This document shows, piece by piece, positions 1 through 64,000 of a DNA stretch of 64,000 nucleotides (positions are counted from its first letter, which is position 1; each line of letters starts with the position of its first letter). Origin of the DNA: Acidobacteriota bacterium (GTDB lineage Bacteria > Acidobacteriota > Vicinamibacteria > Vicinamibacterales > UBA2999). The stretch lies in NCBI GenBank assembly GCA_030697165.1, contig JAUYQQ010000019.1, positions 1 through 64,000 on the forward strand, written 5' to 3'. Both the position numbers and the translations under genes were made by a program. Under the pieces are notes generated by a model that was not told the DNA's origin, searched no databases, and was given only the letters and a program-made list of their open reading frames with translations.

Positions 1-55
<55 letters not shown>

Positions 56-72
56 CTGGTTGGGGCTTCCCA

Positions 73-157
73 CCCGCCCTACCCGCCCTACCCGCCCTAC
101 CCGCCCTACCCGCCAGACCTGCCCTACCTGCCCTACCCCGCCCGACCTGCCCTACAA
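73..157. repeat. Nine-base minisatellite upstream of rpiB
   Basis: The unit CCCGCCCTA repeats exactly four times from 73 to 108, with a partial fifth copy to 114. Degenerate copies (CCTGCCCTA and similar) continue up to the rpiB start. The last degenerate unit merges into the TACAAT box at 153-158. In frame with rpiB the repeat reads as Thr-Arg-Pro triplets, but this stretch is probably not translated. Confidence 0.85.
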
Positions 158-158
158 T
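153..158 (+). promoter_or_regulatory. -10 box of rpiB, leaderless type
   Basis: TACAAT ends six bases before the rpiB ATG at 165. Transcription would then begin at or next to the start codon. There is no Shine-Dalgarno sequence between the box and the ATG. The same geometry recurs in front of at least seven other genes in this window. Confidence 0.5.
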
Positions 159-164
159 CCCTTT

Positions 165-623
165 ATGCGCATCGCAATTGGGGCCGATCACGCCGGTTTT
201 GAGATGAAACGCGACCTCGCCGGGCACCTGGCGCAGGCCGGACACGAGGTCACCGACCTGGGTACGCACTCCACCGCGCCGGTCGATTACCCGGATATTG
301 CCGAGGCGGTCGCCCAGGCCATTCGTAACGGACAAGCCGACCGCGGCGTCCTGGTGTGCGGCAGCGGCGCCGGCGCAGCCGTGGCCGCGTGCAAGTTCCC
401 GGGCGTGCGCGCGGCCGTCTGCCACGACGCCTACACCGCGCGCCAGGCGGTGGAGCACGATGACCTGAACGTGCTGTGCCTGGGGTCGCGAGTGATTGGC
501 CCGGCGCTGGCCCGCGTGCTGGCCGAGACGTTTCTGGCCGCCAGTTTCTCGAGCGAAGAGCGGCACATGCGCCGTCTCGCGAAGATCGATGCAATCGAGT
601 TGCGCTACTCCCGGGACAAGTGA
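165..623 (+). CDS. rpiB: Ribose 5-phosphate isomerase B
   Basis: This 152-residue protein interconverts ribose 5-phosphate and ribulose 5-phosphate in the cytosolic non-oxidative pentose phosphate pathway. The N-terminus carries the RpiB motif GADHAGFEMK. The active-site cysteine lies in VCGSGAGAAVAACK, and HDDLNVLCLGSRVIG is the family's conserved segment. The length is normal for the LacAB/RpiB family. I chose ATG 165 because the family begins at MRIAIG; the longer frame from 60 only adds translated minisatellite. It is convergent with the next gene across a hairpin. Confidence 0.95.
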   Translation: MRIAIGADHAGFEMKRDLAGHLAQAGHEVTDLGTHSTAPVDYPDIAEAVAQAIRNGQADRGVLVCGSGAGAAVAACKFPGVRAAVCHDAYTARQAVEHDDLNVLCLGSRVIGPALARVLAETFLAASFSSEERHMRRLAKIDAIELRYSRDK

Positions 624-624
624 A

Positions 625-680
625 AACAGGAGATCAAAAGATCAGGAGAATATTCTCTCTTGAGCTCTTGAACTCCTGTT
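625..680. terminator. Bidirectional hairpin between rpiB and the 679 gene
   Basis: AACAGGAG (625-632) pairs with CTCCTGTT (673-680). Between the arms is a perfect 12-base palindrome, GAGAATATTCTC (646-657). It sits exactly between two convergent genes, so it probably terminates both. There is no long T tract, so the rho-independent assignment is inferred from position and symmetry. Confidence 0.55.
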
Positions 681-1374
681 AGCCGAGCAGCTCGTGACGC
701 AAGCTGTCGAACTGCGCGTCGGCGCGGCGCACGCCTTCGAGGATGGCTTCGGGGGTAAGCCACGTGTCGGGGTCGAGCGCGGTGGCGCGTGTCATCCACA
801 GGTCGCGTTCGACGGCGTCGGCATGGCGTTCGTGAATGCGGGCCGACAACTCGGCATACCGCGCGCGTAGCCGCGTGGCGATCTCCCGCCCCACGAGCTC
901 CTCCAGCAGGCCGTGCACATGGCGCGGCGGCGGCGGGGCGTCTTCGATCGCGCCGGCGGCGGCTGACACGCCCTCCTGCAGCTCGCTCTCCAACGCTTCG
1001 TCCTCAGGCAACGCGTCCAGTTCGGTGGCCGGTTCGGCCGGCGCCTCTGGCCGGCCGCGCGGCTGCGCCTCGCGCTGCGGATCGCGCCCGCGTGGCCGCC
1101 GGCCTTCGGGCTGTCGCGGCCGGGCCGGCGCCTCGTCTTCCGGCGTCATCACCTCGCTCAACGCGAGAATCGCCGGCCAGTCGAAATCGATCTCGGGATG
1201 CTGGTCCTCGATGGTGCGGATGGCGTCTTCGTCAAGCGGCGCGCGGCCGAGGATGATGCCCGGCGCCGTGCGATACCAGTACAAGAGCTTCGGCCGATCG
1301 CCTGGACGATCGGCGTGAAGCAGGAAGGTGTTCTCGGTACCGCGGCGATCGCGGGTCAGGCGGAGGAATGGCAC
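679..1374 (-). CDS. Hypothetical protein with low-complexity middle
   Basis: I do not recognise this 231-residue protein. Residues 1-70 look folded and contain the hydrophobic segment KLLYWYRTAPGIILG. The middle (about 80-115) is a low-complexity Arg/Pro/Gly/Glu-rich linker, and the C-terminal 80 residues look helical (VGREIATRLRARYAELSARI). There is no signal peptide or membrane segment. The GTG start lies nine bases after the stop of the basic-tail gene at 1384-2121, so the two are probably co-transcribed and may act together. Confidence 0.7.
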   Translation of the reverse strand: MPFLRLTRDRRGTENTFLLHADRPGDRPKLLYWYRTAPGIILGRAPLDEDAIRTIEDQHPEIDFDWPAILALSEVMTPEDEAPARPRQPEGRRPRGRDPQREAQPRGRPEAPAEPATELDALPEDEALESELQEGVSAAAGAIEDAPPPPRHVHGLLEELVGREIATRLRARYAELSARIHERHADAVERDLWMTRATALDPDTWLTPEAILEGVRRADAQFDSLRHELLG

Positions 1375-1383
1375 GGCCTGGCC

Positions 1384-2121
1384 CTAACGCCGCTTCTTTG
1401 CGGCAGGCTTGGCCTTCTTGGCAGCCTTGGCTTTCTTAGGCGCGGCTTTGGCCAGTCGCTTGGTCGCAGGCTTGGCTATTGGCTTCGGCTTGACCACCGG
1501 CTTGGCCTTGGCGATGGGCTTCGCCTTGGCAGCCGGCTTGGCCGCGGGCTTTGCCGCCGGCTTCTGCACCGGCCTGGCTGCCATCGGCTTGGCTGCGACC
1601 GGCTTGACTGCTGCCGGCTTGGCCGCCATCTTCTGCGCTTGCCCCCCGGAGCCTTGGCGAACGGGGGCGGGGGCCCCGACCTTCACCACCGGCGCATCGG
1701 GCGACCGGTAGATCATGGTGAACCGGACCTGGTCGAAGGTCGTGTGAAACGTCCACAACTCGGCCACCGGAATGGCGTACTCGGCGCACAGCCGCCGGGC
1801 CGCGTCCACCGACGTCGGCGGCACGTACAAGTGCAATGGCACCTTCAACTTGCAGAACACGGCCCACTCCGCTCGCGCCTCGAGCGAGTTCACCGATTCG
1901 CCGGTCTCGACCTCGATCGTTCCCAGCAGTTTCTTGGTGCCTTCGGCAAAAATCAGTACGTCCGGGTACACCACCAGGTCGCCGACCGTGATCGACTGGT
2001 TTTGCTCGTTCCCGGGATTGATGATGACGTCGGTCTTTCGCTTATAACGGGCCTGAAGCAGGCGAATAACCCGATCGTGCTCGAGTTGTTCGCGAACCGG
2101 GCGGGTGAGAATCGGGCTCAC
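1384..2121 (-). CDS. Nuclease-fold-like protein with histone-H1-like basic tail
   Basis: This is a 245-residue protein of unknown function. Residues 1-120 form a compact domain; segments DVIINPGNEQNQ, VVYPDVLIFAEG and GTIEVETGESV suggest, without proof, a restriction-endonuclease-like core with D-E residues. The C-terminal 90 residues are Lys/Ala/Pro repeats (AAKPAAKPAAKAKP) resembling eukaryotic histone H1 and bacterial H1-like tails, so nucleic-acid binding is likely. The GTG start at 2121 is supported by GGAGAGG just upstream; the open frame continues further but without a ribosome site. It is the first gene of a pair with the 679 gene. Confidence 0.7.
   Translation of the reverse strand: MSPILTRPVREQLEHDRVIRLLQARYKRKTDVIINPGNEQNQSITVGDLVVYPDVLIFAEGTKKLLGTIEVETGESVNSLEARAEWAVFCKLKVPLHLYVPPTSVDAARRLCAEYAIPVAELWTFHTTFDQVRFTMIYRSPDAPVVKVGAPAPVRQGSGGQAQKMAAKPAAVKPVAAKPMAARPVQKPAAKPAAKPAAKAKPIAKAKPVVKPKPIAKPATKRLAKAAPKKAKAAKKAKPAAKKRR
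1637..1662. repeat. RQGYGGQA-type dispersed element inside a coding region
   Basis: CTTGCCCCCCGGAGCCTTGG followed by CGAAC closely matches the intergenic element at 32950-32980, sharing the core AGCCTTGGCGAA. Read in the host gene it encodes RQGSGGQA, lying exactly between the globular domain and the basic tail. It looks like a short element captured in frame in a linker. Confidence 0.6.
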
Positions 2122-2187
2122 TAAGGGCCTCTCCGGGTTGGTCTTAAAAGTCACGGCACTATAACACGCGGCTCCGGGCCGCCCGGC

Positions 2188-2193
2188 TAGAAT
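2188..2193 (+). promoter_or_regulatory. -10 box of the O-methyltransferase gene
   Basis: TAGAAT ends six bases before the ATG at 2200. The intervening GGAAGG touches the ATG and is too close to serve as a normal Shine-Dalgarno site. No convincing -35 element is visible. Confidence 0.5.
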
Positions 2194-2199
2194 GGAAGG

Positions 2200-2823
2200 A
2201 TGTTTTTTCGGGTCGTTGCCCTCCTTGTAGCCCTTTTCATCGCCAGTTCGGCCGCCGCCCAGGGCGTGGATCCGGGGGTGGCGAAGCTGCTGGCCGGCAT
2301 TCGGGCCGCCGACAAGGGCCAACTGGCCGTGTCCGAGGAGGATGGCAAGTTCCTCCGGGTCCTGGTCGGCGCGATCGGCGCGAAGCAGGTGCTCGAGATC
2401 GGTGCCGCCAGCGGCTACAGCGCCATCTGGATTGGCCTTGGCCTGCGCCAGACCGGCGGCAAGCTGGTGACCATCGAGTTTGACCCGGACCGCGCCAGGG
2501 AAGCCGCCGCCAACATCAAGCGCGCCGGCCTGTCGGACATCGTGCAGGTGGTGTCGGGCGACGCCTTCAAAGAGATCCCGAAGGTGCCGGGCCAGTTTGA
2601 CCTGGTGTTCCTCGACGCCTGGAAACCCGACTACAAGAAGTTCTTCGACCTGGTGTTCCCGCGGGTCACACCGGGCGGCCTGTTCCTCGCCCACAACGTC
2701 ATCAACAAGAGGAACGACATGCTCGACTTCCTGTCGCTGATCGAGACGCATCCACAGGCGCTCACGACCACGGTGTCGCCGGGCCACGAGGGGATCTCGA
2801 TGACGTACAAGAAGAGGAAGTGA
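2200..2823 (+). CDS. Exported class I SAM-dependent O-methyltransferase
   Basis: This 207-residue protein has a clear signal peptide (residues 1-21, ending SSAAAQ) and then a catechol-O-methyltransferase-type Rossmann fold. SAM-binding motif I is VLEIGAASGYSAIW; the metal-binding region contains DLVFLDAWKPDYKKF and LAHNV. The family transfers methyl groups to catechol-like or carboxyl substrates. Export is unusual because SAM is cytosolic, so the N-terminus may instead be a membrane anchor. It is followed one base after its stop by arginase. The substrate is unknown. Confidence 0.85.
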   Translation: MFFRVVALLVALFIASSAAAQGVDPGVAKLLAGIRAADKGQLAVSEEDGKFLRVLVGAIGAKQVLEIGAASGYSAIWIGLGLRQTGGKLVTIEFDPDRAREAAANIKRAGLSDIVQVVSGDAFKEIPKVPGQFDLVFLDAWKPDYKKFFDLVFPRVTPGGLFLAHNVINKRNDMLDFLSLIETHPQALTTTVSPGHEGISMTYKKRK

Positions 2824-2824
2824 C

Positions 2825-3733
2825 ATGAAAGCGGTTCACATCATCGGCGTGCCGCTGGACCTGGGCGGTAACCGGCGCGGCACCGACATGGGGCCATCGG
2901 GGTTCCGCATTGCCGGTCTCGCCGAGCAACTGGCGGCGCTCGGGCTCGCGGTGACCGACAAGGGCGATGTGCCCTCCCCCATTCCCGAGGCCAAGGGCGC
3001 CGGCGATCCCCGTAAGCGGTACGTCAAGGACATTGCGAAAGTTTGCCAGCGGTTGTTCCAGACCTCGCTCGCGTCGTTTACGGAAGGGGCGACGCCGATT
3101 GCCCTCGGCGGCGATCACAGCCTCGCCGCCGGCTCGGTCGCCGCGGCGGCGGCACACCTCCGCACGCAGAACAAGCCGCTCGGCCTGATCTGGGTGGATG
3201 CGCACGGCGACATGAACACCCCCGCGTCGACCGGCTCGGGCAACGTGCACGGCATGCCGCTCGCCGCGCTGCTTGGGCCCGAGCCCGCGGAGCTCGCGCA
3301 TTTCGCCGGCGATCGCCCCGCCGTGCTGGCGAAGCACACCGTGCTGGTCGGCATCCGCAACCTGGACGAGCGCGAGAAGCAAGCCGTGCGCGCATCCCAG
3401 GTGCACGTCTTCACGATGAAGGACATCGATCGGCTCGGCGTGGCCGCAGTGATGGACCGCGCCATCGCGATCGCCAGCCGCGGCACCGGCGGGTTTCACG
3501 TGTCGTACGACCTCGATGCCTGCGACCCGACGGTGGCGCCCGGCGTCGGCACGCCGGTCAAGGGCGGCCTGAGCTATCGCGAAGCGCACGTGGTGATGGA
3601 GATGATCGCGGAGTCAGGCAAGATGACGTCGCTTGACCTGGTCGAGGTCAACCCGGCACTCGACGTACGCAACACCACGGCGGAGTTCGCAACCGAACTC
3701 GCGCTGTCGGCGTTTGGAAAGAATATTCTCTGA
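2825..3733 (+). CDS. rocF: Arginase
   Basis: This 302-residue enzyme hydrolyses arginine to ornithine and urea. All binuclear manganese motifs are present: GGDHS (about residue 96), DAHGDMN (about 124) and SYDLDACDP (about 226). The arginase-specific segments GNVHGMPLAALLG and VEVNPALD separate it from agmatinase. The start ATG follows the methyltransferase stop by one base, so both belong to one transcript. No urease or ornithine aminotransferase lies nearby, so it probably acts in arginine catabolism or nitrogen release. Confidence 0.93.
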   Translation: MKAVHIIGVPLDLGGNRRGTDMGPSGFRIAGLAEQLAALGLAVTDKGDVPSPIPEAKGAGDPRKRYVKDIAKVCQRLFQTSLASFTEGATPIALGGDHSLAAGSVAAAAAHLRTQNKPLGLIWVDAHGDMNTPASTGSGNVHGMPLAALLGPEPAELAHFAGDRPAVLAKHTVLVGIRNLDEREKQAVRASQVHVFTMKDIDRLGVAAVMDRAIAIASRGTGGFHVSYDLDACDPTVAPGVGTPVKGGLSYREAHVVMEMIAESGKMTSLDLVEVNPALDVRNTTAEFATELALSAFGKNIL

Positions 3734-3742
3734 TCCCCACGG

Positions 3743-3874
3743 GAGGGCACTCCTTGTCGGGAGGACAACTCCTGTCGGGAGGGAATTTCTTGTCGGGAAA
3801 GATTCAGAACGATCCCGACATGGAGTGCCATCCCGACGAGAGGTTCCCTCCCGTCAAGAATTGTGATCCCGTCG
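3743..3874. repeat. GTCGGGA heptamer cluster with forward and inverted copies
   Basis: The heptamer GTCGGGA occurs in forward orientation at 3756, 3774 and 3792. It then occurs inverted as TCCCGAC at 3813 and 3831, with degenerate TCCCGTC at 3849 and 3867. An additional pair GGGCACTCC / GGAGTGCC spans the centre. The block can fold into a large cruciform and lies between convergent genes (arginase and the receiver protein), so it may also terminate them. Related copies occur at 6441-6468 and 19683-19725. Confidence 0.75.
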
Positions 3875-3881
3875 AGTTCTG

Positions 3882-4286
3882 TTAGGAGGCGGCGATGCGG
3901 CCGAAGCCGCTCTGGTTGCCCTTCGACTCCTCGAGCATGTCTTCGAGGGTGTCCATCAGCATCACCAGCGAGTAGGGCTTTTCGACGAGGCGGGTGTTGG
4001 GGCGCAGCGTCTCGAGGTCCGCGGATTCCGATCGCAGGCCCGAGAAAATAATCACCGGGATGCCGGGCGGCGTAGAGACCACGACTTCGCGGCCTGAACC
4101 GCGGCGCAGGCGCAGGTCGATAATGGCGGCCGCCGGACGGTGCGTCTTGATGGCATCAAGGCCCTCGTCTGCGGTTTCAGCCGTGACGACCGTGTACTGC
4201 CGCATCTGCAGGAACTTTACCAACGGCTGGCGAACAGCACTGTCGTCTTCAACGACCAGGACGACCGGCGAGACTTCTCTGACCAC
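3882..4286 (-). CDS. Single-domain response regulator
   Basis: This is a stand-alone receiver domain of about 134 residues. VVLVVEDDSAVR carries the acidic pair, IIDLRLRRGSG the phosphoacceptor aspartate, FSG the conserved Ser, and VEKPYS the conserved Lys. No output domain follows, so it probably passes phosphate on or binds a partner. No ATG precedes the domain; I used the GTG at 4286, although no strong ribosome site is visible. The DinB-like gene ends 33 bases upstream on the same strand, so they may be co-transcribed. No cognate kinase is adjacent. Confidence 0.8.
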   Translation of the reverse strand: MVREVSPVVLVVEDDSAVRQPLVKFLQMRQYTVVTAETADEGLDAIKTHRPAAAIIDLRLRRGSGREVVVSTPPGIPVIIFSGLRSESADLETLRPNTRLVEKPYSLVMLMDTLEDMLEESKGNQSGFGRIAAS

Positions 4287-4318
4287 GTCGGGATTATCGT
4301 CCGATGCTCGGGGGAACG

Positions 4319-4885
4319 CTAGAGGCGAGTGGTAGGACTGGGCGGTCCGGCATGTGCGTTTAACGGACTGATGCGACAGATCAGCGATTTTTGGCGCCTC
4401 GCGAGAATCTGCTTCTCGTGGTGCCGGGTGTGGATCAGGTGGAACCGCAGCCACTGGTCCACCGTGAACGGGCCCAGAATGGGGTGGTCCAGCACGCGGA
4501 CCCCGCCAAAGACCCGCCTGGTCCGCACGGCCGCATCGTCCAGCCACGCCAGGTCACGTTTCACCCCCTCGAGCAACTCGGGCAAGGGAATGGTTCCGGT
4601 CGGCAGGATGTGCTTGGGCGCCTTGCGGCCCTCGGGAAAGTACCCGAGATTGAGCACCGCAAACGTCTGCGCCGCCTGCTTCATCGTCTGGCGCGTTGCC
4701 AGTGGTGTGTTCTTCTCCAGGCACCGTTCAAACCCCTTGGCGGTGCCCGAGTAGGACTTCTGCAGGTGCTCGACAATTTCGGCCGGGGACCAGCGATCGC
4801 CGATCCGCTTGATCACCGGGTCAGGCGATACACCGGTCGTGGCGTCAACAATGAGGTCGAGACAGGACTGCAGGTAGCTGTTCAT
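4319..4885 (-). CDS. DUF1569/DinB-like four-helix protein
   Basis: This 188-residue protein resembles the DUF1569 branch of the DinB/YfiT superfamily. WSPAEIVEHLQKSY is helix one with its conserved His, and LRFHLIHTRHHEKQI holds the HxxxH-type metal ligands near residue 155. Such proteins are four-helix metal-dependent thiol transferases or of unknown function. The start ATG at 4885 is the only one in reach. The last 20 residues lie outside the fold. Confidence 0.75.
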   Translation of the reverse strand: MNSYLQSCLDLIVDATTGVSPDPVIKRIGDRWSPAEIVEHLQKSYSGTAKGFERCLEKNTPLATRQTMKQAAQTFAVLNLGYFPEGRKAPKHILPTGTIPLPELLEGVKRDLAWLDDAAVRTRRVFGGVRVLDHPILGPFTVDQWLRFHLIHTRHHEKQILARRQKSLICRISPLNAHAGPPSPTTRL

Positions 4886-4940
4886 GGGGGGTCTACTGTC
4901 CTTCGACTCGCGCTGCTCGCTCAGGACATTCGACCTGTTG

Positions 4941-4996
4941 GTTCGCTCAGTGACCTAGCCATGAGCGAACTATCAAGCCGCCGAAGGTGGCTTGAT
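4941..4996. terminator. Inverted repeats downstream of tRNA-Lys
   Basis: Two hairpins follow the tRNA on the minus strand. The closer has an 11-base stem (4972-4982 with 4986-4996) and a GAA loop, with one G-T pair; the second is GTTCGCTCA (4941-4949) with TGAGCGAAC (4962-4970). An outer pair CATTCGAC (4928) and GTCGAATG (5002) encloses both. They probably terminate the tRNA transcript. I see no gene in 4886-5007. Confidence 0.6.
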
Positions 4997-5007
4997 GGTG
5001 AGTCGAA

Positions 5008-5082
5008 TGGTGGGCCGGGTGGGGATCGAACCCACGACCAATCGGTTAAAAGCCGAGTGCTCTACCACTGAGCTACCAGCCC
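5008..5082 (-). tRNA. tRNA-Lys (TTT)
   Basis: The minus strand folds as a full cloverleaf: acceptor GGGCTGG pairs with CCGGCCC, the anticodon loop is CTTTTAA giving anticodon TTT, and the T arm contains GGTTCGATCC. The 3' CCA is encoded (5008-5010 on the complement), after discriminator A. Confidence 0.97.
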
Positions 5083-5089
5083 GAACCAC

Positions 5090-5791
5090 CTATTGTACAC
5101 CGTGACGCGCGCGCTCGACCTGCAGCAACGCCTTCGTCGCCTCATGCTGTGGATGGCTTAGTACCTCTTTGGGGTCCCCCTCCTCCACCACCACGCCATT
5201 CGCCAGCACCACCACGCGGCTGGCGTGCTCCCGCACGAAGTCATCGTCGTGCGACGTCATGACCAACGCGCGCCCGGTCGCAGCCAGCGCGCGCAGCGCA
5301 TCACCCAGTTCGTTGCGGCGCGCGGGATCGAGCGAGGCCGTCGGCTCATCCAGCAGCAACAGCGGCGGATCGACCGCGAGCGCGCGGGCAATGGCCACGC
5401 GTTGCGCTTCGCCGCCCGACAACTCCCGCGGCAGGGCGCCGGCGCGGTGACCGACCCCTAGTTGATCGAGCAGCAACTGGGCGCGCCCGCGCGCATCGGC
5501 ACGGGTCACGCGGTGCACATGAATCAGCGCCAGGGTCACGTTGTCGATCGCCGAAAGATGTTCGAACAGGTAATGGAACTGGAACACCATGCCGGCCTTG
5601 CCGGCGCTGATCTCGCCCGCGTCCGGGACGTCGAGTCCGGCAATCACGCGCAGAATGCTGGTCTTGCCCGACCCCGACAGCCCCATCAGCGCCACGACCT
5701 CTCCGGCGCGCGCGTCGAGGTCGACGCCCTGCAGGATGGCGCGGGTCCCGCGGGCCAGGTGCAGGCCACGAACGGTCAGCGTGGTGCTCAT
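5090..5791 (-). CDS. Polar amino-acid ABC transporter ATP-binding protein
   Basis: This 233-residue ATPase powers the import system encoded just upstream. Walker A is GLSGSGKTS, the Q loop GMVFQFHYLF, the signature LSGGEAQR, Walker B LLLLDEPTASLD and the switch His is in TSHDDD. The family (GlnQ/HisP type) works as a cytoplasmic dimer on the permease. Its ATG (5791) overlaps the TGA of the fused binding protein-permease in ATGA, so the two are translationally coupled. The substrate is inferred from the partner. Confidence 0.92.
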   Translation of the reverse strand: MSTTLTVRGLHLARGTRAILQGVDLDARAGEVVALMGLSGSGKTSILRVIAGLDVPDAGEISAGKAGMVFQFHYLFEHLSAIDNVTLALIHVHRVTRADARGRAQLLLDQLGVGHRAGALPRELSGGEAQRVAIARALAVDPPLLLLDEPTASLDPARRNELGDALRALAATGRALVMTSHDDDFVREHASRVVVLANGVVVEEGDPKEVLSHPQHEATKALLQVERARHGVQ

Positions 5792-7269
5792 ACGCCTGGC
5801 ATCCTCCACCGCTCTTCGAGCCGGCGCGCGAGGTAACCAAGCGGCAGCGACATCACGAGGTACATCGCCGCGCACAGCAACCCCGGCACCAGCCAGCTGC
5901 CGATATTGGTGGCAAAGATTTGCGTCTGCTTGGTCAGCTCCACGACCGTGATCACCGACACCAGCGACGAGTCCTTGAGCAGGGCGACAAAGTCGTTGGT
6001 CATGGGCGCCAGGGCGATGCGAAACGCCTGCGGCGCGCGAATCAGCCGCAACGCCTGGAAGTTGGTGAACCCGAGAATGCGCGCGGCGTCGAGCTGCCCG
6101 CGCGGCACGGCCTCGAGTGCGCTCCGGTAGATTTCGCTCTCGTAGGCGGCGTAGTTCAGTCCGAGCCCGACGAGCGCGGCGACGAAGGCGGGCAGGCGAA
6201 TCACCGACGACAGCCCGTAGTAGATCACAAACAGCTGCAACAGCACCGGCGTACCGCGCATAACCTCGACATAAACCGTCAGCACCGCGCGAGTGATCGG
6301 ATCTCCGTAAACGCGACCGATGGCGATCAAGGAGCCTAACGCCACCGCGAGAGCCATGGCGAGGCAGCTGAGCCCCAGGGTAATGACGGCCGCTCGAAAC
6401 AGCGACGGGAGATAGGCCCACACGGCACCCGTGTTCCGGCTCCCGACTCCCGTCTCCCGACTCCCGACCGCCAGTGCGAGCGTCGGAGTGGCCAAGACGC
6501 GAGCGAAAAGGGTCGGTTGGTCGTCGTTCCAGACATTCCATTTCCGGAAGATCCGCTCCAGCGTACCGTCGCGCATGGCGTCGCGGAGAATGACGTCCAC
6601 CTGGTCGCGCAGCGCCGTGTTCTCGGGCGCGGTGATGATGATGTAGTGACCGATCGCCAGCGCCTCGGGATGCGTGAACAAGCCGGTGTTGCGCCGCATG
6701 GCGCGCTCGGCGAGCACGTGGTCGAGCACGACCGCATCGACGCGGCCGAGGGCGAGGTCTGAATAGGGATGGACGTCTTCGTCGTACGAGACGGCGGTCA
6801 GGCCGTGGCTGCGCTCGGCCGCGAGCAGCAGGTCGTACGCGATGGTGCCGCCCAGGGTCGCCACGCGCCGGCCGCGAAGGTCGGCGAGCGTGCGGTAGCG
6901 ATCGCGATCGGCGTCGCGGACCGTGAGCACCTCCCGAAATTCGTAGTACGGCACGCTCGCGGCCAGCGACTGGCGGCGCGCGGGGATGTCTTCAATCCCG
7001 CTCAGGCCAATGTCGAAATCGCCGCGCTTCGCCGACTGGTCGAGCGACTGGAAGGCCACCTGGACGAATTGGGGACGCCGGCCCAGCCGCGCGGCCACCA
7101 GTTCGGCGATCTCGACGTCGAACCCGGCGACCAGCGAGGGATCGGTGGGGTTGGCTTCGACGAATGGGGCGCCGCCCTCCGCATCACCGCCCCACCGGAG
7201 GGGCTGCGGTGTCTGCGCGCGGGCCACTGCCGCGAACAGCAGGCAGCATAGGCACACAGCGGCTCGCAT
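5788..7269 (-). CDS. Fused substrate-binding protein and permease, amino-acid ABC transporter
   Basis: This 493-residue polypeptide joins two functions usually made separately. After a signal peptide (residues 1-18) comes an extracytoplasmic solute-binding domain of the SBP_bac_3 type (about 25-265; RWGGDAEGGAPFVE, FDIGLSGIEDIPARR). A permease with several membrane helices follows (about 285-490); its EAA loop is DAARILGFTNFQALRLIRAP. Fused GlnHP-like importers for polar amino acids are known. The linker at residues 267-276 is encoded by GTCGGGA-type repeats (GSRETGVGSRN). I chose ATG 7269 because it opens the signal peptide. It is the first gene of a two-gene operon. Confidence 0.9.
   Translation of the reverse strand: MRAAVCLCCLLFAAVARAQTPQPLRWGGDAEGGAPFVEANPTDPSLVAGFDVEIAELVAARLGRRPQFVQVAFQSLDQSAKRGDFDIGLSGIEDIPARRQSLAASVPYYEFREVLTVRDADRDRYRTLADLRGRRVATLGGTIAYDLLLAAERSHGLTAVSYDEDVHPYSDLALGRVDAVVLDHVLAERAMRRNTGLFTHPEALAIGHYIIITAPENTALRDQVDVILRDAMRDGTLERIFRKWNVWNDDQPTLFARVLATPTLALAVGSRETGVGSRNTGAVWAYLPSLFRAAVITLGLSCLAMALAVALGSLIAIGRVYGDPITRAVLTVYVEVMRGTPVLLQLFVIYYGLSSVIRLPAFVAALVGLGLNYAAYESEIYRSALEAVPRGQLDAARILGFTNFQALRLIRAPQAFRIALAPMTNDFVALLKDSSLVSVITVVELTKQTQIFATNIGSWLVPGLLCAAMYLVMSLPLGYLARRLEERWRMPGV
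6441..6468. repeat. GTCGGGA repeats inside the transporter linker
   Basis: TCCCGAC occurs at 6441, 6455 and 6462, with an extra CCCGTC between. On the coding strand this reads as a run of GTCGGGAG units. The reading frame stays open and the repeats code for the Gly/Ser/Arg linker between the binding domain and the permease. Confidence 0.8.
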
Positions 7270-7340
7270 CCCGTCAATCCTTGCGACCCGGCTGCGGCCT
7301 GTCAAGCAAAAGCCCCGTGGTCGCACCATGCAAATCAGGC

Positions 7341-7346
7341 TACGCT
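7341..7346 (+). promoter_or_regulatory. -10-like box of the DUF4159 gene
   Basis: TACGCT ends six bases before ATG 7353. No ribosome-binding site separates them. The geometry matches other leaderless candidates here. Confidence 0.4.
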
Positions 7347-7352
7347 TGGGTC

Positions 7353-8201
7353 ATGCGGGCCGGCGGGCGATTCTGGATCCTGGTCGGGATACTCGGCGCG
7401 ATCGGCGCCGGCGTCACGATCGCCCACGCCCAGCAGATTTGGGCTGGGGGCTTCGGCGGGCGCACCCCGCCACGCTTCCCCACCGCCACCAGCTTCGACG
7501 GCAGCTTCAATTTCTGCCGCGTGATGTTCCGCAGCGATCGCCGCGAGAAACAGGGCTGGGCCACCGACTACCCCGGCGCCGACATCAACTTCAGCGTCCG
7601 GCTCGCCGAGCTCACCAAGGTTCGCGTGAAGATGGCGAACATCGGCACCGAAGACGAGGTGCCCGACGCCGTGGTGGTCCGGCTCACCGACGAAGCGCTG
7701 TTCCGGTGTCCGTTCATCTTCATGGAGGATGCGGGCACCGCGCGCTTCACCGATGCCGAAGTGGATCGCCTGCGCGATTACTTTTTGAAGGGCGGGTTCC
7801 TGCTGGTCAGCGACTACCATGGCAGCTGGGCCCGCGAACAGTTCGACTCGGAGATTGGCCGCGCGCTGCCGCGCGCCCGTTATCCGATTGTGGACCTGGC
7901 ACCACCCGACCATGCGATCTGGCGGACGATGTTCCCGGTGGCGAAGTTACCGCAAATGGCGTCGATCAACACCTGGCGGCGCACTGACGATGTGATCGAG
8001 CGGTGGAATGAGGACGGCTCGCCGCCGAGCGCGCGTGGCATTGCCGACGAGCAGGGCCGGCTCATGGTCGTGATGATCCACAACACCGACATGCCCGATG
8101 CGTGGGAGCGCGAAGGCGAAGACAGCGAGTACTTCTTCCGCTTTTCGCCGGAGGCCTATGCCGTCGGCATCAACATCCTGCTCTACGCCATGACGCACTG
8201 A
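7353..8201 (+). CDS. Exported DUF4159 domain protein
   Basis: This 282-residue protein has an N-terminal signal sequence (residues 8-26, ending AHAQ) followed by a DUF4159 domain. Hallmarks include NFCRVMFRSDRREKQGWATDYPGAD at the start, DYFLKGGFLLVSDYHGSWA in the middle and a C-terminal AVGINILLYAMTH. DUF4159 domains usually occur in BatA-type membrane proteins next to MoxR ATPases; here the domain stands alone, in the periplasm. No MoxR or DUF58 gene is adjacent. ATG 7353 was chosen because it begins the signal peptide; the longer frame is antisense to the transporter. The function is unknown. Confidence 0.85.
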   Translation: MRAGGRFWILVGILGAIGAGVTIAHAQQIWAGGFGGRTPPRFPTATSFDGSFNFCRVMFRSDRREKQGWATDYPGADINFSVRLAELTKVRVKMANIGTEDEVPDAVVVRLTDEALFRCPFIFMEDAGTARFTDAEVDRLRDYFLKGGFLLVSDYHGSWAREQFDSEIGRALPRARYPIVDLAPPDHAIWRTMFPVAKLPQMASINTWRRTDDVIERWNEDGSPPSARGIADEQGRLMVVMIHNTDMPDAWEREGEDSEYFFRFSPEAYAVGINILLYAMTH

Positions 8202-8208
8202 CCGGCCG

Positions 8209-8316
8209 CTACGGCGCCGAGCACGACCGCATCATCATGATGAGCACCGCCGACAGCACGACCGAGATGGCGATCGATCCGAAGCAGCCGAGCTTGTTCG
8301 AGAAGAACAGGAACAC
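8209..8316 (-). CDS. Conserved small membrane protein, 35 residues
   Basis: A GTG-started frame encodes MFLFFSNKLGCFGSIAIS followed by a hydrophobic stretch and the end MMRSCSAP, then TAG. It is one transmembrane helix (about residues 13-28) with an N-terminal FFSNKLGC-GS motif. I recall very similar short proteins (FFSNRLGCLGS start) in other bacteria, usually unannotated. GAGAG lies about a dozen bases upstream. It fills the gap between the DUF4159 gene and greB, on greB's strand 12 bases after its stop, so it could be the last gene of that operon. Function unknown. Confidence 0.6.
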   Translation of the reverse strand: MFLFFSNKLGCFGSIAISVVLSAVLIMMMRSCSAP

Positions 8317-8328
8317 GCATCAAGTCTC

Positions 8329-8910
8329 TCACGGCGCGGCCTCGGCACCCGGAGGAATGCGGAACGGCGCCACCGGAATGTGCTCGTAGCGCACGTCGAG
8401 AATCTCCAGCTGTTCAGTACCGCCGGGGGCGCGCAGCACCACGCGGTCCCCGGGGCCTTTCTTCATCAACGCACGAGCCAGCGGCGACACCCAGCTGATG
8501 TGATCGCGATCGAGATCCACCTCGTCTGCGCCAACGATGCTCACTTCGCGCTCGTTCCCCTCGGCGTTGGCGTAGCGCACCGTTGCCCCGAAGAACACGC
8601 GAGCCGCCGCCTGCTTGGGCCGCGGGGCCTCCGGGTCCACCACTTCTGCGGCATCGATGCGTTTCGTGAGGAAGCGGATCCGTGAATCGATCTGCCGCAG
8701 CCGGCGCTTGCCGTATTGGTAGTCGGCGTTCTCGCTGCGATCACCGTTACTGGCCGCCCAGGTCACGACCTTCGTCACCGCCGGCCGTTCCCGGGTCAAC
8801 AGAAACGCGTGCTCATCCTTCAGGCGTTGCAAGCCGCTCGGGGTGATGTAGTTCTTCACCCGAACCGCCGGCGCATCGAGAGCGGGTGTTCTCCGGGAGC
8901 CCTTGTACAT
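8329..8910 (-). CDS. greB: Transcription elongation factor GreB
   Basis: GreB rescues arrested RNA polymerase by stimulating cleavage of the backtracked transcript. The protein of about 193 residues has the N-terminal coiled coil (VKNYITPSGLQRLKDEHAFL, ENADYQYGKRRLRQIDSRI) with the acidic tip DRSENADYQYG, and the C-terminal FKBP-like domain (VSPLARALMKKGPGDRVVLR). The tip residues and the R-x-L-x-Q-I-D-x-R-I segment fit GreB rather than GreA. I use ATG 8910; an in-frame GTG at 8919 is possible. It lies 13 bases after the dehydratase-like gene on the same strand. Confidence 0.9.
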   Translation of the reverse strand: MYKGSRRTPALDAPAVRVKNYITPSGLQRLKDEHAFLLTRERPAVTKVVTWAASNGDRSENADYQYGKRRLRQIDSRIRFLTKRIDAAEVVDPEAPRPKQAAARVFFGATVRYANAEGNEREVSIVGADEVDLDRDHISWVSPLARALMKKGPGDRVVLRAPGGTEQLEILDVRYEHIPVAPFRIPPGAEAAP

Positions 8911-8923
8911 GCGACCCACTCAT

Positions 8924-9889
8924 TCAATCACGCGCGCCGGCCAACACCGCTGCCAGCGTCGCGTGATCGATGTTGCTGCCCGTCAGGACGAGACCGACCC
9001 GCTTGCCGGCCAGTTCGCTGGTCAGGGCGCACAGGCCAGCTAATCCGGCCGCTCCGGCCCCCTCGCACAGGTTGTGGGTGCACTGCAGGTAAGTCCGAAC
9101 CGCGCCGGCGATGGCGCGCTCGCTCACCGTGATGAAACCCGACAGCCCCTCTCGCAGCACCTCGAATCCGAACCCTGCCGGCGCGGTGACGCGAATGCCA
9201 TCGGCAAAGGTGTTGGCCGCGCGGCTCATGATCGTGCCGGCGTGCCACGAGTCGTGCACGGCCGGCGCCCCGGCGGCCTGTACGCCGTAGATCTTAAGGC
9301 TGGGTTTCATCGCCCGCGCCACCAGGATCGCACCGACGGCATGGGAGCCGCCACCGACGGAGAGCACGAGCGCCTCGAGATCGGGTTGTTGCTCGAGCAT
9401 CTCCAAGGCGACGGTCGCGGCACCGGCCACGACGGTTGGATTCGCGAACGAGTGCACGAAGACCATTCCGGTCTCGGCCACCGCGCGCTCCGCTGCGGCG
9501 ATGGTGGCACTGTAGTCGACGCCGACCTCGACCAGTTCGGCTCCGAAGCCGCGAATGGCCGCGTTCTTGTCGGGGTTGTTGTTGAGGGGCACGAAGATCC
9601 TCGCCTTCACCCCCAGCATCCGCGCGGCCAGGGCCACCCCCTGACCGTGATTGCCCAGCGTGGTGGCGATCACGCCGCGCGCGCGCTCGTCGTGACTGAG
9701 CGCCGTCATCGCCGCCAGCCCGTTGCGGTACTTGAAGGAGTTGGTCGGCAGGTGGTTCTCGTGCTTCACGAACACTGAGATCCCCGAGCCTACCGCCTGG
9801 TCCAGGCTGGGATAGGTGCGCAGGGGCGTCACCGGGACGAACGGCGCCAGGCGAGCCCTGGCCGAGATGATGTCGGGCAACGTCAGCAT
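8924..9889 (-). CDS. Threonine/serine dehydratase-like PLP enzyme
   Basis: This enzyme of about 321 residues belongs to the fold-type II PLP family that includes threonine ammonia-lyase and serine racemase. The PLP lysine is in TNSFKYRNG (about residue 52). The glycine loop that grips PLP phosphate is SVGGGSHAVG, and ATTLGNHGQGVALAARMLG is typical of the family. It lacks an ACT regulatory domain, so it resembles catabolic rather than biosynthetic IlvA. ATG 9889 has GAGGGA eight bases upstream; ATG 9904 is the alternative. greB follows it. The exact substrate is undetermined. Confidence 0.85.
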   Translation of the reverse strand: MLTLPDIISARARLAPFVPVTPLRTYPSLDQAVGSGISVFVKHENHLPTNSFKYRNGLAAMTALSHDERARGVIATTLGNHGQGVALAARMLGVKARIFVPLNNNPDKNAAIRGFGAELVEVGVDYSATIAAAERAVAETGMVFVHSFANPTVVAGAATVALEMLEQQPDLEALVLSVGGGSHAVGAILVARAMKPSLKIYGVQAAGAPAVHDSWHAGTIMSRAANTFADGIRVTAPAGFGFEVLREGLSGFITVSERAIAGAVRTYLQCTHNLCEGAGAAGLAGLCALTSELAGKRVGLVLTGSNIDHATLAAVLAGARD

Positions 9890-9962
9890 GGCGGCATCCC
9901 TCATAGTAGCGGCTGGGATGGGTCCGTCGTGCCCCATCGCCGACCGGACGTCGGCTATGGAG

Positions 9963-10005
9963 TGTTACCAATGTCTCCGGAATGAACTGTCACCCATGTG
10001 CCCGG
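9963..10005. repeat. IS481-like terminal remnant
   Basis: Two related 18-base units, TGTTACCAATGTCTCCGG (9963-9980) and TGTCACCCATGTGCCCGG (9988-10005), lie head to tail 25 bases apart. Paired TGT-ACCCATGT-TCCGG units are typical of the ends of IS481-group elements. No transposase is nearby, so this would be a solo end next to tRNA-Glu. Confidence 0.45.
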
Positions 10006-10068
10006 AAGAGACTGGCGAAGCGGAAGGAACTTCGGCGGGACAGACTTCGCCAGACCTTGAGTCTTGTG

Positions 10069-10144
10069 TGGCGTCCCCGACGGGATTCGAACCCGTGTTT
10101 TAGCCTTGAAAGGGCCACGTCCTAGGCCTCTGGACGACGGGGAC
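10069..10144 (-). tRNA. tRNA-Glu (TTC)
   Basis: On the minus strand acceptor GTCCCCG pairs with CGGGGAC. The D arm is GTCCAGAGGCCTAGGAC, the anticodon loop CTTTCAA gives anticodon TTC, and the T arm is CGGGTTCGAATCCCG. The 3' CCA is encoded after discriminator G. Confidence 0.97.
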
Positions 10145-10217
10145 GCACTGGCGGAACATCAGATTGTAGCACGCTCGATCGGCTGAACCGGCCGGTGGTT
10201 CAGACGGCGGCCGCGTC

Positions 10218-10246
10218 TTGACCGGCCGGTTGCGACGCTCTAGAAT
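10218..10246 (+). promoter_or_regulatory. Sigma-70-type promoter of the vapBC-like operon
   Basis: TTGACC (10218-10223) and TAGAAT (10241-10246) are separated by the ideal 17 bases. Transcription should start near 10253, giving a leader of about 23 bases. The -10 box overlaps the left arm of the operator. Confidence 0.75.
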
Positions 10247-10277
10247 GAATGCATTGACATCACCATGGTGCATTCAT
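10245..10277. promoter_or_regulatory. Autoregulatory operator of the toxin-antitoxin operon
   Basis: ATGAATGCA (10245-10253) and TGCATTCAT (10269-10277) form a perfect nine-base inverted repeat with a 15-base spacer; ACCATGGT (10262-10269) is a further palindrome inside. The left arm covers the -10 box and the right arm covers the antitoxin ATG. RHH antitoxins bind such sites, so this is the expected repressor target. Confidence 0.7.
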
Positions 10278-10527
10278 GAAGACACTCACCATTCGCAACG
10301 TACCCAAACGACTGGCCGATGCGCTCGACCGCGAACGGCGCCGGAAGGATGCCTCGCTGAACAGCACGGTTCTTGACCTGCTCGGCCGCAGCCTTGGAGC
10401 CGATGGCCGTGGGCCACGCCGCAATGGCCTGGCGAGCCTGGCCGGTACCTGGAGCGCCGAAGACCAGCGTCAATTCGACGCCGCTCTCACGGCCGTCGAG
10501 GCCATCGACAAAGACATGTGGGAGTAA
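10276..10527 (+). CDS. Ribbon-helix-helix antitoxin, VapB/FitA type
   Basis: This 83-residue protein starts with a ribbon-helix-helix DNA-binding domain (KTLTIRNVPKRLADALDRE, then a helix ending LLGRSLG). The C-terminal third (TWSAEDQRQFDAALTAVEAI) is the likely toxin-binding tail. Family members neutralise a PIN-domain RNase and repress their own operon. The TAA stop shares one base with the toxin ATG, so the two are translationally coupled. The promoter and palindrome directly upstream fit autoregulation. Confidence 0.85.
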   Translation: MKTLTIRNVPKRLADALDRERRRKDASLNSTVLDLLGRSLGADGRGPRRNGLASLAGTWSAEDQRQFDAALTAVEAIDKDMWE

Positions 10528-10940
10528 TGCGGTTCTGTCTCGATACCTCGGCCTACAGCCATTTCAAGCGCGGCGACCCCCAGGTCGTCGAACTGATCGA
10601 TCGCGCCGATTGGCTGGGTGTACCGGTTGTGGTGCTGGGCGAGTTGGCGGTCGGATTTCGACAAGGCAGCCGGCGAAAGGAACATGAGTCCGACCTGGCG
10701 GAGTTTCTCGCCAACCCGGTGGTCGAGGTGCTGCCTGTCGACGAAGACATGGTCGGCATCTATGCCGATGTCGTCACCGACCTCAAGAAGGCGGGCACGC
10801 CGTTGCCGGCCAACGACATCTGGATCGCGACGGTCGCCACGAGACACGGCGCGACCGTCCTCACCTACGACCAACACTTCCGATTGATCGCGCGAACCGG
10901 GTCAACCGTCCTGACGGCGCCAACCGACCACGGGTACTAA
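10527..10940 (+). CDS. PIN-domain ribonuclease toxin, VapC type
   Basis: This PIN-domain RNase of 137 residues has the expected acidic residues: Asp in CLDTSAYSHF, Glu in VVLGELAVGF, Asp in PANDIWIAT and a late Asp in VLTYDQHF. VapC toxins cleave tRNA or rRNA and stop translation when the antitoxin decays. ATG 10527 overlaps the antitoxin stop; a GTG at 10518 is possible. Its TAA overlaps the stop of the convergent kinase gene by four bases. Confidence 0.88.
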   Translation: MRFCLDTSAYSHFKRGDPQVVELIDRADWLGVPVVVLGELAVGFRQGSRRKEHESDLAEFLANPVVEVLPVDEDMVGIYADVVTDLKKAGTPLPANDIWIATVATRHGATVLTYDQHFRLIARTGSTVLTAPTDHGY

Positions 10941-13039
10941 AGTCGGCCCGCCAACAGGTGGCGGATCATCTCGAAGAGGCGATCCGGCGCCACTGGCTTC
11001 ACCATGTGCTCGTCGAAATCGCCGGCCAGCGCCCGTGCGCGATCGCGCTCCTGGCCGTATCCCGTGAGTGCGATCAGCCGCACCGATGAATCGAGCGCAC
11101 GCAGGCGGCGCGCCAGCTCATAGCCATCCATGCTCGGCAGGCCGATGTCGAGAATCGCCAGGCCGGGTTGGAAGGCCTCGAACGCGGCCAGCGCCTCGGG
11201 ACCGTCGGCGTGGCTCTGCACCTCGTAACCGGCGTGGCCGAGCAGCACGGCCAGGGTCTCGGCCGCATCCACGTTGTCGTCCACCACCAGGATGCGACCG
11301 GCGCCGCTGCCTGTCGCCGGCGCCGTGGCGGCGGCGACCACCGTGAGCGCGGCCCCCGCGCCGGCCGCCGGCAGCACCACCGTAAAGGTGCTGCCGCGGC
11401 CCACTCCCGCACTCTCGGCCCGCACCGTTCCCTGGTGCATCTTCACCAGCGTCCGCACAATCGACAGCCCCAGGCCCAAGCCACCCTTTTGCCGGTCGAG
11501 CGGCTGTTCGCTCTGCACGAACAGGTCAAACACGCGCGGGAGCAGCTCGGCGGACATGCCCTTGCCGTGATCTTCCACGACGACCAGGACCTTGCCGTCC
11601 TGGCGACGGAGCCGCAACTCGATGGGCTGGTCGCCGGGCGTAAACTTCGCCGCGTTCGTCAGCAGGTTGCACACCACCTGCACCAGCCGCACGCTGTCGC
11701 CGTACACCAACGCCGGCTCGCCCGGCAGCTCGACGTCCAGCGGACGCCGGCGTTGATCGAGCGCCGGCTGCGTCAACTCCAGGGCCCGGTTCACGACCGC
11801 CCCCATATCGACCAGTTCGCGTTGCAGCTGAATCTTGCCCTGGGTGATGCGCGAGACATCCAGCAGGTCGTCCACCAGGCGCGACAGGTGCGCCACCTGC
11901 CGTTCGATGATGCCGCGCTCGGCGCCACCCGATTCGCCCTTCAACCGCATGACGTGCAGCGCGGTCATGATCGGCGCAAGCGGATTGCGCAGCTCGTGAC
12001 CGAGCATGGCGAGGAACTCGTCTTTCGAGCGGTTCGCGGTCTCCGCTTCCTTCAGCGCGGCCTCGGCCTCGGCGTACGAGCGCGCGTTGTCGAGCGCGAG
12101 CGCGGCGCGGTGGGCCAGCTCCGCGATCAACGCGCAATCATCGTCGGAGAAGCGCCGGCCCGATTCCGCCTGCACCGCTGCCAGCGCACCGAGGGTGCGG
12201 CCGCGCGCGATCAACGGGACGGCGAAGTACGAGCGCATGCCGATGGCGCGGGCAAACGTCACCTGGTCCGGATTGCGATCGCGCGGCACCTCGAAGTCCT
12301 CGAGGTGCGGCACGCTGTTGGCGGCGACCCACGCCATGGAGCCCTCGGAGTCCGCCGGCACGTGCAGCCGCGCGGCCAGGGCCGCGGCCTCTCGCGCCTT
12401 GTCCGGATCGGAATGGTAGGTCAGCGCTCGCCGCAGCTGGCCGGTCGCGTCGAGCAGGTCCACGCGACACCAGTCGGCAACCTCGGGCACGACGATCGAG
12501 GCAATCGCCTGCAGCGTGGCGTCGGGTTCGAGCGAACGTGACAACACGGCGCCGGTCCGCGCCAGCAACTCGAGCCGACGCCGCGCATTCTCCGCGACCG
12601 CGCGCGACTGGCGTTCCGCCGCCAGCAGTTCCACCCGCTCGGTGACATCGTTGGTCGAACCCACCATGCGGACGGGCCGGCCGTCGTCATCCCGAATCAC
12701 CTCCGCGCGCGTGACGAGCCACCGCGTGCGTCCATCCGCCAGCTGCACGCGGAACTCGGCCTCGAACGACTGCCCGCCCTGCAAGGCGGTCTCGAGCGCG
12801 GCGCCGACCGCCGGCGCATCGTCGGGATGCACCAGGCGCGCGAAGTCCGCGACCGTCCCGCCGAACTCGCCCGGCTTGACGCCGTGCAGCTCGTAGACCC
12901 GCTCCGACCACTCGACGTGATCCCGGACGACGTCCCAGTCCCAAATGCCGAGCTGGCCAGCCTGGATGGCGAGCCGGCGGCGCTCGTCCTCCCGCTGTTG
13001 CCCGTCGGCGTCGAGGCGGTCTCCGTCCGTCACACTCAT
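10937..13039 (-). CDS. Hybrid sensor histidine kinase (PAS-GAF-HisKA-HATPase-REC)
   Basis: This 700-residue kinase has no membrane segment. A PAS domain (about 25-135, GQLGIWDWDVV) is followed by a GAF domain (about 150-320). HisKA comes next, with the phosphorylatable His near 346 in MLGHELRNPLAP, then HATPase (GGLGLGLSIVRTLV). The C-terminal receiver (about 575-695) has its Asp near 630 in AILDIGLPSMDGYE and Lys in MVKPVAP. It probably senses a cytosolic ligand and relays phosphate internally. ATG 13039 is the only good start before PAS. No output regulator is adjacent. Confidence 0.9.
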   Translation of the reverse strand: MSVTDGDRLDADGQQREDERRRLAIQAGQLGIWDWDVVRDHVEWSERVYELHGVKPGEFGGTVADFARLVHPDDAPAVGAALETALQGGQSFEAEFRVQLADGRTRWLVTRAEVIRDDDGRPVRMVGSTNDVTERVELLAAERQSRAVAENARRRLELLARTGAVLSRSLEPDATLQAIASIVVPEVADWCRVDLLDATGQLRRALTYHSDPDKAREAAALAARLHVPADSEGSMAWVAANSVPHLEDFEVPRDRNPDQVTFARAIGMRSYFAVPLIARGRTLGALAAVQAESGRRFSDDDCALIAELAHRAALALDNARSYAEAEAALKEAETANRSKDEFLAMLGHELRNPLAPIMTALHVMRLKGESGGAERGIIERQVAHLSRLVDDLLDVSRITQGKIQLQRELVDMGAVVNRALELTQPALDQRRRPLDVELPGEPALVYGDSVRLVQVVCNLLTNAAKFTPGDQPIELRLRRQDGKVLVVVEDHGKGMSAELLPRVFDLFVQSEQPLDRQKGGLGLGLSIVRTLVKMHQGTVRAESAGVGRGSTFTVVLPAAGAGAALTVVAAATAPATGSGAGRILVVDDNVDAAETLAVLLGHAGYEVQSHADGPEALAAFEAFQPGLAILDIGLPSMDGYELARRLRALDSSVRLIALTGYGQERDRARALAGDFDEHMVKPVAPDRLFEMIRHLLAGRL

Positions 13040-13092
13040 GTACCGAGATTCTGTCACGTCGCGGCCGGTTCGCCGCCGAGACCGGGTGGCGC

Positions 13093-14610
13093 TCAGGTGG
13101 CCGCGCCCTGGACGAACTTCGTGTCGATGTTCGCGCGTTTCAACAGGCCCTCGAACCCGGGCTTGTCGACCGCCTTGAGGTACGCCTCCTGGGGCTCGAC
13201 CAGCTTCTTCGTCACCAGCTCCATCAGCGCGTCGTTCAGGGCGACCATGCCCTGGGCGCGGCCGACCTGCATCATCGACGGAATCTGGAAGGTCTTGGCT
13301 TCGCGAATCAGGTTGCTGATGGCGCTGTTGATCAGCAGCACCTCGAGCGCCGCGACCCGGCCGCCGCCGATCTTGCGGCACAGGTTCTGGGCAATCACGC
13401 CCTTCAACGACTCGGACAGCATGATGCGGATCTGCGCCTGCTGCTCCTGCGGAAACTGATCGATCACGCGATCGACGGTCGAGGCCGCGGTCGTGGTGTG
13501 CAGCGTGCCGAACACCAGGTGCCCCGTCTCGGCGGTCTCGATGGCAATGGCCACGGTCTCGAGGTCGCGCAACTCGCCCACCAGGATGATGTCGGGATCC
13601 TCGCGCATCGCGGCCCGCAGCGCGTTCTTGAAGCCGCCGGTGTGCGTGCCCACTTCGCGCTGGTTGATCAGGCAGCGCTGGTTCTCGTGCACGAACTCGA
13701 TCGGATCCTCGATGGTGATGATGTGATCGGTGCGCGTCTTGTTGATGTAGTCGATCATCGCGCAGAGCGTGGTCGACTTGCCTGAACCGGTTGGGCCGGT
13801 CACCAGCACCAGGCCCTTGGTCAGCCGGCACAACTGCAGGATGTGCGGCGACAGCCCCAGTTGCTCGGCCGTGAGGATCTGCGCCGGGATGACGCGAAAC
13901 ACGGCGCCAGGGCCCTTGCGGTCGAGAAACATGTTGGCGCGGAACCGGGCTAGGCCCGTGAGCTCATACGCGAAGTCGGTGTCGTGCCGCGACTCGAACT
14001 CCTCGCGATTGGTCACCGGCATGATCGGATGCAGCAGCGCCATGACGTCCTCTGGCGACAGCGGACCGATGCCCGGATCGAGCGGCTGCATGTGGCCGTC
14101 CTTGCGGATCAGCGGCGGCATGGTCGACGACAGGTGCAGGTCTGACGACTTCGACTCGACCATCAACCGGAACAGCGCATCGATGGCGTTGCCGCCGCCC
14201 GCGGGCGCCGCAGTGGCCACCGGGCGCGTCACCGGCTTCTCGACCGGCGCCGCCGGCGCCGGCGCGGCTCCCCCGGCCGCCACGCTCGTGGCCGGCGCGG
14301 ACTTGTCGGGCACGAAACTCACCGCCAGCTCGGTGCCGTTGCGCAGCACGGTCACCTTGAAGGCGCCGGCCTCGGACGAGACGTAATCGAAGTCCACGGT
14401 CGATTCCTGCGGCAGCCGCCGCCGGGCCTGTTCCGGGATGATCGGGCTGAGCAGCGTGAGAATCTCCTGCCTGGTGAGCGGGGCCGTGCTCGCGTCCTGT
14501 GCCGCGCCGTTGGCGTCGATCATCCGTGCCGGGCTGCCGACCGCCAGGCGCAAGCCGCGTGCCCCGGTCTGGGTCATGTTCATCAACAAGCCGTCCACAG
14601 CTGCGGCCAT
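13093..14610 (-). CDS. pilT: Type IV pilus retraction ATPase PilT with duplicated N-terminal domain
   Basis: PilT powers pilus retraction for twitching motility from the inner membrane base. Walker A is GPTGSGKST (about residue 275). The Asp box TIEDPIEF, Walker B ILVGELRD and His box TGHLVFGTLHT are intact. At 505 residues it exceeds the usual 345-380. The extra N-terminal 110 residues (GLLMNMTQTGARGLRLAVG, TVDFDYVSSEAGAFKVTVLR) look like a second copy of the PilT PAS-like domain without an ATPase, joined by an Ala/Pro linker. Its ATG overlaps the previous stop in TAATG. Confidence 0.9.
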   Translation of the reverse strand: MAAAVDGLLMNMTQTGARGLRLAVGSPARMIDANGAAQDASTAPLTRQEILTLLSPIIPEQARRRLPQESTVDFDYVSSEAGAFKVTVLRNGTELAVSFVPDKSAPATSVAAGGAAPAPAAPVEKPVTRPVATAAPAGGGNAIDALFRLMVESKSSDLHLSSTMPPLIRKDGHMQPLDPGIGPLSPEDVMALLHPIMPVTNREEFESRHDTDFAYELTGLARFRANMFLDRKGPGAVFRVIPAQILTAEQLGLSPHILQLCRLTKGLVLVTGPTGSGKSTTLCAMIDYINKTRTDHIITIEDPIEFVHENQRCLINQREVGTHTGGFKNALRAAMREDPDIILVGELRDLETVAIAIETAETGHLVFGTLHTTTAASTVDRVIDQFPQEQQAQIRIMLSESLKGVIAQNLCRKIGGGRVAALEVLLINSAISNLIREAKTFQIPSMMQVGRAQGMVALNDALMELVTKKLVEPQEAYLKAVDKPGFEGLLKRANIDTKFVQGAAT

Positions 14611-15080
14611 TATTCGGTCACCTCGAGCAACGAAACGATGTGCAAGGAGTTAATCAACAGCGTGCGATCGGACTGCTCGACATAGCGAAAGCGATCGTCA
14701 ATGTGCGCGTAGTCGCTCAACCGGTCGCGGCCCGGCGGCCGGTACACCGCGACCTGGCCGGTCACCGTCTCGCCGCTCGACAACAGAATCCTGACATGCC
14801 GCCGCGTCGCCAGGTCGTAGCCATCTTCAAGCTGCGCCTCGATCACGTGCTCGGGCAGCACCACCTTGATGACGTGCGCGCGGTTGATCAACGAGGTGTC
14901 GCCGTTGGGCGCCTCGAACGGGAAGAAGCCCGCGGCCAGGTTGAGCAGGTCGCCGACCCGTTCGGGACCGGCGTGCACCTGGCTCGATCCCGACAGGAAA
15001 AAGTGGCCGCTCACCGTCGTCCCGGTTGACAGGGTGATCTCCGCCGCCTCGCGCCGTTTCTCGACCCGGAATTCCGACAC
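14610..15080 (-). CDS. Conserved protein coupled to pilT, DUF6812-like
   Basis: This 156-residue cytoplasmic protein contains two similar beta-rich segments: ITLSTGTTVSGHFFLSGSS near the start and ILLSSGETVTGQVAVYRPP near residue 105. Each is followed by a motif with INRAHVIKV or INSLHIVSL, suggesting an internal duplication. It recalls the small DUF6812 family, but I am not certain. GTG 15080 is the start because the upstream gene ends one base before it. The TAATG overlap with pilT suggests a role with the pilus. Confidence 0.65.
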   Translation of the reverse strand: MSEFRVEKRREAAEITLSTGTTVSGHFFLSGSSQVHAGPERVGDLLNLAAGFFPFEAPNGDTSLINRAHVIKVVLPEHVIEAQLEDGYDLATRRHVRILLSSGETVTGQVAVYRPPGRDRLSDYAHIDDRFRYVEQSDRTLLINSLHIVSLLEVTE

Positions 15081-15081
15081 G

Positions 15082-16026
15082 CTAAGGCCTCTTGGGCTCG
15101 GCGACGACCATGGCCACGGCATCGCCCGTCGGCGACACGCTCAGGCGGCTGACGCCGCCAAGCTGAAAGGTGGCGGCGTCGAACACCTCGGTCCAGCCGG
15201 TGGCGCCGCGCGTCCACGAGAAGATTTTCGTGCCCGACGACATCACCACCGTGCGGCCGTCCGGCATCCAGGCATAGTCGCGGTCGGCGCTGCCTTCAAC
15301 CGTCGCCACGAGCGAAGCAATCTGCCGCGTGTCGATCGCAATCTCCTTGATGGTAAACGCCGCCGGCCGGTCGCGTTGCACGAAGCCAACTGCTTCGCGC
15401 TGCACGAAACTTACGGTTCGGCTGCCGGGCACGCGGTGCAGCGAGCGACCGATGTCGCGCGCGACCACCTCGGCCTGGCCCGTCGAGACCCGCGCCACCT
15501 GGAGCGTCGCCGGCTGCCCGAGAATGAACATGGCGAGATGATCGGGTTCGACCCAGGCGTGATACCCGACCGGCTTCACGTCGGCGAGTACCAGGTGCGG
15601 TCGCTTCCCGGCCGCGTCGAAGCGCCACAACCGCTGGCTGCGATCGGGTTCGGTTTGCACGACACTGAACCCGCCAGGCTCGCCAATGCCGGCCGGCAGG
15701 AACGTCGGTGAGTTTTCGTTCTCGGCCGTCTGCGTGAGTTGCGAGACGTGGCCGCTGGCGCGATCGAAGGCGTAGATGTCGATTTGCTTGCCGTCGCGGT
15801 TGGCGGCAAAGAGGAGGCGCCCGCCGTCGGGGCTGAACATCGGCTGGTTGTCGTAACCCGGCGCGGTGGACACCGGCACCGGCTTCGCCGTTTTCATGGA
15901 GGCGAGGCCGGCCGGCAGCGTCACGAGATAGATGTCGGTGCCCGGCGGCGGTGCGGCCGGCGCGGGCGCCGGTTGCGCCTGCGCCAGCCCCAGGCCCGCC
16001 GCCAGCAGAAGGATCAGCGCTCGCAT
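15082..16026 (-). CDS. Exported TolB-like beta-propeller protein
   Basis: This 314-residue protein has a signal peptide (residues 1-17, ending LAQAQ), then a Pro/Ala linker. WD40-like/PD40 beta-propeller blades follow: QPMFSPDGGRLLFAANRDG, ENENSPTFLPAG, DYAWMPDGRTVVMSSGT and LSVSPTGDAVAMVV. Such propellers in TolB and related proteins bind peptides or partner proteins in the periplasm. It begins a three-gene run with the 14610 gene and pilT, all on the minus strand and nearly abutting. The function is inferred only from fold. Confidence 0.8.
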   Translation of the reverse strand: MRALILLLAAGLGLAQAQPAPAPAAPPPGTDIYLVTLPAGLASMKTAKPVPVSTAPGYDNQPMFSPDGGRLLFAANRDGKQIDIYAFDRASGHVSQLTQTAENENSPTFLPAGIGEPGGFSVVQTEPDRSQRLWRFDAAGKRPHLVLADVKPVGYHAWVEPDHLAMFILGQPATLQVARVSTGQAEVVARDIGRSLHRVPGSRTVSFVQREAVGFVQRDRPAAFTIKEIAIDTRQIASLVATVEGSADRDYAWMPDGRTVVMSSGTKIFSWTRGATGWTEVFDAATFQLGGVSRLSVSPTGDAVAMVVAEPKRP

Positions 16027-16032
16027 GGGCGA

Positions 16033-16038
16033 AGTATA
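16033..16038 (-). promoter_or_regulatory. -10 box of the propeller-pilT operon
   Basis: On the minus strand TATACT ends six bases before ATG 16026 with no ribosome site between. This would make the first gene of the operon leaderless. Confidence 0.5.
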
Positions 16039-16054
16039 CCGCGAGCGCCCGAGC

Positions 16055-16441
16055 CTACATTTTGGGCTTGTCGTTCTTCAGCTCGACGATCACCACCTCG
16101 ATCGGCTCCTGGCCGCGGTTCAGATCGCCGTGCTGGGTGCCGGCCGGATCGGCATCGAGCCAGTACGCCTTCCCGGTCTCCCACTTGTAGGTTTGCAGCG
16201 TCGCGCCCTTCCCGTCGACGACGTCGAGGTCCCCGCCCTTGAGCACGACGGCGGCGCGGCCGTGATCGTGGCGATGCAGCGCGAGCGGCTGGTTCGGCAT
16301 GATGATCGACTTCCACACCTTGAGTTCGCTGTTCTCGAACTGCGGTTCGCGGCGGCTCGTGTTCGCCTGCTGCCCCACCGCGACACCGGCCGCGAACACC
16401 GCGCCAATCACCGTCACGCCAACCATGAACTTGATTTTCAT
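16055..16441 (-). CDS. Exported single-domain cupin
   Basis: This 128-residue protein has a signal peptide or anchor (FMVGVTVIGAVFAAGVAVG) and then a cupin barrel. The metal-binding motif is ALHRHDHGRAAVVLKGGD, with GTQHGDLN as the second half. Cupins of this type are small binding or dioxygenase-like proteins. ATG 16441 has a perfect AGGAGG five bases upstream, which rules out the longer frame. It runs toward the propeller gene but has its own ribosome site. Confidence 0.8.
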   Translation of the reverse strand: MKIKFMVGVTVIGAVFAAGVAVGQQANTSRREPQFENSELKVWKSIIMPNQPLALHRHDHGRAAVVLKGGDLDVVDGKGATLQTYKWETGKAYWLDADPAGTQHGDLNRGQEPIEVVIVELKNDKPKM

Positions 16442-16510
16442 CTCACCCTCCTGAGAAATGCCACACACGGAAACACGAAAGCACCGAAACACCTAGCGCT
16501 CGCACAAGAG

Positions 16511-16548
16511 CGATTGGTTCCGTGGTTCCGTGGTTCCGTGGTTCCGTG
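16511..16548. repeat. GGTTCCGT tandem repeat
   Basis: The eight-base unit GGTTCCGT is repeated four times just downstream of the amidohydrolase stop. A related CACGGAAACACGAAA stretch precedes it at about 16463. It belongs to the group of short GC-rich repeats found at gene ends in this window. Confidence 0.85.
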
Positions 16549-16554
16549 CATGTA

Positions 16555-17532
16555 TTAGTCCACTCCCAACAACCGTGCGGCGTTGCGGCCGTAGATGCCC
16601 TCGCGCTCGGTCGGCGAAATCGGCAGGCGGCTGATCGCGTCGAGCATCTTCGGAATGCTGCCAATCTGGTGCGGGTAGTCGCTGCCGGCCAGGATGTGAT
16701 CGGCGCCCGCGAACTTGATGGCCAGTTCGATGTTGTTGAGATCGAAGTTCACCGTGTCGTAATAGAACTGCTTCAAGTACGTGCTTGGCGCGCGGCTGAT
16801 GTTGGCGCGGCAGTCGGCGAACGCCTCGTAGCCGCGATCGAACCGCTCCGCCAGGTACGGCACCGCCCCGCCCATGTGGCACAGCACCCATTTGATCTTC
16901 GGGTACCGCTCCGGCACGCCGGCAAACACCAGGTGCGCGGCGGCCAGCGTGGTATCCATCAGGAACCCTACCAGCGGCATCAGCCAGTACTGCTCCATCG
17001 CCTCCACGCCAAGCGGGTGCGCGGGATGAATGTAGATCACCGCGTGCAGGTCGTTGGCCTTCTGCCACAGCGGCTCGTAGACCTTGTCGGCCAGCGCCAC
17101 CCCATTGACGTTGCTGAAGACCATGGCCCCCGGCAAGCCAAGGGTCGTCATGGCGCGCTCGAGTTCGATCACCGACGCGCCTGGATCGTTCAAGGGCAAC
17201 GTGGCCAGCGACAAGAAGTGCTGGCGCTGCCTGACGGCGGCGGCAAACGCATCGTTCACGTGCCGGGCCATCTCGACCGCGGTGGCCGGCTCCTCGAAGT
17301 GCGTGCCCGGGGTGGTGAACGTGATCACCTGCTTGTCGACGCCGTGTTTCTTCAACACGCCCTCGCGGTAGTCGAGATCACGATGACCCGGCACCAGGAT
17401 GTTGTAGTCACCCGGATAGTGCAGGCGCGGGTTGCCCTCGGCGTCGAAGTCCATGCGGACTTTCGTGGGGCCCTTCTTGACCGCGGCCAGGTACTCAGGC
17501 GGATAGTAGTGATTGTGAAAGTCTATTTTCAT
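16555..17532 (-). CDS. ACMSD-type amidohydrolase (decarboxylase family)
   Basis: This 325-residue TIM-barrel protein belongs to the amidohydrolase_2 family with aminocarboxymuconate-semialdehyde and 6-methylsalicylate decarboxylases. The metal ligands are in DFHNHYYPPEY at the N-terminus. HPAHPLG, CHMGGAVPYLAERFDRGY and GSDYPH are the later ligands and catalytic segments. It probably performs a zinc-dependent non-oxidative decarboxylation or hydrolysis; the substrate is unknown. ATG 17532 opens the HNH strand; the longer frame consists of translated repeat. Confidence 0.85.
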   Translation of the reverse strand: MKIDFHNHYYPPEYLAAVKKGPTKVRMDFDAEGNPRLHYPGDYNILVPGHRDLDYREGVLKKHGVDKQVITFTTPGTHFEEPATAVEMARHVNDAFAAAVRQRQHFLSLATLPLNDPGASVIELERAMTTLGLPGAMVFSNVNGVALADKVYEPLWQKANDLHAVIYIHPAHPLGVEAMEQYWLMPLVGFLMDTTLAAAHLVFAGVPERYPKIKWVLCHMGGAVPYLAERFDRGYEAFADCRANISRAPSTYLKQFYYDTVNFDLNNIELAIKFAGADHILAGSDYPHQIGSIPKMLDAISRLPISPTEREGIYGRNAARLLGVD

Positions 17533-17535
17533 AGG

Positions 17536-17598
17536 GACTAAGGTGCCAGGGTGCCAAGGTGCCAAGGGTGCCAAGGGTGCCAGAGTGCTAGGGTGCTA
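17536..17598. repeat. AGGGTGCC-type tandem repeats between two genes
   Basis: Variants of AGGTGCC, AAGGGTGCC and AGGGTGCT repeat about eight times. The array starts just before the amidohydrolase start codon and runs into the permease gene: the TAG stop of the permease (17596-17598) is formed by a repeat unit. The same unit appears in another array at 51208-51289. Confidence 0.85.
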
Positions 17599-18894
17599 GC
17601 CACGGCGGCGAGCCCAGAGATAATACGCGGGGATGCCGGTGGCGACAATCGCCAGCCCGATCGCACTGTTCGTGAGATCGGCGCGCACCTGGTTGAACAC
17701 GATCGCCGCCGACGCCAGCACGAACAGGATCGGCGCCAGCGGGACGAGCGGCATGCGCCACGCCGGCTGATAGCCCGGACGCCGCCGCAGCAGGACCACG
17801 CCGAGGGCCAGCAGCGCGAAGAAGATCCATTCGGTGTAGATCACGCGGGTGAACAACGCGCGATACGTGCCGGTGAGCACCAGCACTGATGACCACACCG
17901 CCTGCAGCACGATGGCACGGCCCGGCGTCTGGAACTGCGGATGCAGGTGACCGGCCCACTTGAACCACAAGCCATCCTGCGACATCTGGTAATAGACGCG
18001 CGGCCCCACCATGACGATCCCGTTCAGCGCGCCAAACGCGCTGAACATGACCAGCGCCGAAATCACGCTGCCCCCGCCCGACCCCATCAGCACGTCAAAG
18101 GTGTCGGCCGCGACGCGAGACGAGGCGATCACCTTGTCGACCGACAGCACGCGCAGGTAGATGGCGTTGAGGCCGATGTAACAGAGCGTCACCACCACCA
18201 CGCCAATCAGCAGCGACCGCGGGATCGTGCGCGTCGGGTTGACGGTTTCCTCGGCGGTGTAGGTGACCATGTGCCAGCCACCAAAGGCGAACAGGCCGGC
18301 GCCAACCGCCAACATGAAGTTGCCGGCGGTCACGGCCGCCACCGGGGCCACGGCCGCCTCGGCCGCCGGCGACCCGCTGAGCGCCCACCCAATGGCAATG
18401 ATCGCCAACACGGCCGCCACTTTCACCACCGTGAACGCCGACTGGAGGCCGCTGCCGAACCGCACGCCCAGGTAGTTGACCGCCGACAGGACGAGAATGG
18501 CGCCAATCGCGACGCCGCGGGTGGCGGCATCGTCCAGCGGTACGAAGTAGCCCGTGTAGCGGGCGAACACCGTCGCAATCGCGGCCAGAATGCCGCTGTG
18601 CATGGTCCAGAACATGGCCCAGCCCCACAGGAAGCCGAGCACGGGCGAGTAGATCTCTCGCAGGAAGACGTACACCCCGCCGGTGCGCGGATAGGCCGAC
18701 GCCAGTTCCGCGCACACCAGCGCGCCGATCAACGTGAGCGCGCCGGCCACCGCCCACGCCAGCACCACGGCCGGCGGCGACGGCACGAGCGCGGTAATCT
18801 CGGACGCCTGGACGAAGATCGCGGAGCCGATGATTGTGCCGACCACCAGGGCCGTGGCCGCGGGCAAGCCGATGGCGCGATTGAGTGGGCTCAT
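17596..18894 (-). CDS. APC-family amino-acid permease
   Basis: This 432-residue inner-membrane transporter has about 12 hydrophobic helices. The first helix carries the APC motif GLPAATALVVGTIIGSAIF (unwound GTIIGS), and the segment AYPRTGGVYVFLREIYSP is typical of the LAT/SteT branch that exchanges amino acids. It is probably an amino-acid antiporter or symporter. The start ATG 18894 fits the family. The C-terminus ends RRRG, the final codon and stop lying inside a repeat array. It is divergent from TauE. Confidence 0.88.
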   Translation of the reverse strand: MSPLNRAIGLPAATALVVGTIIGSAIFVQASEITALVPSPPAVVLAWAVAGALTLIGALVCAELASAYPRTGGVYVFLREIYSPVLGFLWGWAMFWTMHSGILAAIATVFARYTGYFVPLDDAATRGVAIGAILVLSAVNYLGVRFGSGLQSAFTVVKVAAVLAIIAIGWALSGSPAAEAAVAPVAAVTAGNFMLAVGAGLFAFGGWHMVTYTAEETVNPTRTIPRSLLIGVVVVTLCYIGLNAIYLRVLSVDKVIASSRVAADTFDVLMGSGGGSVISALVMFSAFGALNGIVMVGPRVYYQMSQDGLWFKWAGHLHPQFQTPGRAIVLQAVWSSVLVLTGTYRALFTRVIYTEWIFFALLALGVVLLRRRPGYQPAWRMPLVPLAPILFVLASAAIVFNQVRADLTNSAIGLAIVATGIPAYYLWARRRG

Positions 18895-18914
18895 GTGGTG
18901 ATGCGGGGATGCTA

Positions 18915-18920
18915 TACGAT
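18915..18920 (+). promoter_or_regulatory. -10 box of the TauE gene
   Basis: TACGAT ends six bases before GTG 18927. This spacing is the main reason for preferring GTG 18927 over ATG 18909. Confidence 0.45.
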
Positions 18921-18926
18921 CAGCGC

Positions 18927-19673
18927 GTGCCGTACTCGCTTGAACTTGTGGCGCTGGCCGTGGCCGGCGTCGTCGCCGGCGCCCTCAACGTGATCGCGGG
19001 CGGCGGTTCGTTCCTGACCCTGCCCCTGCTGCTGTTCTTTGGGCTGCCGGCCTCGCTGGCCAACGGCACCAATCGCGTCGGCGTGCTCTCGCAGAACCTG
19101 GGCGGCGTCATTGGCTTCCACCGTCACGGGGCGGTCGACTGGCCATGGGCACTGAAGGCCAGCATCCCGGCCGTAGCGGGAGCCGCGCTTGGCGTGTGGG
19201 CGGCCCTGGCCGTGCCCGACTTCGCCTTTCGCCGCATCTTGTCGGTCGCCATGGTCGTCGTCACGATCTGGTCGCTGGCCAGCCAAAGACGCAAACCCGT
19301 GGCGGCGGCCGATCTCAAGCCACCGACGCACTGGTTCGTCGTCCTCGGCTTCTTCGCCGTCGGCCTCTACGGCGGGTTCATCCAGGCCGGCGTTGGGTTT
19401 CTCGTGCTGGCCATCACGTCGGCGGCCGGCATGGACCTGGTGCGCGGCAACGCGGTCAAGCTGCTCAGCGTGCTGCTGCTGACGGTGTTGTCGCTGGTGG
19501 TGTTCGCGGGCGCCGGACAAGTGGACTGGCCGCGGGGCCTGGCGCTGGCGGTTGGCAATTGGGGCGGCGCCGTGATCGGCGTGCGCATGGCCGTGCTCAA
19601 GGGCCACAAGTGGCTGCAGCAGGTGGTTACCGTCACCGTGATCCTGTTCGCGATTTTGCTCTGGTTTAATTAG
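18927..19673 (+). CDS. TauE/SafE-family sulfite/organosulfur exporter-like protein
   Basis: This membrane protein of 248 residues has about eight hydrophobic helices. The family hallmark is the repeated glycine/asparagine-rich segment: ALNVIAGGGSFLTLP with ANGTNRVGVL in the first half and GGFIQAGVGFLVL with RGNAVKLL in the second. TauE/SafE proteins move sulfite, sulfoacetate or similar anions. Start codon options are GTG 18885, ATG 18909 and GTG 18927; I use the last on the promoter geometry. It is divergent from the APC permease; the substrate is not known. Confidence 0.85.
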   Translation: MPYSLELVALAVAGVVAGALNVIAGGGSFLTLPLLLFFGLPASLANGTNRVGVLSQNLGGVIGFHRHGAVDWPWALKASIPAVAGAALGVWAALAVPDFAFRRILSVAMVVVTIWSLASQRRKPVAAADLKPPTHWFVVLGFFAVGLYGGFIQAGVGFLVLAITSAAGMDLVRGNAVKLLSVLLLTVLSLVVFAGAGQVDWPRGLALAVGNWGGAVIGVRMAVLKGHKWLQQVVTVTVILFAILLWFN

Positions 19674-19682
19674 GCACTTCTT

Positions 19683-19725
19683 GTCGGGAGGGCAAATCCC
19701 GTCGGGAAGACATTGCCTGTCGGGC
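19683..19725. repeat. GTCGGGA heptamer array
   Basis: GTCGGGA occurs at 19683 and 19701, and GTCGGG at 19719, spaced every 18 bases. Flanks (CTTCTTGTCGGGAGGGCAA) match the block at 3743-3874. It lies directly after the TauE gene. Confidence 0.8.
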
Positions 19726-19746
19726 TTCTCGGACTTGCACGCCTGT

Positions 19747-19752
19747 TAAGCT
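19747..19752 (+). promoter_or_regulatory. -10-like box of the sugar dehydrogenase gene
   Basis: TAAGCT ends six bases before ATG 19759. An in-frame GTG at 19753 would overlap the expected transcript start, so ATG 19759 is preferred. Confidence 0.4.
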
Positions 19753-19758
19753 GTGCGT

Positions 19759-20961
19759 ATGCGCCTCGCTGCTCCGGTCCTGGTCGCCCTTCTCCTAACG
19801 GTCGTCTGCGCGGGGACCGTCGCGGCCCAACTGCGCACCGCAATCGTCGCTACGGGCTTCACCAACCCGGTGGCCTTTGTCGCCGATCCCGCCGATCCCG
19901 CCACCTTCTTTGTCGTCGAGCAGCGCGGCACGATTCGCAGCATCACCAACGGCGTGATCTCGTCCGTCCTGTTCCTGGACCTGCGGGGACAGCTGTCATC
20001 AGGTGGCGAGCGCGGCCTGCTCGGCATGGCGTTTCCGCCGGATGCCGCCACCTCGCGCCGGTTCTTCATCAACTTCACCAACCTCAACGGACATACCGTG
20101 GTAGCGCGCTACACGCGCGACGCTGCCGGCCGGGTCAATACCGGCTCCCGGTTTGACCTGGTCTGGCCCGATGGCCGCGCCTTCATCGAGCAGCCCTTCT
20201 CGAATCACAACGGCGGCCACCTGGCGTTCGGCCCCGACGGCTTCCTGTATGTCGGCCTTGGCGACGGCGGCAGCGGCGGCGACCCGCTCAATCACGCTCA
20301 GAACCCCAACTCGCTGCTGGGCAAGATGCTCCGGCTCGACGTCGGCGTCGCCGACACCGACGTGCGCGGCTACCGCGTGCCCGAGGACAATCCGTTCGTG
20401 GATCGCGACCCGATCGCCGCGCTCCCGGAGATCTGGGCGTTCGGGCTGCGCAACCCATGGCGCTACAGCTTCGACGACTGGACCCGCGGCGGCACCGGCG
20501 CGCTGGTGATTGCCGACGTCGGGCAAAGCGCGCGCGAAGAAGTGAACTGGGAGCCTCGCGGCGCGGGTGGGCGCAACTACGGGTGGCGGGTGCGGGAAGG
20601 CCGCCTCCCATTCGATGCGCGGCAGCCGGCCGCGTACCAGCCGCTCACCGACCCGATTCACGAGTACCCACGCAGCGACGGGCAATCGATCACCGGGGGC
20701 GTGGTCTATCGCGGCACGGCACTGGACCCGATGTTCAACGGGCGATACTTCTTCGCCGACTACGTGGCGGGACGCGTCTACTCGATCGGCCTCGCACTCG
20801 ACGAACACCAGGAAGCCACGGCCGTGGATTTGCTCGTGTTGACCGACCTGCTCGGCGGCACCGCGGAACTTGGTTTAATCAGCTCGTTCGGCGTGGACGC
20901 ATCGGGCGAGATGTATATAGTTAGTTACTCGCGTGGGCGCATCCTGAAGATCGTGCCCTGA
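19759..20961 (+). CDS. PQQ-dependent sugar dehydrogenase-like exported protein
   Basis: This 400-residue protein has a signal peptide (residues 1-25, ending TVAAQ) and then a six-bladed propeller of the GSDH/aldose sugar dehydrogenase (YliI) family. Conserved segments include GFTNPVAFVADP, GERGLLGMAFPPD, NHNGGHLAFGPDGFLYVGLG, GDGGSGGDP, WAFGLRNPWRYSF and GQSAREEVNW. The His in NHNGGH and Arg in GLRNPWR are the catalytic and PQQ-binding positions. It probably oxidises sugars in the periplasm. No PQQ biosynthesis gene is in the window. Confidence 0.88.
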   Translation: MRLAAPVLVALLLTVVCAGTVAAQLRTAIVATGFTNPVAFVADPADPATFFVVEQRGTIRSITNGVISSVLFLDLRGQLSSGGERGLLGMAFPPDAATSRRFFINFTNLNGHTVVARYTRDAAGRVNTGSRFDLVWPDGRAFIEQPFSNHNGGHLAFGPDGFLYVGLGDGGSGGDPLNHAQNPNSLLGKMLRLDVGVADTDVRGYRVPEDNPFVDRDPIAALPEIWAFGLRNPWRYSFDDWTRGGTGALVIADVGQSAREEVNWEPRGAGGRNYGWRVREGRLPFDARQPAAYQPLTDPIHEYPRSDGQSITGGVVYRGTALDPMFNGRYFFADYVAGRVYSIGLALDEHQEATAVDLLVLTDLLGGTAELGLISSFGVDASGEMYIVSYSRGRILKIVP

Positions 20962-20979
20962 TACACCGTTGTTACACGC

Positions 20980-21010
20980 TTGTCACCCGCACGAATACCA
21001 CCAGTAGAAT
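20980..21010 (+). promoter_or_regulatory. Promoter of ppk1
   Basis: TAGAAT (21005-21010) ends six bases before ATG 21017. A TTGTCA (20980-20985) could be the -35 element, although the spacing of 19 bases is long. No ribosome site is visible. Confidence 0.5.
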
Positions 21011-21016
21011 TGACGC

Positions 21017-23188
21017 ATGGTCACCCCCACCGCCGTCACCAGACGCCCGCGGAAGCGCCGTGCCGCCGAGAGCGTGTCGTCGGTGGCGGTCGCGCCCCAT
21101 CGCGACTGGACGAAGCTCGACCCTAACGACCTGACCTCGCCGTCGCTCTACATCAACCGCGAGCTGAGCTGGCTGGCCTTCAACGAACGGGTGCTGGCCC
21201 AGGCGCAGGACACCACCCATCCGCTGCTCGAGCGCGTCAAGTTCCTGGCTATTTCGGGGACCAACCTTGACGAGTTCTTCATGGTGCGCGTCGCCACCAT
21301 CCTGAAGAAGTTCCGCGCCGGCATCGAGGAAGTGTCGATCGACGGTATGACCACCGACATCGAGCTGGCGACGATTCGCGGCCGCGCGCTGGCGCAGATC
21401 GACGCGCAGATCGCCTGCTGGTCGCAATCGATTCGCCCGCTGCTGGCCGCCGAAGGCATTCACTTCCTCGATCCGCACGACTACACGCCGGCGATCGACG
21501 CCTGGCTGGCGCATTACTTCAAGGACCACATCTTCCCGGTGCTGACGCCGCTGGCGTTCGACCCGGGCCATCCGTTTCCGTACATCTCGAACCTGAGCAT
21601 GAACCTGGCGGTGCGCGTGCGCCACGCCGGCCGCACCAAGTTCGCGCGCGTCAAGGTGCCGGGCATGCTGCCGCGGTTCGTCGCCCTGCCGGAGCACCTG
21701 TCGCCGCTGCCGGGCATGTCCCACGTTTTCCTCGAGGACGTCATCCGGCGCAACATCCAGACGCTGTTCCCCGGCACGCAGGTCGAAGGGACGCACCTCT
21801 TCCGGATTATTCGCGACACCGACATGGTGATCCAGGAAGACGAGGCCGACGACCTGCTCGAAACCGTCGACCGCGGCCTCAAGCAGTTGCGGCACGGCGC
21901 GTTGTCGCTGCTGCATGTCGAGGCCGACATGCCGAAACGCGTGCTCAGCATCCTGATCGAAAACTTCGAGATCGGCGAGGACGTCGTCGCCCGTGCCACC
22001 GACCGGCTGGGGTTTGGCGACTGGCACGCGCTGACCAAGCTGCATCGCCCGGCCTTGAAGTACCCGGCGCTGGTCCCGCGCACGCTCTGGGCGCCCGACG
22101 AGACCGAGAAGGTGTTCGAGCAGATCGCCGACCAGGACTTCCTGCTCCACCATCCGTTCGATTCGTTCACCTCGGTGGAGACGTTCCTGCGCGCGGCGGT
22201 CCAGGATCCGCATGTGATCGCCATCAAGATCACGCTCTATCGCATTGGCGCCAACTCGCCGCTGGTCGACTTGTTGATCGAGGCGGCCGACCAGGGCAAG
22301 CAGGTGGCGGTGCTGGTCGAGCTGAAGGCGCGCTTCGACGAACGCAACAACATTGCCTGGGCCAACCGGCTCGAGTCCGCCGGCATCCACGTGGTCTACG
22401 GCCTGATGAACCTCAAGGTGCACTGCAAGCTGGCCCTGGTCGTTCGCCAGGAGGCCGACGGCATTCGCCGCTACGCCCATGTCGCCACCGGCAATTACAA
22501 CCGCGTCACCGCGCAGGTCTACACCGATTTCGGCCTGTTCACCGCCGACGAAAGCATTCTCGACGACGTGAGCGAGGTGTTCAATTCGCTGACCGGCTAC
22601 TCCAACAAGCGGTCGTATCACGCGCTGCTGGTGGCGCCGGTCGGGCTGCGCCAGGGCTTCCGCGCGCTGGTCGAGCGCGAGATCGAACACGCCAAGGCCG
22701 GCCGTTCGGCCTGCATCATCATCAAGAACAACGCGGTCGCCGACCAGGGCATGATCAAGACGCTCTACCGCGCGTCGCAGGCCGGCGTCTCGATCGACAT
22801 GATCGTGCGCGGGGTGTGCTGCCTGCGCCCGGGCATTCCCGGCATCAGCGATCACATCACCGTCCGTTCGATCGTCGGCCGGTTCCTCGAGCACTCACGC
22901 GTTTACTACTTCGAGAACGGCGGGGCGCCCGAGGTGTACCTTGGCAGCGCCGACCTGATGGAGCGCAACCTCGATCGCCGCGTCGAGGTGCTCTGTCCGA
23001 TCACCGACCCAGGCCTCAAGCAAATGGTGCGTGACCGCGTGCTCGCCGCGCTGTTGAGCGATACCGACCGGGCCTGGACGCTGCAGACCGACGGCGCGTA
23101 CACCAGGGCCACGCCGCCCGAGGGCGTGCCGCCCTCGAACTCCCAGCGTTCCCTGCTGGAATGGTACGCGGCGCAGCACGAGTCCTGA
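21017..23188 (+). CDS. ppk1: Polyphosphate kinase 1
   Basis: This 723-residue enzyme makes inorganic polyphosphate from ATP reversibly. The N-terminal domain starts YINRELSWLAFNERVL, the classic PPK1 signature. Two phospholipase-D-like catalytic domains follow: MNLKVHCKLALVV carries the autophosphorylated HxK histidine and HSRVYYFENGGAPEVYLGSA the second. RIGANSPLVDLLIEAADQGK and ARFDERNNIAWANRLE are also conserved. The first 35 residues are a basic, poorly conserved extension. The gene is alone, with its own promoter; no ppx is adjacent. Confidence 0.97.
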   Translation: MVTPTAVTRRPRKRRAAESVSSVAVAPHRDWTKLDPNDLTSPSLYINRELSWLAFNERVLAQAQDTTHPLLERVKFLAISGTNLDEFFMVRVATILKKFRAGIEEVSIDGMTTDIELATIRGRALAQIDAQIACWSQSIRPLLAAEGIHFLDPHDYTPAIDAWLAHYFKDHIFPVLTPLAFDPGHPFPYISNLSMNLAVRVRHAGRTKFARVKVPGMLPRFVALPEHLSPLPGMSHVFLEDVIRRNIQTLFPGTQVEGTHLFRIIRDTDMVIQEDEADDLLETVDRGLKQLRHGALSLLHVEADMPKRVLSILIENFEIGEDVVARATDRLGFGDWHALTKLHRPALKYPALVPRTLWAPDETEKVFEQIADQDFLLHHPFDSFTSVETFLRAAVQDPHVIAIKITLYRIGANSPLVDLLIEAADQGKQVAVLVELKARFDERNNIAWANRLESAGIHVVYGLMNLKVHCKLALVVRQEADGIRRYAHVATGNYNRVTAQVYTDFGLFTADESILDDVSEVFNSLTGYSNKRSYHALLVAPVGLRQGFRALVEREIEHAKAGRSACIIIKNNAVADQGMIKTLYRASQAGVSIDMIVRGVCCLRPGIPGISDHITVRSIVGRFLEHSRVYYFENGGAPEVYLGSADLMERNLDRRVEVLCPITDPGLKQMVRDRVLAALLSDTDRAWTLQTDGAYTRATPPEGVPPSNSQRSLLEWYAAQHES

Positions 23189-23232
23189 GCACCGGTCACC
23201 CAATTCCTCCCTCGAACAGGCGTCAGTTGCGC

Positions 23233-23238
23233 TAGGGT
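23233..23238 (+). promoter_or_regulatory. -10 box of the FIST-kinase operon
   Basis: TAGGGT ends seven bases before GTG 23246. It is the only promoter-like element between ppk1 and the FIST gene. Confidence 0.4.
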
Positions 23239-23245
23239 ATCTGGT

Positions 23246-24370
23246 GTGAAGGTTCAGCAGTGCCGCTGGTCGGAGGACAACGGATGGGCCGGCCCTCCGC
23301 CGGACGCCGCTGCGCAGCTCGTGCTGGTCTTTGGCGACCGCGCCGCCATCGCCCGTCCCGCGGTTGGTGCGGACCTGGCGGCCCGCTGGCCGGCCGCCAC
23401 CATCGTCGGTTGCTCGACCGCCGGCCAGATTTGCGGCACCGACGTGTTCGACGCCGGCCTGGCCGCCACCGCAATTCGATTTGAGCACACCACCCTGCGC
23501 GTCGCGTCGGCGCCGGTCACGGCCGCCGGCAGCGCGGCCGCGGGCGCGGCACTGGCAAAGGCACTCGCCGGTCCCGACCTGGTCCACGTTCTGCTCTTGT
23601 CCGAGGGCCTGGACATCAACGGCGAGGCGCTCGTGCGCGGCTTGGGCGAACGGTTGCCCGCCACCGTGTCGGTTACCGGCGGCCTGTCGGCTGACGGCGA
23701 ACAGTTCCACGAAACCGTGGTGCTGGCGGGCGGGGTGCCGCGCCGGAACCTGGTGATCGCGGTCGGGCTCTACGGGTCATCCCTCCACGTCGGGTGCGGG
23801 TCGGTCGGTGGCTGGGATTCGTTCGGCCCCGAGCGCCAGATTACGAAGTCGCAAGGCAACGTGCTCTACGAGCTGGATGGCCAATCGGCCCTGGCGCTAT
23901 ACAAGCGTTACCTGGGCGAGCACGCGTCGGGCCTGCCGGCCTCGGGACTGCTCTTCCCGTTGTCGCTGCGCACGCGCGACGCGAGCACGCCTGTGGTGCG
24001 GACCATCTTGGCGGTGAACGAGGCCGAGCAGAGCCTCACTTTTGCCGGCAACGTGCCGGTGGGCGGCTATGTGCGGCTCATGAAGGCGAACTTCGATCGG
24101 CTGATCGATGGCGCGGTCGGCGCCGGCCGGATCAGCGCCGACGCACTGGGCACGCCCGTCGCTCTCGCGCTGCTGATCAGTTGCGTCGGCCGGCGAATGG
24201 TGCTGCGGCAACGGGTCGAAGAAGAAGTCGAGGGCGTCCGCGACATCGTCGGACCGGGCGCGGTGATCACCGGTTTCTATTCATACGGGGAGATCTCGCC
24301 CTTCACGCCGAGCGCCCGATGCGAGCTGCACAACCAGACCATGACGGTCACCACCTTCTCCGAGCGCTGA
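23246..24370 (+). CDS. FIST-domain ligand-sensing protein
   Basis: This 374-residue protein consists of a FIST_N domain (about 30-215; VFGDRAAIARPAVGADLAAR, VGCSTAGQICG, VTGGLSADGEQF) and a FIST_C domain (about 225-370; ALALYKRYLGEHA, FSYGEISPF-like FYSYGEISPFTP). FIST domains are cytoplasmic sensory modules thought to bind small ligands such as amino acids and usually feed signal-transduction enzymes. The next gene, a hybrid kinase, starts two bases after its stop, so the two probably form a sensor pair. The start is a GTG. Confidence 0.9.
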   Translation: MKVQQCRWSEDNGWAGPPPDAAAQLVLVFGDRAAIARPAVGADLAARWPAATIVGCSTAGQICGTDVFDAGLAATAIRFEHTTLRVASAPVTAAGSAAAGAALAKALAGPDLVHVLLLSEGLDINGEALVRGLGERLPATVSVTGGLSADGEQFHETVVLAGGVPRRNLVIAVGLYGSSLHVGCGSVGGWDSFGPERQITKSQGNVLYELDGQSALALYKRYLGEHASGLPASGLLFPLSLRTRDASTPVVRTILAVNEAEQSLTFAGNVPVGGYVRLMKANFDRLIDGAVGAGRISADALGTPVALALLISCVGRRMVLRQRVEEEVEGVRDIVGPGAVITGFYSYGEISPFTPSARCELHNQTMTVTTFSER

Positions 24371-24371
24371 C

Positions 24372-26186
24372 GTGGCCGACCTGCACAGCCTGTTGCGACG
24401 CCAGCTCAAGCGTCACTTTCCCGGGGGGGCCATTCCCGACGGGCTGCAGCCGATGCTCGACGCCGTCGACGAGGCTTACCGGCAGTTCGACGACGACCGC
24501 GCCATGCTCGAGCGTTCGCTCGACTTGAGTTCCCAGGAACTGCTGCAGGCCAACACCGAGCTGCGGGCCCTGGTCGGCGCCTTTCCCGACCAGATACTCC
24601 GTCTCGACCGCAACGGCGTGATTCTCGACGTGAAGGGAGCCGCGCACTCGGAACCGGCGCGCGGATGGGTCACGGGCAGCGCGATCGTCAGCCTCCTCGA
24701 CGCCGCCGCGCGCGGCCCGATGGCGGCCGCGCTCGCGCGCATCGTCCAGGACGTCGTCCCGGTCAACCTGGAGCTCGAGATCGGCGCCGACACCGCAACG
24801 CCGCGCCATTACGAGGCCCGCCTGCAACCCATGGCCGACGCGCAGGTCATGCTGATCCTGCGCGATGTGACCGAGCGCTACTACGCCGAGAAGCAGCTGC
24901 GGGCCAGCCAACTGGCCCTGCACGAGGCCCACCGCGATCTCGAGCGGCGGGTTGACGAACGCACCGCGGCGCTGGCCCGCGTCAATAGCGAGCTGCGGCG
25001 CGAGATGGCCGACCGCCAGGCCGCCGAGGCGGCGCGCAGCGAGCTCGAAGAGCAGTTGCGGCACGTCCAGAAGATGGAGGCGATCGGCCGGCTGTCGGGC
25101 GGCATCGCGCACGACTTCAACAACCTGCTGACGGCGATCCGCGGCTATTCGGAACTGCTGCTCAGGTCGCTGGCCGACTCGCCGTTGCGCGGCGATGTCG
25201 AGGAGATCTTCAATGCCGCCGAGCGCGCCGCGACGCTGACCGGCCAGCTGCTGGCGTTCAGCCGCCGGCAGATCCTCTCCCCCGAGATCATTGTCCTCAA
25301 CCAGCGCGTCATGGACATGAGCCGGATGCTCAACCGGTTGATCGGCGAGCACATTGCCATCGACCTCCACCTCGCCACCGATCTCTGGTCGGTGCGCGCC
25401 GACGCGGCACAGCTCGAGCAGGTGCTGGTCAACCTGGCCCTCAACGCGCGCGACGCCATGCCCGAGGGCGGCCGCCTCGCCATCGAGACGGCCAACCGCG
25501 AGATCGCCGCGTCGCGGGCGCGCGCCCTCGAGATTGCGCCGGGCTCGTTCGTCGAGCTGGTGGTGCGCGATACCGGCGTCGGCATTCCGCCCGAGGTCCA
25601 GGGCCGCATCTTCGAACCGTTCTTCACCACCAAGCCGAAGGGCGCCGGCACCGGGCTCGGCCTGTCGATGGTCTACGGCTTCGTCCGCCAGAGCGGCGGC
25701 ACGGTCTCGGTGCAGAGCGCGCCGGGCCAGGGCAGTTCCTTCTCGCTGCTGTTGCCGCGCATCGACGATACGACCGCGGCGCCGCTGACGCCCCGCACGC
25801 TCGCCGCGCCGCGGCAGGGCACCGGCACGATCCTGATTGCCGAAGACGAACGCGCCTTGCGGCGCCTGTCGGCGACGGTGTTGCGCCAGGCGGGCTACCA
25901 GACGATTGAAGCGTCTGACGGCCAGCAGGCGCTGGACCTGTTCACCGTGCACAGCCGCAGCATCGTGATGGTGGTGACCGACGTGGTCATGCCGCGCATG
26001 GGCGGCATTGAACTGGCCCGGCGGCTGCGCGCGGTGCGGCCCGGCCTGCCGCTCCTGTTCGTGACCGGGTATGTCGAACAGGGCGAGACGCTGCACGAGC
26101 AGGGTACGCCGGTGCTGCTGAAGCCGTTCTCACCCGACGCCCTGCTGAAGAGCGTTGCGGCGGCGGTCGGCAGCGAAGCCACCTGA
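24372..26186 (+). CDS. Hybrid histidine kinase partnered with FIST protein
   Basis: This 604-residue cytoplasmic kinase has a PAS-like domain (about 60-170; [20 protein letters not shown]), then a coiled coil (about 175-230). HisKA follows with His near 245 in [20 protein letters not shown], then HATPase ([33 protein letters not shown]). The receiver (about 480-600) has Asp in [12 protein letters not shown] and Lys in VLLKPFSP. The AHDFNN H box is typical of large free-standing hybrid kinases. GTG 24372 follows the FIST stop by one base, so the FIST protein is its likely input module. Confidence 0.9.
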
Positions 26187-26250
26187 GCCACGCGCCACGA
26201 CCGGGCGGACCCGGCGGCGTCCCACTCAGCCGTGGTACACTCGGCGGTCT

Positions 26251-28220
<1,970 letters not shown>

Positions 28221-28222
28221 CT

Positions 28223-28232
28223 ACTGTATCCT
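28223..28232. promoter_or_regulatory. Overlapping divergent -10 boxes of purA and hutH
   Basis: On the minus strand TACAGT (28228 down to 28223) lies eight bases before the purA ATG. On the plus strand TATCCT (28227-28232) lies nine bases before the hutH ATG. The boxes share two bases, so transcription of the two genes should compete. Confidence 0.4.
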
Positions 28233-28241
28233 AATGATTCG

Positions 28242-29768
28242 ATGATCCTGCTGGACGGCGCCACACTCTCCCTCGACAACCTGCTCGCCATTGCCGACGA
28301 TTTCGCCGAGGTCGGCCTCGCCCCGGAGGCGCGGGCCCGCGTGGCGGCGGCCCGCGCGGTGGTGGAGGCCAAGGCCGCTGGGACCGAAGCGGTTTACGGT
28401 GTGAACACCGGCTTCGGCAACTTCGCCGAGACGCGAATCGAACAGGCCGACCTCGCCGCGCTGCAACTGAACCTGCTTCGCAGCCACGCCGCCGGCGTGG
28501 ACGCGCCGCTGCCGGTGCGGGCCGTGCGCGCCTCGATGGCGCTGCGCGCCAACGTGCTCGCCAAGGGCTATTCGGGTATTCGCACCGAAACACTCGAGGC
28601 GTTGCTCGCCCTGCTCAATCGCCGGGTGCATCCGCACGTGCCGTCGCGCGGGTCGGTCGGCGCCAGCGGTGATCTTGCGCCACTGGCGCACCTGGCGCTG
28701 GTCCTGGTCGGCGAAGGCGAGACCTGGGACGATGGCGTGCGGGTCGCGGGTGCGAAGGCCCTGGCCGCGGCCGGACTCGACCCGGTGGTGCTTGGCCCGA
28801 AAGAAGGGCTGGCCCTGATCAACGGCACACAGGTCTCGACCGCGGTGCTGGCGCTGGCGCTGGCCGGCGCCGAGCGCCTGGGCCGCGCCGCCGATATCGC
28901 GGCCGCCATGTCCATCGACGGCCTCATGGGCTCGATGCACCCGTTCGAGGCGCGCATCCACGACGCTCGCCCGTTTGCGGGACAGGGCGCCGTCGCCGGC
29001 AACTTGTTGCGCTTGATGGCGGGCAGCGGAATCAATTCGTCGCACGTCAATTGCGGTCGCGTGCAGGATGCCTACTCGATGCGGTGTACGCCGCAGGTTC
29101 ATGGCGCAGCGCGGGAAGCGCTGACCTGGGTCCGTCATATCGTTCACACCGAAATGAACGCGGCGACCGACAACCCCATGGTGTTCGTGGCCGAGGGCGA
29201 CGCGATGGGCGAAATAATCTCGGGCGGAAACTTTCACGGAGCGCCGCTGGCGTTGGCGGCCGATTTGCTGGCCATGGCCGTGGCGCAATTGGCAACCATC
29301 AGCGAGCGGCGGTCGGAACGCTTGGTTAATCCCGCCTTAAGTGGCTTGCCGGCGTTCCTGACCCGGCATGGCGGCCTGCAGTCCGGGTTTATGATCGCGC
29401 AGGTCACGGCCGCAGCCCTGACGTCCGAAATCAAGACACTCGCGCATCCGGCGTCGGTCGATACGATTCCCACCTCGGCGAATAAAGAAGATCACGTGAG
29501 CATGAGCATGCATGCCGCGCTCAAAGCGGAACGCGCCTTGCAGTTGCTTACGCACGTCATCGGGATCGAGATACTCTGCGGGTGTCAGGCGCTTGACTTG
29601 CATGCGCCGCTGCGCAGTTCAGAACCGTTAATGCGCGCGCACGCGGAAGTGCGACAGCAGGTGCCGATGCTCGTTGACGACCGCCCGCCGGCACCGGATA
29701 TCGAGGCGATCACGAAATTGATCCGTAACGGAAGGCTTGAGTACGCGACCGGCATCGTTGTCAACTGA
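28242..29768 (+). CDS. hutH: Histidine ammonia-lyase
   Basis: HutH removes ammonia from histidine to give urocanate. The 508-residue protein contains the ASG tripeptide that cyclises into the MIO cofactor, in SVGASGDLAPLAH near residue 142. YGVNTGFGNFAETRI, NGTQVSTAVLALAL and QDAYSMRCTPQVHG are conserved. ATG 28242 starts the family N-terminus; the frame is open far upstream only because it is antisense to purA. hutU follows after 91 bases. No hutI or hutG is present here. Confidence 0.97.
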   Translation: MILLDGATLSLDNLLAIADDFAEVGLAPEARARVAAARAVVEAKAAGTEAVYGVNTGFGNFAETRIEQADLAALQLNLLRSHAAGVDAPLPVRAVRASMALRANVLAKGYSGIRTETLEALLALLNRRVHPHVPSRGSVGASGDLAPLAHLALVLVGEGETWDDGVRVAGAKALAAAGLDPVVLGPKEGLALINGTQVSTAVLALALAGAERLGRAADIAAAMSIDGLMGSMHPFEARIHDARPFAGQGAVAGNLLRLMAGSGINSSHVNCGRVQDAYSMRCTPQVHGAAREALTWVRHIVHTEMNAATDNPMVFVAEGDAMGEIISGGNFHGAPLALAADLLAMAVAQLATISERRSERLVNPALSGLPAFLTRHGGLQSGFMIAQVTAAALTSEIKTLAHPASVDTIPTSANKEDHVSMSMHAALKAERALQLLTHVIGIEILCGCQALDLHAPLRSSEPLMRAHAEVRQQVPMLVDDRPPAPDIEAITKLIRNGRLEYATGIVVN

Positions 29769-29859
29769 TTTCAATTTGCACTTTCAGTTTGACAACCGGA
29801 GCACCACTGCTTAGTTTCTATCTTCACGCTCGCCCCCTCGTCGAGAAGACGTACCGCAG

Positions 29860-31527
29860 ATGCCCATGACTGTTCATTCACTCCGCGCCGCTCGCGGCAC
29901 GACGCTCTCGTGCCAGGGCTGGCCACAGGAAGCCGCGCTGCGGATGCTGATGAACAATCTCGATCCCGAAGTCGCCGAGCGGCCCGAAGATTTAATCGTC
30001 TACGGCGGCACCGGCAAGGCCGCGCGCAACTGGGAGGCGTTCGACGCCATCGTTCGCTCGCTGCGGTCGCTGTCCCACGATGAAACACTCATCGTCCAGT
30101 CAGGAAAGCCCGTCGGCATCTTCAAGACGCACGCCGGCGCGCCGCGCGTGTTGATTGCCAACGCGAACCTGGTGCCGAAATGGGCGACCTGGGAGACGTT
30201 TCGCGATCTCGAAGACCGCGGTCTCACCATGTACGGCCAGATGACGGCCGGCAGCTGGATCTACATCGGCACGCAAGGCATTCTCCAGGGCACCTACGAA
30301 ACGCTGGCCGCGATCGCGCGCCGGCATTTTGGCGGCACGCTCAGCGGCCGGATCGTCGTGACCGCCGGCCTCGGTGGCATGGGCGGCGCCCAGCCGCTGG
30401 CGGTCACCATGAATGGCGGCGTGGCGCTCGTCGTCGAAGTGGACCCGGCGCGCATCGACAAGCGGCTGGCGTCGCAGTACCTGGACGAAAGCATCACCGA
30501 CCTTGACGCCGCGGTGCGCCGCGCGCAGCAGTGCGCGGCCGACGGCGTGGCCCGTTCCATCGGCGTGCTCGGCAACGCCGCCGAGGTGCTGCCGGCGCTC
30601 GTCGCGCGGGGGTTCCTGCCCGACGTCGTCACCGACCAGACCTCCGCCCACGATCCGCTGGTCGGCTATATTCCCGCGGGGCTGTCGCTGGCCGAGGCCG
30701 CCCGCCTGCGCACCGCCGATCCGGCCGACTACGAGCGGCGTGCGGTCGCGAGCATGGGCGTCCACGTCGCCGCGATGCGGGCGTGGCAACAGCGCGGCGC
30801 GATCGTGTTCGACTACGGCAACAACATCCGCGCGCACGCGGTCACGGCCGGCGTCGCCGATGCATTCGAGATCCCGGGGTTCGTGCCGGCGTACATCCGG
30901 CCGCTGTTCTGCGAGGGCAAGGGCCCGTTCCGCTGGGTGGCGCTGTCGGGCGACCCCGAAGACATTCGCGTCACCGACCGCGCGGTGCTCGAGTTGTTTC
31001 CCCACGACGAGCCGCTGTGCCGGTGGATCCGGCTGGCCGGCGAACGGGTACAGTTCCAGGGCCTGCCGGCGCGCATTTGCTGGCTCGGGCAGGGCGACCG
31101 CGCGCGGTTCGGCCTCAAGCTCAACGAGTTGGTGCGCACCGGCGCGGTCTCGGCGCCGATCGTCATTGGCCGCGATCATCTCGACACCGGATCGGTGGCC
31201 TCACCTAATCGCGAAACCGAAGGCATGCGCGACGGCAGCGACGCCATTGCCGACTGGCCAATCTTGAATGCACTCTTGAACGCGTCGGCAGGCGCGACCT
31301 GGGTCTCGGTCCATCACGGCGGCGGCGTCGGTATTGGCTATTCAATTCATGCGGGCATGGTGATCGTGGCCGATGGCACGCGCGAGGCGGACGAACGCCT
31401 GGCGCGGGTCCTGACGTGCGATCCCGGCATGGGCGTGGTGCGGCACGCCGATGCGGGTTATCCCGAAGCGATTCAGACCGCACGCGATCACGGAGTGCGC
31501 ATTCCCATGCAGGAGATGAGCCGATGA
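29860..31527 (+). CDS. hutU: Urocanate hydratase
   Basis: HutU hydrates urocanate to imidazolonepropionate, the second step of histidine breakdown, using a tightly bound NAD. The 555-residue protein has the family segments [71 protein letters not shown] and [16 protein letters not shown]. The gap to hutH (29769-29859) is relatively AT-rich and I see no gene in it. The gene ends in an ATGA overlap with an AAA ATPase. Confidence 0.97.
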
Positions 31528-32672
31528 TGGCTCCCCACGCCGGCCTCGAACGCCGCGTTCTCGCCGCGCTCGACGCGACGCCGCCACGCATTCCGGTTGT
31601 GATCGGTGGGTGCGGCTCGGGCCGCACCACGCTGTTGCACGCGCTTGGCGACCGCATGGGCCGCGACCAGTGCCAGTACGTGGACGTCGAGCGGGCCGCC
31701 AGCACGCCCGAGCGCTTCCACCAGGCGTTCGCGGCGGCCTCGCCGTTTTCGCTCAACGGCGCCGCCGCCGCGGCGCCGCAGGACGCTGCCGCGTCGGCGC
31801 GCGACGCGTTCGACCGCACGCTGGGCCTGATTGGCCGGGCCCGCGCCCGCCACGACGCGCCGGCCACCTTCCTGTTCGACGAAGTGCTCGAGTTGCGCAC
31901 GTTCGAGAGCTTCCCGGGCCTGCGCCACGTGCTGCGCGAGATGCTGCACGCGATGACGGAAAGCTCGAACCGCTTCGTGCTGACCAGCCGTTACGTCGCG
32001 CGCGCGCACCGCCTGCTGCGCGACGGGCACCCACGCTTCGAAGTGATCCACTTGCCGCCGCTCGGCGCGGCCGAAGTCACGGCGATGCTGCCGCCGATGG
32101 GCGACACCTCGGCCGACGATCGCGATTACCTGGGGCGCACCATCCAGGCGCTGGCCGACGGCCGCGCCGCGTACGTGCGCGCGCTCGGCGAAGCCGCGTC
32201 ATCGATGAGCGGCCGCGGCGGCGACCCGATCAGCGCGTTGACGGCGCTGCTCACCGGCGAGGGCGCGCTGGCCGGCTGGTGCGGCCACCGCTACGAGCTA
32301 CGCCTGCACAAGGCCCGCGGTTACGGCGCACTGAAGGCGATTCTCGAGATCCTCGCCGAGGAAGAGCCGCTCACTCTGACCGAAGTCGCCCACCGGCTGC
32401 ATCGCACGCCGGGCTCGACCAAGGACTACCTGTCGTGGCTCGAAGACGTCGATCTGATCGTGTCGCGGCAGAAGCGATACAGCTTTTCGGATCCGCTGAT
32501 GCGCCTGTGGGTGCGGCTGCACTGCCGGCCGGTGCCGCCGTCGGTGGATGAAGTGGCGCGCGAAGTGCAGGCTTACGCGATGGCGCGCTTGCCGCAAGCC
32601 GAACCGGTCCACGCCATGGCCGCGGCCGGCGCCGGCGATCGCAAGGACTGGGGCATTATCGAAATCGACTAA
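31524..32672 (+). CDS. AAA-type ATPase with winged-helix domain, coupled to hutU
   Basis: This 382-residue protein resembles archaeal-type ATPases: a P-loop domain followed by a winged helix. Walker A reads GGCGSGRT (28-35), so the usual Lys is Arg34. Walker B is [11 protein letters not shown] sensor-like [15 protein letters not shown] and the wHTH ([20 protein letters not shown], about 290-320) follow. It overlaps hutU by four bases, which suggests a regulatory or quality-control link to histidine use, but I know of no such Hut component. The last 17 bases overlap the convergent DUF2277 gene. Confidence 0.75.
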
Positions 32673-32922
32673 CCGAGCGCGCTTTCGCTTTCAGCGCTTC
32701 TTCCTCGCGGTTCTTGGGCGGTGCATTCGTCGCCAATTGATCGACCAGCCGCCGCGCGACGCCGGCCACCTCGTCGATCGCCTGCTTGAACACGGCCTCG
32801 TTGGCCTTTGACGGCGCGGTGAAGCCACTCAGCTTGCGCACGAACTGCAGCGAGGCCGCGCGCACTTCTTCGTCGGTCGCCGGCGGATCAAAGTTGAAGA
32901 GCGTCTTGATGTTTCGGCACAT
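32656..32922 (-). CDS. DUF2277 small conserved protein
   Basis: This 88-residue protein begins MCRNIKTLFNFDPPATDEEV, which is the hallmark of the DUF2277 family, and continues with AASLQFVRKLSGFTAPSKAN. The Cys2 and Asn4 of the opening are conserved; function is unknown. I chose ATG 32922 on the family start; the longer frame only adds translated intergenic repeat. The 3' end overlaps the AAA ATPase gene by 17 bases on the other strand. Confidence 0.88.
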   Translation of the reverse strand: MCRNIKTLFNFDPPATDEEVRAASLQFVRKLSGFTAPSKANEAVFKQAIDEVAGVARRLVDQLATNAPPKNREEEALKAKARSVSRFR

Positions 32923-32949
32923 GGCTGTGTCCAGGTGTGGTGTCCGGCT

Positions 32950-32980
32950 TCTTGACCCGCCGTAGCCTTGGCGAAGGCGG
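32950..32980. repeat. RQGYGGQA-type dispersed element, intergenic copy
   Basis: CTTGACCCGCCGTAGCCTTG followed by GCGAAGGCGG carries the inverted ends CCGCC and GGCGG, so it can fold into a hairpin. Its minus-strand translation is RLRQGYGGS. It matches the in-gene copy at 1637-1662. I recall closely similar sequences scattered in Acidobacteriota genomes. Confidence 0.7.
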
Positions 32981-32995
32981 TCAGCCGGACCGTCG

Positions 32996-33946
32996 CTATT
33001 CGGCCTTCGTAATCTCGGCGAGCGCCAGCCTCGCCCCTTCCTGTTCGGCTTCTTTCTTCGTCCGCCCGGCGCCCTGCGCCAGCACGGCGTCGCCGACCAC
33101 CACGTCCACGTAGAACAGCTTGTGGTGGTCGGGACCAAGCTCGCTGGCGACGCGATACGCCGGCAGCGGGCGGCCCAGGCTCTGCAGCCGTTCCTGCAGC
33201 CGCGATTTGTGATCGCGGCCGAAATACTCGGGCTGTCGCGCGTCTTCGATGAGGCCCGCCAGCTCGCGCATCAGGAACTGCCGCGCCGGTTCGAGTCCCC
33301 CGTCGAGGTAGATGGCCGCAATCAGCGCCTCGCAGGTGTCGGCCAGGAGCGCCTGCTTCTGGCGGCCGCCGGTCTTCTCCTCGCCCCGGCCAAGAATCAT
33401 GTGGTCGCCGAGGCCCAGCAGGTCGGCCATCTCCGCCAGCGAGGCGGTCGAGACCAGGTTGGCCTTGATCTTCGACTTTTGCCCTTCCGAGTAGGTCGGA
33501 AACGCGCGAAACAGCGCGTCCGACACGACCAGCCCCAGCACCGCATCGCCCAGGAACTCCAGCGACTCGTTGTCGACCACGCCGCCGCTCGGATCCTCGT
33601 GCGCTTTCGACTTGTGCGTCAACGCGTGCTCGAGCAGGCCGCGATCGCGGAAGCGGTAGCCGACCCGTGTTTCGAGCGCGGTGAACGCCTGCGACAACGG
33701 GACGACGACGCCGGTGGCCGCTTGCGCCCGGTAGCTGTCGATGACCCGCACCGCCTCGGCCGCTTCGTCCGTGCGCACCGAGATCTGCGTCTCGCCGAGC
33801 GGGTTCAGCGAAAACGGGAACAGGCCCGGTATCGGACCGGCGGTTCGCAGCGATTCAATGCCGTGGCTGTCGAGCAATCCCTCGATGACATTGGCCTCGA
33901 TGTCGGATTGCGTCCGGAAGATGACGGTCAGGCCGTGGTCGATCAC
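32996..33946 (-). CDS. rnc: Ribonuclease III with N-terminal DUF2007-like domain
   Basis: RNase III cuts double-stranded RNA, maturing rRNA and degrading antisense duplexes. The catalytic signature NESLEFLGDAVLG is near residue 128, LLADTCEALIAAIYLDGG follows, and the dsRNA-binding domain (about 245-313) ends GRTKKEAEQEGARLALAEI. The protein is 316 residues against a usual 225-240. The extra N-terminus (about 1-75; TVIFRTQSDIEANVIEGLLD, TQISVRTDEAAEAVRVI) looks like DUF2007, a putative signal-transducing domain. GTG 33946 overlaps the upstream stop in GTGA, which supports translation of the whole extension. Confidence 0.88.
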   Translation of the reverse strand: MIDHGLTVIFRTQSDIEANVIEGLLDSHGIESLRTAGPIPGLFPFSLNPLGETQISVRTDEAAEAVRVIDSYRAQAATGVVVPLSQAFTALETRVGYRFRDRGLLEHALTHKSKAHEDPSGGVVDNESLEFLGDAVLGLVVSDALFRAFPTYSEGQKSKIKANLVSTASLAEMADLLGLGDHMILGRGEEKTGGRQKQALLADTCEALIAAIYLDGGLEPARQFLMRELAGLIEDARQPEYFGRDHKSRLQERLQSLGRPLPAYRVASELGPDHHKLFYVDVVVGDAVLAQGAGRTKKEAEQEGARLALAEITKAE

Positions 33947-36144
33947 GCCACCGTCCCTGAGCCGATCGGCACCGGCGCCGGCAGGTCCATCTTCACCAGG
34001 ATCATGGTCATGTCGTCGTGCTGGTCGGCGCCGCTCGCGAAGGCGCGCAGTTCGGCCAGGATATACGAACGTAACTGGTCGAACGGCAGGTGCGCATACT
34101 GCTCCACCACCTGGGCCAGGCGTTCCTCACCGAAGCAGTCGAAGGACTGGTTCATGGTTTCCGAGATGCCGTCGGTGAACCACACCACGAGATCACCGGG
34201 CGCCAGGCTGATGGTCTGTTCCTGCAGCAGCCCGTCGAACATGGTGCCGTCGTCGATCTGCAAGCCGACGACCAGGCCATCGGGGACGAGCAACCGCGCC
34301 TTGCGGCGGCCCGGCGGCTGATCCGCCGGCACGTGAATCAGCGGGCAATGACCGGCGCGCGCGAACGTCATCTCGCGCCGCTCGACGTCGATCACGCCGT
34401 AGGTCATGGTGATGAAGCTGGCAGCGTCGAGGTTGGCCGACACCACCCGGTTCACCGCCGACAGGAATTCTTTCGGCTCGTGATGCAGTCGCGCCAGCGA
34501 CTGCACGATCACCTTGAGCTGGGCCATGTAGAGGCCGGCCGCCAGTCCCTTGCCCGCCACGTCGGCAATCAACACGCCGGTCATGGTCTCGGTGATCGGC
34601 AGGAAGTCGTAGTAGTCCCCGGCCACTTCGCGAGCCGGTTCACAAAATGCCGACATCGCCAACCCGGTCACGCGCAGCGGCCCGCTCGGCAGCAGCTTCT
34701 GCTGGATCGCGCGCGCCGCAAACATCTCCTGCTCCATGCGGCCCTTCTCGGCCATTTCGCCGAGCAGGGTCGTCACTTCACCGGTCATCAGGTTGAACGA
34801 TTCGGCGAGCTCGCCGAGTTGATCGCGCGCGCGCACCGGGATCTGGTGAGCGAAGTCGCCGGAGCGCACATGCTGTGTGCCGGTAAACAAGTCGTGCACC
34901 GCGCCCGTGATCTGCCGCGCCAGGACGAAGCCGATCACCAGCGCCACGAACTGGATGATCAGGAACAGCATGCCGATCACCGCCAGCACCAGCAGCAGCA
35001 GCTGCCCGAAGTTCATGCTGCCGACGCCCGCCTGCGACACGACCGAGATTCGGTTGTAGATCTCCCAGACGTTGATCAGGATCGCGACCGATGCGCTCTC
35101 GGGCTCGCCGGTCGTCCAGTCGGAGAAATCGAGAAACGTCACCCACCGCTGCGTGGCCAGTGAGAAGAACGGGGTGTTCTCGGGATCCGGCGGGCGCCGT
35201 TCGAAGGCGCGGCCGAGCGGGGGCCGGCGCCCTTCGCCCAGAAACGCCGTGACCTCGCCCAGGCGGATGCCGGTTTCTTCGGTGATTCGCTGTTCGATGG
35301 TCGTCGATAGCGGCATGTCGAGCACGACCGCCCACGCCGGGTTCGCCACCTCCGGCAGCGCGACCGCCCGCATGACCAGGCGGGTGCCGCCTTCTCCGCC
35401 GGCGCCGTCGGGCGGCACCTCGAACGCCACGATCCCGGCGAAGCCGTCGCACGTGACCCACTTGGGCAGCGCCGCCGGCACGTCGAGGTGCGACCAGGCC
35501 CCGGCGGAAATGGGCAGCTGGGCCGGCAGCGTCCGCGGCACGCGCGCGGCCCGCCGGCCTTCCTCCGGGCAGCTCAGCCCAGAGGCCGGAATGATCGCCA
35601 GCGAGAGATAGGGGTACCGGGTCTCGGTGCTTGACTGCCGGCGCTCGAGCGCCTCGGCGACGTTGGCGGCGGTCGCGCTGCGCTGCACCTCGAGCTGCGC
35701 GGTCTGCGCAAGAAACCGCGCCTGGTCGGTCAGCGAGCGCACGCGCGTCTGCACCAGGTAGGAACTCACGTTGAACAGCAGGATCAGGCCGGCCAGCAGG
35801 AAGAACGTGATCACGAGCAGCGCCGGCACCACGCCGACGAACACGTACGACAGGATCAGTTTACGGCGGACCCGCCACAGCAGCCGCCGCTTGGCCCACA
35901 TCGCGAGGCGCGTCAGCCCGTATGCACCGGCGAACAGCAGCGCCAGGCTGCCGACCATGTCAATCGCCTCGACCGCCGCTGGCAGCGGCACCGCGAAGCC
36001 GAGCGGCCACGTGACCAGCTTGATCGCCAGGCCGAGCAGAAGCGCGCGACCAGGAAAGGTTCGGAGCAGCCACCCTCGCCACACGTGCCACCGCGACGGC
36101 GTATCGCCGGGCAGCAGGGCGGCAGGACGAACGGGATTATTCAT
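33943..36144 (-). CDS. Membrane RsbU/SpoIIE-type protein phosphatase
   Basis: This 733-residue membrane protein probably dephosphorylates an anti-anti-sigma factor. Four or so N-terminal helices (about 25-130) precede a large extracytoplasmic sensor region (about 135-380). Another helix (LLLLVLAVIGMLFLIIQFVA), a HAMP domain (about 410-470; RQITGAVHDLFTGTQHVRSG) and a PP2C/SpoIIE domain (about 490-730) follow. Metal ligands are in REVAGDYYDFLPI, LIADVAGKGLAAGLYMAQLK and VVWFTDGISE. It overlaps rnc in GTGA. No STAS or anti-sigma gene is adjacent. Confidence 0.9.
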   Translation of the reverse strand: MNNPVRPAALLPGDTPSRWHVWRGWLLRTFPGRALLLGLAIKLVTWPLGFAVPLPAAVEAIDMVGSLALLFAGAYGLTRLAMWAKRRLLWRVRRKLILSYVFVGVVPALLVITFFLLAGLILLFNVSSYLVQTRVRSLTDQARFLAQTAQLEVQRSATAANVAEALERRQSSTETRYPYLSLAIIPASGLSCPEEGRRAARVPRTLPAQLPISAGAWSHLDVPAALPKWVTCDGFAGIVAFEVPPDGAGGEGGTRLVMRAVALPEVANPAWAVVLDMPLSTTIEQRITEETGIRLGEVTAFLGEGRRPPLGRAFERRPPDPENTPFFSLATQRWVTFLDFSDWTTGEPESASVAILINVWEIYNRISVVSQAGVGSMNFGQLLLLVLAVIGMLFLIIQFVALVIGFVLARQITGAVHDLFTGTQHVRSGDFAHQIPVRARDQLGELAESFNLMTGEVTTLLGEMAEKGRMEQEMFAARAIQQKLLPSGPLRVTGLAMSAFCEPAREVAGDYYDFLPITETMTGVLIADVAGKGLAAGLYMAQLKVIVQSLARLHHEPKEFLSAVNRVVSANLDAASFITMTYGVIDVERREMTFARAGHCPLIHVPADQPPGRRKARLLVPDGLVVGLQIDDGTMFDGLLQEQTISLAPGDLVVWFTDGISETMNQSFDCFGEERLAQVVEQYAHLPFDQLRSYILAELRAFASGADQHDDMTMILVKMDLPAPVPIGSGTVA

Positions 36145-36230
36145 GGGGCGCTTTGGGCGCCACGGCGCCCGACGGCGCGCGGCAATTGCGCGCGAAAATC
36201 ATACCAGAGTATCGTTAACCGACAGATCCC

Positions 36231-37391
36231 ATGAAACTTAACGACTCCGCCCGCTTCAGCACCATCTGCATCCATGCCGGTCAGGAACCTGACCCGGCCA
36301 CCGGCGCCATCATCACGCCGATTTACCAGACGTCCACCTACGTGCAGGACGGCCTCGGCCAGCCGCACGCCGGCTTCGAGTACGGCCGCACCCAGAACCC
36401 GACGCGCATGGCCCTCGAGCGGAACATCGCCGCGATCGAGGCCGGCACGGCGGCGTTCGCGTTTGCCTCGGGCATGGCGGCGATCGATGCGGTGCTGACC
36501 CGCCTCGAGTCCGGGGACCACGTGCTCGTCAGCGATAACACCTACGGCGGCACCTTCCGGCTGTTCGAGCGCGTCCGCCGCAAGTTCGGCCTCGACTTTA
36601 CCTACGTCGACACCTCGAAGCCCGAGCTCGTGGGGCCGGCCATCAAGCCCAACACGAAGTACCTGTTCATCGAGACCCCGACCAACCCGATGCTGCACAT
36701 CACCGACATCGCCGCGGTGAGCGAGATTGCGCACGCCCGGAACGTCCGCGTCGTCGTTGACAACACGTTCGCCAGTCCGTACATCCAGCAGCCCCTCACG
36801 TTGGGCGCCGACATGGTGCTGCACAGCACCACGAAGTTCCTGAACGGCCACAGCGACAGCGTCGGCGGCGTGGTCATTCTCAAGCACCAGGACGATGTCG
36901 AGTGGTTCAAGTTCGTGCAGAACGCGGCGGGCGCGATCCTGGGGCCAATGGACTCGTGGCTGATCCTGCGCGGGACCAAGACACTGACCGTGCGCATGGA
37001 GCGGACCAACACCAACTCGCAGGTCATTGCCGAGTTCCTGGCCGGGCACAAGAAGGTCCAGCGGACCATCTACCCCGGTCTCACGTCGCACCCGCACCAT
37101 GCGCTCGCCAAGCGGCAGATGCGCGGGTTCGGCGGCCTGATCTCGTTTGACGTGGGCTCGCTGGACGCGGCGAAGAGCGTCTTGAACAACCTGAAGCTGA
37201 TGGCGCTGGCCGAAAGCCTGGGCGGTGTCGAGACGCTGATCTCGCACCCGGCGATCATGACCCATGCGTCGGTGCCGCCCGAGCGGCGCGCGATGCTGGG
37301 CATCACCGACGGTCTGATCCGCATTTCCGTCGGCATCGAAGATGTCGAGGACCTGCAAGCGGACCTGGCGCAGGCGCTCGCGACGGTCTAG
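36231..37391 (+). CDS. metB: Cystathionine gamma-synthase/lyase
   Basis: This 386-residue PLP enzyme of the Cys/Met metabolism family either makes cystathionine from an activated homoserine or cleaves it. PLP is bound by the Lys in LHSTTKFLNGHSDSVGG (about residue 201), with DNTYGGTFRLF, ETPTNPMLHITD and VVDNTFASPYIQQPL also conserved. YGRTQNPTRMALERNIAA is the substrate-side motif. The family members are hard to tell apart by sequence, so metB versus mccB is unresolved. It is a single gene ending tail to tail with cutA (stops overlap by four bases). Confidence 0.9.
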   Translation: MKLNDSARFSTICIHAGQEPDPATGAIITPIYQTSTYVQDGLGQPHAGFEYGRTQNPTRMALERNIAAIEAGTAAFAFASGMAAIDAVLTRLESGDHVLVSDNTYGGTFRLFERVRRKFGLDFTYVDTSKPELVGPAIKPNTKYLFIETPTNPMLHITDIAAVSEIAHARNVRVVVDNTFASPYIQQPLTLGADMVLHSTTKFLNGHSDSVGGVVILKHQDDVEWFKFVQNAAGAILGPMDSWLILRGTKTLTVRMERTNTNSQVIAEFLAGHKKVQRTIYPGLTSHPHHALAKRQMRGFGGLISFDVGSLDAAKSVLNNLKLMALAESLGGVETLISHPAIMTHASVPPERRAMLGITDGLIRISVGIEDVEDLQADLAQALATV

Positions 37392-37726
37392 TCAGCACTT
37401 TCCTGGCCGGTGCTTTCGTTGAGCCAGGAAAGGTAGGCGGGACTGCCCGCCTCGAGGTCGAGGACGATAAATTCCGGCACGTCGTACGGGTGCAACGCCT
37501 GCACACGCTGTTCAAGGGCCGCCAACTGGGCGGCCTTTGTCTTGATGAGCACCTGCCGCTCGCTGGCGGTCTCGACTTCCCCTTTCCACCGGTAAAACGA
37601 CTGCATCGGCGGCAGCACGCTCACGCACGCCGCCAGGCGCTCGTCCACCAGCGTTCGCGCAAACGCCTCCACCCCGCCTTCCGCTGGGAAGGTCGTCAGA
37701 ACCAGGCTGTATTCAGGCTCCGCCAT
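37388..37726 (-). CDS. cutA: CutA1-family protein
   Basis: This 112-residue protein is a CutA1 homologue, a very stable ferredoxin-like trimer linked to divalent-metal tolerance. Conserved parts are LTTFPAEGGVEAFARTLVDERLAACVSV, FYRWKGEVETASERQVLIKT and HPYDVPEFIVLDLEAGSPAYLSWL. Its length is standard. The stop TAG overlaps the metB stop as the palindrome CTAG. Confidence 0.93.
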   Translation of the reverse strand: MAEPEYSLVLTTFPAEGGVEAFARTLVDERLAACVSVLPPMQSFYRWKGEVETASERQVLIKTKAAQLAALEQRVQALHPYDVPEFIVLDLEAGSPAYLSWLNESTGQESAD

Positions 37727-37749
37727 GCGCCAGATTCTAATCCTCAGAC

Positions 37750-37832
37750 CCGTAAAACCGTAAAAGCATATTTACGCTTGCATGGTTCGCTGTGTTGGTG
37801 TAAAAGTGTGCAGCAGTTGAACCACCTTTACG
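37750..37832. promoter_or_regulatory. CGTAAA iterons upstream of the RHH-ftsB operon
   Basis: The AT-rich gap 37727-37874 holds CGTAAAA at 37751 and 37759, inverted TTTACG at 37771 and 37827, GTAAAA near 37799 and CGTAA near 37848. Repeats of one hexamer in both orientations upstream of a putative RHH DNA-binding protein suggest an operator. A TACACT box at 37859-37864 could be the -10 element. Confidence 0.4.
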
Positions 37833-37874
37833 TCTTGCCGTTGTGCCGTAAGGATAGATACACTGCCTCCCGTA

Positions 37875-38069
37875 GTGGCGGCACGACGGACTGACAGCGA
37901 CACGGTGAAAACGACCGTCGAACTCCCGGGGGAGCTTTGGCGGGCCGCGAAGATTCGGGCCATGGATGAACGGGCCGACCTTCGCACGGTGCTGATTCGC
38001 GCGCTCGAGGATTACCTGCGCGACGGGCCACCGGAACCGATTGTTAGCAACAGTCCGACAAGCCGATGA
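37875..38069 (+). CDS. Small ribbon-helix-helix protein
   Basis: This protein of at most 64 residues contains KTTVELPGELWRAAKIRAM, then RTVLIRALEDYLRDG, the pattern of a ribbon-helix-helix domain as in VapB or Arc. GTG 37875 or GTG 37905 could be the start. It overlaps the next gene in ATGA, and that gene is FtsB-like rather than a toxin. So it is more likely a transcriptional regulator than an antitoxin. The iterons directly upstream would be its natural target. Confidence 0.7.
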   Translation: MAARRTDSDTVKTTVELPGELWRAAKIRAMDERADLRTVLIRALEDYLRDGPPEPIVSNSPTSR

Positions 38070-38428
38070 CCGAGCCTGAATCCACCGCACCTTCGCCGTC
38101 GCCAGCACCCATGGCTCCCAAGGCGACCCTTGCGCACCGCAGCCGGCGGTGGTTCCGTCACGGCCTGCTCTTCTTCACCTTCGTGATCGTCGTGGACGCG
38201 GTGGCCGGTGAAAAGGGCTTGCTGGCTCTGCTGCAGGCGCGCCGCGAGTACGCCGCCCTCGAACGCTCGCTCGAACGCGCGCGCACAGAGAATGCCGATC
38301 TTCGCGAACAGGCCCGGCGATTGCGCGAGGAACCCGCCGCGATCGAAGACCAGGCGCGCCGCCAGCTCGGCCTCATCAAGCCGGGTGAAGTCGTCTTCTT
38401 CATCAAGGACGTCGACAAGAAACCCTAA
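38066..38428 (+). CDS. ftsB: FtsB/DivIC septum-formation protein
   Basis: This 120-residue protein has one transmembrane helix (about 35-55; GLLFFTFVIVVDAVAG) after a Pro/Ala cytoplasmic tail. A periplasmic coiled coil follows (about 60-95; LLQARREYAALERSLERARTENADLREQARRLREEPAAIED shortened here to its register of Leu and Glu), then ARRQLGLIKPGEVVFFIKD. This layout is that of FtsB/DivIC, which links the early and late divisome through FtsL and FtsQ. The start overlaps the RHH gene in ATGA. It normally follows eno; here it does not. Confidence 0.82.
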   Translation: MTEPESTAPSPSPAPMAPKATLAHRSRRWFRHGLLFFTFVIVVDAVAGEKGLLALLQARREYAALERSLERARTENADLREQARRLREEPAAIEDQARRQLGLIKPGEVVFFIKDVDKKP

Positions 38429-38473
38429 GACGGCGTACCCTTGTCTTTCTCGCAACACTTTCGAGGAGGACTC

Positions 38474-38899
38474 ATGGCACGTCAGGCAGAAGCGGAATGG
38501 AAGGGCGATCTCAAGGGCGGCACCGGCCGCGTCAAGCTGGGCAGCGGCGCGTACGAGGGCAACTACTCGTTCGCCACGCGTTTTGAAAACGGGAGCGGCG
38601 CCAACCCCGAGGAACTGGTCGGCGCGGCGCTGGCCGGCTGCTATTCGATGGCCCTCGCCAACTCGCTCGCCACGGCGGGCTTCACCGCCACCAGCGTGCA
38701 CAGCAGCGCGGACGTCCACCTGGGGAAGGACGACACGGGCTTCCTGATCAACCTGATCGAGCTCACCGTCACGGCGGTGGTGCCGAACGTGGACGACGCC
38801 ACCTTCCAGCAGCACGTCGAGAAGACCAACACCGGCTGCATCATCAAGCGCGCGCTGGCCGCCGTCCCGACGGTCACGGTCAAGGCCACCCTCAAGTAG
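38474..38899 (+). CDS. osmC: OsmC-family peroxiredoxin
   Basis: This 141-residue protein reduces organic hydroperoxides with two cysteines. The first is in LVGAALAGCYSMALANSLA (about residue 56) and the second in NTGCIIKRAL (about residue 126). The start AEWKGDLKGGTGRVKLGSGA matches the OsmC rather than Ohr branch. ATG 38474 has GAGGAGGA four bases upstream, so the longer frame is rejected. A strong hairpin follows the stop. Confidence 0.93.
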   Translation: MARQAEAEWKGDLKGGTGRVKLGSGAYEGNYSFATRFENGSGANPEELVGAALAGCYSMALANSLATAGFTATSVHSSADVHLGKDDTGFLINLIELTVTAVVPNVDDATFQQHVEKTNTGCIIKRALAAVPTVTVKATLK

Positions 38900-38907
38900 T
38901 GCCAGGA

Positions 38908-38929
38908 GGCCGGCACTTCAGTGCCGGCC
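38908..38929. terminator. Strong hairpin between osmC and the molybdenum hydroxylase
   Basis: GGCCGGCAC (38908-38916), loop TTCA, GTGCCGGCC (38921-38929) is a perfect nine-base stem, with flanking AGGA / TCCT extending it. It lies between two convergent genes and should stop both. Confidence 0.8.
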
Positions 38930-38937
38930 TTCCTACC

Positions 38938-41160
38938 TCACGCCCAACGGTAGCCGCTCTTCGCCAGCGGCAGGTCGCGTACTCGCTTGCCCGTCGCCGT
39001 GAAAATCGCATTCGCCACAGCCGGCAAGACCGGCGGCAGCGCCGGCTCGCCCAGCCCGGTCGGCGGATTGCCGGTCTTGAGGAAGTGCACGTCGATGACC
39101 GGCGCCTGCGACATGCGCAGCATCTGGTGCTGATGGTAATTGCTCTGAACGACGGCGCCTCGCTCGAGGGTGATCTCCTGCGCCATCAACTCGCTCAGTC
39201 CGTCGATCACCGCCCCCTGCACCATGTTCTCGGCGGCAGCCGGGTTGATGATCTGGCTGCCGACGTCGGCCACCACCCACACCTTGTGCACCTTGACGCG
39301 ATTGTCGCCGCTGACGCTGACGTCGGCGACCTCGGCAAAATATCCCATATGGCTGAAGTGGCAGGCGACGCCAAGCGCGCGGCCCTTGGGCAACGCCGTC
39401 TTTCGCCAGCCGGCTCGCTCGGCCACCAGCTGCAGCACGGCCTTCATCCGCGCCGGATCGAACGGACTGGAAAACGGACCCTTGTCTGCCGCCGCCAACT
39501 GCGGCTGCTCGAGCAGCTGCACCCGGAACGCGACCGGATCCTGACCCGCGGCGTGCGCCAGCTCGTCGAGGAACGACTGGAACACGAACGCGTAGACGTT
39601 CGAGCCGGGCGCGCGCAAGGCGCCGGTCTTCATCCACAGCGGCATCAGGCTGAACTCGAGGGTGAGGTTTGGAATCAGCCGCGCCGGGAACTCGTCGGGA
39701 CTGATGTCGCCCGCCGACACGAACTGGTCGTCCTTGCCATAGCCGACATAGTGGTTGTGCCACGCGACGATGCGCCCTGACGCATCGAGACCGGCTTTCA
39801 GGAACTGGAACCCGCCCGAGCGATAGAAGTCGTGCTGCATGTCGTCTTCGCGGGTCCACAGCAGCTTGACGGGGGCACCGACGGTCTGTGAAATCCACGC
39901 CGCTTCGACCATGTAGTCATTGGTCAGGCGGCGCCCGAACCCACCGCCGGCGCGCTGCATGTGAATGGTGATCGCGCTCTCGGGGATGCCGAGCGTTTGC
40001 GACACGAGGAGACGGCCGCCCGCCGGAATCTGCGTGTTCGACCAGATCTCCGCTTTCCCGCCACGGCAGTCGGCCACACAATTCTGCGGTTCGAGCGGCG
40101 CGTGGGCAATGAACGGGTACGAGTAGGCGGCGGTCACCGTCCGGGCCGCGGTCTTGAGCGATGCCGCCGCGTCGCCGTCCTGGCGAAGGGTCTTGAACCC
40201 CTTCTGCGCCGACAGTTGCTGTGCCCGCTGCGCGAAGGCCGCGCTGCTCTGTTGTGAACCGGCTCCCTCGTCCCACTTTACCTGCAGCAGCCGGCGGGCG
40301 CTCTGCGCCTGCCACCAGGTGTCGGCCACGATGGCGACGCCAGGCTCGAGATCCACCTCGAAGCCCAGCACCTGGCCTTCCTTCACACGCCCCTCAACCA
40401 GGAAGGCGTGCCGCACGCCGGGCTGCTTCTTGATCTCGTCGAGATTGGCGCTGACCGGCTTGCCGTTGAAGACGGGGCACTTGTGGAACACGGCGAACAG
40501 CATGCCGGGCACGGTGAAGTCGATGCCGTAGGCCGGCTTGCCCGTCACGATGTCCTTCACGTCGTAGCCGCGCTGCGAACGGCCGATGATGGTGAAGTCC
40601 TTCGCATCTTTCAAGACCAGCGTCGTCAGATCCGGCGCCGGCAGCGTTGCCGCTTTCGCGGCCAGCTCTCCATAGCCGGCCGATCGATTGGACGCGCGAT
40701 GATGGGCGCGGCCGGCCGCCGTGGTGATCTGTCCGGCAGGTACCGACCAGAGTTCGGCGGCAGCGGCGACCAGCAGGTATCGCGACGCCGCGCCAACCCG
40801 GCGCATGCCATCCCAGTTCATGGGCGTCGCCATGCTGCCGCCGGCAAACTGCGCGGCGTACTTCGTGTCGTCGAAGTCGGCCTGCTCGATCTTGACCTTG
40901 GGCCAGTCGGCGTCGAGCTCCTCGGCCACCAGCATCGGCAGCATCGTCTTCACGCCCTGCCCGGTTTCGGGGTTCTTCGCGACGATGGTGACGGTGCCAT
41001 CGGCGGCGATGCGAACGAAGGCATTCGGCAGCAGGCCGGGGTCACGTCCCAGCGTCTGCGCGAACGTCTCGGGGACATCGAGATAAAGGCCGACCATCAG
41101 GCCGCCACCGGCCAACGAGGCCACCTTCAGGAACGAGCGCCGGTCGATGGTGGGTGCCAT
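38938..41160 (-). CDS. Molybdopterin-binding hydroxylase large subunit (IorB-like)
   Basis: This 740-residue protein belongs to the xanthine dehydrogenase/aldehyde oxidase family, closest in style to isoquinoline 1-oxidoreductase beta. A twin-arginine signal (DRRSFLKVASLAGGG) sends the folded cofactor-loaded enzyme to the periplasm. Molybdopterin contacts are in RAGGGFGRR (about residue 400), GALRAPGSN and TGLGEPALPPVLPAVANA; the last Glu is the catalytic base. It lacks an FAD subunit, as expected for an Ior-type enzyme passing electrons to a cytochrome. It overlaps the iron-sulfur subunit in TAATG. Confidence 0.9.
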   Translation of the reverse strand: MAPTIDRRSFLKVASLAGGGLMVGLYLDVPETFAQTLGRDPGLLPNAFVRIAADGTVTIVAKNPETGQGVKTMLPMLVAEELDADWPKVKIEQADFDDTKYAAQFAGGSMATPMNWDGMRRVGAASRYLLVAAAAELWSVPAGQITTAAGRAHHRASNRSAGYGELAAKAATLPAPDLTTLVLKDAKDFTIIGRSQRGYDVKDIVTGKPAYGIDFTVPGMLFAVFHKCPVFNGKPVSANLDEIKKQPGVRHAFLVEGRVKEGQVLGFEVDLEPGVAIVADTWWQAQSARRLLQVKWDEGAGSQQSSAAFAQRAQQLSAQKGFKTLRQDGDAAASLKTAARTVTAAYSYPFIAHAPLEPQNCVADCRGGKAEIWSNTQIPAGGRLLVSQTLGIPESAITIHMQRAGGGFGRRLTNDYMVEAAWISQTVGAPVKLLWTREDDMQHDFYRSGGFQFLKAGLDASGRIVAWHNHYVGYGKDDQFVSAGDISPDEFPARLIPNLTLEFSLMPLWMKTGALRAPGSNVYAFVFQSFLDELAHAAGQDPVAFRVQLLEQPQLAAADKGPFSSPFDPARMKAVLQLVAERAGWRKTALPKGRALGVACHFSHMGYFAEVADVSVSGDNRVKVHKVWVVADVGSQIINPAAAENMVQGAVIDGLSELMAQEITLERGAVVQSNYHQHQMLRMSQAPVIDVHFLKTGNPPTGLGEPALPPVLPAVANAIFTATGKRVRDLPLAKSGYRWA

Positions 41161-41657
41161 TACGACCTTCCCTCCGCGTCGGCCGCGGCATCGGCTGCGG
41201 TGGAGATAACAGTTCCGGCCGCCTTGTGAATCGCCTGACGAATCCGCGGATACGTCCCGCAGCGGCACAGGTTGCCGTTCATCGCCCGATCGATGTCGGC
41301 GTCGGTGGGCTTGGGTGTCTGGGACAACAACGCGGCGGCCGCCAGGATCTGGCCGGCCTGGCAATAGCCGCACTGTGGCACATCCAGTTCCATCCACGCC
41401 TGCTGGAGCGGATGGGACCCATCCGGCGACAGCCCCTCGATGGTGGTGATCGCCGCCTTGACGGTCGACACCCGGGTTTGGCACGAACGGGCGGCCTTGC
41501 CGTCTATCAGCACGGTGCAGGCGCCGCACACGCCGGCCCCGCAGCCGAACTTTGTGCCCCTGAAATTCAGGACGTCGCGAAGCACCCACAGTAGTGGGGT
41601 GTCCGCGGCGACATCGACTTTGGTTGCCGTGCCGTTGACCGTCAATTCGTAGATCAT
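41160..41657 (-). CDS. 2Fe-2S subunit of the molybdenum hydroxylase (IorA-like)
   Basis: This 165-residue subunit carries two [2Fe-2S] clusters. The plant-type ferredoxin cysteines are in [22 protein letters not shown] (residues about 39-60) and the C-terminal helical cluster in [10 protein letters not shown] and [12 protein letters not shown]. It accepts electrons from the molybdenum site of the large subunit. There is no signal peptide, so it probably hitch-hikes through Tat with its partner. It is the first gene of the pair; a 260-base gap with RNA-like folds lies upstream. Confidence 0.93.
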
Positions 41658-41723
41658 CGGGGGATTATCCCCGATCCCATGACCGCGTTGCGACAGGACT
41701 AGAAGGACGTTCTTGTTTGAGTG

Positions 41724-41800
41724 CTTGTTGGAGAGAGGCCCTGGCGGAAGTGGCTGCTCAGGGCCGAAACCCTGAGCCGGTCACGCAGAGGCCCAACGAG
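41724..41800. other. Candidate structured RNA element, type unknown
   Basis: Three nested helices form one long hairpin: CTTGTTGG (41724-41731) with CCAACGAG (41793-41800), GTGGC (41750-41754) with GTCAC (41780-41784), and the perfect GCTCAGGG (41756-41763) with CCCTGAGC (41770-41777). It lies in the leader of the molybdenum hydroxylase pair (minus) and downstream of the cold-shock gene. I cannot match it to a riboswitch I know; a Moco-type aptamer is one option to test. I see no protein gene in 41658-41917. Confidence 0.4.
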
Positions 41801-41857
41801 AGCAGCCGGAACATCGCTAGATAACCGGCCGCTCGAGATTGGTAGGTAGTGCACGCT

Positions 41858-41878
41858 GGTCAGGCCTCAAGCCTGACC
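41858..41878. terminator. Hairpin downstream of the cold-shock gene
   Basis: GGTCAGGC (41858-41865), loop CTCAA, GCCTGACC (41871-41878) is a perfect eight-base stem. A second GGTCAGGC follows at 41881. It lies 40 bases past the cold-shock stop and probably terminates that gene. Confidence 0.6.
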
Positions 41879-41917
41879 GTGGTCAGGCTTGCGCCGAACC
41901 GGCTAGCCAGGTCGATC

Positions 41918-42124
41918 TTAGACGACCTGAACGTTCTCGCCGCGGGGACCCTTGGGGCCCTGGCCCTTTTCGAACGTCACGTTCTGGCCTTCACGCAACT
42001 CGTCGAAACGAGTGTTGGTGCAGGCGCTGTTGTGGAAGAAGTATTCGTTGCCGTCGCTGGCAAGGATGAAACCGAAACCCTTGTCGCTAACGAGCCGCTT
42101 GATCGTACCGTTCATTGGAGCCAT
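41918..42124 (-). CDS. CspA-family cold-shock protein
   Basis: This 68-residue OB-fold protein binds single-stranded nucleic acid and melts RNA structure. RNP1 is KGFGFI and RNP2 is YFFHNS, both intact, and it ends GPRGENVQVV. The usual family start is MNGTIKRLV, so ATG 42115 is an alternative to 42124. The 294 bases up to the next gene contain no frame I trust. They probably hold a long 5' leader, as in many cold-shock genes, including a TATCCT box near 42247-42252 on the minus strand. Confidence 0.92.
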   Translation of the reverse strand: MAPMNGTIKRLVSDKGFGFILASDGNEYFFHNSACTNTRFDELREGQNVTFEKGQGPKGPRGENVQVV

Positions 42125-42418
42125 GTGAGAGTCCGTCCGTAATCCATCGAGTAAATTTGGCAGGTTTGGGAGATTCCCAGCGCTGCCCTGAGGCCGTCGG
42201 CGCTGGATAGACGCTGGCAGGCATACCGTGCAGAGACGAATGAGTAGGATAACACCCTTATGTAAAGGGCGATAGCGAAAATTTCGACCGTCAAGTCAAG
42301 GGGTGTGCGGCCGCTGTGCGCGCTCGCCCCGCCCAGTGCGCGGATCCTGCTGGATCAGCGATTTTCCTCGTGTTTTTCAAGAACTTTGGCTGGCACGCCC
42401 CCTGCTCTTCAGGTCGGC

Positions 42419-42838
42419 ATGCCGGACGCCACCTTAGCCATTTACCAGATTGACGCCCGCTGGCGGATCGTCAGCGCCAGCGAGCAGTTCTGCCGGACCC
42501 TTCACTGCACCGAGTCGAGCCTGATTGGCCGTGATGCCCGCGAGTTGCTGCGCGAGGACTGGCGCAACGACTTCCGTCACTACGTGGCGCGGGCCCTGGT
42601 GGGCGGCGGTGATGTGGCAGCGACCGTGCCGCTCGTCGCGCCGTGCGGCAAGCAGGCGTGGTTCAAGCACGAGATCGAACCGCTGATCGAGAACGGGATG
42701 ATCGAGGGGTTTCGGGCGTCGATCCGGCCGCAGGCCGTCGCCAAACCCGCGACCACGAAGCCGTGGTGGGAATGGCGGCCGTCGACGTTCAACCAGGTGT
42801 GGGACTTCGAGACCGATCACCTCGCCCAGGCGAGCTAG
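42419..42838 (+). CDS. Lone PAS-domain protein
   Basis: This protein of about 139 residues is a single PAS fold (about 5-105; TLAIYQIDARWRIVSASEQF, LIGRDARELLRED, KHEIEPLIENGMIEGFRASI) with a short Trp-rich tail (KPWWEWRPSTFNQVWDF). It has no output domain. It may be a soluble sensor or an adaptor for one of the kinases. I use ATG 42419 because the PAS fold starts there; the frame is open from 42305. A strong terminator follows. Confidence 0.75.
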   Translation: MPDATLAIYQIDARWRIVSASEQFCRTLHCTESSLIGRDARELLREDWRNDFRHYVARALVGGGDVAATVPLVAPCGKQAWFKHEIEPLIENGMIEGFRASIRPQAVAKPATTKPWWEWRPSTFNQVWDFETDHLAQAS

Positions 42839-42844
42839 CGTGAA

Positions 42845-42866
42845 GGGCCCTCCATGTGGAGGGCCC
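42845..42866. terminator. Perfect hairpin after the PAS gene
   Basis: GGGCCCTCCA (42845-42854) and TGGAGGGCCC (42857-42866) form a perfect ten-base stem. It separates the PAS gene from the convergent ice-binding gene and probably stops both. Confidence 0.8.
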
Positions 42867-42883
42867 CCACTGCGTTGCGGTAA

Positions 42884-44011
42884 TTAGATAGCCGAGCGGC
42901 GCCGCTGCAACTGCATGTAGCCCAACACCAGGAGCCCGAACCCCAGCATCACGGTGAAGACCTGCGGCAAGGTCGGCACTGCAGTCAGCGTCATCATCGT
43001 GTACGCCGCGACCCCGGAACAGCTCGACGGATTGGTCGCCCGGACCTCGAAGTTGTAAACGCCACCTGTACCCGAGGCGAGCGGCATGCCGGAGATCACA
43101 CCAGCGGACGACAGCGACAGACCCGGCGGCAACGCGCCACTGCCGACCAGTCTGTAAGTGTAAGTAGTGTCGGCCGCCAGTCCGTTCCCGGCGGTAATCG
43201 TCTGGCTGTATGCGACGCCGGACGTGGCATTGGGCAAGGTCGGGGGTGCCAGGGTGATCACGGGACAAGTAGTACTGCCGCCGCCACCGCCGCCACCGTC
43301 GGTCGTCGCACATGTCGAGCGCGTCACGGTATTGGAATCCAGCGTAACGGCACCATCCTGCGCCAACAACCGACCTGACACAGTCGCGCTGGTGTTCGCC
43401 GTGATGCTCGTGCGGGCCAGGATATTGCCGACAAAAGCCGTGCTCGTCCCGAGAGTGGCGGAGCTACCTACTCGCCAGAAGACGTTGCACGCCTGCGCGC
43501 CGTTGATCAGGACGACCGACGAGGAAGTGGCCGTGATCAGGGTACTGCCAGACCTGAAGATGAAGACCGCATTGGCGTTGCCTTGGCCATTCAGCGTCAC
43601 CGGACCGGTGATGGACACCGACGACGCGAAACAATGCACCCCCGGCGTAAACGTCCGGTTACCGATGTTCACGTCGCCGGGTCCGGAGTTCGTGGTGCAC
43701 GCCTGAGCCAACAGCGAGTTGGCCGCGGTCGTCGTGGCAGTCTGCGCCGCGAGGGCGCTCGCGCCGCCGCGATCGATGTTGCCGCCGGTCACCAGCCCAG
43801 GCGGAAAACCCGTGACGCTGGTGCCTGGGTGAACACCCACGTCGCCGGTGATTACGCTGGAGCCGGTGTTCGTGACCGTCGTATTGCCCAGGACCGCGAA
43901 GCTGCCCGCGTCGCCCAGCGACGGCGCTGTTTGCGCCAGCACCGTGGATGCCCCGCAGAGGAGCACGACGAGTGTCGCGGCCGCCGTCGTATAGCTTTGT
44001 GTGCGCATCAT
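42884..44011 (-). CDS. Ice-binding-like (DUF3494) surface protein with IPTL-CTERM-type tail
   Basis: This 375-residue protein has a signal peptide (about 1-25, ending VLAQ) and then a DUF3494 beta-solenoid (about 30-235; FAVLGNTTVTNTGSSVITGD, GVHPGTSVTGFPPG). A poly-Gly linker and an Ig/putative He_PIG-like module (GVAYSQTITAGNGL, PPGLSLSSAGVISGMP) follow. The C-terminus is VPTLPQ, a hydrophobic helix and QRRRSAI: the motif-helix-basic plan of exosortase sorting tags (IPTL-CTERM). It should be cleaved and anchored or secreted by an exosortase. The tandem exosortase lies divergently about 0.5 kb away. Confidence 0.85.
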   Translation of the reverse strand: MMRTQSYTTAAATLVVLLCGASTVLAQTAPSLGDAGSFAVLGNTTVTNTGSSVITGDVGVHPGTSVTGFPPGLVTGGNIDRGGASALAAQTATTTAANSLLAQACTTNSGPGDVNIGNRTFTPGVHCFASSVSITGPVTLNGQGNANAVFIFRSGSTLITATSSSVVLINGAQACNVFWRVGSSATLGTSTAFVGNILARTSITANTSATVSGRLLAQDGAVTLDSNTVTRSTCATTDGGGGGGGSTTCPVITLAPPTLPNATSGVAYSQTITAGNGLAADTTYTYRLVGSGALPPGLSLSSAGVISGMPLASGTGGVYNFEVRATNPSSCSGVAAYTMMTLTAVPTLPQVFTVMLGFGLLVLGYMQLQRRRSAI

Positions 44012-44112
44012 AATCCCAACTCCCAATGCTCGAACCTCGGCATGTACTTGAGAGCGTAGCGACTTCAGCCGTTCGATCGGTGTGCTGTATTGCACAGTGT
44101 GCAGGGAAACTC

Positions 44113-44508
44113 ATGAGCTACCGTGAATTAGCTATGCAACGGCCCGAACCACCTCTGCTTTACGCCGCCGAGCTGACTGGTTGCAGCCTGCTCGCCACGT
44201 ACGAGTTCGGCCGGGTCGGCCTCTTGTTTGCTGACGCACTGACCGCCGCGGGCGCGACCGTCGTGCAACAGGTGACGCATCACTTTCCGGGTGCCGGACA
44301 AACCTGCGTGCTGATCCTCGCCGAGTCGCATGCCGTGCTCCACACGTGGCCCGAAACCGGCACCGTGAACCTCGACATCTTCTCGTGCTCGAGCCGGCTG
44401 CAATGCCAGGCCGCCATCGCTGAACTGGGCGAGGTGTTCGGTGCCACGCAGGTTACGGTTCAGGAGATTCCCCGTGCGGACGGACATCGCCACCGGTCCG
44501 ATCCCTAG
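44113..44508 (+). CDS. S-adenosylmethionine decarboxylase proenzyme-like protein
   Basis: This 131-residue protein is a class 1b AdoMet decarboxylase homologue (SpeD/SpeH). The self-cleavage Ser that becomes the pyruvoyl group is in LAESHAVLHTWPET, and the catalytic Cys in LDIFSCSSRLQC. HHFPGAGQTCVLILAES matches the family. The enzyme would supply decarboxylated AdoMet as an aminopropyl donor. No spermidine synthase is nearby; instead it is the first gene of the exosortase operon. AGGG lies seven bases upstream of ATG 44113. Confidence 0.85.
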   Translation: MSYRELAMQRPEPPLLYAAELTGCSLLATYEFGRVGLLFADALTAAGATVVQQVTHHFPGAGQTCVLILAESHAVLHTWPETGTVNLDIFSCSSRLQCQAAIAELGEVFGATQVTVQEIPRADGHRHRSDP

Positions 44509-45793
44509 CGCGCGATTCGTCCTGTCGGCCATGGCCGGCAGCCTCGCGTTGTTTGGCGCGTTGCGGTTGCCGTGGACCGAGGCCGTGCTGCTGCTGCCGC
44601 TCACGCGAGCGCAGGGCGTGCTGGCTGAGCGCCTGTTTGGCGCGCCCTCGCTGCCCGTACAAATCACACTCGAATGCAGTGGCGCCGAGGTGCTGGCCCT
44701 CTGTGCCGGCGCGGTACTGGCCTATCCCGTGCGCTGGCGCGCCCGACTCGCGGGCGCGGCCGTCGGCATCGGCCTGATCCTCCTCCTCAACACGCTGCGC
44801 ATCGGGACCCTGGGCCTGGTCGTCGCCTCGCCGGTGTGGTTCAACCGGCTGCATCTGTTTCTGTGGCCGACGCTGCTCACCCTGGTGGTGGCCGGGTATG
44901 TGTTTGCGTGGATGGCGCTCGCGGATCGCGGTGCTCGCAAAGTCTCGTCGACGCGGGCGGCGTTTCCCGTGCTGGCCGCGGTCTTCCTGATCGCGTTTGC
45001 GGTCGCCTCGCCTTGGTATCTCGAGAGCCCCGGAGTACTCGCGCTTGGTGGCGTGATCGCCACGGCTGCAGCCGCCCTCTTGAGCGGTGTGGGGATGAGC
45101 GCGTACGCGGTCTCGAACGTGCTGGTGACCTCCCGAGGCGCCTTTATCGTGACTCAGGAGTGCGTCACGACGCCGTTGATTCCGATCTACCTCGCCGCCG
45201 TCGGCGCCTATGCCGTCAACTGGCGGTGGCTGGTGGCAGGAGTCATGGCGGCAGCGCCGTTGTTCACCGCACTCGGCATCGCGAGGTTGCTGGTAGTCGC
45301 GTTGCCGGCAGCGGTCGTGGCCTCACCGACGTTCCTGGTGCATGCCTTCTATCAATTGCTGCTCGGCGCCGTCGTCGTGGTCGGCGCCGCGGTGTGGCGT
45401 CACGGCCGTGCCACCGCGACCCCGTTTGCGGCCACCGGCCTGGCGATCGGCGGACTGGCCATGGTTCTGCTCGCCATGGCGGGTGCCCGGCTTACCGCCA
45501 CGATCTGGTTCACCGCGCACGACGATCCGCAGGGCGCCATCCAGTTCCTGCCAGCGTTCCAAGTAGGCCTCTACCTGGCGTTGTGGGCGGCCGCTTTCAC
45601 CATGGTCCGCTGGACGCACCTCGTGGCGGGCCTCGCCGTATTGGCCGTCACGCAGGTGGCGGTGATGTTCGCCCTTCATGCGCTCACCGTCGCGGCCTAC
45701 ACCGTGCACGTGCGCGACATCAGGGCGTGGGCCGTCGTAGCGCCCGTGCTGATCCTGGCGGCGGTGGCCGGCCATGCGCGCGCGGGCCGTTGA
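44474..45793 (+). CDS. Tandem (two-module) exosortase
   Basis: This 439-residue polytopic membrane protein contains two exosortase-like catalytic sets in one chain. Module one: C68 (LECSGAEVL), R109 (NTLRIGTLG), H127 (NRLHLFLWP). Module two: C230 (QECVTTPLIPIYL), R271 (GIARLLVVALP), H290 (LVHAFYQLL). Spacings are 41/18 and 41/19 residues, nearly identical. Exosortases normally have one set in 170-300 residues and cut CTERM tags in the inner membrane. A C-terminal helical region (about 300-439) is extra. GTG 44474 has AGGAG eight bases upstream and lies inside the end of the speD-like gene. Confidence 0.8.
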   Translation: MRTDIATGPIPSARFVLSAMAGSLALFGALRLPWTEAVLLLPLTRAQGVLAERLFGAPSLPVQITLECSGAEVLALCAGAVLAYPVRWRARLAGAAVGIGLILLLNTLRIGTLGLVVASPVWFNRLHLFLWPTLLTLVVAGYVFAWMALADRGARKVSSTRAAFPVLAAVFLIAFAVASPWYLESPGVLALGGVIATAAAALLSGVGMSAYAVSNVLVTSRGAFIVTQECVTTPLIPIYLAAVGAYAVNWRWLVAGVMAAAPLFTALGIARLLVVALPAAVVASPTFLVHAFYQLLLGAVVVVGAAVWRHGRATATPFAATGLAIGGLAMVLLAMAGARLTATIWFTAHDDPQGAIQFLPAFQVGLYLALWAAAFTMVRWTHLVAGLAVLAVTQVAVMFALHALTVAAYTVHVRDIRAWAVVAPVLILAAVAGHARAGR

Positions 45794-47741
45794 ACTTGGC
45801 GGCATCACGGCCATCGCAGCGATCCTCACGCTGCTGATCGCAGCCCCCGTCCTGCGCGCGCCGTCGGATCGCATCTTCGGCATGGAACTCGTGGGACGCC
45901 ACCACGATCCCTTCACGATGATGCAACAGTTCACGCGCCCGCTCGGCGCGAGTCCCGGCAACCAACCACTCACGGGCGTGACCGGCGGACTCTTGGCGCG
46001 AGCCGCGGGCGGCGTGGCCGCCTACAATTGGCTGGTCCTGCTCAGCTTCCCGCTGGCCGCCGCGGCGGCGTACCTGCTGGCCCGACACCTTCGGCTCTCG
46101 CCACCGGCGGCCGCCATCGTGGCGTGCGCCTTCGCCTTCTCGCCGTTTCATTTCGCCCACGCCGCGTATCATCCGCACATCGCCCAGGTGCAATGGATTC
46201 CCCTCTACCTGCTCGCCCTCTGGCGCTGCCTTGACACCGCCAGCCTCGGCGCGGTGACCGCGCTGACAGCAGCGACGATGGCGGTGGGGCTGTCGAACTA
46301 TTACGGCGGGTTCATTGCCGCCGTGATCACGCCGGTCGCGGTCGCGGCGTACTGGACCGTCACGCGGCGCACGGCCGCGCCGGCCGGACGACGCCTTGCC
46401 ATCACCGTGGCCACGCTCGTGGTGATCGTGACGGCCGGATCGATCTATGCGTGGTGGGCCATCGATCAGGTCGTGAACGATGGCGCGGTGGCAACCGCCA
46501 GCCGCCTGGATCTGTTTCGCTATAGCGCCAAGTGGTGGAGCTACCTCGTGCCACCGGCGGCCCACCCGCTGCTGGGACCGACGGTGATTCGCTTCTGGTC
46601 GTCGGCCGGCGTCGACCGGGGCCTGCTCGAGCAACAGCTCAGCCTCGGCTGGGGCCTGATCGGACTGGCACTCGTCGCGGTCGGGTGGTGGTCAGCGCGG
46701 TGGCGGGGCGGCGGGGCGCTCGTCTTCGTGCCGGTGCTGGTCCTCCTAGCAGCCGCTGCCTTGCTCTGTTCGCTCTCTCCCGAGCGAACCATCGGCGGGG
46801 TCACGATGACGCGGCCATCAGCGTGGCTGTATGAAGTCCTGCCGATGTTCCGCTCGTATGCGCGATTCGGAGTGGTGGTGCAGTTGATGACGGCCCTGCT
46901 CGCCGGGATTGGTGCCGAGCAACTGTGGCGCTTCGGGGGGGGGCGCGGACGGGCCTTGTGCGCAGCGTTGCTCGCCATTGCCGGTGCCGAGTACGTGGTG
47001 TCGCCGGCCGCGCTCTGGCGCGACGTGCTGCCAACGTCGGCTCATCGCTGGGTCATGCAACAGCCGGACCCGCTGCGTGCACTTGACTGCGCACCGCTCA
47101 GCGCCTCGATGGCTTCGGTTCCCTGGCTGACGGGCGATCGGGTCGTGCTGGCCAGCGCCAGCCTCGCCGACTGCGACGAGCCCGGCCTGGCGGCGAAGCT
47201 TGCCGCGCTAGGATACACGCACGTGCTGGAACACATCGAGGCGGCGTTGGAGCCCGGTACCGGGCCGGCCACGGACCGGACGGGCTTGCGGCTGAGCGCC
47301 AGTTTCGCCGACAGCCGGATTTACGCCGTGACCGCTCCCCGTCCAACGCTTTACACCGGCATCGTCACCGGCTTCTGGCCACGCGAACACGACGCCTGGT
47401 GGTCGTGGCGATGGATGGGGACCGAAGCGACCTGGGTCGTCATTAACACCGTCGGCCTCGCGAAAGCGGTCACGCTGGACGTGGAGCTTTCGGCGTTCGC
47501 ACACGACCGGCAACTGATCGTAGCGTTGAATGGTGTCGACGTCCAGGCGCTGCACATCGAGCCGGCGCGGCGGTCCCATCGCATCGGTCCGTTTATCGTT
47601 CAGCCCGGCGCGCACGAACTGCGCTTTCGCTCGGCCGAAGCACCGACGGTCGCCGACCAGGTCATCCACAACGGCGATCGCCGCGCGCTGTCGGTGGCCA
47701 TCGGCGACTGGAGGTGGCGGGTCGTGGGCGACGAACCATGA
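45774..47741 (+). CDS. Polytopic membrane protein, GT-C glycosyltransferase-like
   Basis: This 655-residue protein has about ten membrane helices in residues 1-410, then a soluble domain of about 240 residues with a beta-sandwich-like C-terminus (VTLDVELSAFAHDRQLIVAL). The first periplasmic loop contains RHHDPF, an Asp position typical of lipid-phosphate-sugar (GT-C) transferases, and HAAYHPHIAQVQWIPLYLLA follows. The family is not certain. Its start lies inside the exosortase gene and its stop overlaps the methyltransferase in ATGA. So it is part of the exosortase operon and may modify the sorted protein or its anchor. Confidence 0.7.
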   Translation: MRARAVELGGITAIAAILTLLIAAPVLRAPSDRIFGMELVGRHHDPFTMMQQFTRPLGASPGNQPLTGVTGGLLARAAGGVAAYNWLVLLSFPLAAAAAYLLARHLRLSPPAAAIVACAFAFSPFHFAHAAYHPHIAQVQWIPLYLLALWRCLDTASLGAVTALTAATMAVGLSNYYGGFIAAVITPVAVAAYWTVTRRTAAPAGRRLAITVATLVVIVTAGSIYAWWAIDQVVNDGAVATASRLDLFRYSAKWWSYLVPPAAHPLLGPTVIRFWSSAGVDRGLLEQQLSLGWGLIGLALVAVGWWSARWRGGGALVFVPVLVLLAAAALLCSLSPERTIGGVTMTRPSAWLYEVLPMFRSYARFGVVVQLMTALLAGIGAEQLWRFGGGRGRALCAALLAIAGAEYVVSPAALWRDVLPTSAHRWVMQQPDPLRALDCAPLSASMASVPWLTGDRVVLASASLADCDEPGLAAKLAALGYTHVLEHIEAALEPGTGPATDRTGLRLSASFADSRIYAVTAPRPTLYTGIVTGFWPREHDAWWSWRWMGTEATWVVINTVGLAKAVTLDVELSAFAHDRQLIVALNGVDVQALHIEPARRSHRIGPFIVQPGAHELRFRSAEAPTVADQVIHNGDRRALSVAIGDWRWRVVGDEP

Positions 47742-48562
47742 TGACACCGTCTCGCTATCGCGAGTTCTGGGCCGGGGTCGGGGAACGCTTTCCGGACCTG
47801 ACCGGGGCCGCCTCGACACGCTACTACGCCGCGAACGAACAACGGTTGTTCACCGAGCACTTCCCTGCGCTCGACGGCCTGACCATCCTGAAGACCGATC
47901 TTTGGGATGAAGCCAGGAACACGCGCATCCTCGTGTGGGCCGGCTGTCGGGGCGCCCGTGCATTCGGCGTCGACATCTCCATGCCGACCGTGCAACTCGC
48001 GCGGCGGGCGTTTCGTGACGCCGGACTGATCCCGGGCCTGTCGAGCGCGGCTGGCGACGTTCGCGCCCTGCCCTTTGCGGACGGCAGCTTCGACGCGATC
48101 TATTCCATGGGCACCATCGAGCACTTTGACGAGACCGAGCAGGCCGTCGCCGAAATGGTGCGGGTCCTCAAGCCCGGCGGCCGGGCGATCATCGGCGTGC
48201 CGAACCGGCACGATCCGTTCCTGCGCCCGCTGCTGGTGGCCGCTCTGTACTCGGTGGGCCTCTATGGCTATGGCTACGAGAAGTCGTATTCGCGGCGGGC
48301 GTTGCGGCAGATGCTGGAACGGGCAGGCCTTGAAGTCGTCGCCGAAACCGCCATCCTCTTCATCCCCGGGTGGCTGCGCATGCTCGACTTGTTCGTGCAC
48401 GCCTGGTGCCGCCCGCTGGCGTGGATCACGGCGGCGCTGGTGCAGCCGTTTGTGTATCTCGATCGCCATGTGCCGGCGGTGCGCCGCCACGGCTACCTGC
48501 TGGCGACGGTAGTGCGGAAGCCGCTTACCGCGGGCTCGCCGGCTGCGGCCACGGCACCGTAA
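47738..48562 (+). CDS. SAM-dependent methyltransferase of the exosortase operon
   Basis: This 274-residue protein is a class I methyltransferase (Methyltransf_11 type). The SAM region is unusual: TDLWDEARNTRILVWAGCRG lacks a clean glycine-rich motif I, while AFGVDIS, PFADGSFDAIYSMGTIEHF and MVRVLKPGGRAIIGVPN are normal motifs. The C-terminal 90 residues contain hydrophobic segments (WLRMLDLFVHAWCRPLAWIT) that may sit at the membrane. The substrate is unknown. Its last 38 bases overlap the convergent phosphoesterase gene. Confidence 0.8.
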   Translation: MMTPSRYREFWAGVGERFPDLTGAASTRYYAANEQRLFTEHFPALDGLTILKTDLWDEARNTRILVWAGCRGARAFGVDISMPTVQLARRAFRDAGLIPGLSSAAGDVRALPFADGSFDAIYSMGTIEHFDETEQAVAEMVRVLKPGGRAIIGVPNRHDPFLRPLLVAALYSVGLYGYGYEKSYSRRALRQMLERAGLEVVAETAILFIPGWLRMLDLFVHAWCRPLAWITAALVQPFVYLDRHVPAVRRHGYLLATVVRKPLTAGSPAAATAP

Positions 48563-50903
48563 ACTCCACCGGCTGGTCGGCCGACCGGTTCACCGGCTTG
48601 GAGTCGCCGCCGACCTGGATGTCGCGCCAGCGGAGCGGACCGTCGACCCCATGCAAGGCGAGCGTCACCTGCTGCGCGGACCGCTCCACGCGCACTTCCA
48701 TGAAGCTCTGGTAGAACGGCGCGCGGTTGAAGTCAAAGACCGCCGACAGCGCCTCGACCGAGAACGGCCACGCGCCGAAGCGGCGCACCCACCACCACGC
48801 CGGCCACTTCCACCACGGCGTCTCATTCGCCAGCTTGGCCGCCACGGCATCGGTGCGCGGGTAGAAGGCGTAGTCACGCACCGGCGGCTGCGCCGGCCAG
48901 TCGAGCGCGGTGCCGATGCTCAAGTACGCGCCGCCACCGCCATTCACGAAGTGGCGTGCCCCCTCCTCGCCCGGCTCACGGTAGTACTCGAAGTCGTGGG
49001 TGTCGCCGGCCATCACGACGGCCACGCGGTACTCGCGCAGCAGGTCGTGCAACGCGGCAAACGCCGGGTCGCCCGCGCCGGTGTAGGCGCCGCCGGCATA
49101 GAACGGATGGCCGAGAATGACCATCGTGAAATGGCCGCGGCTGCGCTCGAGCGCCGCCCGCAGCCAGGCCAGCTGCCGATCGTCGAGACGGCGCAGCGCG
49201 CCGGTGTCGGCGGCAATCAGCGAGAAGCCGCCGCTCTGCATCTCGAAGAACGGCGCCTGTTGGTGCGCGGCCGAGACGCCGTACAGCGACCGTAACCGCG
49301 CGGCATCGGCAATCAACCGCTCGATGCGTTCGTCGGTCGTGCTCGACAGGTTCAGGTCGGCGTCCACCCGCGCGCGCATCGCGGCGCGGGCGCGGTCGGG
49401 CGCCATCAGGTTCGCGGCAAAGCCATCGAGCGCGTTGAACCAGTCGTGGTTGCCGGGAATGGCGTAGATCGGCTTGCCGATTCCCTTGAAGGGCAGGTAG
49501 AAGTTGGCCTCGTAGTCGCGCATCGCGCCGTCCGGGTAGACCACGTCGGAGGCAATCACCACGAACTTCACCGCGTCCTGGCCGGCCGTGACCAACAGCC
49601 GGTCGCGCAACGAATGCTGCGAGGGGTCGCCCTCGCCCGGGTCGCCAATCACGATGAACGAGAAGTCGCCCTCGGCTGGCACGCCGGGTGGCTGCACCGT
49701 GAACAAGCCCGGCTGCCCCGGGTCGGCCGTACCCTCGCGCTCGAGCACCGCGCCGATCATCGCGTGGCGCCACACGTCGGTGCGCGACTCCGCGACCTTC
49801 TGCCACACCGCCGACGCCCAGTTTTCGCTATTGAAGTACCACGAAAATCCCCAGATCGGGTTCACCGCGATCAGCACGGCGGTCAGCGGCAGGCCGGCGC
49901 GGATGGCCTGGCGCACGGCGCCGTGCAGCGTGTTGTTCTCGCGATCGCGCGCCACGTTACGCCGCAGGCGCCGCTCGGCCCAGAACCGCAACGCCCGCTC
50001 GCTCCACCGCTGCGACTGCTCAGGGGATCGATCGTGCAGCATCCGCAACCACACCAGCCGCTCCATCGGGCGGGTCACCCGCTGCAGCGCCAGGTCGAAC
50101 GGAAAGATCACCACGATCGCCAACAGCAGCGACACCACCACGTCGCCGGCCGTCGCCACCGCCGGCGACACCATCCCGAGCAGCGTCCATTCGGCATCGA
50201 GCCGGCCGACGTGGATGGCGAAGAACACGATCACAAAGATCACGCTCCAATAGAGATCCGACGGCGTCTGCGCGCGGGCGTCAGCGATCGCCTCCCGATG
50301 GATGAACCCGATCAGTGGGTGTGGCCCGAGACCGAGCGCGCGATTCGGATGCTCGTCTTCGATGCGCGCGAACTCGTCGGCGTCGATCGGCATCGGCGCG
50401 AACATCGCGTGCCAGCCCGACGCCGCCATGCGCAAGCCGAGGACGATGCCGAAGCCCAGTGGTCCCAGCGTGTCGCGCAACAGCCACACCAGCAGCGCAA
50501 TGCCGACGTTCGCGCTGCCATTGAGGAAATCCCACAGCCGGCTGCCCGGCGTCGTGCCGCGGACGGCGCGGACAATGTTCACTCCGCCGTCGGCGAGCAA
50601 GACGAGGCTCACCAGGATCAGCAGGCCGGAGAACACCAGGGCGTTCTGGAACGAAATGAGCACGCCGGCCAGCACCGAGAATGCGCCGCTGCTGTAATGG
50701 AAATGCCGCCCTTCGGACACCCACGCATCGACCAGCTCGATGATCCCGGAGAGCAGGATCGCGATCCCGACGATCGCCAGGCCCCACACCGACGAGAACA
50801 GCGGTGCCAGCACGGCGACCGCGCCGAGCAGGAACAACAGGACGCCGCGGAACTGGGCGCGATTCGGCACGCCCGGCCATGGTAGCCGATTGATGGCGGT
50901 CAT
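48525..50903 (-). CDS. Membrane-bound calcineurin-like phosphoesterase with HdeD-like N-terminus
   Basis: This 792-residue protein has an N-terminal HdeD/DUF308-like bundle of six helices (about 15-175; GVLLFLLGAVAVLAPLFSSV) and two or three more helices (about 220-275). A metallophosphatase domain (about 400-660) follows. Metal-ligand motifs are VIGDPGEGDP, ASDVVYPDGA, PGNHDW, LGHPFYAGG and AGDTHDFEYY. The C-terminal 120 residues are beta-rich. The substrate is unknown; it may hydrolyse phosphate esters at the membrane. It stands alone with a terminal overlap with the methyltransferase gene. Confidence 0.85.
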   Translation of the reverse strand: MTAINRLPWPGVPNRAQFRGVLLFLLGAVAVLAPLFSSVWGLAIVGIAILLSGIIELVDAWVSEGRHFHYSSGAFSVLAGVLISFQNALVFSGLLILVSLVLLADGGVNIVRAVRGTTPGSRLWDFLNGSANVGIALLVWLLRDTLGPLGFGIVLGLRMAASGWHAMFAPMPIDADEFARIEDEHPNRALGLGPHPLIGFIHREAIADARAQTPSDLYWSVIFVIVFFAIHVGRLDAEWTLLGMVSPAVATAGDVVVSLLLAIVVIFPFDLALQRVTRPMERLVWLRMLHDRSPEQSQRWSERALRFWAERRLRRNVARDRENNTLHGAVRQAIRAGLPLTAVLIAVNPIWGFSWYFNSENWASAVWQKVAESRTDVWRHAMIGAVLEREGTADPGQPGLFTVQPPGVPAEGDFSFIVIGDPGEGDPSQHSLRDRLLVTAGQDAVKFVVIASDVVYPDGAMRDYEANFYLPFKGIGKPIYAIPGNHDWFNALDGFAANLMAPDRARAAMRARVDADLNLSSTTDERIERLIADAARLRSLYGVSAAHQQAPFFEMQSGGFSLIAADTGALRRLDDRQLAWLRAALERSRGHFTMVILGHPFYAGGAYTGAGDPAFAALHDLLREYRVAVVMAGDTHDFEYYREPGEEGARHFVNGGGGAYLSIGTALDWPAQPPVRDYAFYPRTDAVAAKLANETPWWKWPAWWWVRRFGAWPFSVEALSAVFDFNRAPFYQSFMEVRVERSAQQVTLALHGVDGPLRWRDIQVGGDSKPVNRSADQPVEFTVPWPQPASPR

Positions 50904-50969
50904 TCCTGGCCTTGACGGCAGTCCCGATGCGGGGCAGGATCAACTTCTCGACTGTTGAAGAGGGACCCC

Positions 50970-51203
<234 letters not shown>

Positions 51204-51207
51204 GAGA

Positions 51208-51289
51208 TAGGGTGCCTAGGGTGCCTGAGGTGCCTAGGGTGCCTGAGGTGCCCAGGGTGCCTGGGGTGCCTAGGGTGCCTGAGGTGCCG
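51208..51289. repeat. AGGGTGCC-type tandem array
   Basis: About nine units of nine to ten bases (TAGGGTGCC, TGAGGTGCC, CAGGGTGCC) fill the gap between the SEC-C and DUF952 genes. The array continues into the DUF952 gene, where it forms the last codons and the TAG stop. The unit is the same as at 17536-17598. Confidence 0.85.
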
Positions 51290-51626
51290 GATCCAGTTCG
51301 GGAAACACGTGCGCGCCGTCGGCGTCGAGCGGCAACGGCTTGACCCAGTGCACGGCCGTCAGCGGCAGCGGCCCATAGAGATGCGGAAACAGGTCGCCGC
51401 CACGTGACGGCTCCCACTGCAGGTCGAGGCCAGAGGTCGACACGGCCACCAGCAGGAGGTCAGCGGCGTCAGCGAAATGCCTGGCCGCGGTCTCGCGCAC
51501 CTGGGCCGCCGTGGAGAAGTGAAGAAAGCCATCCTGCCGATCGACCGGCGAGCCGGTGAAGGCGCCCTGCTCCACCGCGTCGCGCCACAGTGACTCCGGC
51601 ACGATCTTGAAGATGACGGGGGTCAC
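51270..51626 (-). CDS. DUF952 family protein
   Basis: This 118-residue cytoplasmic protein matches the DUF952 family: VIFKIVPESLWRDAVEQGAF near the start, DGFLHFSTAAQVRETAARHF in the middle and FPHLYGPLPLTAVHWVKPLP near the end. The conserved HFS and HLYG are probable active-site residues; the family resembles ADP-ribosyltransferase folds, but function is unproven. GTG 51626 overlaps the upstream stop in GTGA. The final residues PAPQAP and the stop are encoded by a tandem-repeat array. Confidence 0.85.
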   Translation of the reverse strand: MTPVIFKIVPESLWRDAVEQGAFTGSPVDRQDGFLHFSTAAQVRETAARHFADAADLLLVAVSTSGLDLQWEPSRGGDLFPHLYGPLPLTAVHWVKPLPLDADGAHVFPELDPAPQAP

Positions 51627-52072
51627 CGGTCCGGGCACGGCGCGTTCAGGAGCCGCCACGACTCCACGTCGATCACGGCCTGCGTCACGTTGGCGTTGGG
51701 TCCGCCGGTGGCGCCGACCGGCGAGCGTCCTGGCATGATGCGCACCGTGCCGCCTGCCAGGCCGACGCCCTGCTCAATCAGATCCGACTTTCGCATGAGT
51801 CCGGTCAGCTCAACGACGCTTCCCTGGCGAGCCTTGATTTCCTCGAGCAACTTTTTCGGGCCCGACAGCCGCAGGCGCCGGCCGGGTTTGAGCTGGGTGC
51901 CCGACAGTTCATGCTCGGGGCTGATGTCGACAATGAACAAGCGATCGTAGGCGCAGCCCGCGACGGTGAGTCGCGAGGAATCTTTCGGCACGGGCTTTTC
52001 CTGTGCCCAGGAGGGGCCGCCCGCCACTACCACGACCACCACTACTGCCGCCGCAATCAGCCGGGACGTCAT
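51623..52072 (-). CDS. Exported hypothetical protein
   Basis: This 149-residue protein has a signal peptide with a run of seven valines (AAAVVVVVVVAGGPSWAQ). The mature part is a small beta-rich domain containing RLTVAGCAYDRLFIV, RLRLSGPKKLLEEIKARQGS and VELTGLMRKSDLIEQG, which looks OB-fold-like. I do not recognise a named family. It sits in the middle of a three-gene operon, overlapping its neighbours in ATGA and GTGA. Confidence 0.75.
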   Translation of the reverse strand: MTSRLIAAAVVVVVVVAGGPSWAQEKPVPKDSSRLTVAGCAYDRLFIVDISPEHELSGTQLKPGRRLRLSGPKKLLEEIKARQGSVVELTGLMRKSDLIEQGVGLAGGTVRIMPGRSPVGATGGPNANVTQAVIDVESWRLLNAPCPDR

Positions 52073-52683
52073 GGCTTCAGCTTACTCCCTGGCCGGGTCA
52101 GCGGATCGAGTTTTGGCGGCCGCGGCCCGCGGGGCCGGGCGCCGGCCTTCAGCGGCTCGTAGTCGAGCTCGGCGCCTTCGTTCACGCATCGCAGTAACAG
52201 CCCGCCGCGGCTCATGTCACCGCGGCCGACGAACGCGGTGGGATAGTGCACGCGATCGCCGAGCAGCGGCAACAACAGGTCAACATATTTGCCCGACGAC
52301 ACACTACCGAGCAGCACGACCTTGGCCCCCGGCGGCAGGTCACGGGCCAACAACTTGACGTCGCGCTCGAGCGGTCCGCGATAGCGCCAGTCGTCCAGGG
52401 CGACGTCAACCGCGGCAAACTCCCGGATCAACTCCGGCGTGACGCGCTCGCGCGGCGACATCAATCCGCGGGTGGGCGTGATGATTAGGGTCGCGCCGGC
52501 AGGATCAAAGGCTTGCGCGTAGGCGAGTTTGCCGCGGAAATAGAGGCCGCTGAAGAACGCGAAGGCCGCGCCGAGTTCCAGCGTGCCGGCACGAAGCTGC
52601 TGCGCCACAGGAAAGGCCGACTCAGGCTTCAGCGCCAGTCCGGCCCGGCGGCCGCCGCAATACGCCGGAGAGAGGAGAAACAC
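52069..52683 (-). CDS. Conserved protein of unknown function
   Basis: This 204-residue protein begins FLLSPAYCGGRRA and contains ALDDWRYRGPLERDVKLLARDLPPGAKVVLLGSVSSGKYVD in which the LGSVSSGKYVDLLLP segment recalls a nucleotide-binding loop. It ends in a Pro/Arg/Lys-rich tail. I recall similar unnamed proteins in Acidobacteriota, but no function. The GTG start at 52683 leads a three-gene operon, and an AT-rich promoter region (TATACTAGATATCTTAG) lies just outside. Confidence 0.65.
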   Translation of the reverse strand: MFLLSPAYCGGRRAGLALKPESAFPVAQQLRAGTLELGAAFAFFSGLYFRGKLAYAQAFDPAGATLIITPTRGLMSPRERVTPELIREFAAVDVALDDWRYRGPLERDVKLLARDLPPGAKVVLLGSVSSGKYVDLLLPLLGDRVHYPTAFVGRGDMSRGGLLLRCVNEGAELDYEPLKAGARPRGPRPPKLDPLTRPGSKLKP

Positions 52684-52772
52684 CGTATACTAGATATCTT
52701 AGTTCCGCTTTCCTGAGCACTGCGGCCGTTCTGGCCTTCCAGCCCTCACCAAGGCACGTCATCGAGGGGCTT

Positions 52773-52952
52773 GTGAGCACTAGCACCACTGATAGTCGGC
52801 TTGCGTCGTGGGGCACCGTCATTACCGATTCGCTCGGCGCGTTCGCGGCGGTCTGGGGCGTCGCCCTGGGCGTGCTGGTGATTGGCCTGCCAATCGCGCT
52901 GGCGTTCGCCCTCGCCCTCCGCCTTGGGCGGATGGTCTTCCCAGGACTGTGA
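52773..52952 (+). CDS. Small membrane protein, 59 residues
   Basis: A GTG start preceded by GAGGGG opens a 59-residue frame: STSTTDSRLASWGTVITDSL, then one long hydrophobic helix (AVWGVALGVLVIGLPIALAF) and LRLGRMVFPGL. The codon use and the ribosome site support it. It is followed five bases later by a second small membrane protein, so the two may form a complex. I do not recognise a family. Confidence 0.55.
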   Translation: MSTSTTDSRLASWGTVITDSLGAFAAVWGVALGVLVIGLPIALAFALALRLGRMVFPGL

Positions 52953-52957
52953 TCGCC

Positions 52958-53107
52958 ATGGATAGCACGATGATTTACCTGGCGGTCGGTGTCGGCGGCG
53001 TCGCGATCCTGCTGCTGACCGGGCACTACTGGATGGAATCGAATACCAGCGACATGGGCACCATGAGCCGGCAGTGGCTCGCTGAGTACAACCAGTCGCA
53101 CCCGTAG
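52958..53107 (+). CDS. Small membrane protein, 49 residues
   Basis: ATG 52958 opens a 49-residue frame with an N-terminal helix (MIYLAVGVGGVAILLLTGHY) and a polar tail (MESNTSDMGTMSRQWLAEYN). It follows the 52773 gene after five bases. The pair resembles small accessory subunits of membrane complexes, but no partner is adjacent. The evidence is composition, spacing and an intact frame only. Confidence 0.5.
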   Translation: MDSTMIYLAVGVGGVAILLLTGHYWMESNTSDMGTMSRQWLAEYNQSHP

Positions 53108-53153
53108 CGCGGCGCCGACCCGCGCTCGCTCATCCGCTCGCGCGGGCGCGGCA

Positions 53154-53188
53154 TTGACACAAATTACTTTACATCTTAAAGTCAGACC
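53154..53188 (+). promoter_or_regulatory. Near-consensus promoter with palindromic operator, DUF2236 operon
   Basis: TTGACA (53154-53159), a 17-base spacer and TAAAGT (53177-53182) form an almost perfect sigma-70 promoter, and the GTG start is exactly six bases further. ACTTTA (53166-53171) and TAAAGT (53177-53182) are an inverted repeat with a five-base spacer covering the -10 box, so a repressor probably binds here. The area is AT-rich compared with its surroundings. Confidence 0.75.
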
Positions 53189-54112
53189 GTGTTGCCCGCC
53201 CGCCCCACGACGCTGATCGACGCGACCCACAGCATCCCGGGGGGGACGCCCGGCGAATTACTGCACCGCCATCGTGCCGCAGTCCGCGCACGGCTGCTGC
53301 AATCGGATCTGGTGCCGGCCGGACCGGGCAGCATCACCTGGCAGGTCAACCGCGAAGCCTTCGTCCTGGCCGGCTGGGGACGCGCCATCCTGCTGCAGCT
53401 GGCGCACCCCGCCGTGGCCGCGGGCGTGCACGGCCACAGCGCGTTCCGCGGGAGCCTCGCGGCCAGTCTCCGGCGCCTGCGCTCGACCGTCGGCGCCATG
53501 CTCGCGATCACGTTCGGCGACCGCGAGCAGGTGATCGCGGCGGCCGCCGGCATCAACGCGATTCACGATCGGGTACGTGGCCACGCCCCACCTCCGCTAA
53601 AGCTACGGGGGGCAGGCGCACTGACCTACTCTGCTCACGATCCCGATCTGCAGCGTTGGGTGCACGCGACCCTGGTCGAATCGATTCCCCTCGCCTACGA
53701 GCGCCTCGTCCACCCTTTGACTCTGGCAGAGCGGGACCGCTATTGCCAGGAAGCGGCGATCATGGAGCCGCTGCTCGGGATGCCGGCCGGATCGCTCCCC
53801 CGCCGTGCGGCGCACCTCGACACTTATCTGAAGGACATGCTGGCCGGCGGGAGCCTCGTGGTCACCGACACCAGCCGCGCGCTCGCACGCGCGGTGTTGT
53901 ATCCGCCGCACTGGCACCTGGCGTGGCCGGCATTCCGGGCCATGCAGTTGCTCACGATCGGAACGCTGCCGCCGTCACTGCGGCAGAAGTACGGGTTCGA
54001 ATGGCGCAACCGCGACGAGCGCGCCCTGGCGCGCTGGACCACGCGGCTCCGTACCGTGCGCCGGCTGCTGCCGACGCTCGCGCGCGAATGGCCCATGGCA
54101 AGGCGCTCATGA
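53189..54112 (+). CDS. DUF2236 (MpaB-like oxygenase family) protein
   Basis: This 307-residue protein belongs to DUF2236, which includes the MpaB oxygenase and the latex-clearing protein Lcp haem enzymes. Conserved segments are WQVNREAFVLAGWGRAILLQLAHPAVAAGVHGHS, GDREQVIAAAAGINAIHDRV, TYSAHDPDLQRWVHATLVES and REAAIMEPLLGMPA-like CQEAAIMEPLLG. The invariant His residues are present. It overlaps the next gene in ATGA. A tight, probably regulated promoter lies directly upstream and the message is likely leaderless. Confidence 0.85.
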   Translation: MLPARPTTLIDATHSIPGGTPGELLHRHRAAVRARLLQSDLVPAGPGSITWQVNREAFVLAGWGRAILLQLAHPAVAAGVHGHSAFRGSLAASLRRLRSTVGAMLAITFGDREQVIAAAAGINAIHDRVRGHAPPPLKLRGAGALTYSAHDPDLQRWVHATLVESIPLAYERLVHPLTLAERDRYCQEAAIMEPLLGMPAGSLPRRAAHLDTYLKDMLAGGSLVVTDTSRALARAVLYPPHWHLAWPAFRAMQLLTIGTLPPSLRQKYGFEWRNRDERALARWTTRLRTVRRLLPTLAREWPMARRS

Positions 54113-55329
54113 CGATCAAGTGGACGAAGGTCGGACTCACGCTGGTGGTGGTGGCGATCGGGCTGGTTCCCACGGCAATCCTCGGGCTGTTTATCTACGC
54201 CAGCGCCACGGCGCCGGTGCTGCACCCGAACGCGGCGGACGTGACCTCGACGGCGAGTGCCACGCCGCTGCAACAGTGGATCGGCGCCGTCGAACAGGGG
54301 CGGCAAGCCGTCCGCGCGGCGCTCGCCGAGCACAACCTGCCGGGCGTGTCGGTGGCAGTTGGCGCGGGTGGCCAGATCGTCTGGGCCGAGGGTTTCGGTT
54401 GGGCGAACCTCGACCACAAAGTGCCCGTGTCACCAGAGACGCGGTTCCGGATCGGCACCGCCTCCACCGTGCTCACCTCCGCCGCCGTCGGCCTGTTGCT
54501 CGAGAAAGAGCGCCTGAAGCTGGACGAACCGATCCAGGCCTACGTGCCGGAGTTCACGCAGACACAATGGCCCGCGACGCTACGCCAGGTGATGGGACAT
54601 GTCGCCGGGATCCGGAGCGACGGCGGCGACGAAGGACCGCTGTTCGGTGAGCAATGCGACCGCCCGGCCGAGGCGCTGCCGCACTTTGGCCATGAGCAGC
54701 GGTTCGAACCGGGAACCCAATACCAGTTTTCGAACTTTGGCTGGATCCTCGTCAGCGCGGCGGTCGAAGCGGCGGCGGACGAATCCTTCCTGTCGTTCAT
54801 GCGCAAGCAGGTCTTCGAGCCGCTCGGCATGGACCACACGGAGGCCGACTTCGAAGCTGGGCCGGGCCCCGAGCGCACGACCGACTACTTCCCAAAGTTC
54901 GCGGGCGACCCACGCTACGGCCCGGACGTGATGCGGCCGCTCAACCTGTCGTGTTACGCCGGGGCCGGCGTCTTCCTGTCCACACCATCAGACCTGGTGC
55001 GTTTCGGAATGGCCATCAACAGCGGCAAGCTGCTGCAGCCGGCGACGGTGCAAGTGCTACAGGCCTCGCTGCGGCTCCCGTCGGGTGAAGACACGGGTTA
55101 CGGGCTTGGCTGGGATCTCGAGTCTGTCGAACTGGCTGGCCAGCCGACCCGCGTCGCCGGCCACGACGGAAATGTGCTGGGCGGGATGGCGATGTCTTTC
55201 CTGACGTTCCCCGCGCACAACCTCGTCGTCGCCGTCACGTCGAACACCTCGTACGCAGACACCCGCGCACTGGGCATCACGATCGCGCAGGCCTTCGCGG
55301 GACAGTCCCAGACCACAGCCGAACGATAG
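54109..55329 (+). CDS. Serine beta-lactamase-like protein with altered catalytic residues
   Basis: This 406-residue protein has an N-terminal membrane helix (LTLVVVAIGLVPTAILGLFI) and a beta-lactamase/DD-peptidase class C-like domain (about 65-400; PGVSVAVGAGGQIVWAEGFG, LMGHVAGIRSD-like). The catalytic SxxK is TAST (117-120), so both Ser and Lys are changed; the YxN motif is FSN (207-209), lacking the Tyr. Only the third motif, HDG (352-354), is normal. It is probably catalytically inactive and may bind peptidoglycan or a partner. It is co-transcribed with DUF2236. Confidence 0.85.
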   Translation: MTIKWTKVGLTLVVVAIGLVPTAILGLFIYASATAPVLHPNAADVTSTASATPLQQWIGAVEQGRQAVRAALAEHNLPGVSVAVGAGGQIVWAEGFGWANLDHKVPVSPETRFRIGTASTVLTSAAVGLLLEKERLKLDEPIQAYVPEFTQTQWPATLRQVMGHVAGIRSDGGDEGPLFGEQCDRPAEALPHFGHEQRFEPGTQYQFSNFGWILVSAAVEAAADESFLSFMRKQVFEPLGMDHTEADFEAGPGPERTTDYFPKFAGDPRYGPDVMRPLNLSCYAGAGVFLSTPSDLVRFGMAINSGKLLQPATVQVLQASLRLPSGEDTGYGLGWDLESVELAGQPTRVAGHDGNVLGGMAMSFLTFPAHNLVVAVTSNTSYADTRALGITIAQAFAGQSQTTAER

Positions 55330-55402
55330 CGCCGGTGACGGTACGGTTCGTGCTACTCCCGCTCCATCTGTGGAATTTGCCACCACTAAGGGAGCTATAG
55401 CA

Positions 55403-56014
55403 ATGAACGAAACTCTTCATGACGCGTTTGTCGACGAAATCAAGGATCTTTATAACGCTGAGAAGCAACTGACCAAGGCTCTGCCGAAGCTCGCCAAGAA
55501 CGCGACCAGCGAGACGCTTCGCGAGGCGCTCGAAGCGCACCTGGCGGAGACGGACGTGCACATCCAGCGCCTGGAACAGATTTTCGAGCTGCTCGATGAG
55601 AAGCCGCGTGGCAAGCACTGCGCCGGCATGGCCGGCATCATCGAAGAAGGCAATGCCATGCTCGAGGAAGACTTCGAGGGCGCCGTGATGGATGCGTGCA
55701 TCATCGCGGCCGGCCAGCGCTCGGAACACTACGAGATGGCGGCCTACGGCACCTGCGTCGCGTGGGCCGAAGCGCTCGGCCTGACCGAGGCAGCCGGGCT
55801 GTTGAACGAAACGCTCGCGGAGGAAAAGGCCGCCGACCAGAAGCTGTCGGCGATTGCCGAAGGCGACATCAACGAGGCGGCGAGCGCGGGTGCGGGCGAC
55901 GATGACGAGGACGAGGACGCGAAAGCGCCGGCGTCCAAGCAGACGAGCCAGCCGGCAGCGCGGGCGAGCAAGTCGGCCAAGAGCCCAGCGGCGTCGCGGC
56001 GTCGCGCGAACTGA
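55403..56014 (+). CDS. DUF892 ferritin-like protein (YciF family)
   Basis: This 203-residue protein is a ferritin-like four-helix bundle of the YciE/YciF/DUF892 family, linked to stress responses. The di-iron ligands are in DEIKDLYNAEKQL, ETDVHIQRLEQIF, GQRSEHYEMAAYG and EEKAADQKLS. The tail after residue 155 is acidic (DDDEDEDAK), then Lys/Ala/Ser-rich and basic, resembling the basic tail of the 1384 gene product. ATG 55403 has AAGGGAG nine bases upstream. Confidence 0.9.
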   Translation: MNETLHDAFVDEIKDLYNAEKQLTKALPKLAKNATSETLREALEAHLAETDVHIQRLEQIFELLDEKPRGKHCAGMAGIIEEGNAMLEEDFEGAVMDACIIAAGQRSEHYEMAAYGTCVAWAEALGLTEAAGLLNETLAEEKAADQKLSAIAEGDINEAASAGAGDDDEDEDAKAPASKQTSQPAARASKSAKSPAASRRRAN

Positions 56015-56018
56015 ACCG

Positions 56019-57134
56019 CTAGTTGACAGGGGGCGGCATGGTTGCCGCCCCCGCCAGCAAGACCGTGGCGGACCGGCCGGTGTCGCGCTGGTATGCCGGC
56101 CCGACCAAGCGCGCCACCCCTCCCGCCTGCCCCGCTTCCACCAAGCCGACAATCGCGCCGCCGAATCCCCCGCCTGTGAGTCGAGCGCCGTAAACGGCCG
56201 GGTGAGCCTGCGCCAGCGACACCAGCCGATCGACGTCCGCCGTGGATACCTCGTAGTCGTCGCGCATCGAGACGTGAGACTCATTCATCAACGTCCCGGC
56301 GCGTTTCAACTGCCCCGCTCGCAGTGCGCCGACCATGTCAATCACGCGCTGATTCTCGGTCAGGATATGGCGGGCACGTCGCGCCAGCAGCGGCGGCAGG
56401 CCCGCAAGTTTCGAGAGGTCACGAACCGGCAGGTCGCGCAGCCGGACCACCCCGAGCAGTTCAGCGGCGGCGAACGATTCATGGCGACGCTCGGCGTACT
56501 GGCCGTCGGCGTGGCGATGCGGGACGCCCGAGTCGAGCACCAGTAGCTCCGCGCCGGCTGGTAACGGCACCCGCTCGAAGGCCAGGGTGTGAGTGTCCAG
56601 GAACAACGCTTCCCCAGCACGACCCAGGCTGCACGCCATCTGGTCCATGATGCCGACCGGCGCTCCCACGAAATCGGTCTCCACCAACTGCGCCAGTTTT
56701 GCTATCGCGACATCATCCAGTGGCAGCGCAAACAATTGGCGCAGCAAACGAAGGAGGCTGACCGCCAGCGCGGCGCTCGACGACACACCGGCGCCTACCG
56801 GGATCGACGAGTCGATGGTGACGTCAAACCCGGTCAAGGACACGCCGCTGCGCCCGAGCACCCAGGTCACGCCTTGCACGTAGTCGAGCCAGCTGTTGGT
56901 CAGGAGTTCCCCGCCCAGGCTGAAGCGGCCGGGCACGCCAGGGAAGGCCGCGCTGGTGGCGCGCACTTCCCCGCCGTCGAGCCGGCGGCCCCATACCCGG
57001 GTGGTCTGCGGCAGCACCGTCGGCAGTACCCATCCGCCGTGGTAATCGGTGTGCTCGCCGATGAGGTTGACCCGCCCGGGCGCCTCAGCGCGGGCCTCAG
57101 CGGACGTTTGTGGGTGACCGCTGAGGTCAGGCAT
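56019..57134 (-). CDS. galK: Galactokinase
   Basis: GalK phosphorylates galactose at C1, the first step of the Leloir pathway. The 371-residue protein has the signature GRVNLIGEHTDYHGG, the phosphate-binding GAGVSSSAALAVSLLRL and the C-terminal GGGFGGAIVGLV. It lies 100 bases after galE on the same strand and ends the gal cluster. No galT is visible in the window, so the uridylyl step must be encoded elsewhere. Confidence 0.95.
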   Translation of the reverse strand: MPDLSGHPQTSAEARAEAPGRVNLIGEHTDYHGGWVLPTVLPQTTRVWGRRLDGGEVRATSAAFPGVPGRFSLGGELLTNSWLDYVQGVTWVLGRSGVSLTGFDVTIDSSIPVGAGVSSSAALAVSLLRLLRQLFALPLDDVAIAKLAQLVETDFVGAPVGIMDQMACSLGRAGEALFLDTHTLAFERVPLPAGAELLVLDSGVPHRHADGQYAERRHESFAAAELLGVVRLRDLPVRDLSKLAGLPPLLARRARHILTENQRVIDMVGALRAGQLKRAGTLMNESHVSMRDDYEVSTADVDRLVSLAQAHPAVYGARLTGGGFGGAIVGLVEAGQAGGVARLVGPAYQRDTGRSATVLLAGAATMPPPVN

Positions 57135-57233
57135 GGATGTCGACCGTGACGGCCTGCAGCTCAGCGTCGAGGGCTAATGGACGGCCATCCGACTTGACGA
57201 GCAGTTGGCGAAACATGGCGCTCCGGCGACCAA

Positions 57234-58232
57234 TCAGCGCGCCACCGGACCGGTCCGTCGCGTGGTCATCCAGGTCCACGCCGACGTCACGATGTCGTCC
57301 AACTGCTTTCGCGGGTGCCAACCAAGCTCGCGAGCAATGCGAGTGGAACTGGCAATCAACACGGCCGGGTCTCCGGCGCGCCGTGGTGCGGCCTCCGTCT
57401 TCACCGTCCGGCCGGTCAACCGCTGGGCGGCATCGATGATTTCCTGCACCGAGTACCCGTCACCGCCGCAACCCAGGTTATACGCGACGCACCGTCCGGG
57501 GGCTTGCAGGCTCTCGAGCGCCAGGACATGCGCGGCGGCGAGGTCCTCAACGTGGATGTAGTCACGCACGCACGTGCCGTCACGCGTCGGATAGTCGTCG
57601 CCGAAGACCGTGACGTGCGAGCGCTCACCCGCCGCCACCTGTAACACGAGAGGAATGAGATGCGTCTCCGGTTCGTGGCGTTCACCATTACGCGCCGACG
57701 CACCGGCGGCATTAAAGTAACGCAAGCTGACCGACCTCAAGGCATGCGCGCCCGCATACCAGTACAAGGCGCGCTCGAAGGCCAACTTGGTTTCGCCATA
57801 GGGGTTGGTCGGCTTGGTGGGATCGTCTTCCTCGATCGGCTGCTTCACCGGCTCGCCATAGACCGCAGCGGTCGACGAGAACACCAGGCGCGGCACTCCC
57901 GACTCTCGCATGGCTTCGAGCAACGCCAGGCCGGCGCCGAGGTTGTTGTCGTAGTACTTGCCCGGTGACCCAACGGATTCGCCGACCAGCGACGAGGCGG
58001 CCATGTGAACCACGGCATTCGCGCCGAACCGCCGTAGCGCGTCGGTGAGCGCCGGGCGGTCCGACAACGACAGTTCCGCAAACTCAGCTTCGAAAGGGAC
58101 GGTGTCACGATGGCCTTTTGACAGGTCATCGATCACCATCACCTGGTGACCGCCGGCCACGAGCCGTTCGGTGACGATGCTTCCGATGTAGCCGGCGCCG
58201 CCGGTCACGGCGACGCGCAAGGTCGCACTCAT
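57234..58232 (-). CDS. galE: UDP-glucose 4-epimerase
   Basis: GalE interconverts UDP-glucose and UDP-galactose using bound NAD. The 332-residue protein has the Rossmann motif GGAGYIGSIV, the catalytic SSTAAVYG and YGETK, and RYFNAAGA. It overlaps the GH1-RmlD gene in ATGA. Its product, UDP-galactose, is the substrate of the Glf mutase encoded upstream. The 100-base gap to galK holds no convincing gene. Confidence 0.93.
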   Translation of the reverse strand: MSATLRVAVTGGAGYIGSIVTERLVAGGHQVMVIDDLSKGHRDTVPFEAEFAELSLSDRPALTDALRRFGANAVVHMAASSLVGESVGSPGKYYDNNLGAGLALLEAMRESGVPRLVFSSTAAVYGEPVKQPIEEDDPTKPTNPYGETKLAFERALYWYAGAHALRSVSLRYFNAAGASARNGERHEPETHLIPLVLQVAAGERSHVTVFGDDYPTRDGTCVRDYIHVEDLAAAHVLALESLQAPGRCVAYNLGCGGDGYSVQEIIDAAQRLTGRTVKTEAAPRRAGDPAVLIASSTRIARELGWHPRKQLDDIVTSAWTWMTTRRTGPVAR

Positions 58233-60412
58233 CGCACTGCCACCGCGGCTTGAGGGCGTGTCTCCGCAAACGCCGCCAGGGCGTCGGTGGTCGAACGCAT
58301 CACCTTGCCGCGAACGCTGGACAACGCGCTGTAGCGTGGCCGTGGCGCCGGCCAGCCGAATGCGGCTGCGCTCACCGGCTCAATGAGCTCGGCGCGGAGA
58401 CCACAGGCCAACGCCGCGGCGCGCGCAAACTGAAACCAGGTGGTCGGCCCCACGTTCGAGAGGTGCCACAGGCCCGACTCACGGTCCACCAGCAGGTCCA
58501 GCGTGGCATGCACCAGGTCGGGCACGTAGGTCGGCGACACCACGAGGTCGTTGGCCGCCTGCCAACGTTCGCCTCGTTGAATGGTGTCGAGGGCGCGCAC
58601 CACGAAGTTGCTGCTATCCCAGGGACCAAAGAACGCACTCGTCCGGATCACCAGGGCTGACGGCAACAGGTCGAGTACCCGCCGCTCGGCTTCGGCCTTA
58701 CTGGCGCCGTAGACGCTCAGGGGGTGCGGTGAGTCGCCCTCGGTGTAGGGGCAATCGCGATCGCCGCCGAAGACCAGGTCAGACGAGTACGTGACCATGG
58801 GGATCGCGAGTTCCCGGCACGCAGCAGCGAGGTTCGCTGCCCCGACAGTGTTAACGCCGAAACACGTCTCGCTGTCGGATTCAGCCGCATCGACCCTGAC
58901 ATAACCGGTCGCATTGACAACCGCCCATGGCGCTGCCGCCTGCAGCGTCCGGAGCACCTCCGCCGCATTGGTGATGTCAACATCGCTGCGAGAAATGCAG
59001 CGCACCGGCAAACCGCGGTCGGTGGCAATGCGCCGGAAGGCGCGGCCCAGGGTGCCGTGGGCGCCGACGACCAGCAGGGGCCGCGGACCGGCGGATTCCA
59101 CGGGCAGCGGCGCAGGCGACGAGTGCAGTAGTCGCTCGGGGCGGTGCCACCACCCGGCCGTCGCCACCACTGGGCCGGTGATCGTCCCGCCGGCCGCCAG
59201 CGTTTGAATCGCCCTGGCGACCGCGGTCGGGCGGGGCTCAGATCCTCTTACGTCAAACGCGCCGGACTCGTAATGGCCACGCGGTTTGGTGACTAGCGAA
59301 TCCCAGTCGTACGACCCGAGCAGGGCCCAGGGGGCAACCGCCACCACGTCGGCACCGAGCGCGCGAGCCTGTTGAGCCCCCTGCCACGCTTCGTTCAGCC
59401 ACCGCACCTGCTCCTCGCGCGTACACGCCAGGTGCACCTCGGTCAGCGCGACCGGTCGCTGATAGCGGCGCCACGCCTCGAGCAAGTGGTCGCGGTGGCC
59501 GACAATGCCTGCGGCACGGGTCCTCACGGCTTCGACGTCGGCGTAGGCCAGTTGTCCATTGCCGCCATGAAGCTTCGTCGGATAGTTCGCCAGCTTGTGA
59601 TCCAGGTAGCGGTCGCTCGTCAGGTAATAGTTCAGGCCCACCACATCGGGTGGCGCCGGCGTCTCGCAGAAGCGTTCGAGTTCGGCGTCCGACGCGCCAT
59701 TGGCGACCAGGTAACGGTGCAGGGGGTGGCTTGCCGTGACTGTTCCGGACAGCAGGTCCCATGTCAGCCAGCGGCGGTGATTCTCGAACGTCGCCTGCGC
59801 TCGGGTGCGCCAGGTACCGAACGCGCGGCCGCAATCTTCGGTTTGGATCAGCCGGGCCGCGGGATTGACTTCGCGGATTGCCCGCATGGCAAGTACGACT
59901 CCCCACGTCTGGTTGAGCAGCGCGCGCACGAAGCCACGGTCGTTTTCGAGGTGCGGATGCCACAGTCCGTAGAGTGCGCTGAACCGTGCCGTCGTGAGCG
60001 GCTCGTTTACCGGGGTGTAGTCGCACACCCACGGGTAGCGCGCAGCAACCATTCTGGCAAAGCGCGCCAACTGGGTTGGAAACCGTGGATCCAGCAGCGA
60101 GGTGTATGCCGGGCCACTGCCGTGGTGCAACAACCCGGCGATCGGCCGCACGCCCAGTTCGAACAGCCGCTCGAGGCGTTGATCGACCCAGTGCCAGTTG
60201 GGCCGCGCCAGGGACTCCGGCGCAACGCGCTCCCACAGCACGGGGTAGCGCAGCGCGGTGATGCCCAGCGCGGCGAACCGATCGAGGTCCTCGACCCGCT
60301 CTTCATGACCCGAGCGGCACACCTGATCGAAGTACTTGCCCCCAACCCGGTTGAGCGTGCACTCGGGCCCGCCCCACATTTCAAGGGGCGTGGACCCTGG
60401 CTGATGGCTCAT
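58229..60412 (-). CDS. GH1-like domain fused to RmlD-like sugar-nucleotide reductase
   Basis: This 727-residue protein joins two enzymes. Residues 1-410 form a family-1 glycoside hydrolase-like barrel: MWGGPECTLNRVGGKYFDQV, YTPVNEPLTTARFSALYG (acid/base Glu) and VALTEVHLACTREEQV (nucleophile Glu). Residues 450-725 resemble dTDP-4-dehydrorhamnose reductase: LLVVGAHGTLGRAFRRIA binds NAD(P), VVNATGYVRVDAAESD and YGASKAEAE carry the YxxxK pair. It may trim a glycan and make its sugar donor. It lies one base after glf and overlaps galE in ATGA. Confidence 0.88.
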   Translation of the reverse strand: MSHQPGSTPLEMWGGPECTLNRVGGKYFDQVCRSGHEERVEDLDRFAALGITALRYPVLWERVAPESLARPNWHWVDQRLERLFELGVRPIAGLLHHGSGPAYTSLLDPRFPTQLARFARMVAARYPWVCDYTPVNEPLTTARFSALYGLWHPHLENDRGFVRALLNQTWGVVLAMRAIREVNPAARLIQTEDCGRAFGTWRTRAQATFENHRRWLTWDLLSGTVTASHPLHRYLVANGASDAELERFCETPAPPDVVGLNYYLTSDRYLDHKLANYPTKLHGGNGQLAYADVEAVRTRAAGIVGHRDHLLEAWRRYQRPVALTEVHLACTREEQVRWLNEAWQGAQQARALGADVVAVAPWALLGSYDWDSLVTKPRGHYESGAFDVRGSEPRPTAVARAIQTLAAGGTITGPVVATAGWWHRPERLLHSSPAPLPVESAGPRPLLVVGAHGTLGRAFRRIATDRGLPVRCISRSDVDITNAAEVLRTLQAAAPWAVVNATGYVRVDAAESDSETCFGVNTVGAANLAAACRELAIPMVTYSSDLVFGGDRDCPYTEGDSPHPLSVYGASKAEAERRVLDLLPSALVIRTSAFFGPWDSSNFVVRALDTIQRGERWQAANDLVVSPTYVPDLVHATLDLLVDRESGLWHLSNVGPTTWFQFARAAALACGLRAELIEPVSAAAFGWPAPRPRYSALSSVRGKVMRSTTDALAAFAETRPQAAVAVR

Positions 60413-60413
60413 G

Positions 60414-61526
60414 TCAGGCTGCGATCTCCCGCCGCGGCACGCCGGCCATCCTGGCGTAGTGTGCCAGCGCCTGGGCGACAACTTGATCCATGTTGTAGTA
60501 CTTGTACGTTCCAAGCCGGCCCAGAAACTGCACCTCTGGGGTCGCCTCCGCCAGCGCCTGGTATTGGCTGTAGAGCGCGGCATTGGCCGCGGTCGGAACG
60601 GGATAGTACGGATCGCCGACGTCTGTCGGATACTCGTAGACGAGCGTCGTCTTCGGGTGTTCCTGCCCGGACAAATACTTGAACTCGGTCACGCGTGTGT
60701 ACAGGTGATCGTTCGGATGATTGATCACCGGCGCCGCTTGGGCCTGGGGGGTGTCGCGGGTCTCCCACTGGAACCGCAGCGAGCGGTACGGCAACTTGCC
60801 GAAGCGGTAGTCGAAGTACTCATCCACGGGGCCCGTGTAGATCAGGTGCTGGTGTGGCACCAGCGCCTTGATGTCGCGATAGTCACTGTTGGTCAGGACG
60901 TGAATGTTCGGATGCGCGAGCATCTTCTCAAACATCCGGGTGTAGCCGTGCAGCGGCATCGACTGGTAAGTGTCGGTGAAGTAGCGATCATCGCGGTTGG
61001 TTCGCACCGGCACACGGGCCGTGACGCTGGCGTCGAGCTCGGACGGATCGAGGCCCCACTGCTTGCGGGTGTAGTTGCGAAAGAACTTCTCGTAGAGCTC
61101 GCGGCCGACGCGGTTGACGATGACGTCCTCCGATGTTTTCAACGGCTGGCGAGGCTCCGCCACCGAGGCGAAGAAATCTTCCAGCTCCAACGACGTGAAC
61201 GCGGTGCCATACAACTGGTTGATCGTATCCAGGTTGATGGGGATGGGCACCATCTGGCCATCCACCGAGGCGCGGACCCGGTGCTGGTACGGGCGCCACT
61301 GCGTGAACCGGGAGAGGTAATTGAATACCTCCGCGGAGTTCGTGTGGAAGATGTGCGGGCCGTACTTGTGAATCAGAATGCCGTGCTCGTCGTAGCAGTC
61401 GAAGGCATTGCCGCCGATGTGCGGCCGCTTGTCGCAGATCAAGACGCGCTTGTCGCCGTGCGCGGCCAGGCGTTCGGCCATGGTGGCGCCGGCGAATCCG
61501 GCGCCAACAATCAGATAATCAAACAC
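60414..61526 (-). CDS. glf: UDP-galactopyranose mutase
   Basis: Glf converts UDP-galactopyranose to the furanose form with reduced FAD. The 370-residue protein has the FAD-binding start [56 protein letters not shown] and FLGRLGTYKYYNMDQVVAQA. The start is a GTG that overlaps the glycosyltransferase gene by eight bases. Presence here with galE points to galactofuranose in a surface glycan. Confidence 0.95.
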   Translation of the reverse strand: MFDYLIVGAGFAGATMAERLAAHGDKRVLICDKRPHIGGNAFDCYDEHGILIHKYGPHIFHTNSAEVFNYLSRFTQWRPYQHRVRASVDGQMVPIPINLDTINQLYGTAFTSLELEDFFASVAEPRQPLKTSEDVIVNRVGRELYEKFFRNYTRKQWGLDPSELDASVTARVPVRTNRDDRYFTDTYQSMPLHGYTRMFEKMLAHPNIHVLTNSDYRDIKALVPHQHLIYTGPVDEYFDYRFGKLPYRSLRFQWETRDTPQAQAAPVINHPNDHLYTRVTEFKYLSGQEHPKTTLVYEYPTDVGDPYYPVPTAANAALYSQYQALAEATPEVQFLGRLGTYKYYNMDQVVAQALAHYARMAGVPRREIAA

Positions 61527-62748
61527 GGTTCCCCCTGACGCCCAGTCCCATGGCAGGCGACGGCAACGGGTGGGACAGCACCGCGGCGCCGGGCGTCTCG
61601 ATGGTCACAGGCTCGAGCACGCTCGCCAGCAACGCGGCCGTCTTCGCCCAGGTGCGGTCCCACGAGGTGCCGCGCAGGAAGACGTCGGCTCGCACCCGCC
61701 GCGGCTCGGGCGGCTCACTCAACGCTCGCTCACAGGCGCGGACGAAGTCGGGCACCGCATCGGCAATGTGCACCAGGTCACGATCACCATAGGGGCTCAC
61801 TACATCTCGGATCGAGGTCGAGACGACTGGCCTGCCGGCGGCGAGGTACTCCGGCGTCTTGGTGGGGCTGATGAAACGGGTGGCCTCATTGCGGGCAAAC
61901 AGCAGCAGCGCGACATCCCAACCGGCGACATACGCCGGCAGCTCGTCGTAGGTCTTCGCGCCGAGGTAGTGGATGTTCGGATGCGTCGGCAACTCGGCCG
62001 GGTCGATCTTGACGACCGGGCCGATCATCACTAGCTGCCAGTCGGGACGGGCTTCGGCGAGTCCAGCGAGCAGTGGAATGTCGAGGCGCTCGTCGAGCAC
62101 GCCAAAAAACCCCAGGCGCGGGCGCATCAGGCCCGCCTGGTCGGCCGGGTCGAGAATTGCCTGGCGAGCCTTGGCGAAATGCGCCACGTCAACACTGCTC
62201 GGCATCGCGTGAATGTTCGCGTGCTGGTTCTTCTTGGCGTCGTAGAGCGACTGGCCGCCGGTAAGCACCAGGTTGGCTTTTTCCAGCAGGCTGCGTTCGA
62301 GGGCCGGCAACTCCGCTGCGGCGTTCTTGAACGCTGACAACTCGTCCATGCAGTCGTAGACCACGGCCTCCGGCGAGAGATGGTCCGAGAACCTGAGGGC
62401 CAGAGGCGTGTAGTACCACAGGACGAAGCGGGCAAGCCGATGCGAGGCGATCACGGCGTTCAAGGTGGCGCGCTGGCACGCGATCAATTCCGCGGCCGAG
62501 TAGTGGCGTGGGGCGCGCGGCACCACGACCTGCACGCCATCGTGGTTCTCGATGTCGAAATCCGGCACGTCGATGTCGTCGAGAATCGGCTCTTCGACGA
62601 AGTACACCGGCTGGCGCTTGGCATAGCGGCTCATCAGGTGTTGCGGGCGTTGAAAGACGAACTTCCAACGCAGGTGGCTGAGGCAGATGAGCGCCGGGTG
62701 TGCGGCGGCAAGGGGAGTCAAAGAGCCTGGTGAGGGAGTAAGGCGCAT
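61519..62748 (-). CDS. Family 1-like glycosyltransferase of the galactofuranose cluster
   Basis: This 409-residue GT-B-type glycosyltransferase has the N-terminal segment [20 protein letters not shown], which is typical of enzymes beside glf, and [10 protein letters not shown] and [16 protein letters not shown] at the nucleotide-sugar side ([10 protein letters not shown] is the donor-binding helix). It probably adds galactofuranose or the preceding sugar to a lipid-linked or surface glycan. ATG 62748 is used because the fold begins there; the open frame continues to 62958. It is the first gene of a five-gene operon with glf, the fusion, galE and galK. Confidence 0.88.
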
Positions 62749-62834
62749 GGTGGTCCATGGCACTGCAACGTGTGTGCCGTGATCGTGACGTCCGCCTCGA
62801 CCGATATGGAGCGACATTTGCTCACAGTCACGGC

Positions 62835-64000
62835 ATGAGCCAACCCGGCGGTGCGCGAGAGTATCCACGACCCCAACTGGTTCGCGACGGGTGGACTTCC
62901 TTGAACGGCCCATGGCAATTCGCGATCGATCGTGACGGCAGCTGGACCAGCGCGACACAGGTGGTGTGGACCGACACGATCACCGTGCCGTTCGCGCCGG
63001 AGACCGACGCCAGCGGCATTGCCGACACGGGCCTCTTTCGCGCCGTGTGGTACCGCCGGACCTTCACCCCGCCCCCTGCTGACGGCCACACCGCGCTGCT
63101 GCACTTTGGCGCGGTTGACTATCGGGCGACGGTCTGGGTCAACGGCCACCTCGTCGGTCAGCATGAAGGTGGCTACACGCCGTTCACGTGCAACATCGAC
63201 GGCGCAATCGGTGGCGGTACTCAGTGCGAGGTCGTGGTTCGCGCCCAGGACGATCCCGCCGATCTCGAAAAGCCGCGCGGCAAGCAGGACTGGATGCTGG
63301 AGCCGCACTCGATTTGGTACCCGCGAACCACCGGCATCTGGCAAACGGTGTGGCTGGAGTCCGTTCCCACGACGTGGATCGGCCGCCTTCGCTGGACGCC
63401 CAATCTCGAGCGATGGGAGATTGGCTGCGCGGTCTGGTGCGAGGGTCCGCGCCGAGAGGGCCTGCAGTTGCGCGTCAGGCTGACCACCGGGGCCATGCTG
63501 CTGGCCGAAGACGTCTACCGCGTCACCGGCCACGAGGTGCACCGCCGCATCGTGCTGTCGGACCCGGGCATCGACGACTCCCGCAACGAGTTGCTGTGGA
63601 ACCCCGGCCATCCGCGACTGATTGACGCCGAGCTCACGCTCGAAACCGACGGCGTCGTCATCGACCGGGTGACCAGTTATACGGCGCTGCGATCGGTGGC
63701 CGTCGAGGGGCATCGGTTCGTGCTCAACGGTCGGCCCTACCCGCTCAGGCTCGTGCTCGACCAGGGCTACTGGCCAACCACCGGCCTGACCGCGCCCGAT
63801 GATGCGGCATTGAGGCAAGACGTGGAGCTGGCCAAAGCCATGGGCTTCAACGGTGTTCGCAAGCATCAGAAACTCGAGGACCCTCGCTACCTGTACTGGG
63901 CCGATCGCCTGGGCCTGGTGGTCTGGACCGAGATGCCCAGCGCCTACCGGTTCACCAACGCGTCGGTCGGCCGCGTCACCCGGGAATGGATGGACGCCAT
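62835..64000 (+). CDS. Glycoside hydrolase family 2 protein, 3' end cut by window
   Basis: A long open frame starts at ATG 62835 and continues past the window end (388 codons seen). The jelly-roll domain has the GH2 hallmark [37 protein letters not shown] follows, and the start of the TIM barrel shows [20 protein letters not shown]. Family members are beta-galactosidases, glucuronidases or mannosidases; the catalytic Glu pair lies past the end. It is divergent from the glycosyltransferase operon and may act on the same glycan. There is no signal peptide. Confidence 0.88.

Follow-up and report, generated by a model that had tools for sequence, protein, structure and literature searches.

What is the extra stretch at the start of an acidobacterial RNase III, a nuclease that trims and cleaves double-stranded RNA, and what might it do for the enzyme? 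Known bacterial RNase III is described as a two-domain protein of about 220 aa (PMC8708148, PMC4858673). The rnc gene in the window, by which we mean the whole 64,000-nucleotide stretch of DNA analysed, encodes a product of 316 aa. ORF and profile searches place this gene, an RNase III with an N-terminal DUF2007 domain, at 32996-33946 on the minus strand (951 bp); the reading frame runs from a GTG at 33946-33944 to the stop codon at 32998-32996.

The RNase III core

Residues 91-311 of the rnc product match the equivalog model for RNase III, TIGR02191, with 234 bits, against a curated cut-off of 166 bits. The N-terminal extension therefore measures about 85-90 residues, close to the excess of some 80 residues over the usual length that the initial annotation had given. 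Profile and alignment place the catalytic domain at residues 91-229 (33260-33676, minus strand), with an intact NESLEFLGDAVL signature at residues 126-137. Within the signature E127, E130 and D134 are invariant in 32 orthologs, as are D203 and E206 further on. A double-stranded RNA-binding domain (dsRBD) follows at residues 246-311 (33014-33211, minus strand), matched by PF00035 with 51.6 bits over residues 247-311. The best solved structure matches of the core are 1o0w, 7r97 and 2nug. The catalytic domain, dsRBD, signature and catalytic residues are the same as in the class I bacterial enzymes of E. coli, Aquifex aeolicus and Thermotoga maritima, but the known enzymes are described as having two domains, whereas the window enzyme adds a third at its N-terminus. 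The window genome holds only one RIIID gene, and it is therefore the housekeeping RNase III itself that bears the head. The rnc product is thus the organism's single RNase III and, from its residues, apparently catalytically intact.

A variable linker, residues 77-90 (33677-33718, minus strand; alignment and structure model), joins the head to the catalytic domain, and the last helix of the modelled N-terminal domain ends at residue 77. The pTM of the full-length model is low (0.56), which, together with the variable linker, fits a head that moves separately.

Identity of the head

The head, residues 1-76 (33719-33946, minus strand; profile and structure model), is a DUF2007 domain, with a profile match spanning residues 9-70 (33922-33737). 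Within the full protein the match is confined to residues 9-38 and scores 18.5 bits. When the first 76-79 residues are searched alone the score rises to 22.5-22.7 bits, slightly below the curated cut-off for DUF2007 (PF09413) of 25.7 bits, and the first 79 residues cover profile positions 4-63 of 66 (22.5 bits, E 1.3e-4). In a genome-scale DUF2007 search several ortholog heads scored above the cut-off (26.5-38.7 bits), and all 26 orthologous N-termini that were searched matched DUF2007 and no other Pfam family (best E 1.1e-11), indicating that the match of the window head is not due to chance. The resemblance to DUF2007 that the initial annotation had suspected was thus recovered by HMM search. 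Pfam calls the family putative signalling, a function that is putative across the whole family; neither a ligand nor an activity of DUF2007 is known to us.

A PDB sequence search with the head domain gave no meaningful match. An AlphaFold2 model of the head has a beta-alpha-beta-beta-alpha fold (mean pLDDT 80), and a Foldseek search of the PDB ranks 2hfv first (prob 1.00, TMq 0.66, E 0.002), the structure of RPA1041, which is the solved DUF2007 member. The VIA Z score for this pair is 8.5, with an rmsd of 5.8 over 73 residues. Domain 1 of the ring-forming YscJ/PrgK proteins is as close by fold as 2hfv (VIA Z 9.4-9.6), so the fold by itself is unspecific for DUF2007. A comparison of profiles by hhalign lent no support to homology between DUF2007 and the ring-building domain 1 of FliF (probability 2.7% with FliF from related genomes).

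Distribution and origin of the fusion

A survey of rnc N-termini in related genomes detected the head, with a match that begins no later than residue 9, in 142 of the 146 genomes of the window's order that have a detectable rnc; judging by the names of related records, the order is presumably Vicinamibacterales. Among the remaining four, one gene runs off its contig (G280), two have partial or weak matches (G282, G285), and only G054 truly lacks the head. Among the matches listed, the fusion occurs neither in the other families of the class that were searched (f16, f75, f76 and f77) nor in the rest of a 199-genome sample from the phylum; those listed for other families begin at about residue 64 or beyond. 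No DUF2007 was found in the rnc frame of the unfused RNase III loci examined, many of them from other phyla.

A tree built on the RNase III core groups the fused proteins in a single clade (support 94/81, 97% of bootstrap trees), indicating that the head was gained once. G054 is a long branch of unsure placement on this tree, and its family membership suggests that it has lost the head. Its headless rnc (L202, 4914-5864) is fast-evolving, with an apparent insertion in the catalytic domain, and still lies behind a SpoIIE phosphatase gene.

Loop motif and stand-alone relatives

The loop between strands 2 and 3 of the head (residues 37-52; 33791-33838, minus strand) has low model confidence and carries a conserved 'FPF.v..LGE' motif in the alignment. 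A motif of roughly this form (FPF.V..LGE) is common to the fused heads and to stand-alone DUF2007 genes of other acidobacterial families, so the recruited domain has retained conserved features of its own, and the loop suggests a binding surface older than the fusion. Most DUF2007 copies in this phylum are small proteins by themselves. They have the same profile and fold (PF09413; 2hfv), while the window copy is instead fused to a housekeeping nuclease. Against a model of the fused domain, the nearest stand-alone relatives within the phylum reach 79-86 bits. The stand-alone genes most similar to the fused domain (L208 and L209, in G186 and G145) lie near locus position 4100, beside a gene for a putative glycosidase and one for a membrane protein.

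DUF2007 has also been joined to another enzyme. In two genomes of another acidobacterial family, a NUDIX hydrolase carries at its C-terminus a DUF2007 that shares the subfamily and the loop type, PFTMDGLGE (L216:3528-4241 and L227:1182-1895). These fusions resemble the window protein in coupling the domain to a nucleotide-acting enzyme, and differ in the enzyme and in the position of the domain, which is N-terminal on RNase III. In two further loci (L213 in G210, L215 in G217) NUDIX and DUF2007 are encoded separately, by adjacent or overlapping genes that lie immediately before mraZ. As a guide to function, the neighbours of stand-alone DUF2007 genes were set aside: they are mixed (NUDIX, mraZ, glycosidase) and point to no common pathway. 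We infer that the DUF2007 head is a portable binding module, here joined to an RNA-acting enzyme.

Possible roles of the head

The account that we consider probable begins with a single fusion of a DUF2007 domain to rnc in the ancestor of the order, inserted between the phosphatase gene described below and rnc. The long form is the one translated, and the head is a compact beta-alpha-beta-beta-alpha module on a variable linker. Through its conserved loop the head would bind a partner protein or a small ligand, and it would adjust the organism's sole RNase III in cis, by way of activity, dimer or location. Control of this kind would differ from that known in E. coli, where RNase III is tuned by YmdB or by T7 kinase phosphorylation (PMC8708148, PMC4858673); there the control acts in trans or on the catalytic domain, and there is no regulatory domain in cis.

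The main rival to adjustment in cis is a purely structural role, in which the head receives no signal and stabilises the homodimer or the fold. The yeast enzymes Rnt1p and Pac1p resemble the window enzyme in having a single RIIID, a dsRBD and an N-terminal extension, and this longer N-terminal part stabilises the homodimer (PMC8708148). They belong to another lineage, and their extension is of another length. To our knowledge it is not a DUF2007 domain. That ring-forming YscJ/PrgK domains are among the fold neighbours of the head also suits a structural role, and a dimer-stabilising head would yield the same sequence evidence as a regulatory one. However, other bacterial RNase IIIs dimerise without a head, and the loop motif shared with free-standing DUF2007 proteins suggests that the binding surface preceded the fusion. 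We regard the structural explanation as a serious minority possibility.

Another explanation draws on the gene next to rnc, which encodes a HAMP-SpoIIE (PP2C-type) phosphatase of 733 aa (33943-36144, minus strand; Pfam), a neighbour kept across the order and in most of the sister-family loci examined. It lies directly upstream of rnc in 76 of 83 fused loci (several of these are the same genome from two collections), often with a 4-bp overlap. The head might be the target of this phosphatase: a kinase would phosphorylate one of two candidate residues, Thr12 or Ser14 (where helix 1 begins), and the phosphatase would reverse the modification and so switch RNase III. Position 14 is serine in 64 of 66 fused proteins as against 6 of 34 stand-alone DUF2007 rows, and serine phosphorylation is known to raise the efficiency of E. 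coli RNase III 7.4-fold (PMC4858673). Yet serines ordinarily cap helices in this position, and none of the genes recognised next to the rnc-phosphatase locus encodes a kinase or a STAS-type substrate. With seven SpoIIE-type matches in the window genome, any private link between phosphatase and RNase III is putative.

The arrangement is, moreover, not specific to the fusion. The phosphatase gene also directly precedes unfused rnc in G054 and in several sister-family genomes, and the same gene order in headless loci of the class indicates that the phosphatase-rnc arrangement is older than the fusion. By this comparison of loci, the head appears to have been inserted between rnc and a pre-existing SpoIIE-type phosphatase gene. 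The phosphatase neighbourhood was accordingly dropped as evidence specific to the fusion, since it recurs in most of the headless sister-family loci. Because helix-cap serines are common and the phosphatase is not fusion-specific, we give phosphorylation of the head low weight and think it unlikely; regulation of RNase III by the adjacent phosphatase is weakly supported.

Three observations stand apart from the question of the head. Throughout the class, a gene for a SpoIIE-type HAMP phosphatase immediately precedes rnc whether or not the head is present (in the window and in the sister loci L141, L197, L200 and L201), and the two form a conserved pair. In the window, the frames at 36144-37358 and 38015-38815, upstream of the phosphatase gene, are without any Pfam match. 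Farther along, the product of 42887-44095 is ice-binding-like (PF11999, 200 bits) and also has a putative Ig domain.

A reading of the head as an additional domain for RNA binding or substrate selection is very improbable. The head does sit on an RNA enzyme, and its fold falls in the ferredoxin-like group, a broad one that includes RNA-binding domains. It is, however, acidic in every one of the 66 orthologs (mean net charge -4.5, range -2 to -10; pI 4.9), which argues against simple added RNA binding, and none of the 26 orthologous N-termini matched an RNA-binding family in Pfam.

Translation of the head

The rnc start codon overlaps the stop codon (TGA) of the phosphatase gene in the sequence GTGA (33943-33946, minus strand). 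The overlap had been noted in the initial annotation, which took the extension to be translated if the coupling is real, and is seen at 33946-33943; a GGGA stretch precedes the GTG by 8-11 bases. Among 66 distinct fused proteins the position of the start codon differs by a few residues at most, and the start often takes the form xTGA, overlapping the stop codon of the upstream gene. Within the genus the head has a dN/dS ratio of 0.175, the dsRBD one of 0.159 and the catalytic domain one of 0.093. Mean identity is 45% for the head versus 71% for the catalytic domain. The head thus evolves faster than the catalytic domain, and the constraint on it is moderate.

A later start near residue 80 was also sought, and none is better supported than the GTG. 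The 66 fused proteins share no conserved internal ATG. A GTG valine codon at residue 82 is present in 35 of the 66 and absent from the window rnc; in the window gene the sole candidate near residue 80 is a TTG at residue 84, which no Shine-Dalgarno-like stretch precedes. The conserved start position and the selection on the head show that it is part of the translated protein; some relatives may also make a minor short form. That RNase III instead begins near residue 84, at this in-frame TTG, with the frame upstream open by chance or as a relic, is scarcely credible beside purifying selection on the head equal to that on the dsRBD, a start position conserved in orthologs, a DUF2007 match in every ortholog N-terminus tested, the want of a conserved internal ATG and the lack of a Shine-Dalgarno-like stretch before the TTG.

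Implications

The DUF2007-RNase III fusion is real, old and maintained by selection. What is new is the combination, as the RNase III core is a known enzyme and the head belongs to a known family; a literature search found no description of a DUF2007-RNase III fusion or of RNase III in Vicinamibacter. The order has kept the head in its only RNase III and under purifying selection, so a functional role of the head is likely. A regulatory or interaction role, our best guess from the sequence comparisons, is inferred. Of the regulatory signalling head first proposed, the domain and its translation have held, on profile, structure, conservation and selection. The signalling half is still Pfam's 'putative signalling' label for DUF2007.

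We offer, more tentatively than the adjustment in cis set out above, the possibility that throughout the order the only RNase III is controlled in cis by a DUF2007 head that binds a ligand or a partner, perhaps with a coupling to the adjacent membrane-anchored phosphatase. If this is true, rRNA processing and mRNA decay in these bacteria would respond directly to a signal. The three-domain form of the only RNase III, present order-wide, offers a natural experiment on the ways in which this enzyme can be regulated. For the DUF2007 family, the fusion provides an enzymatic reporter, in which binding by the head may be read out as changed RNA cleavage.
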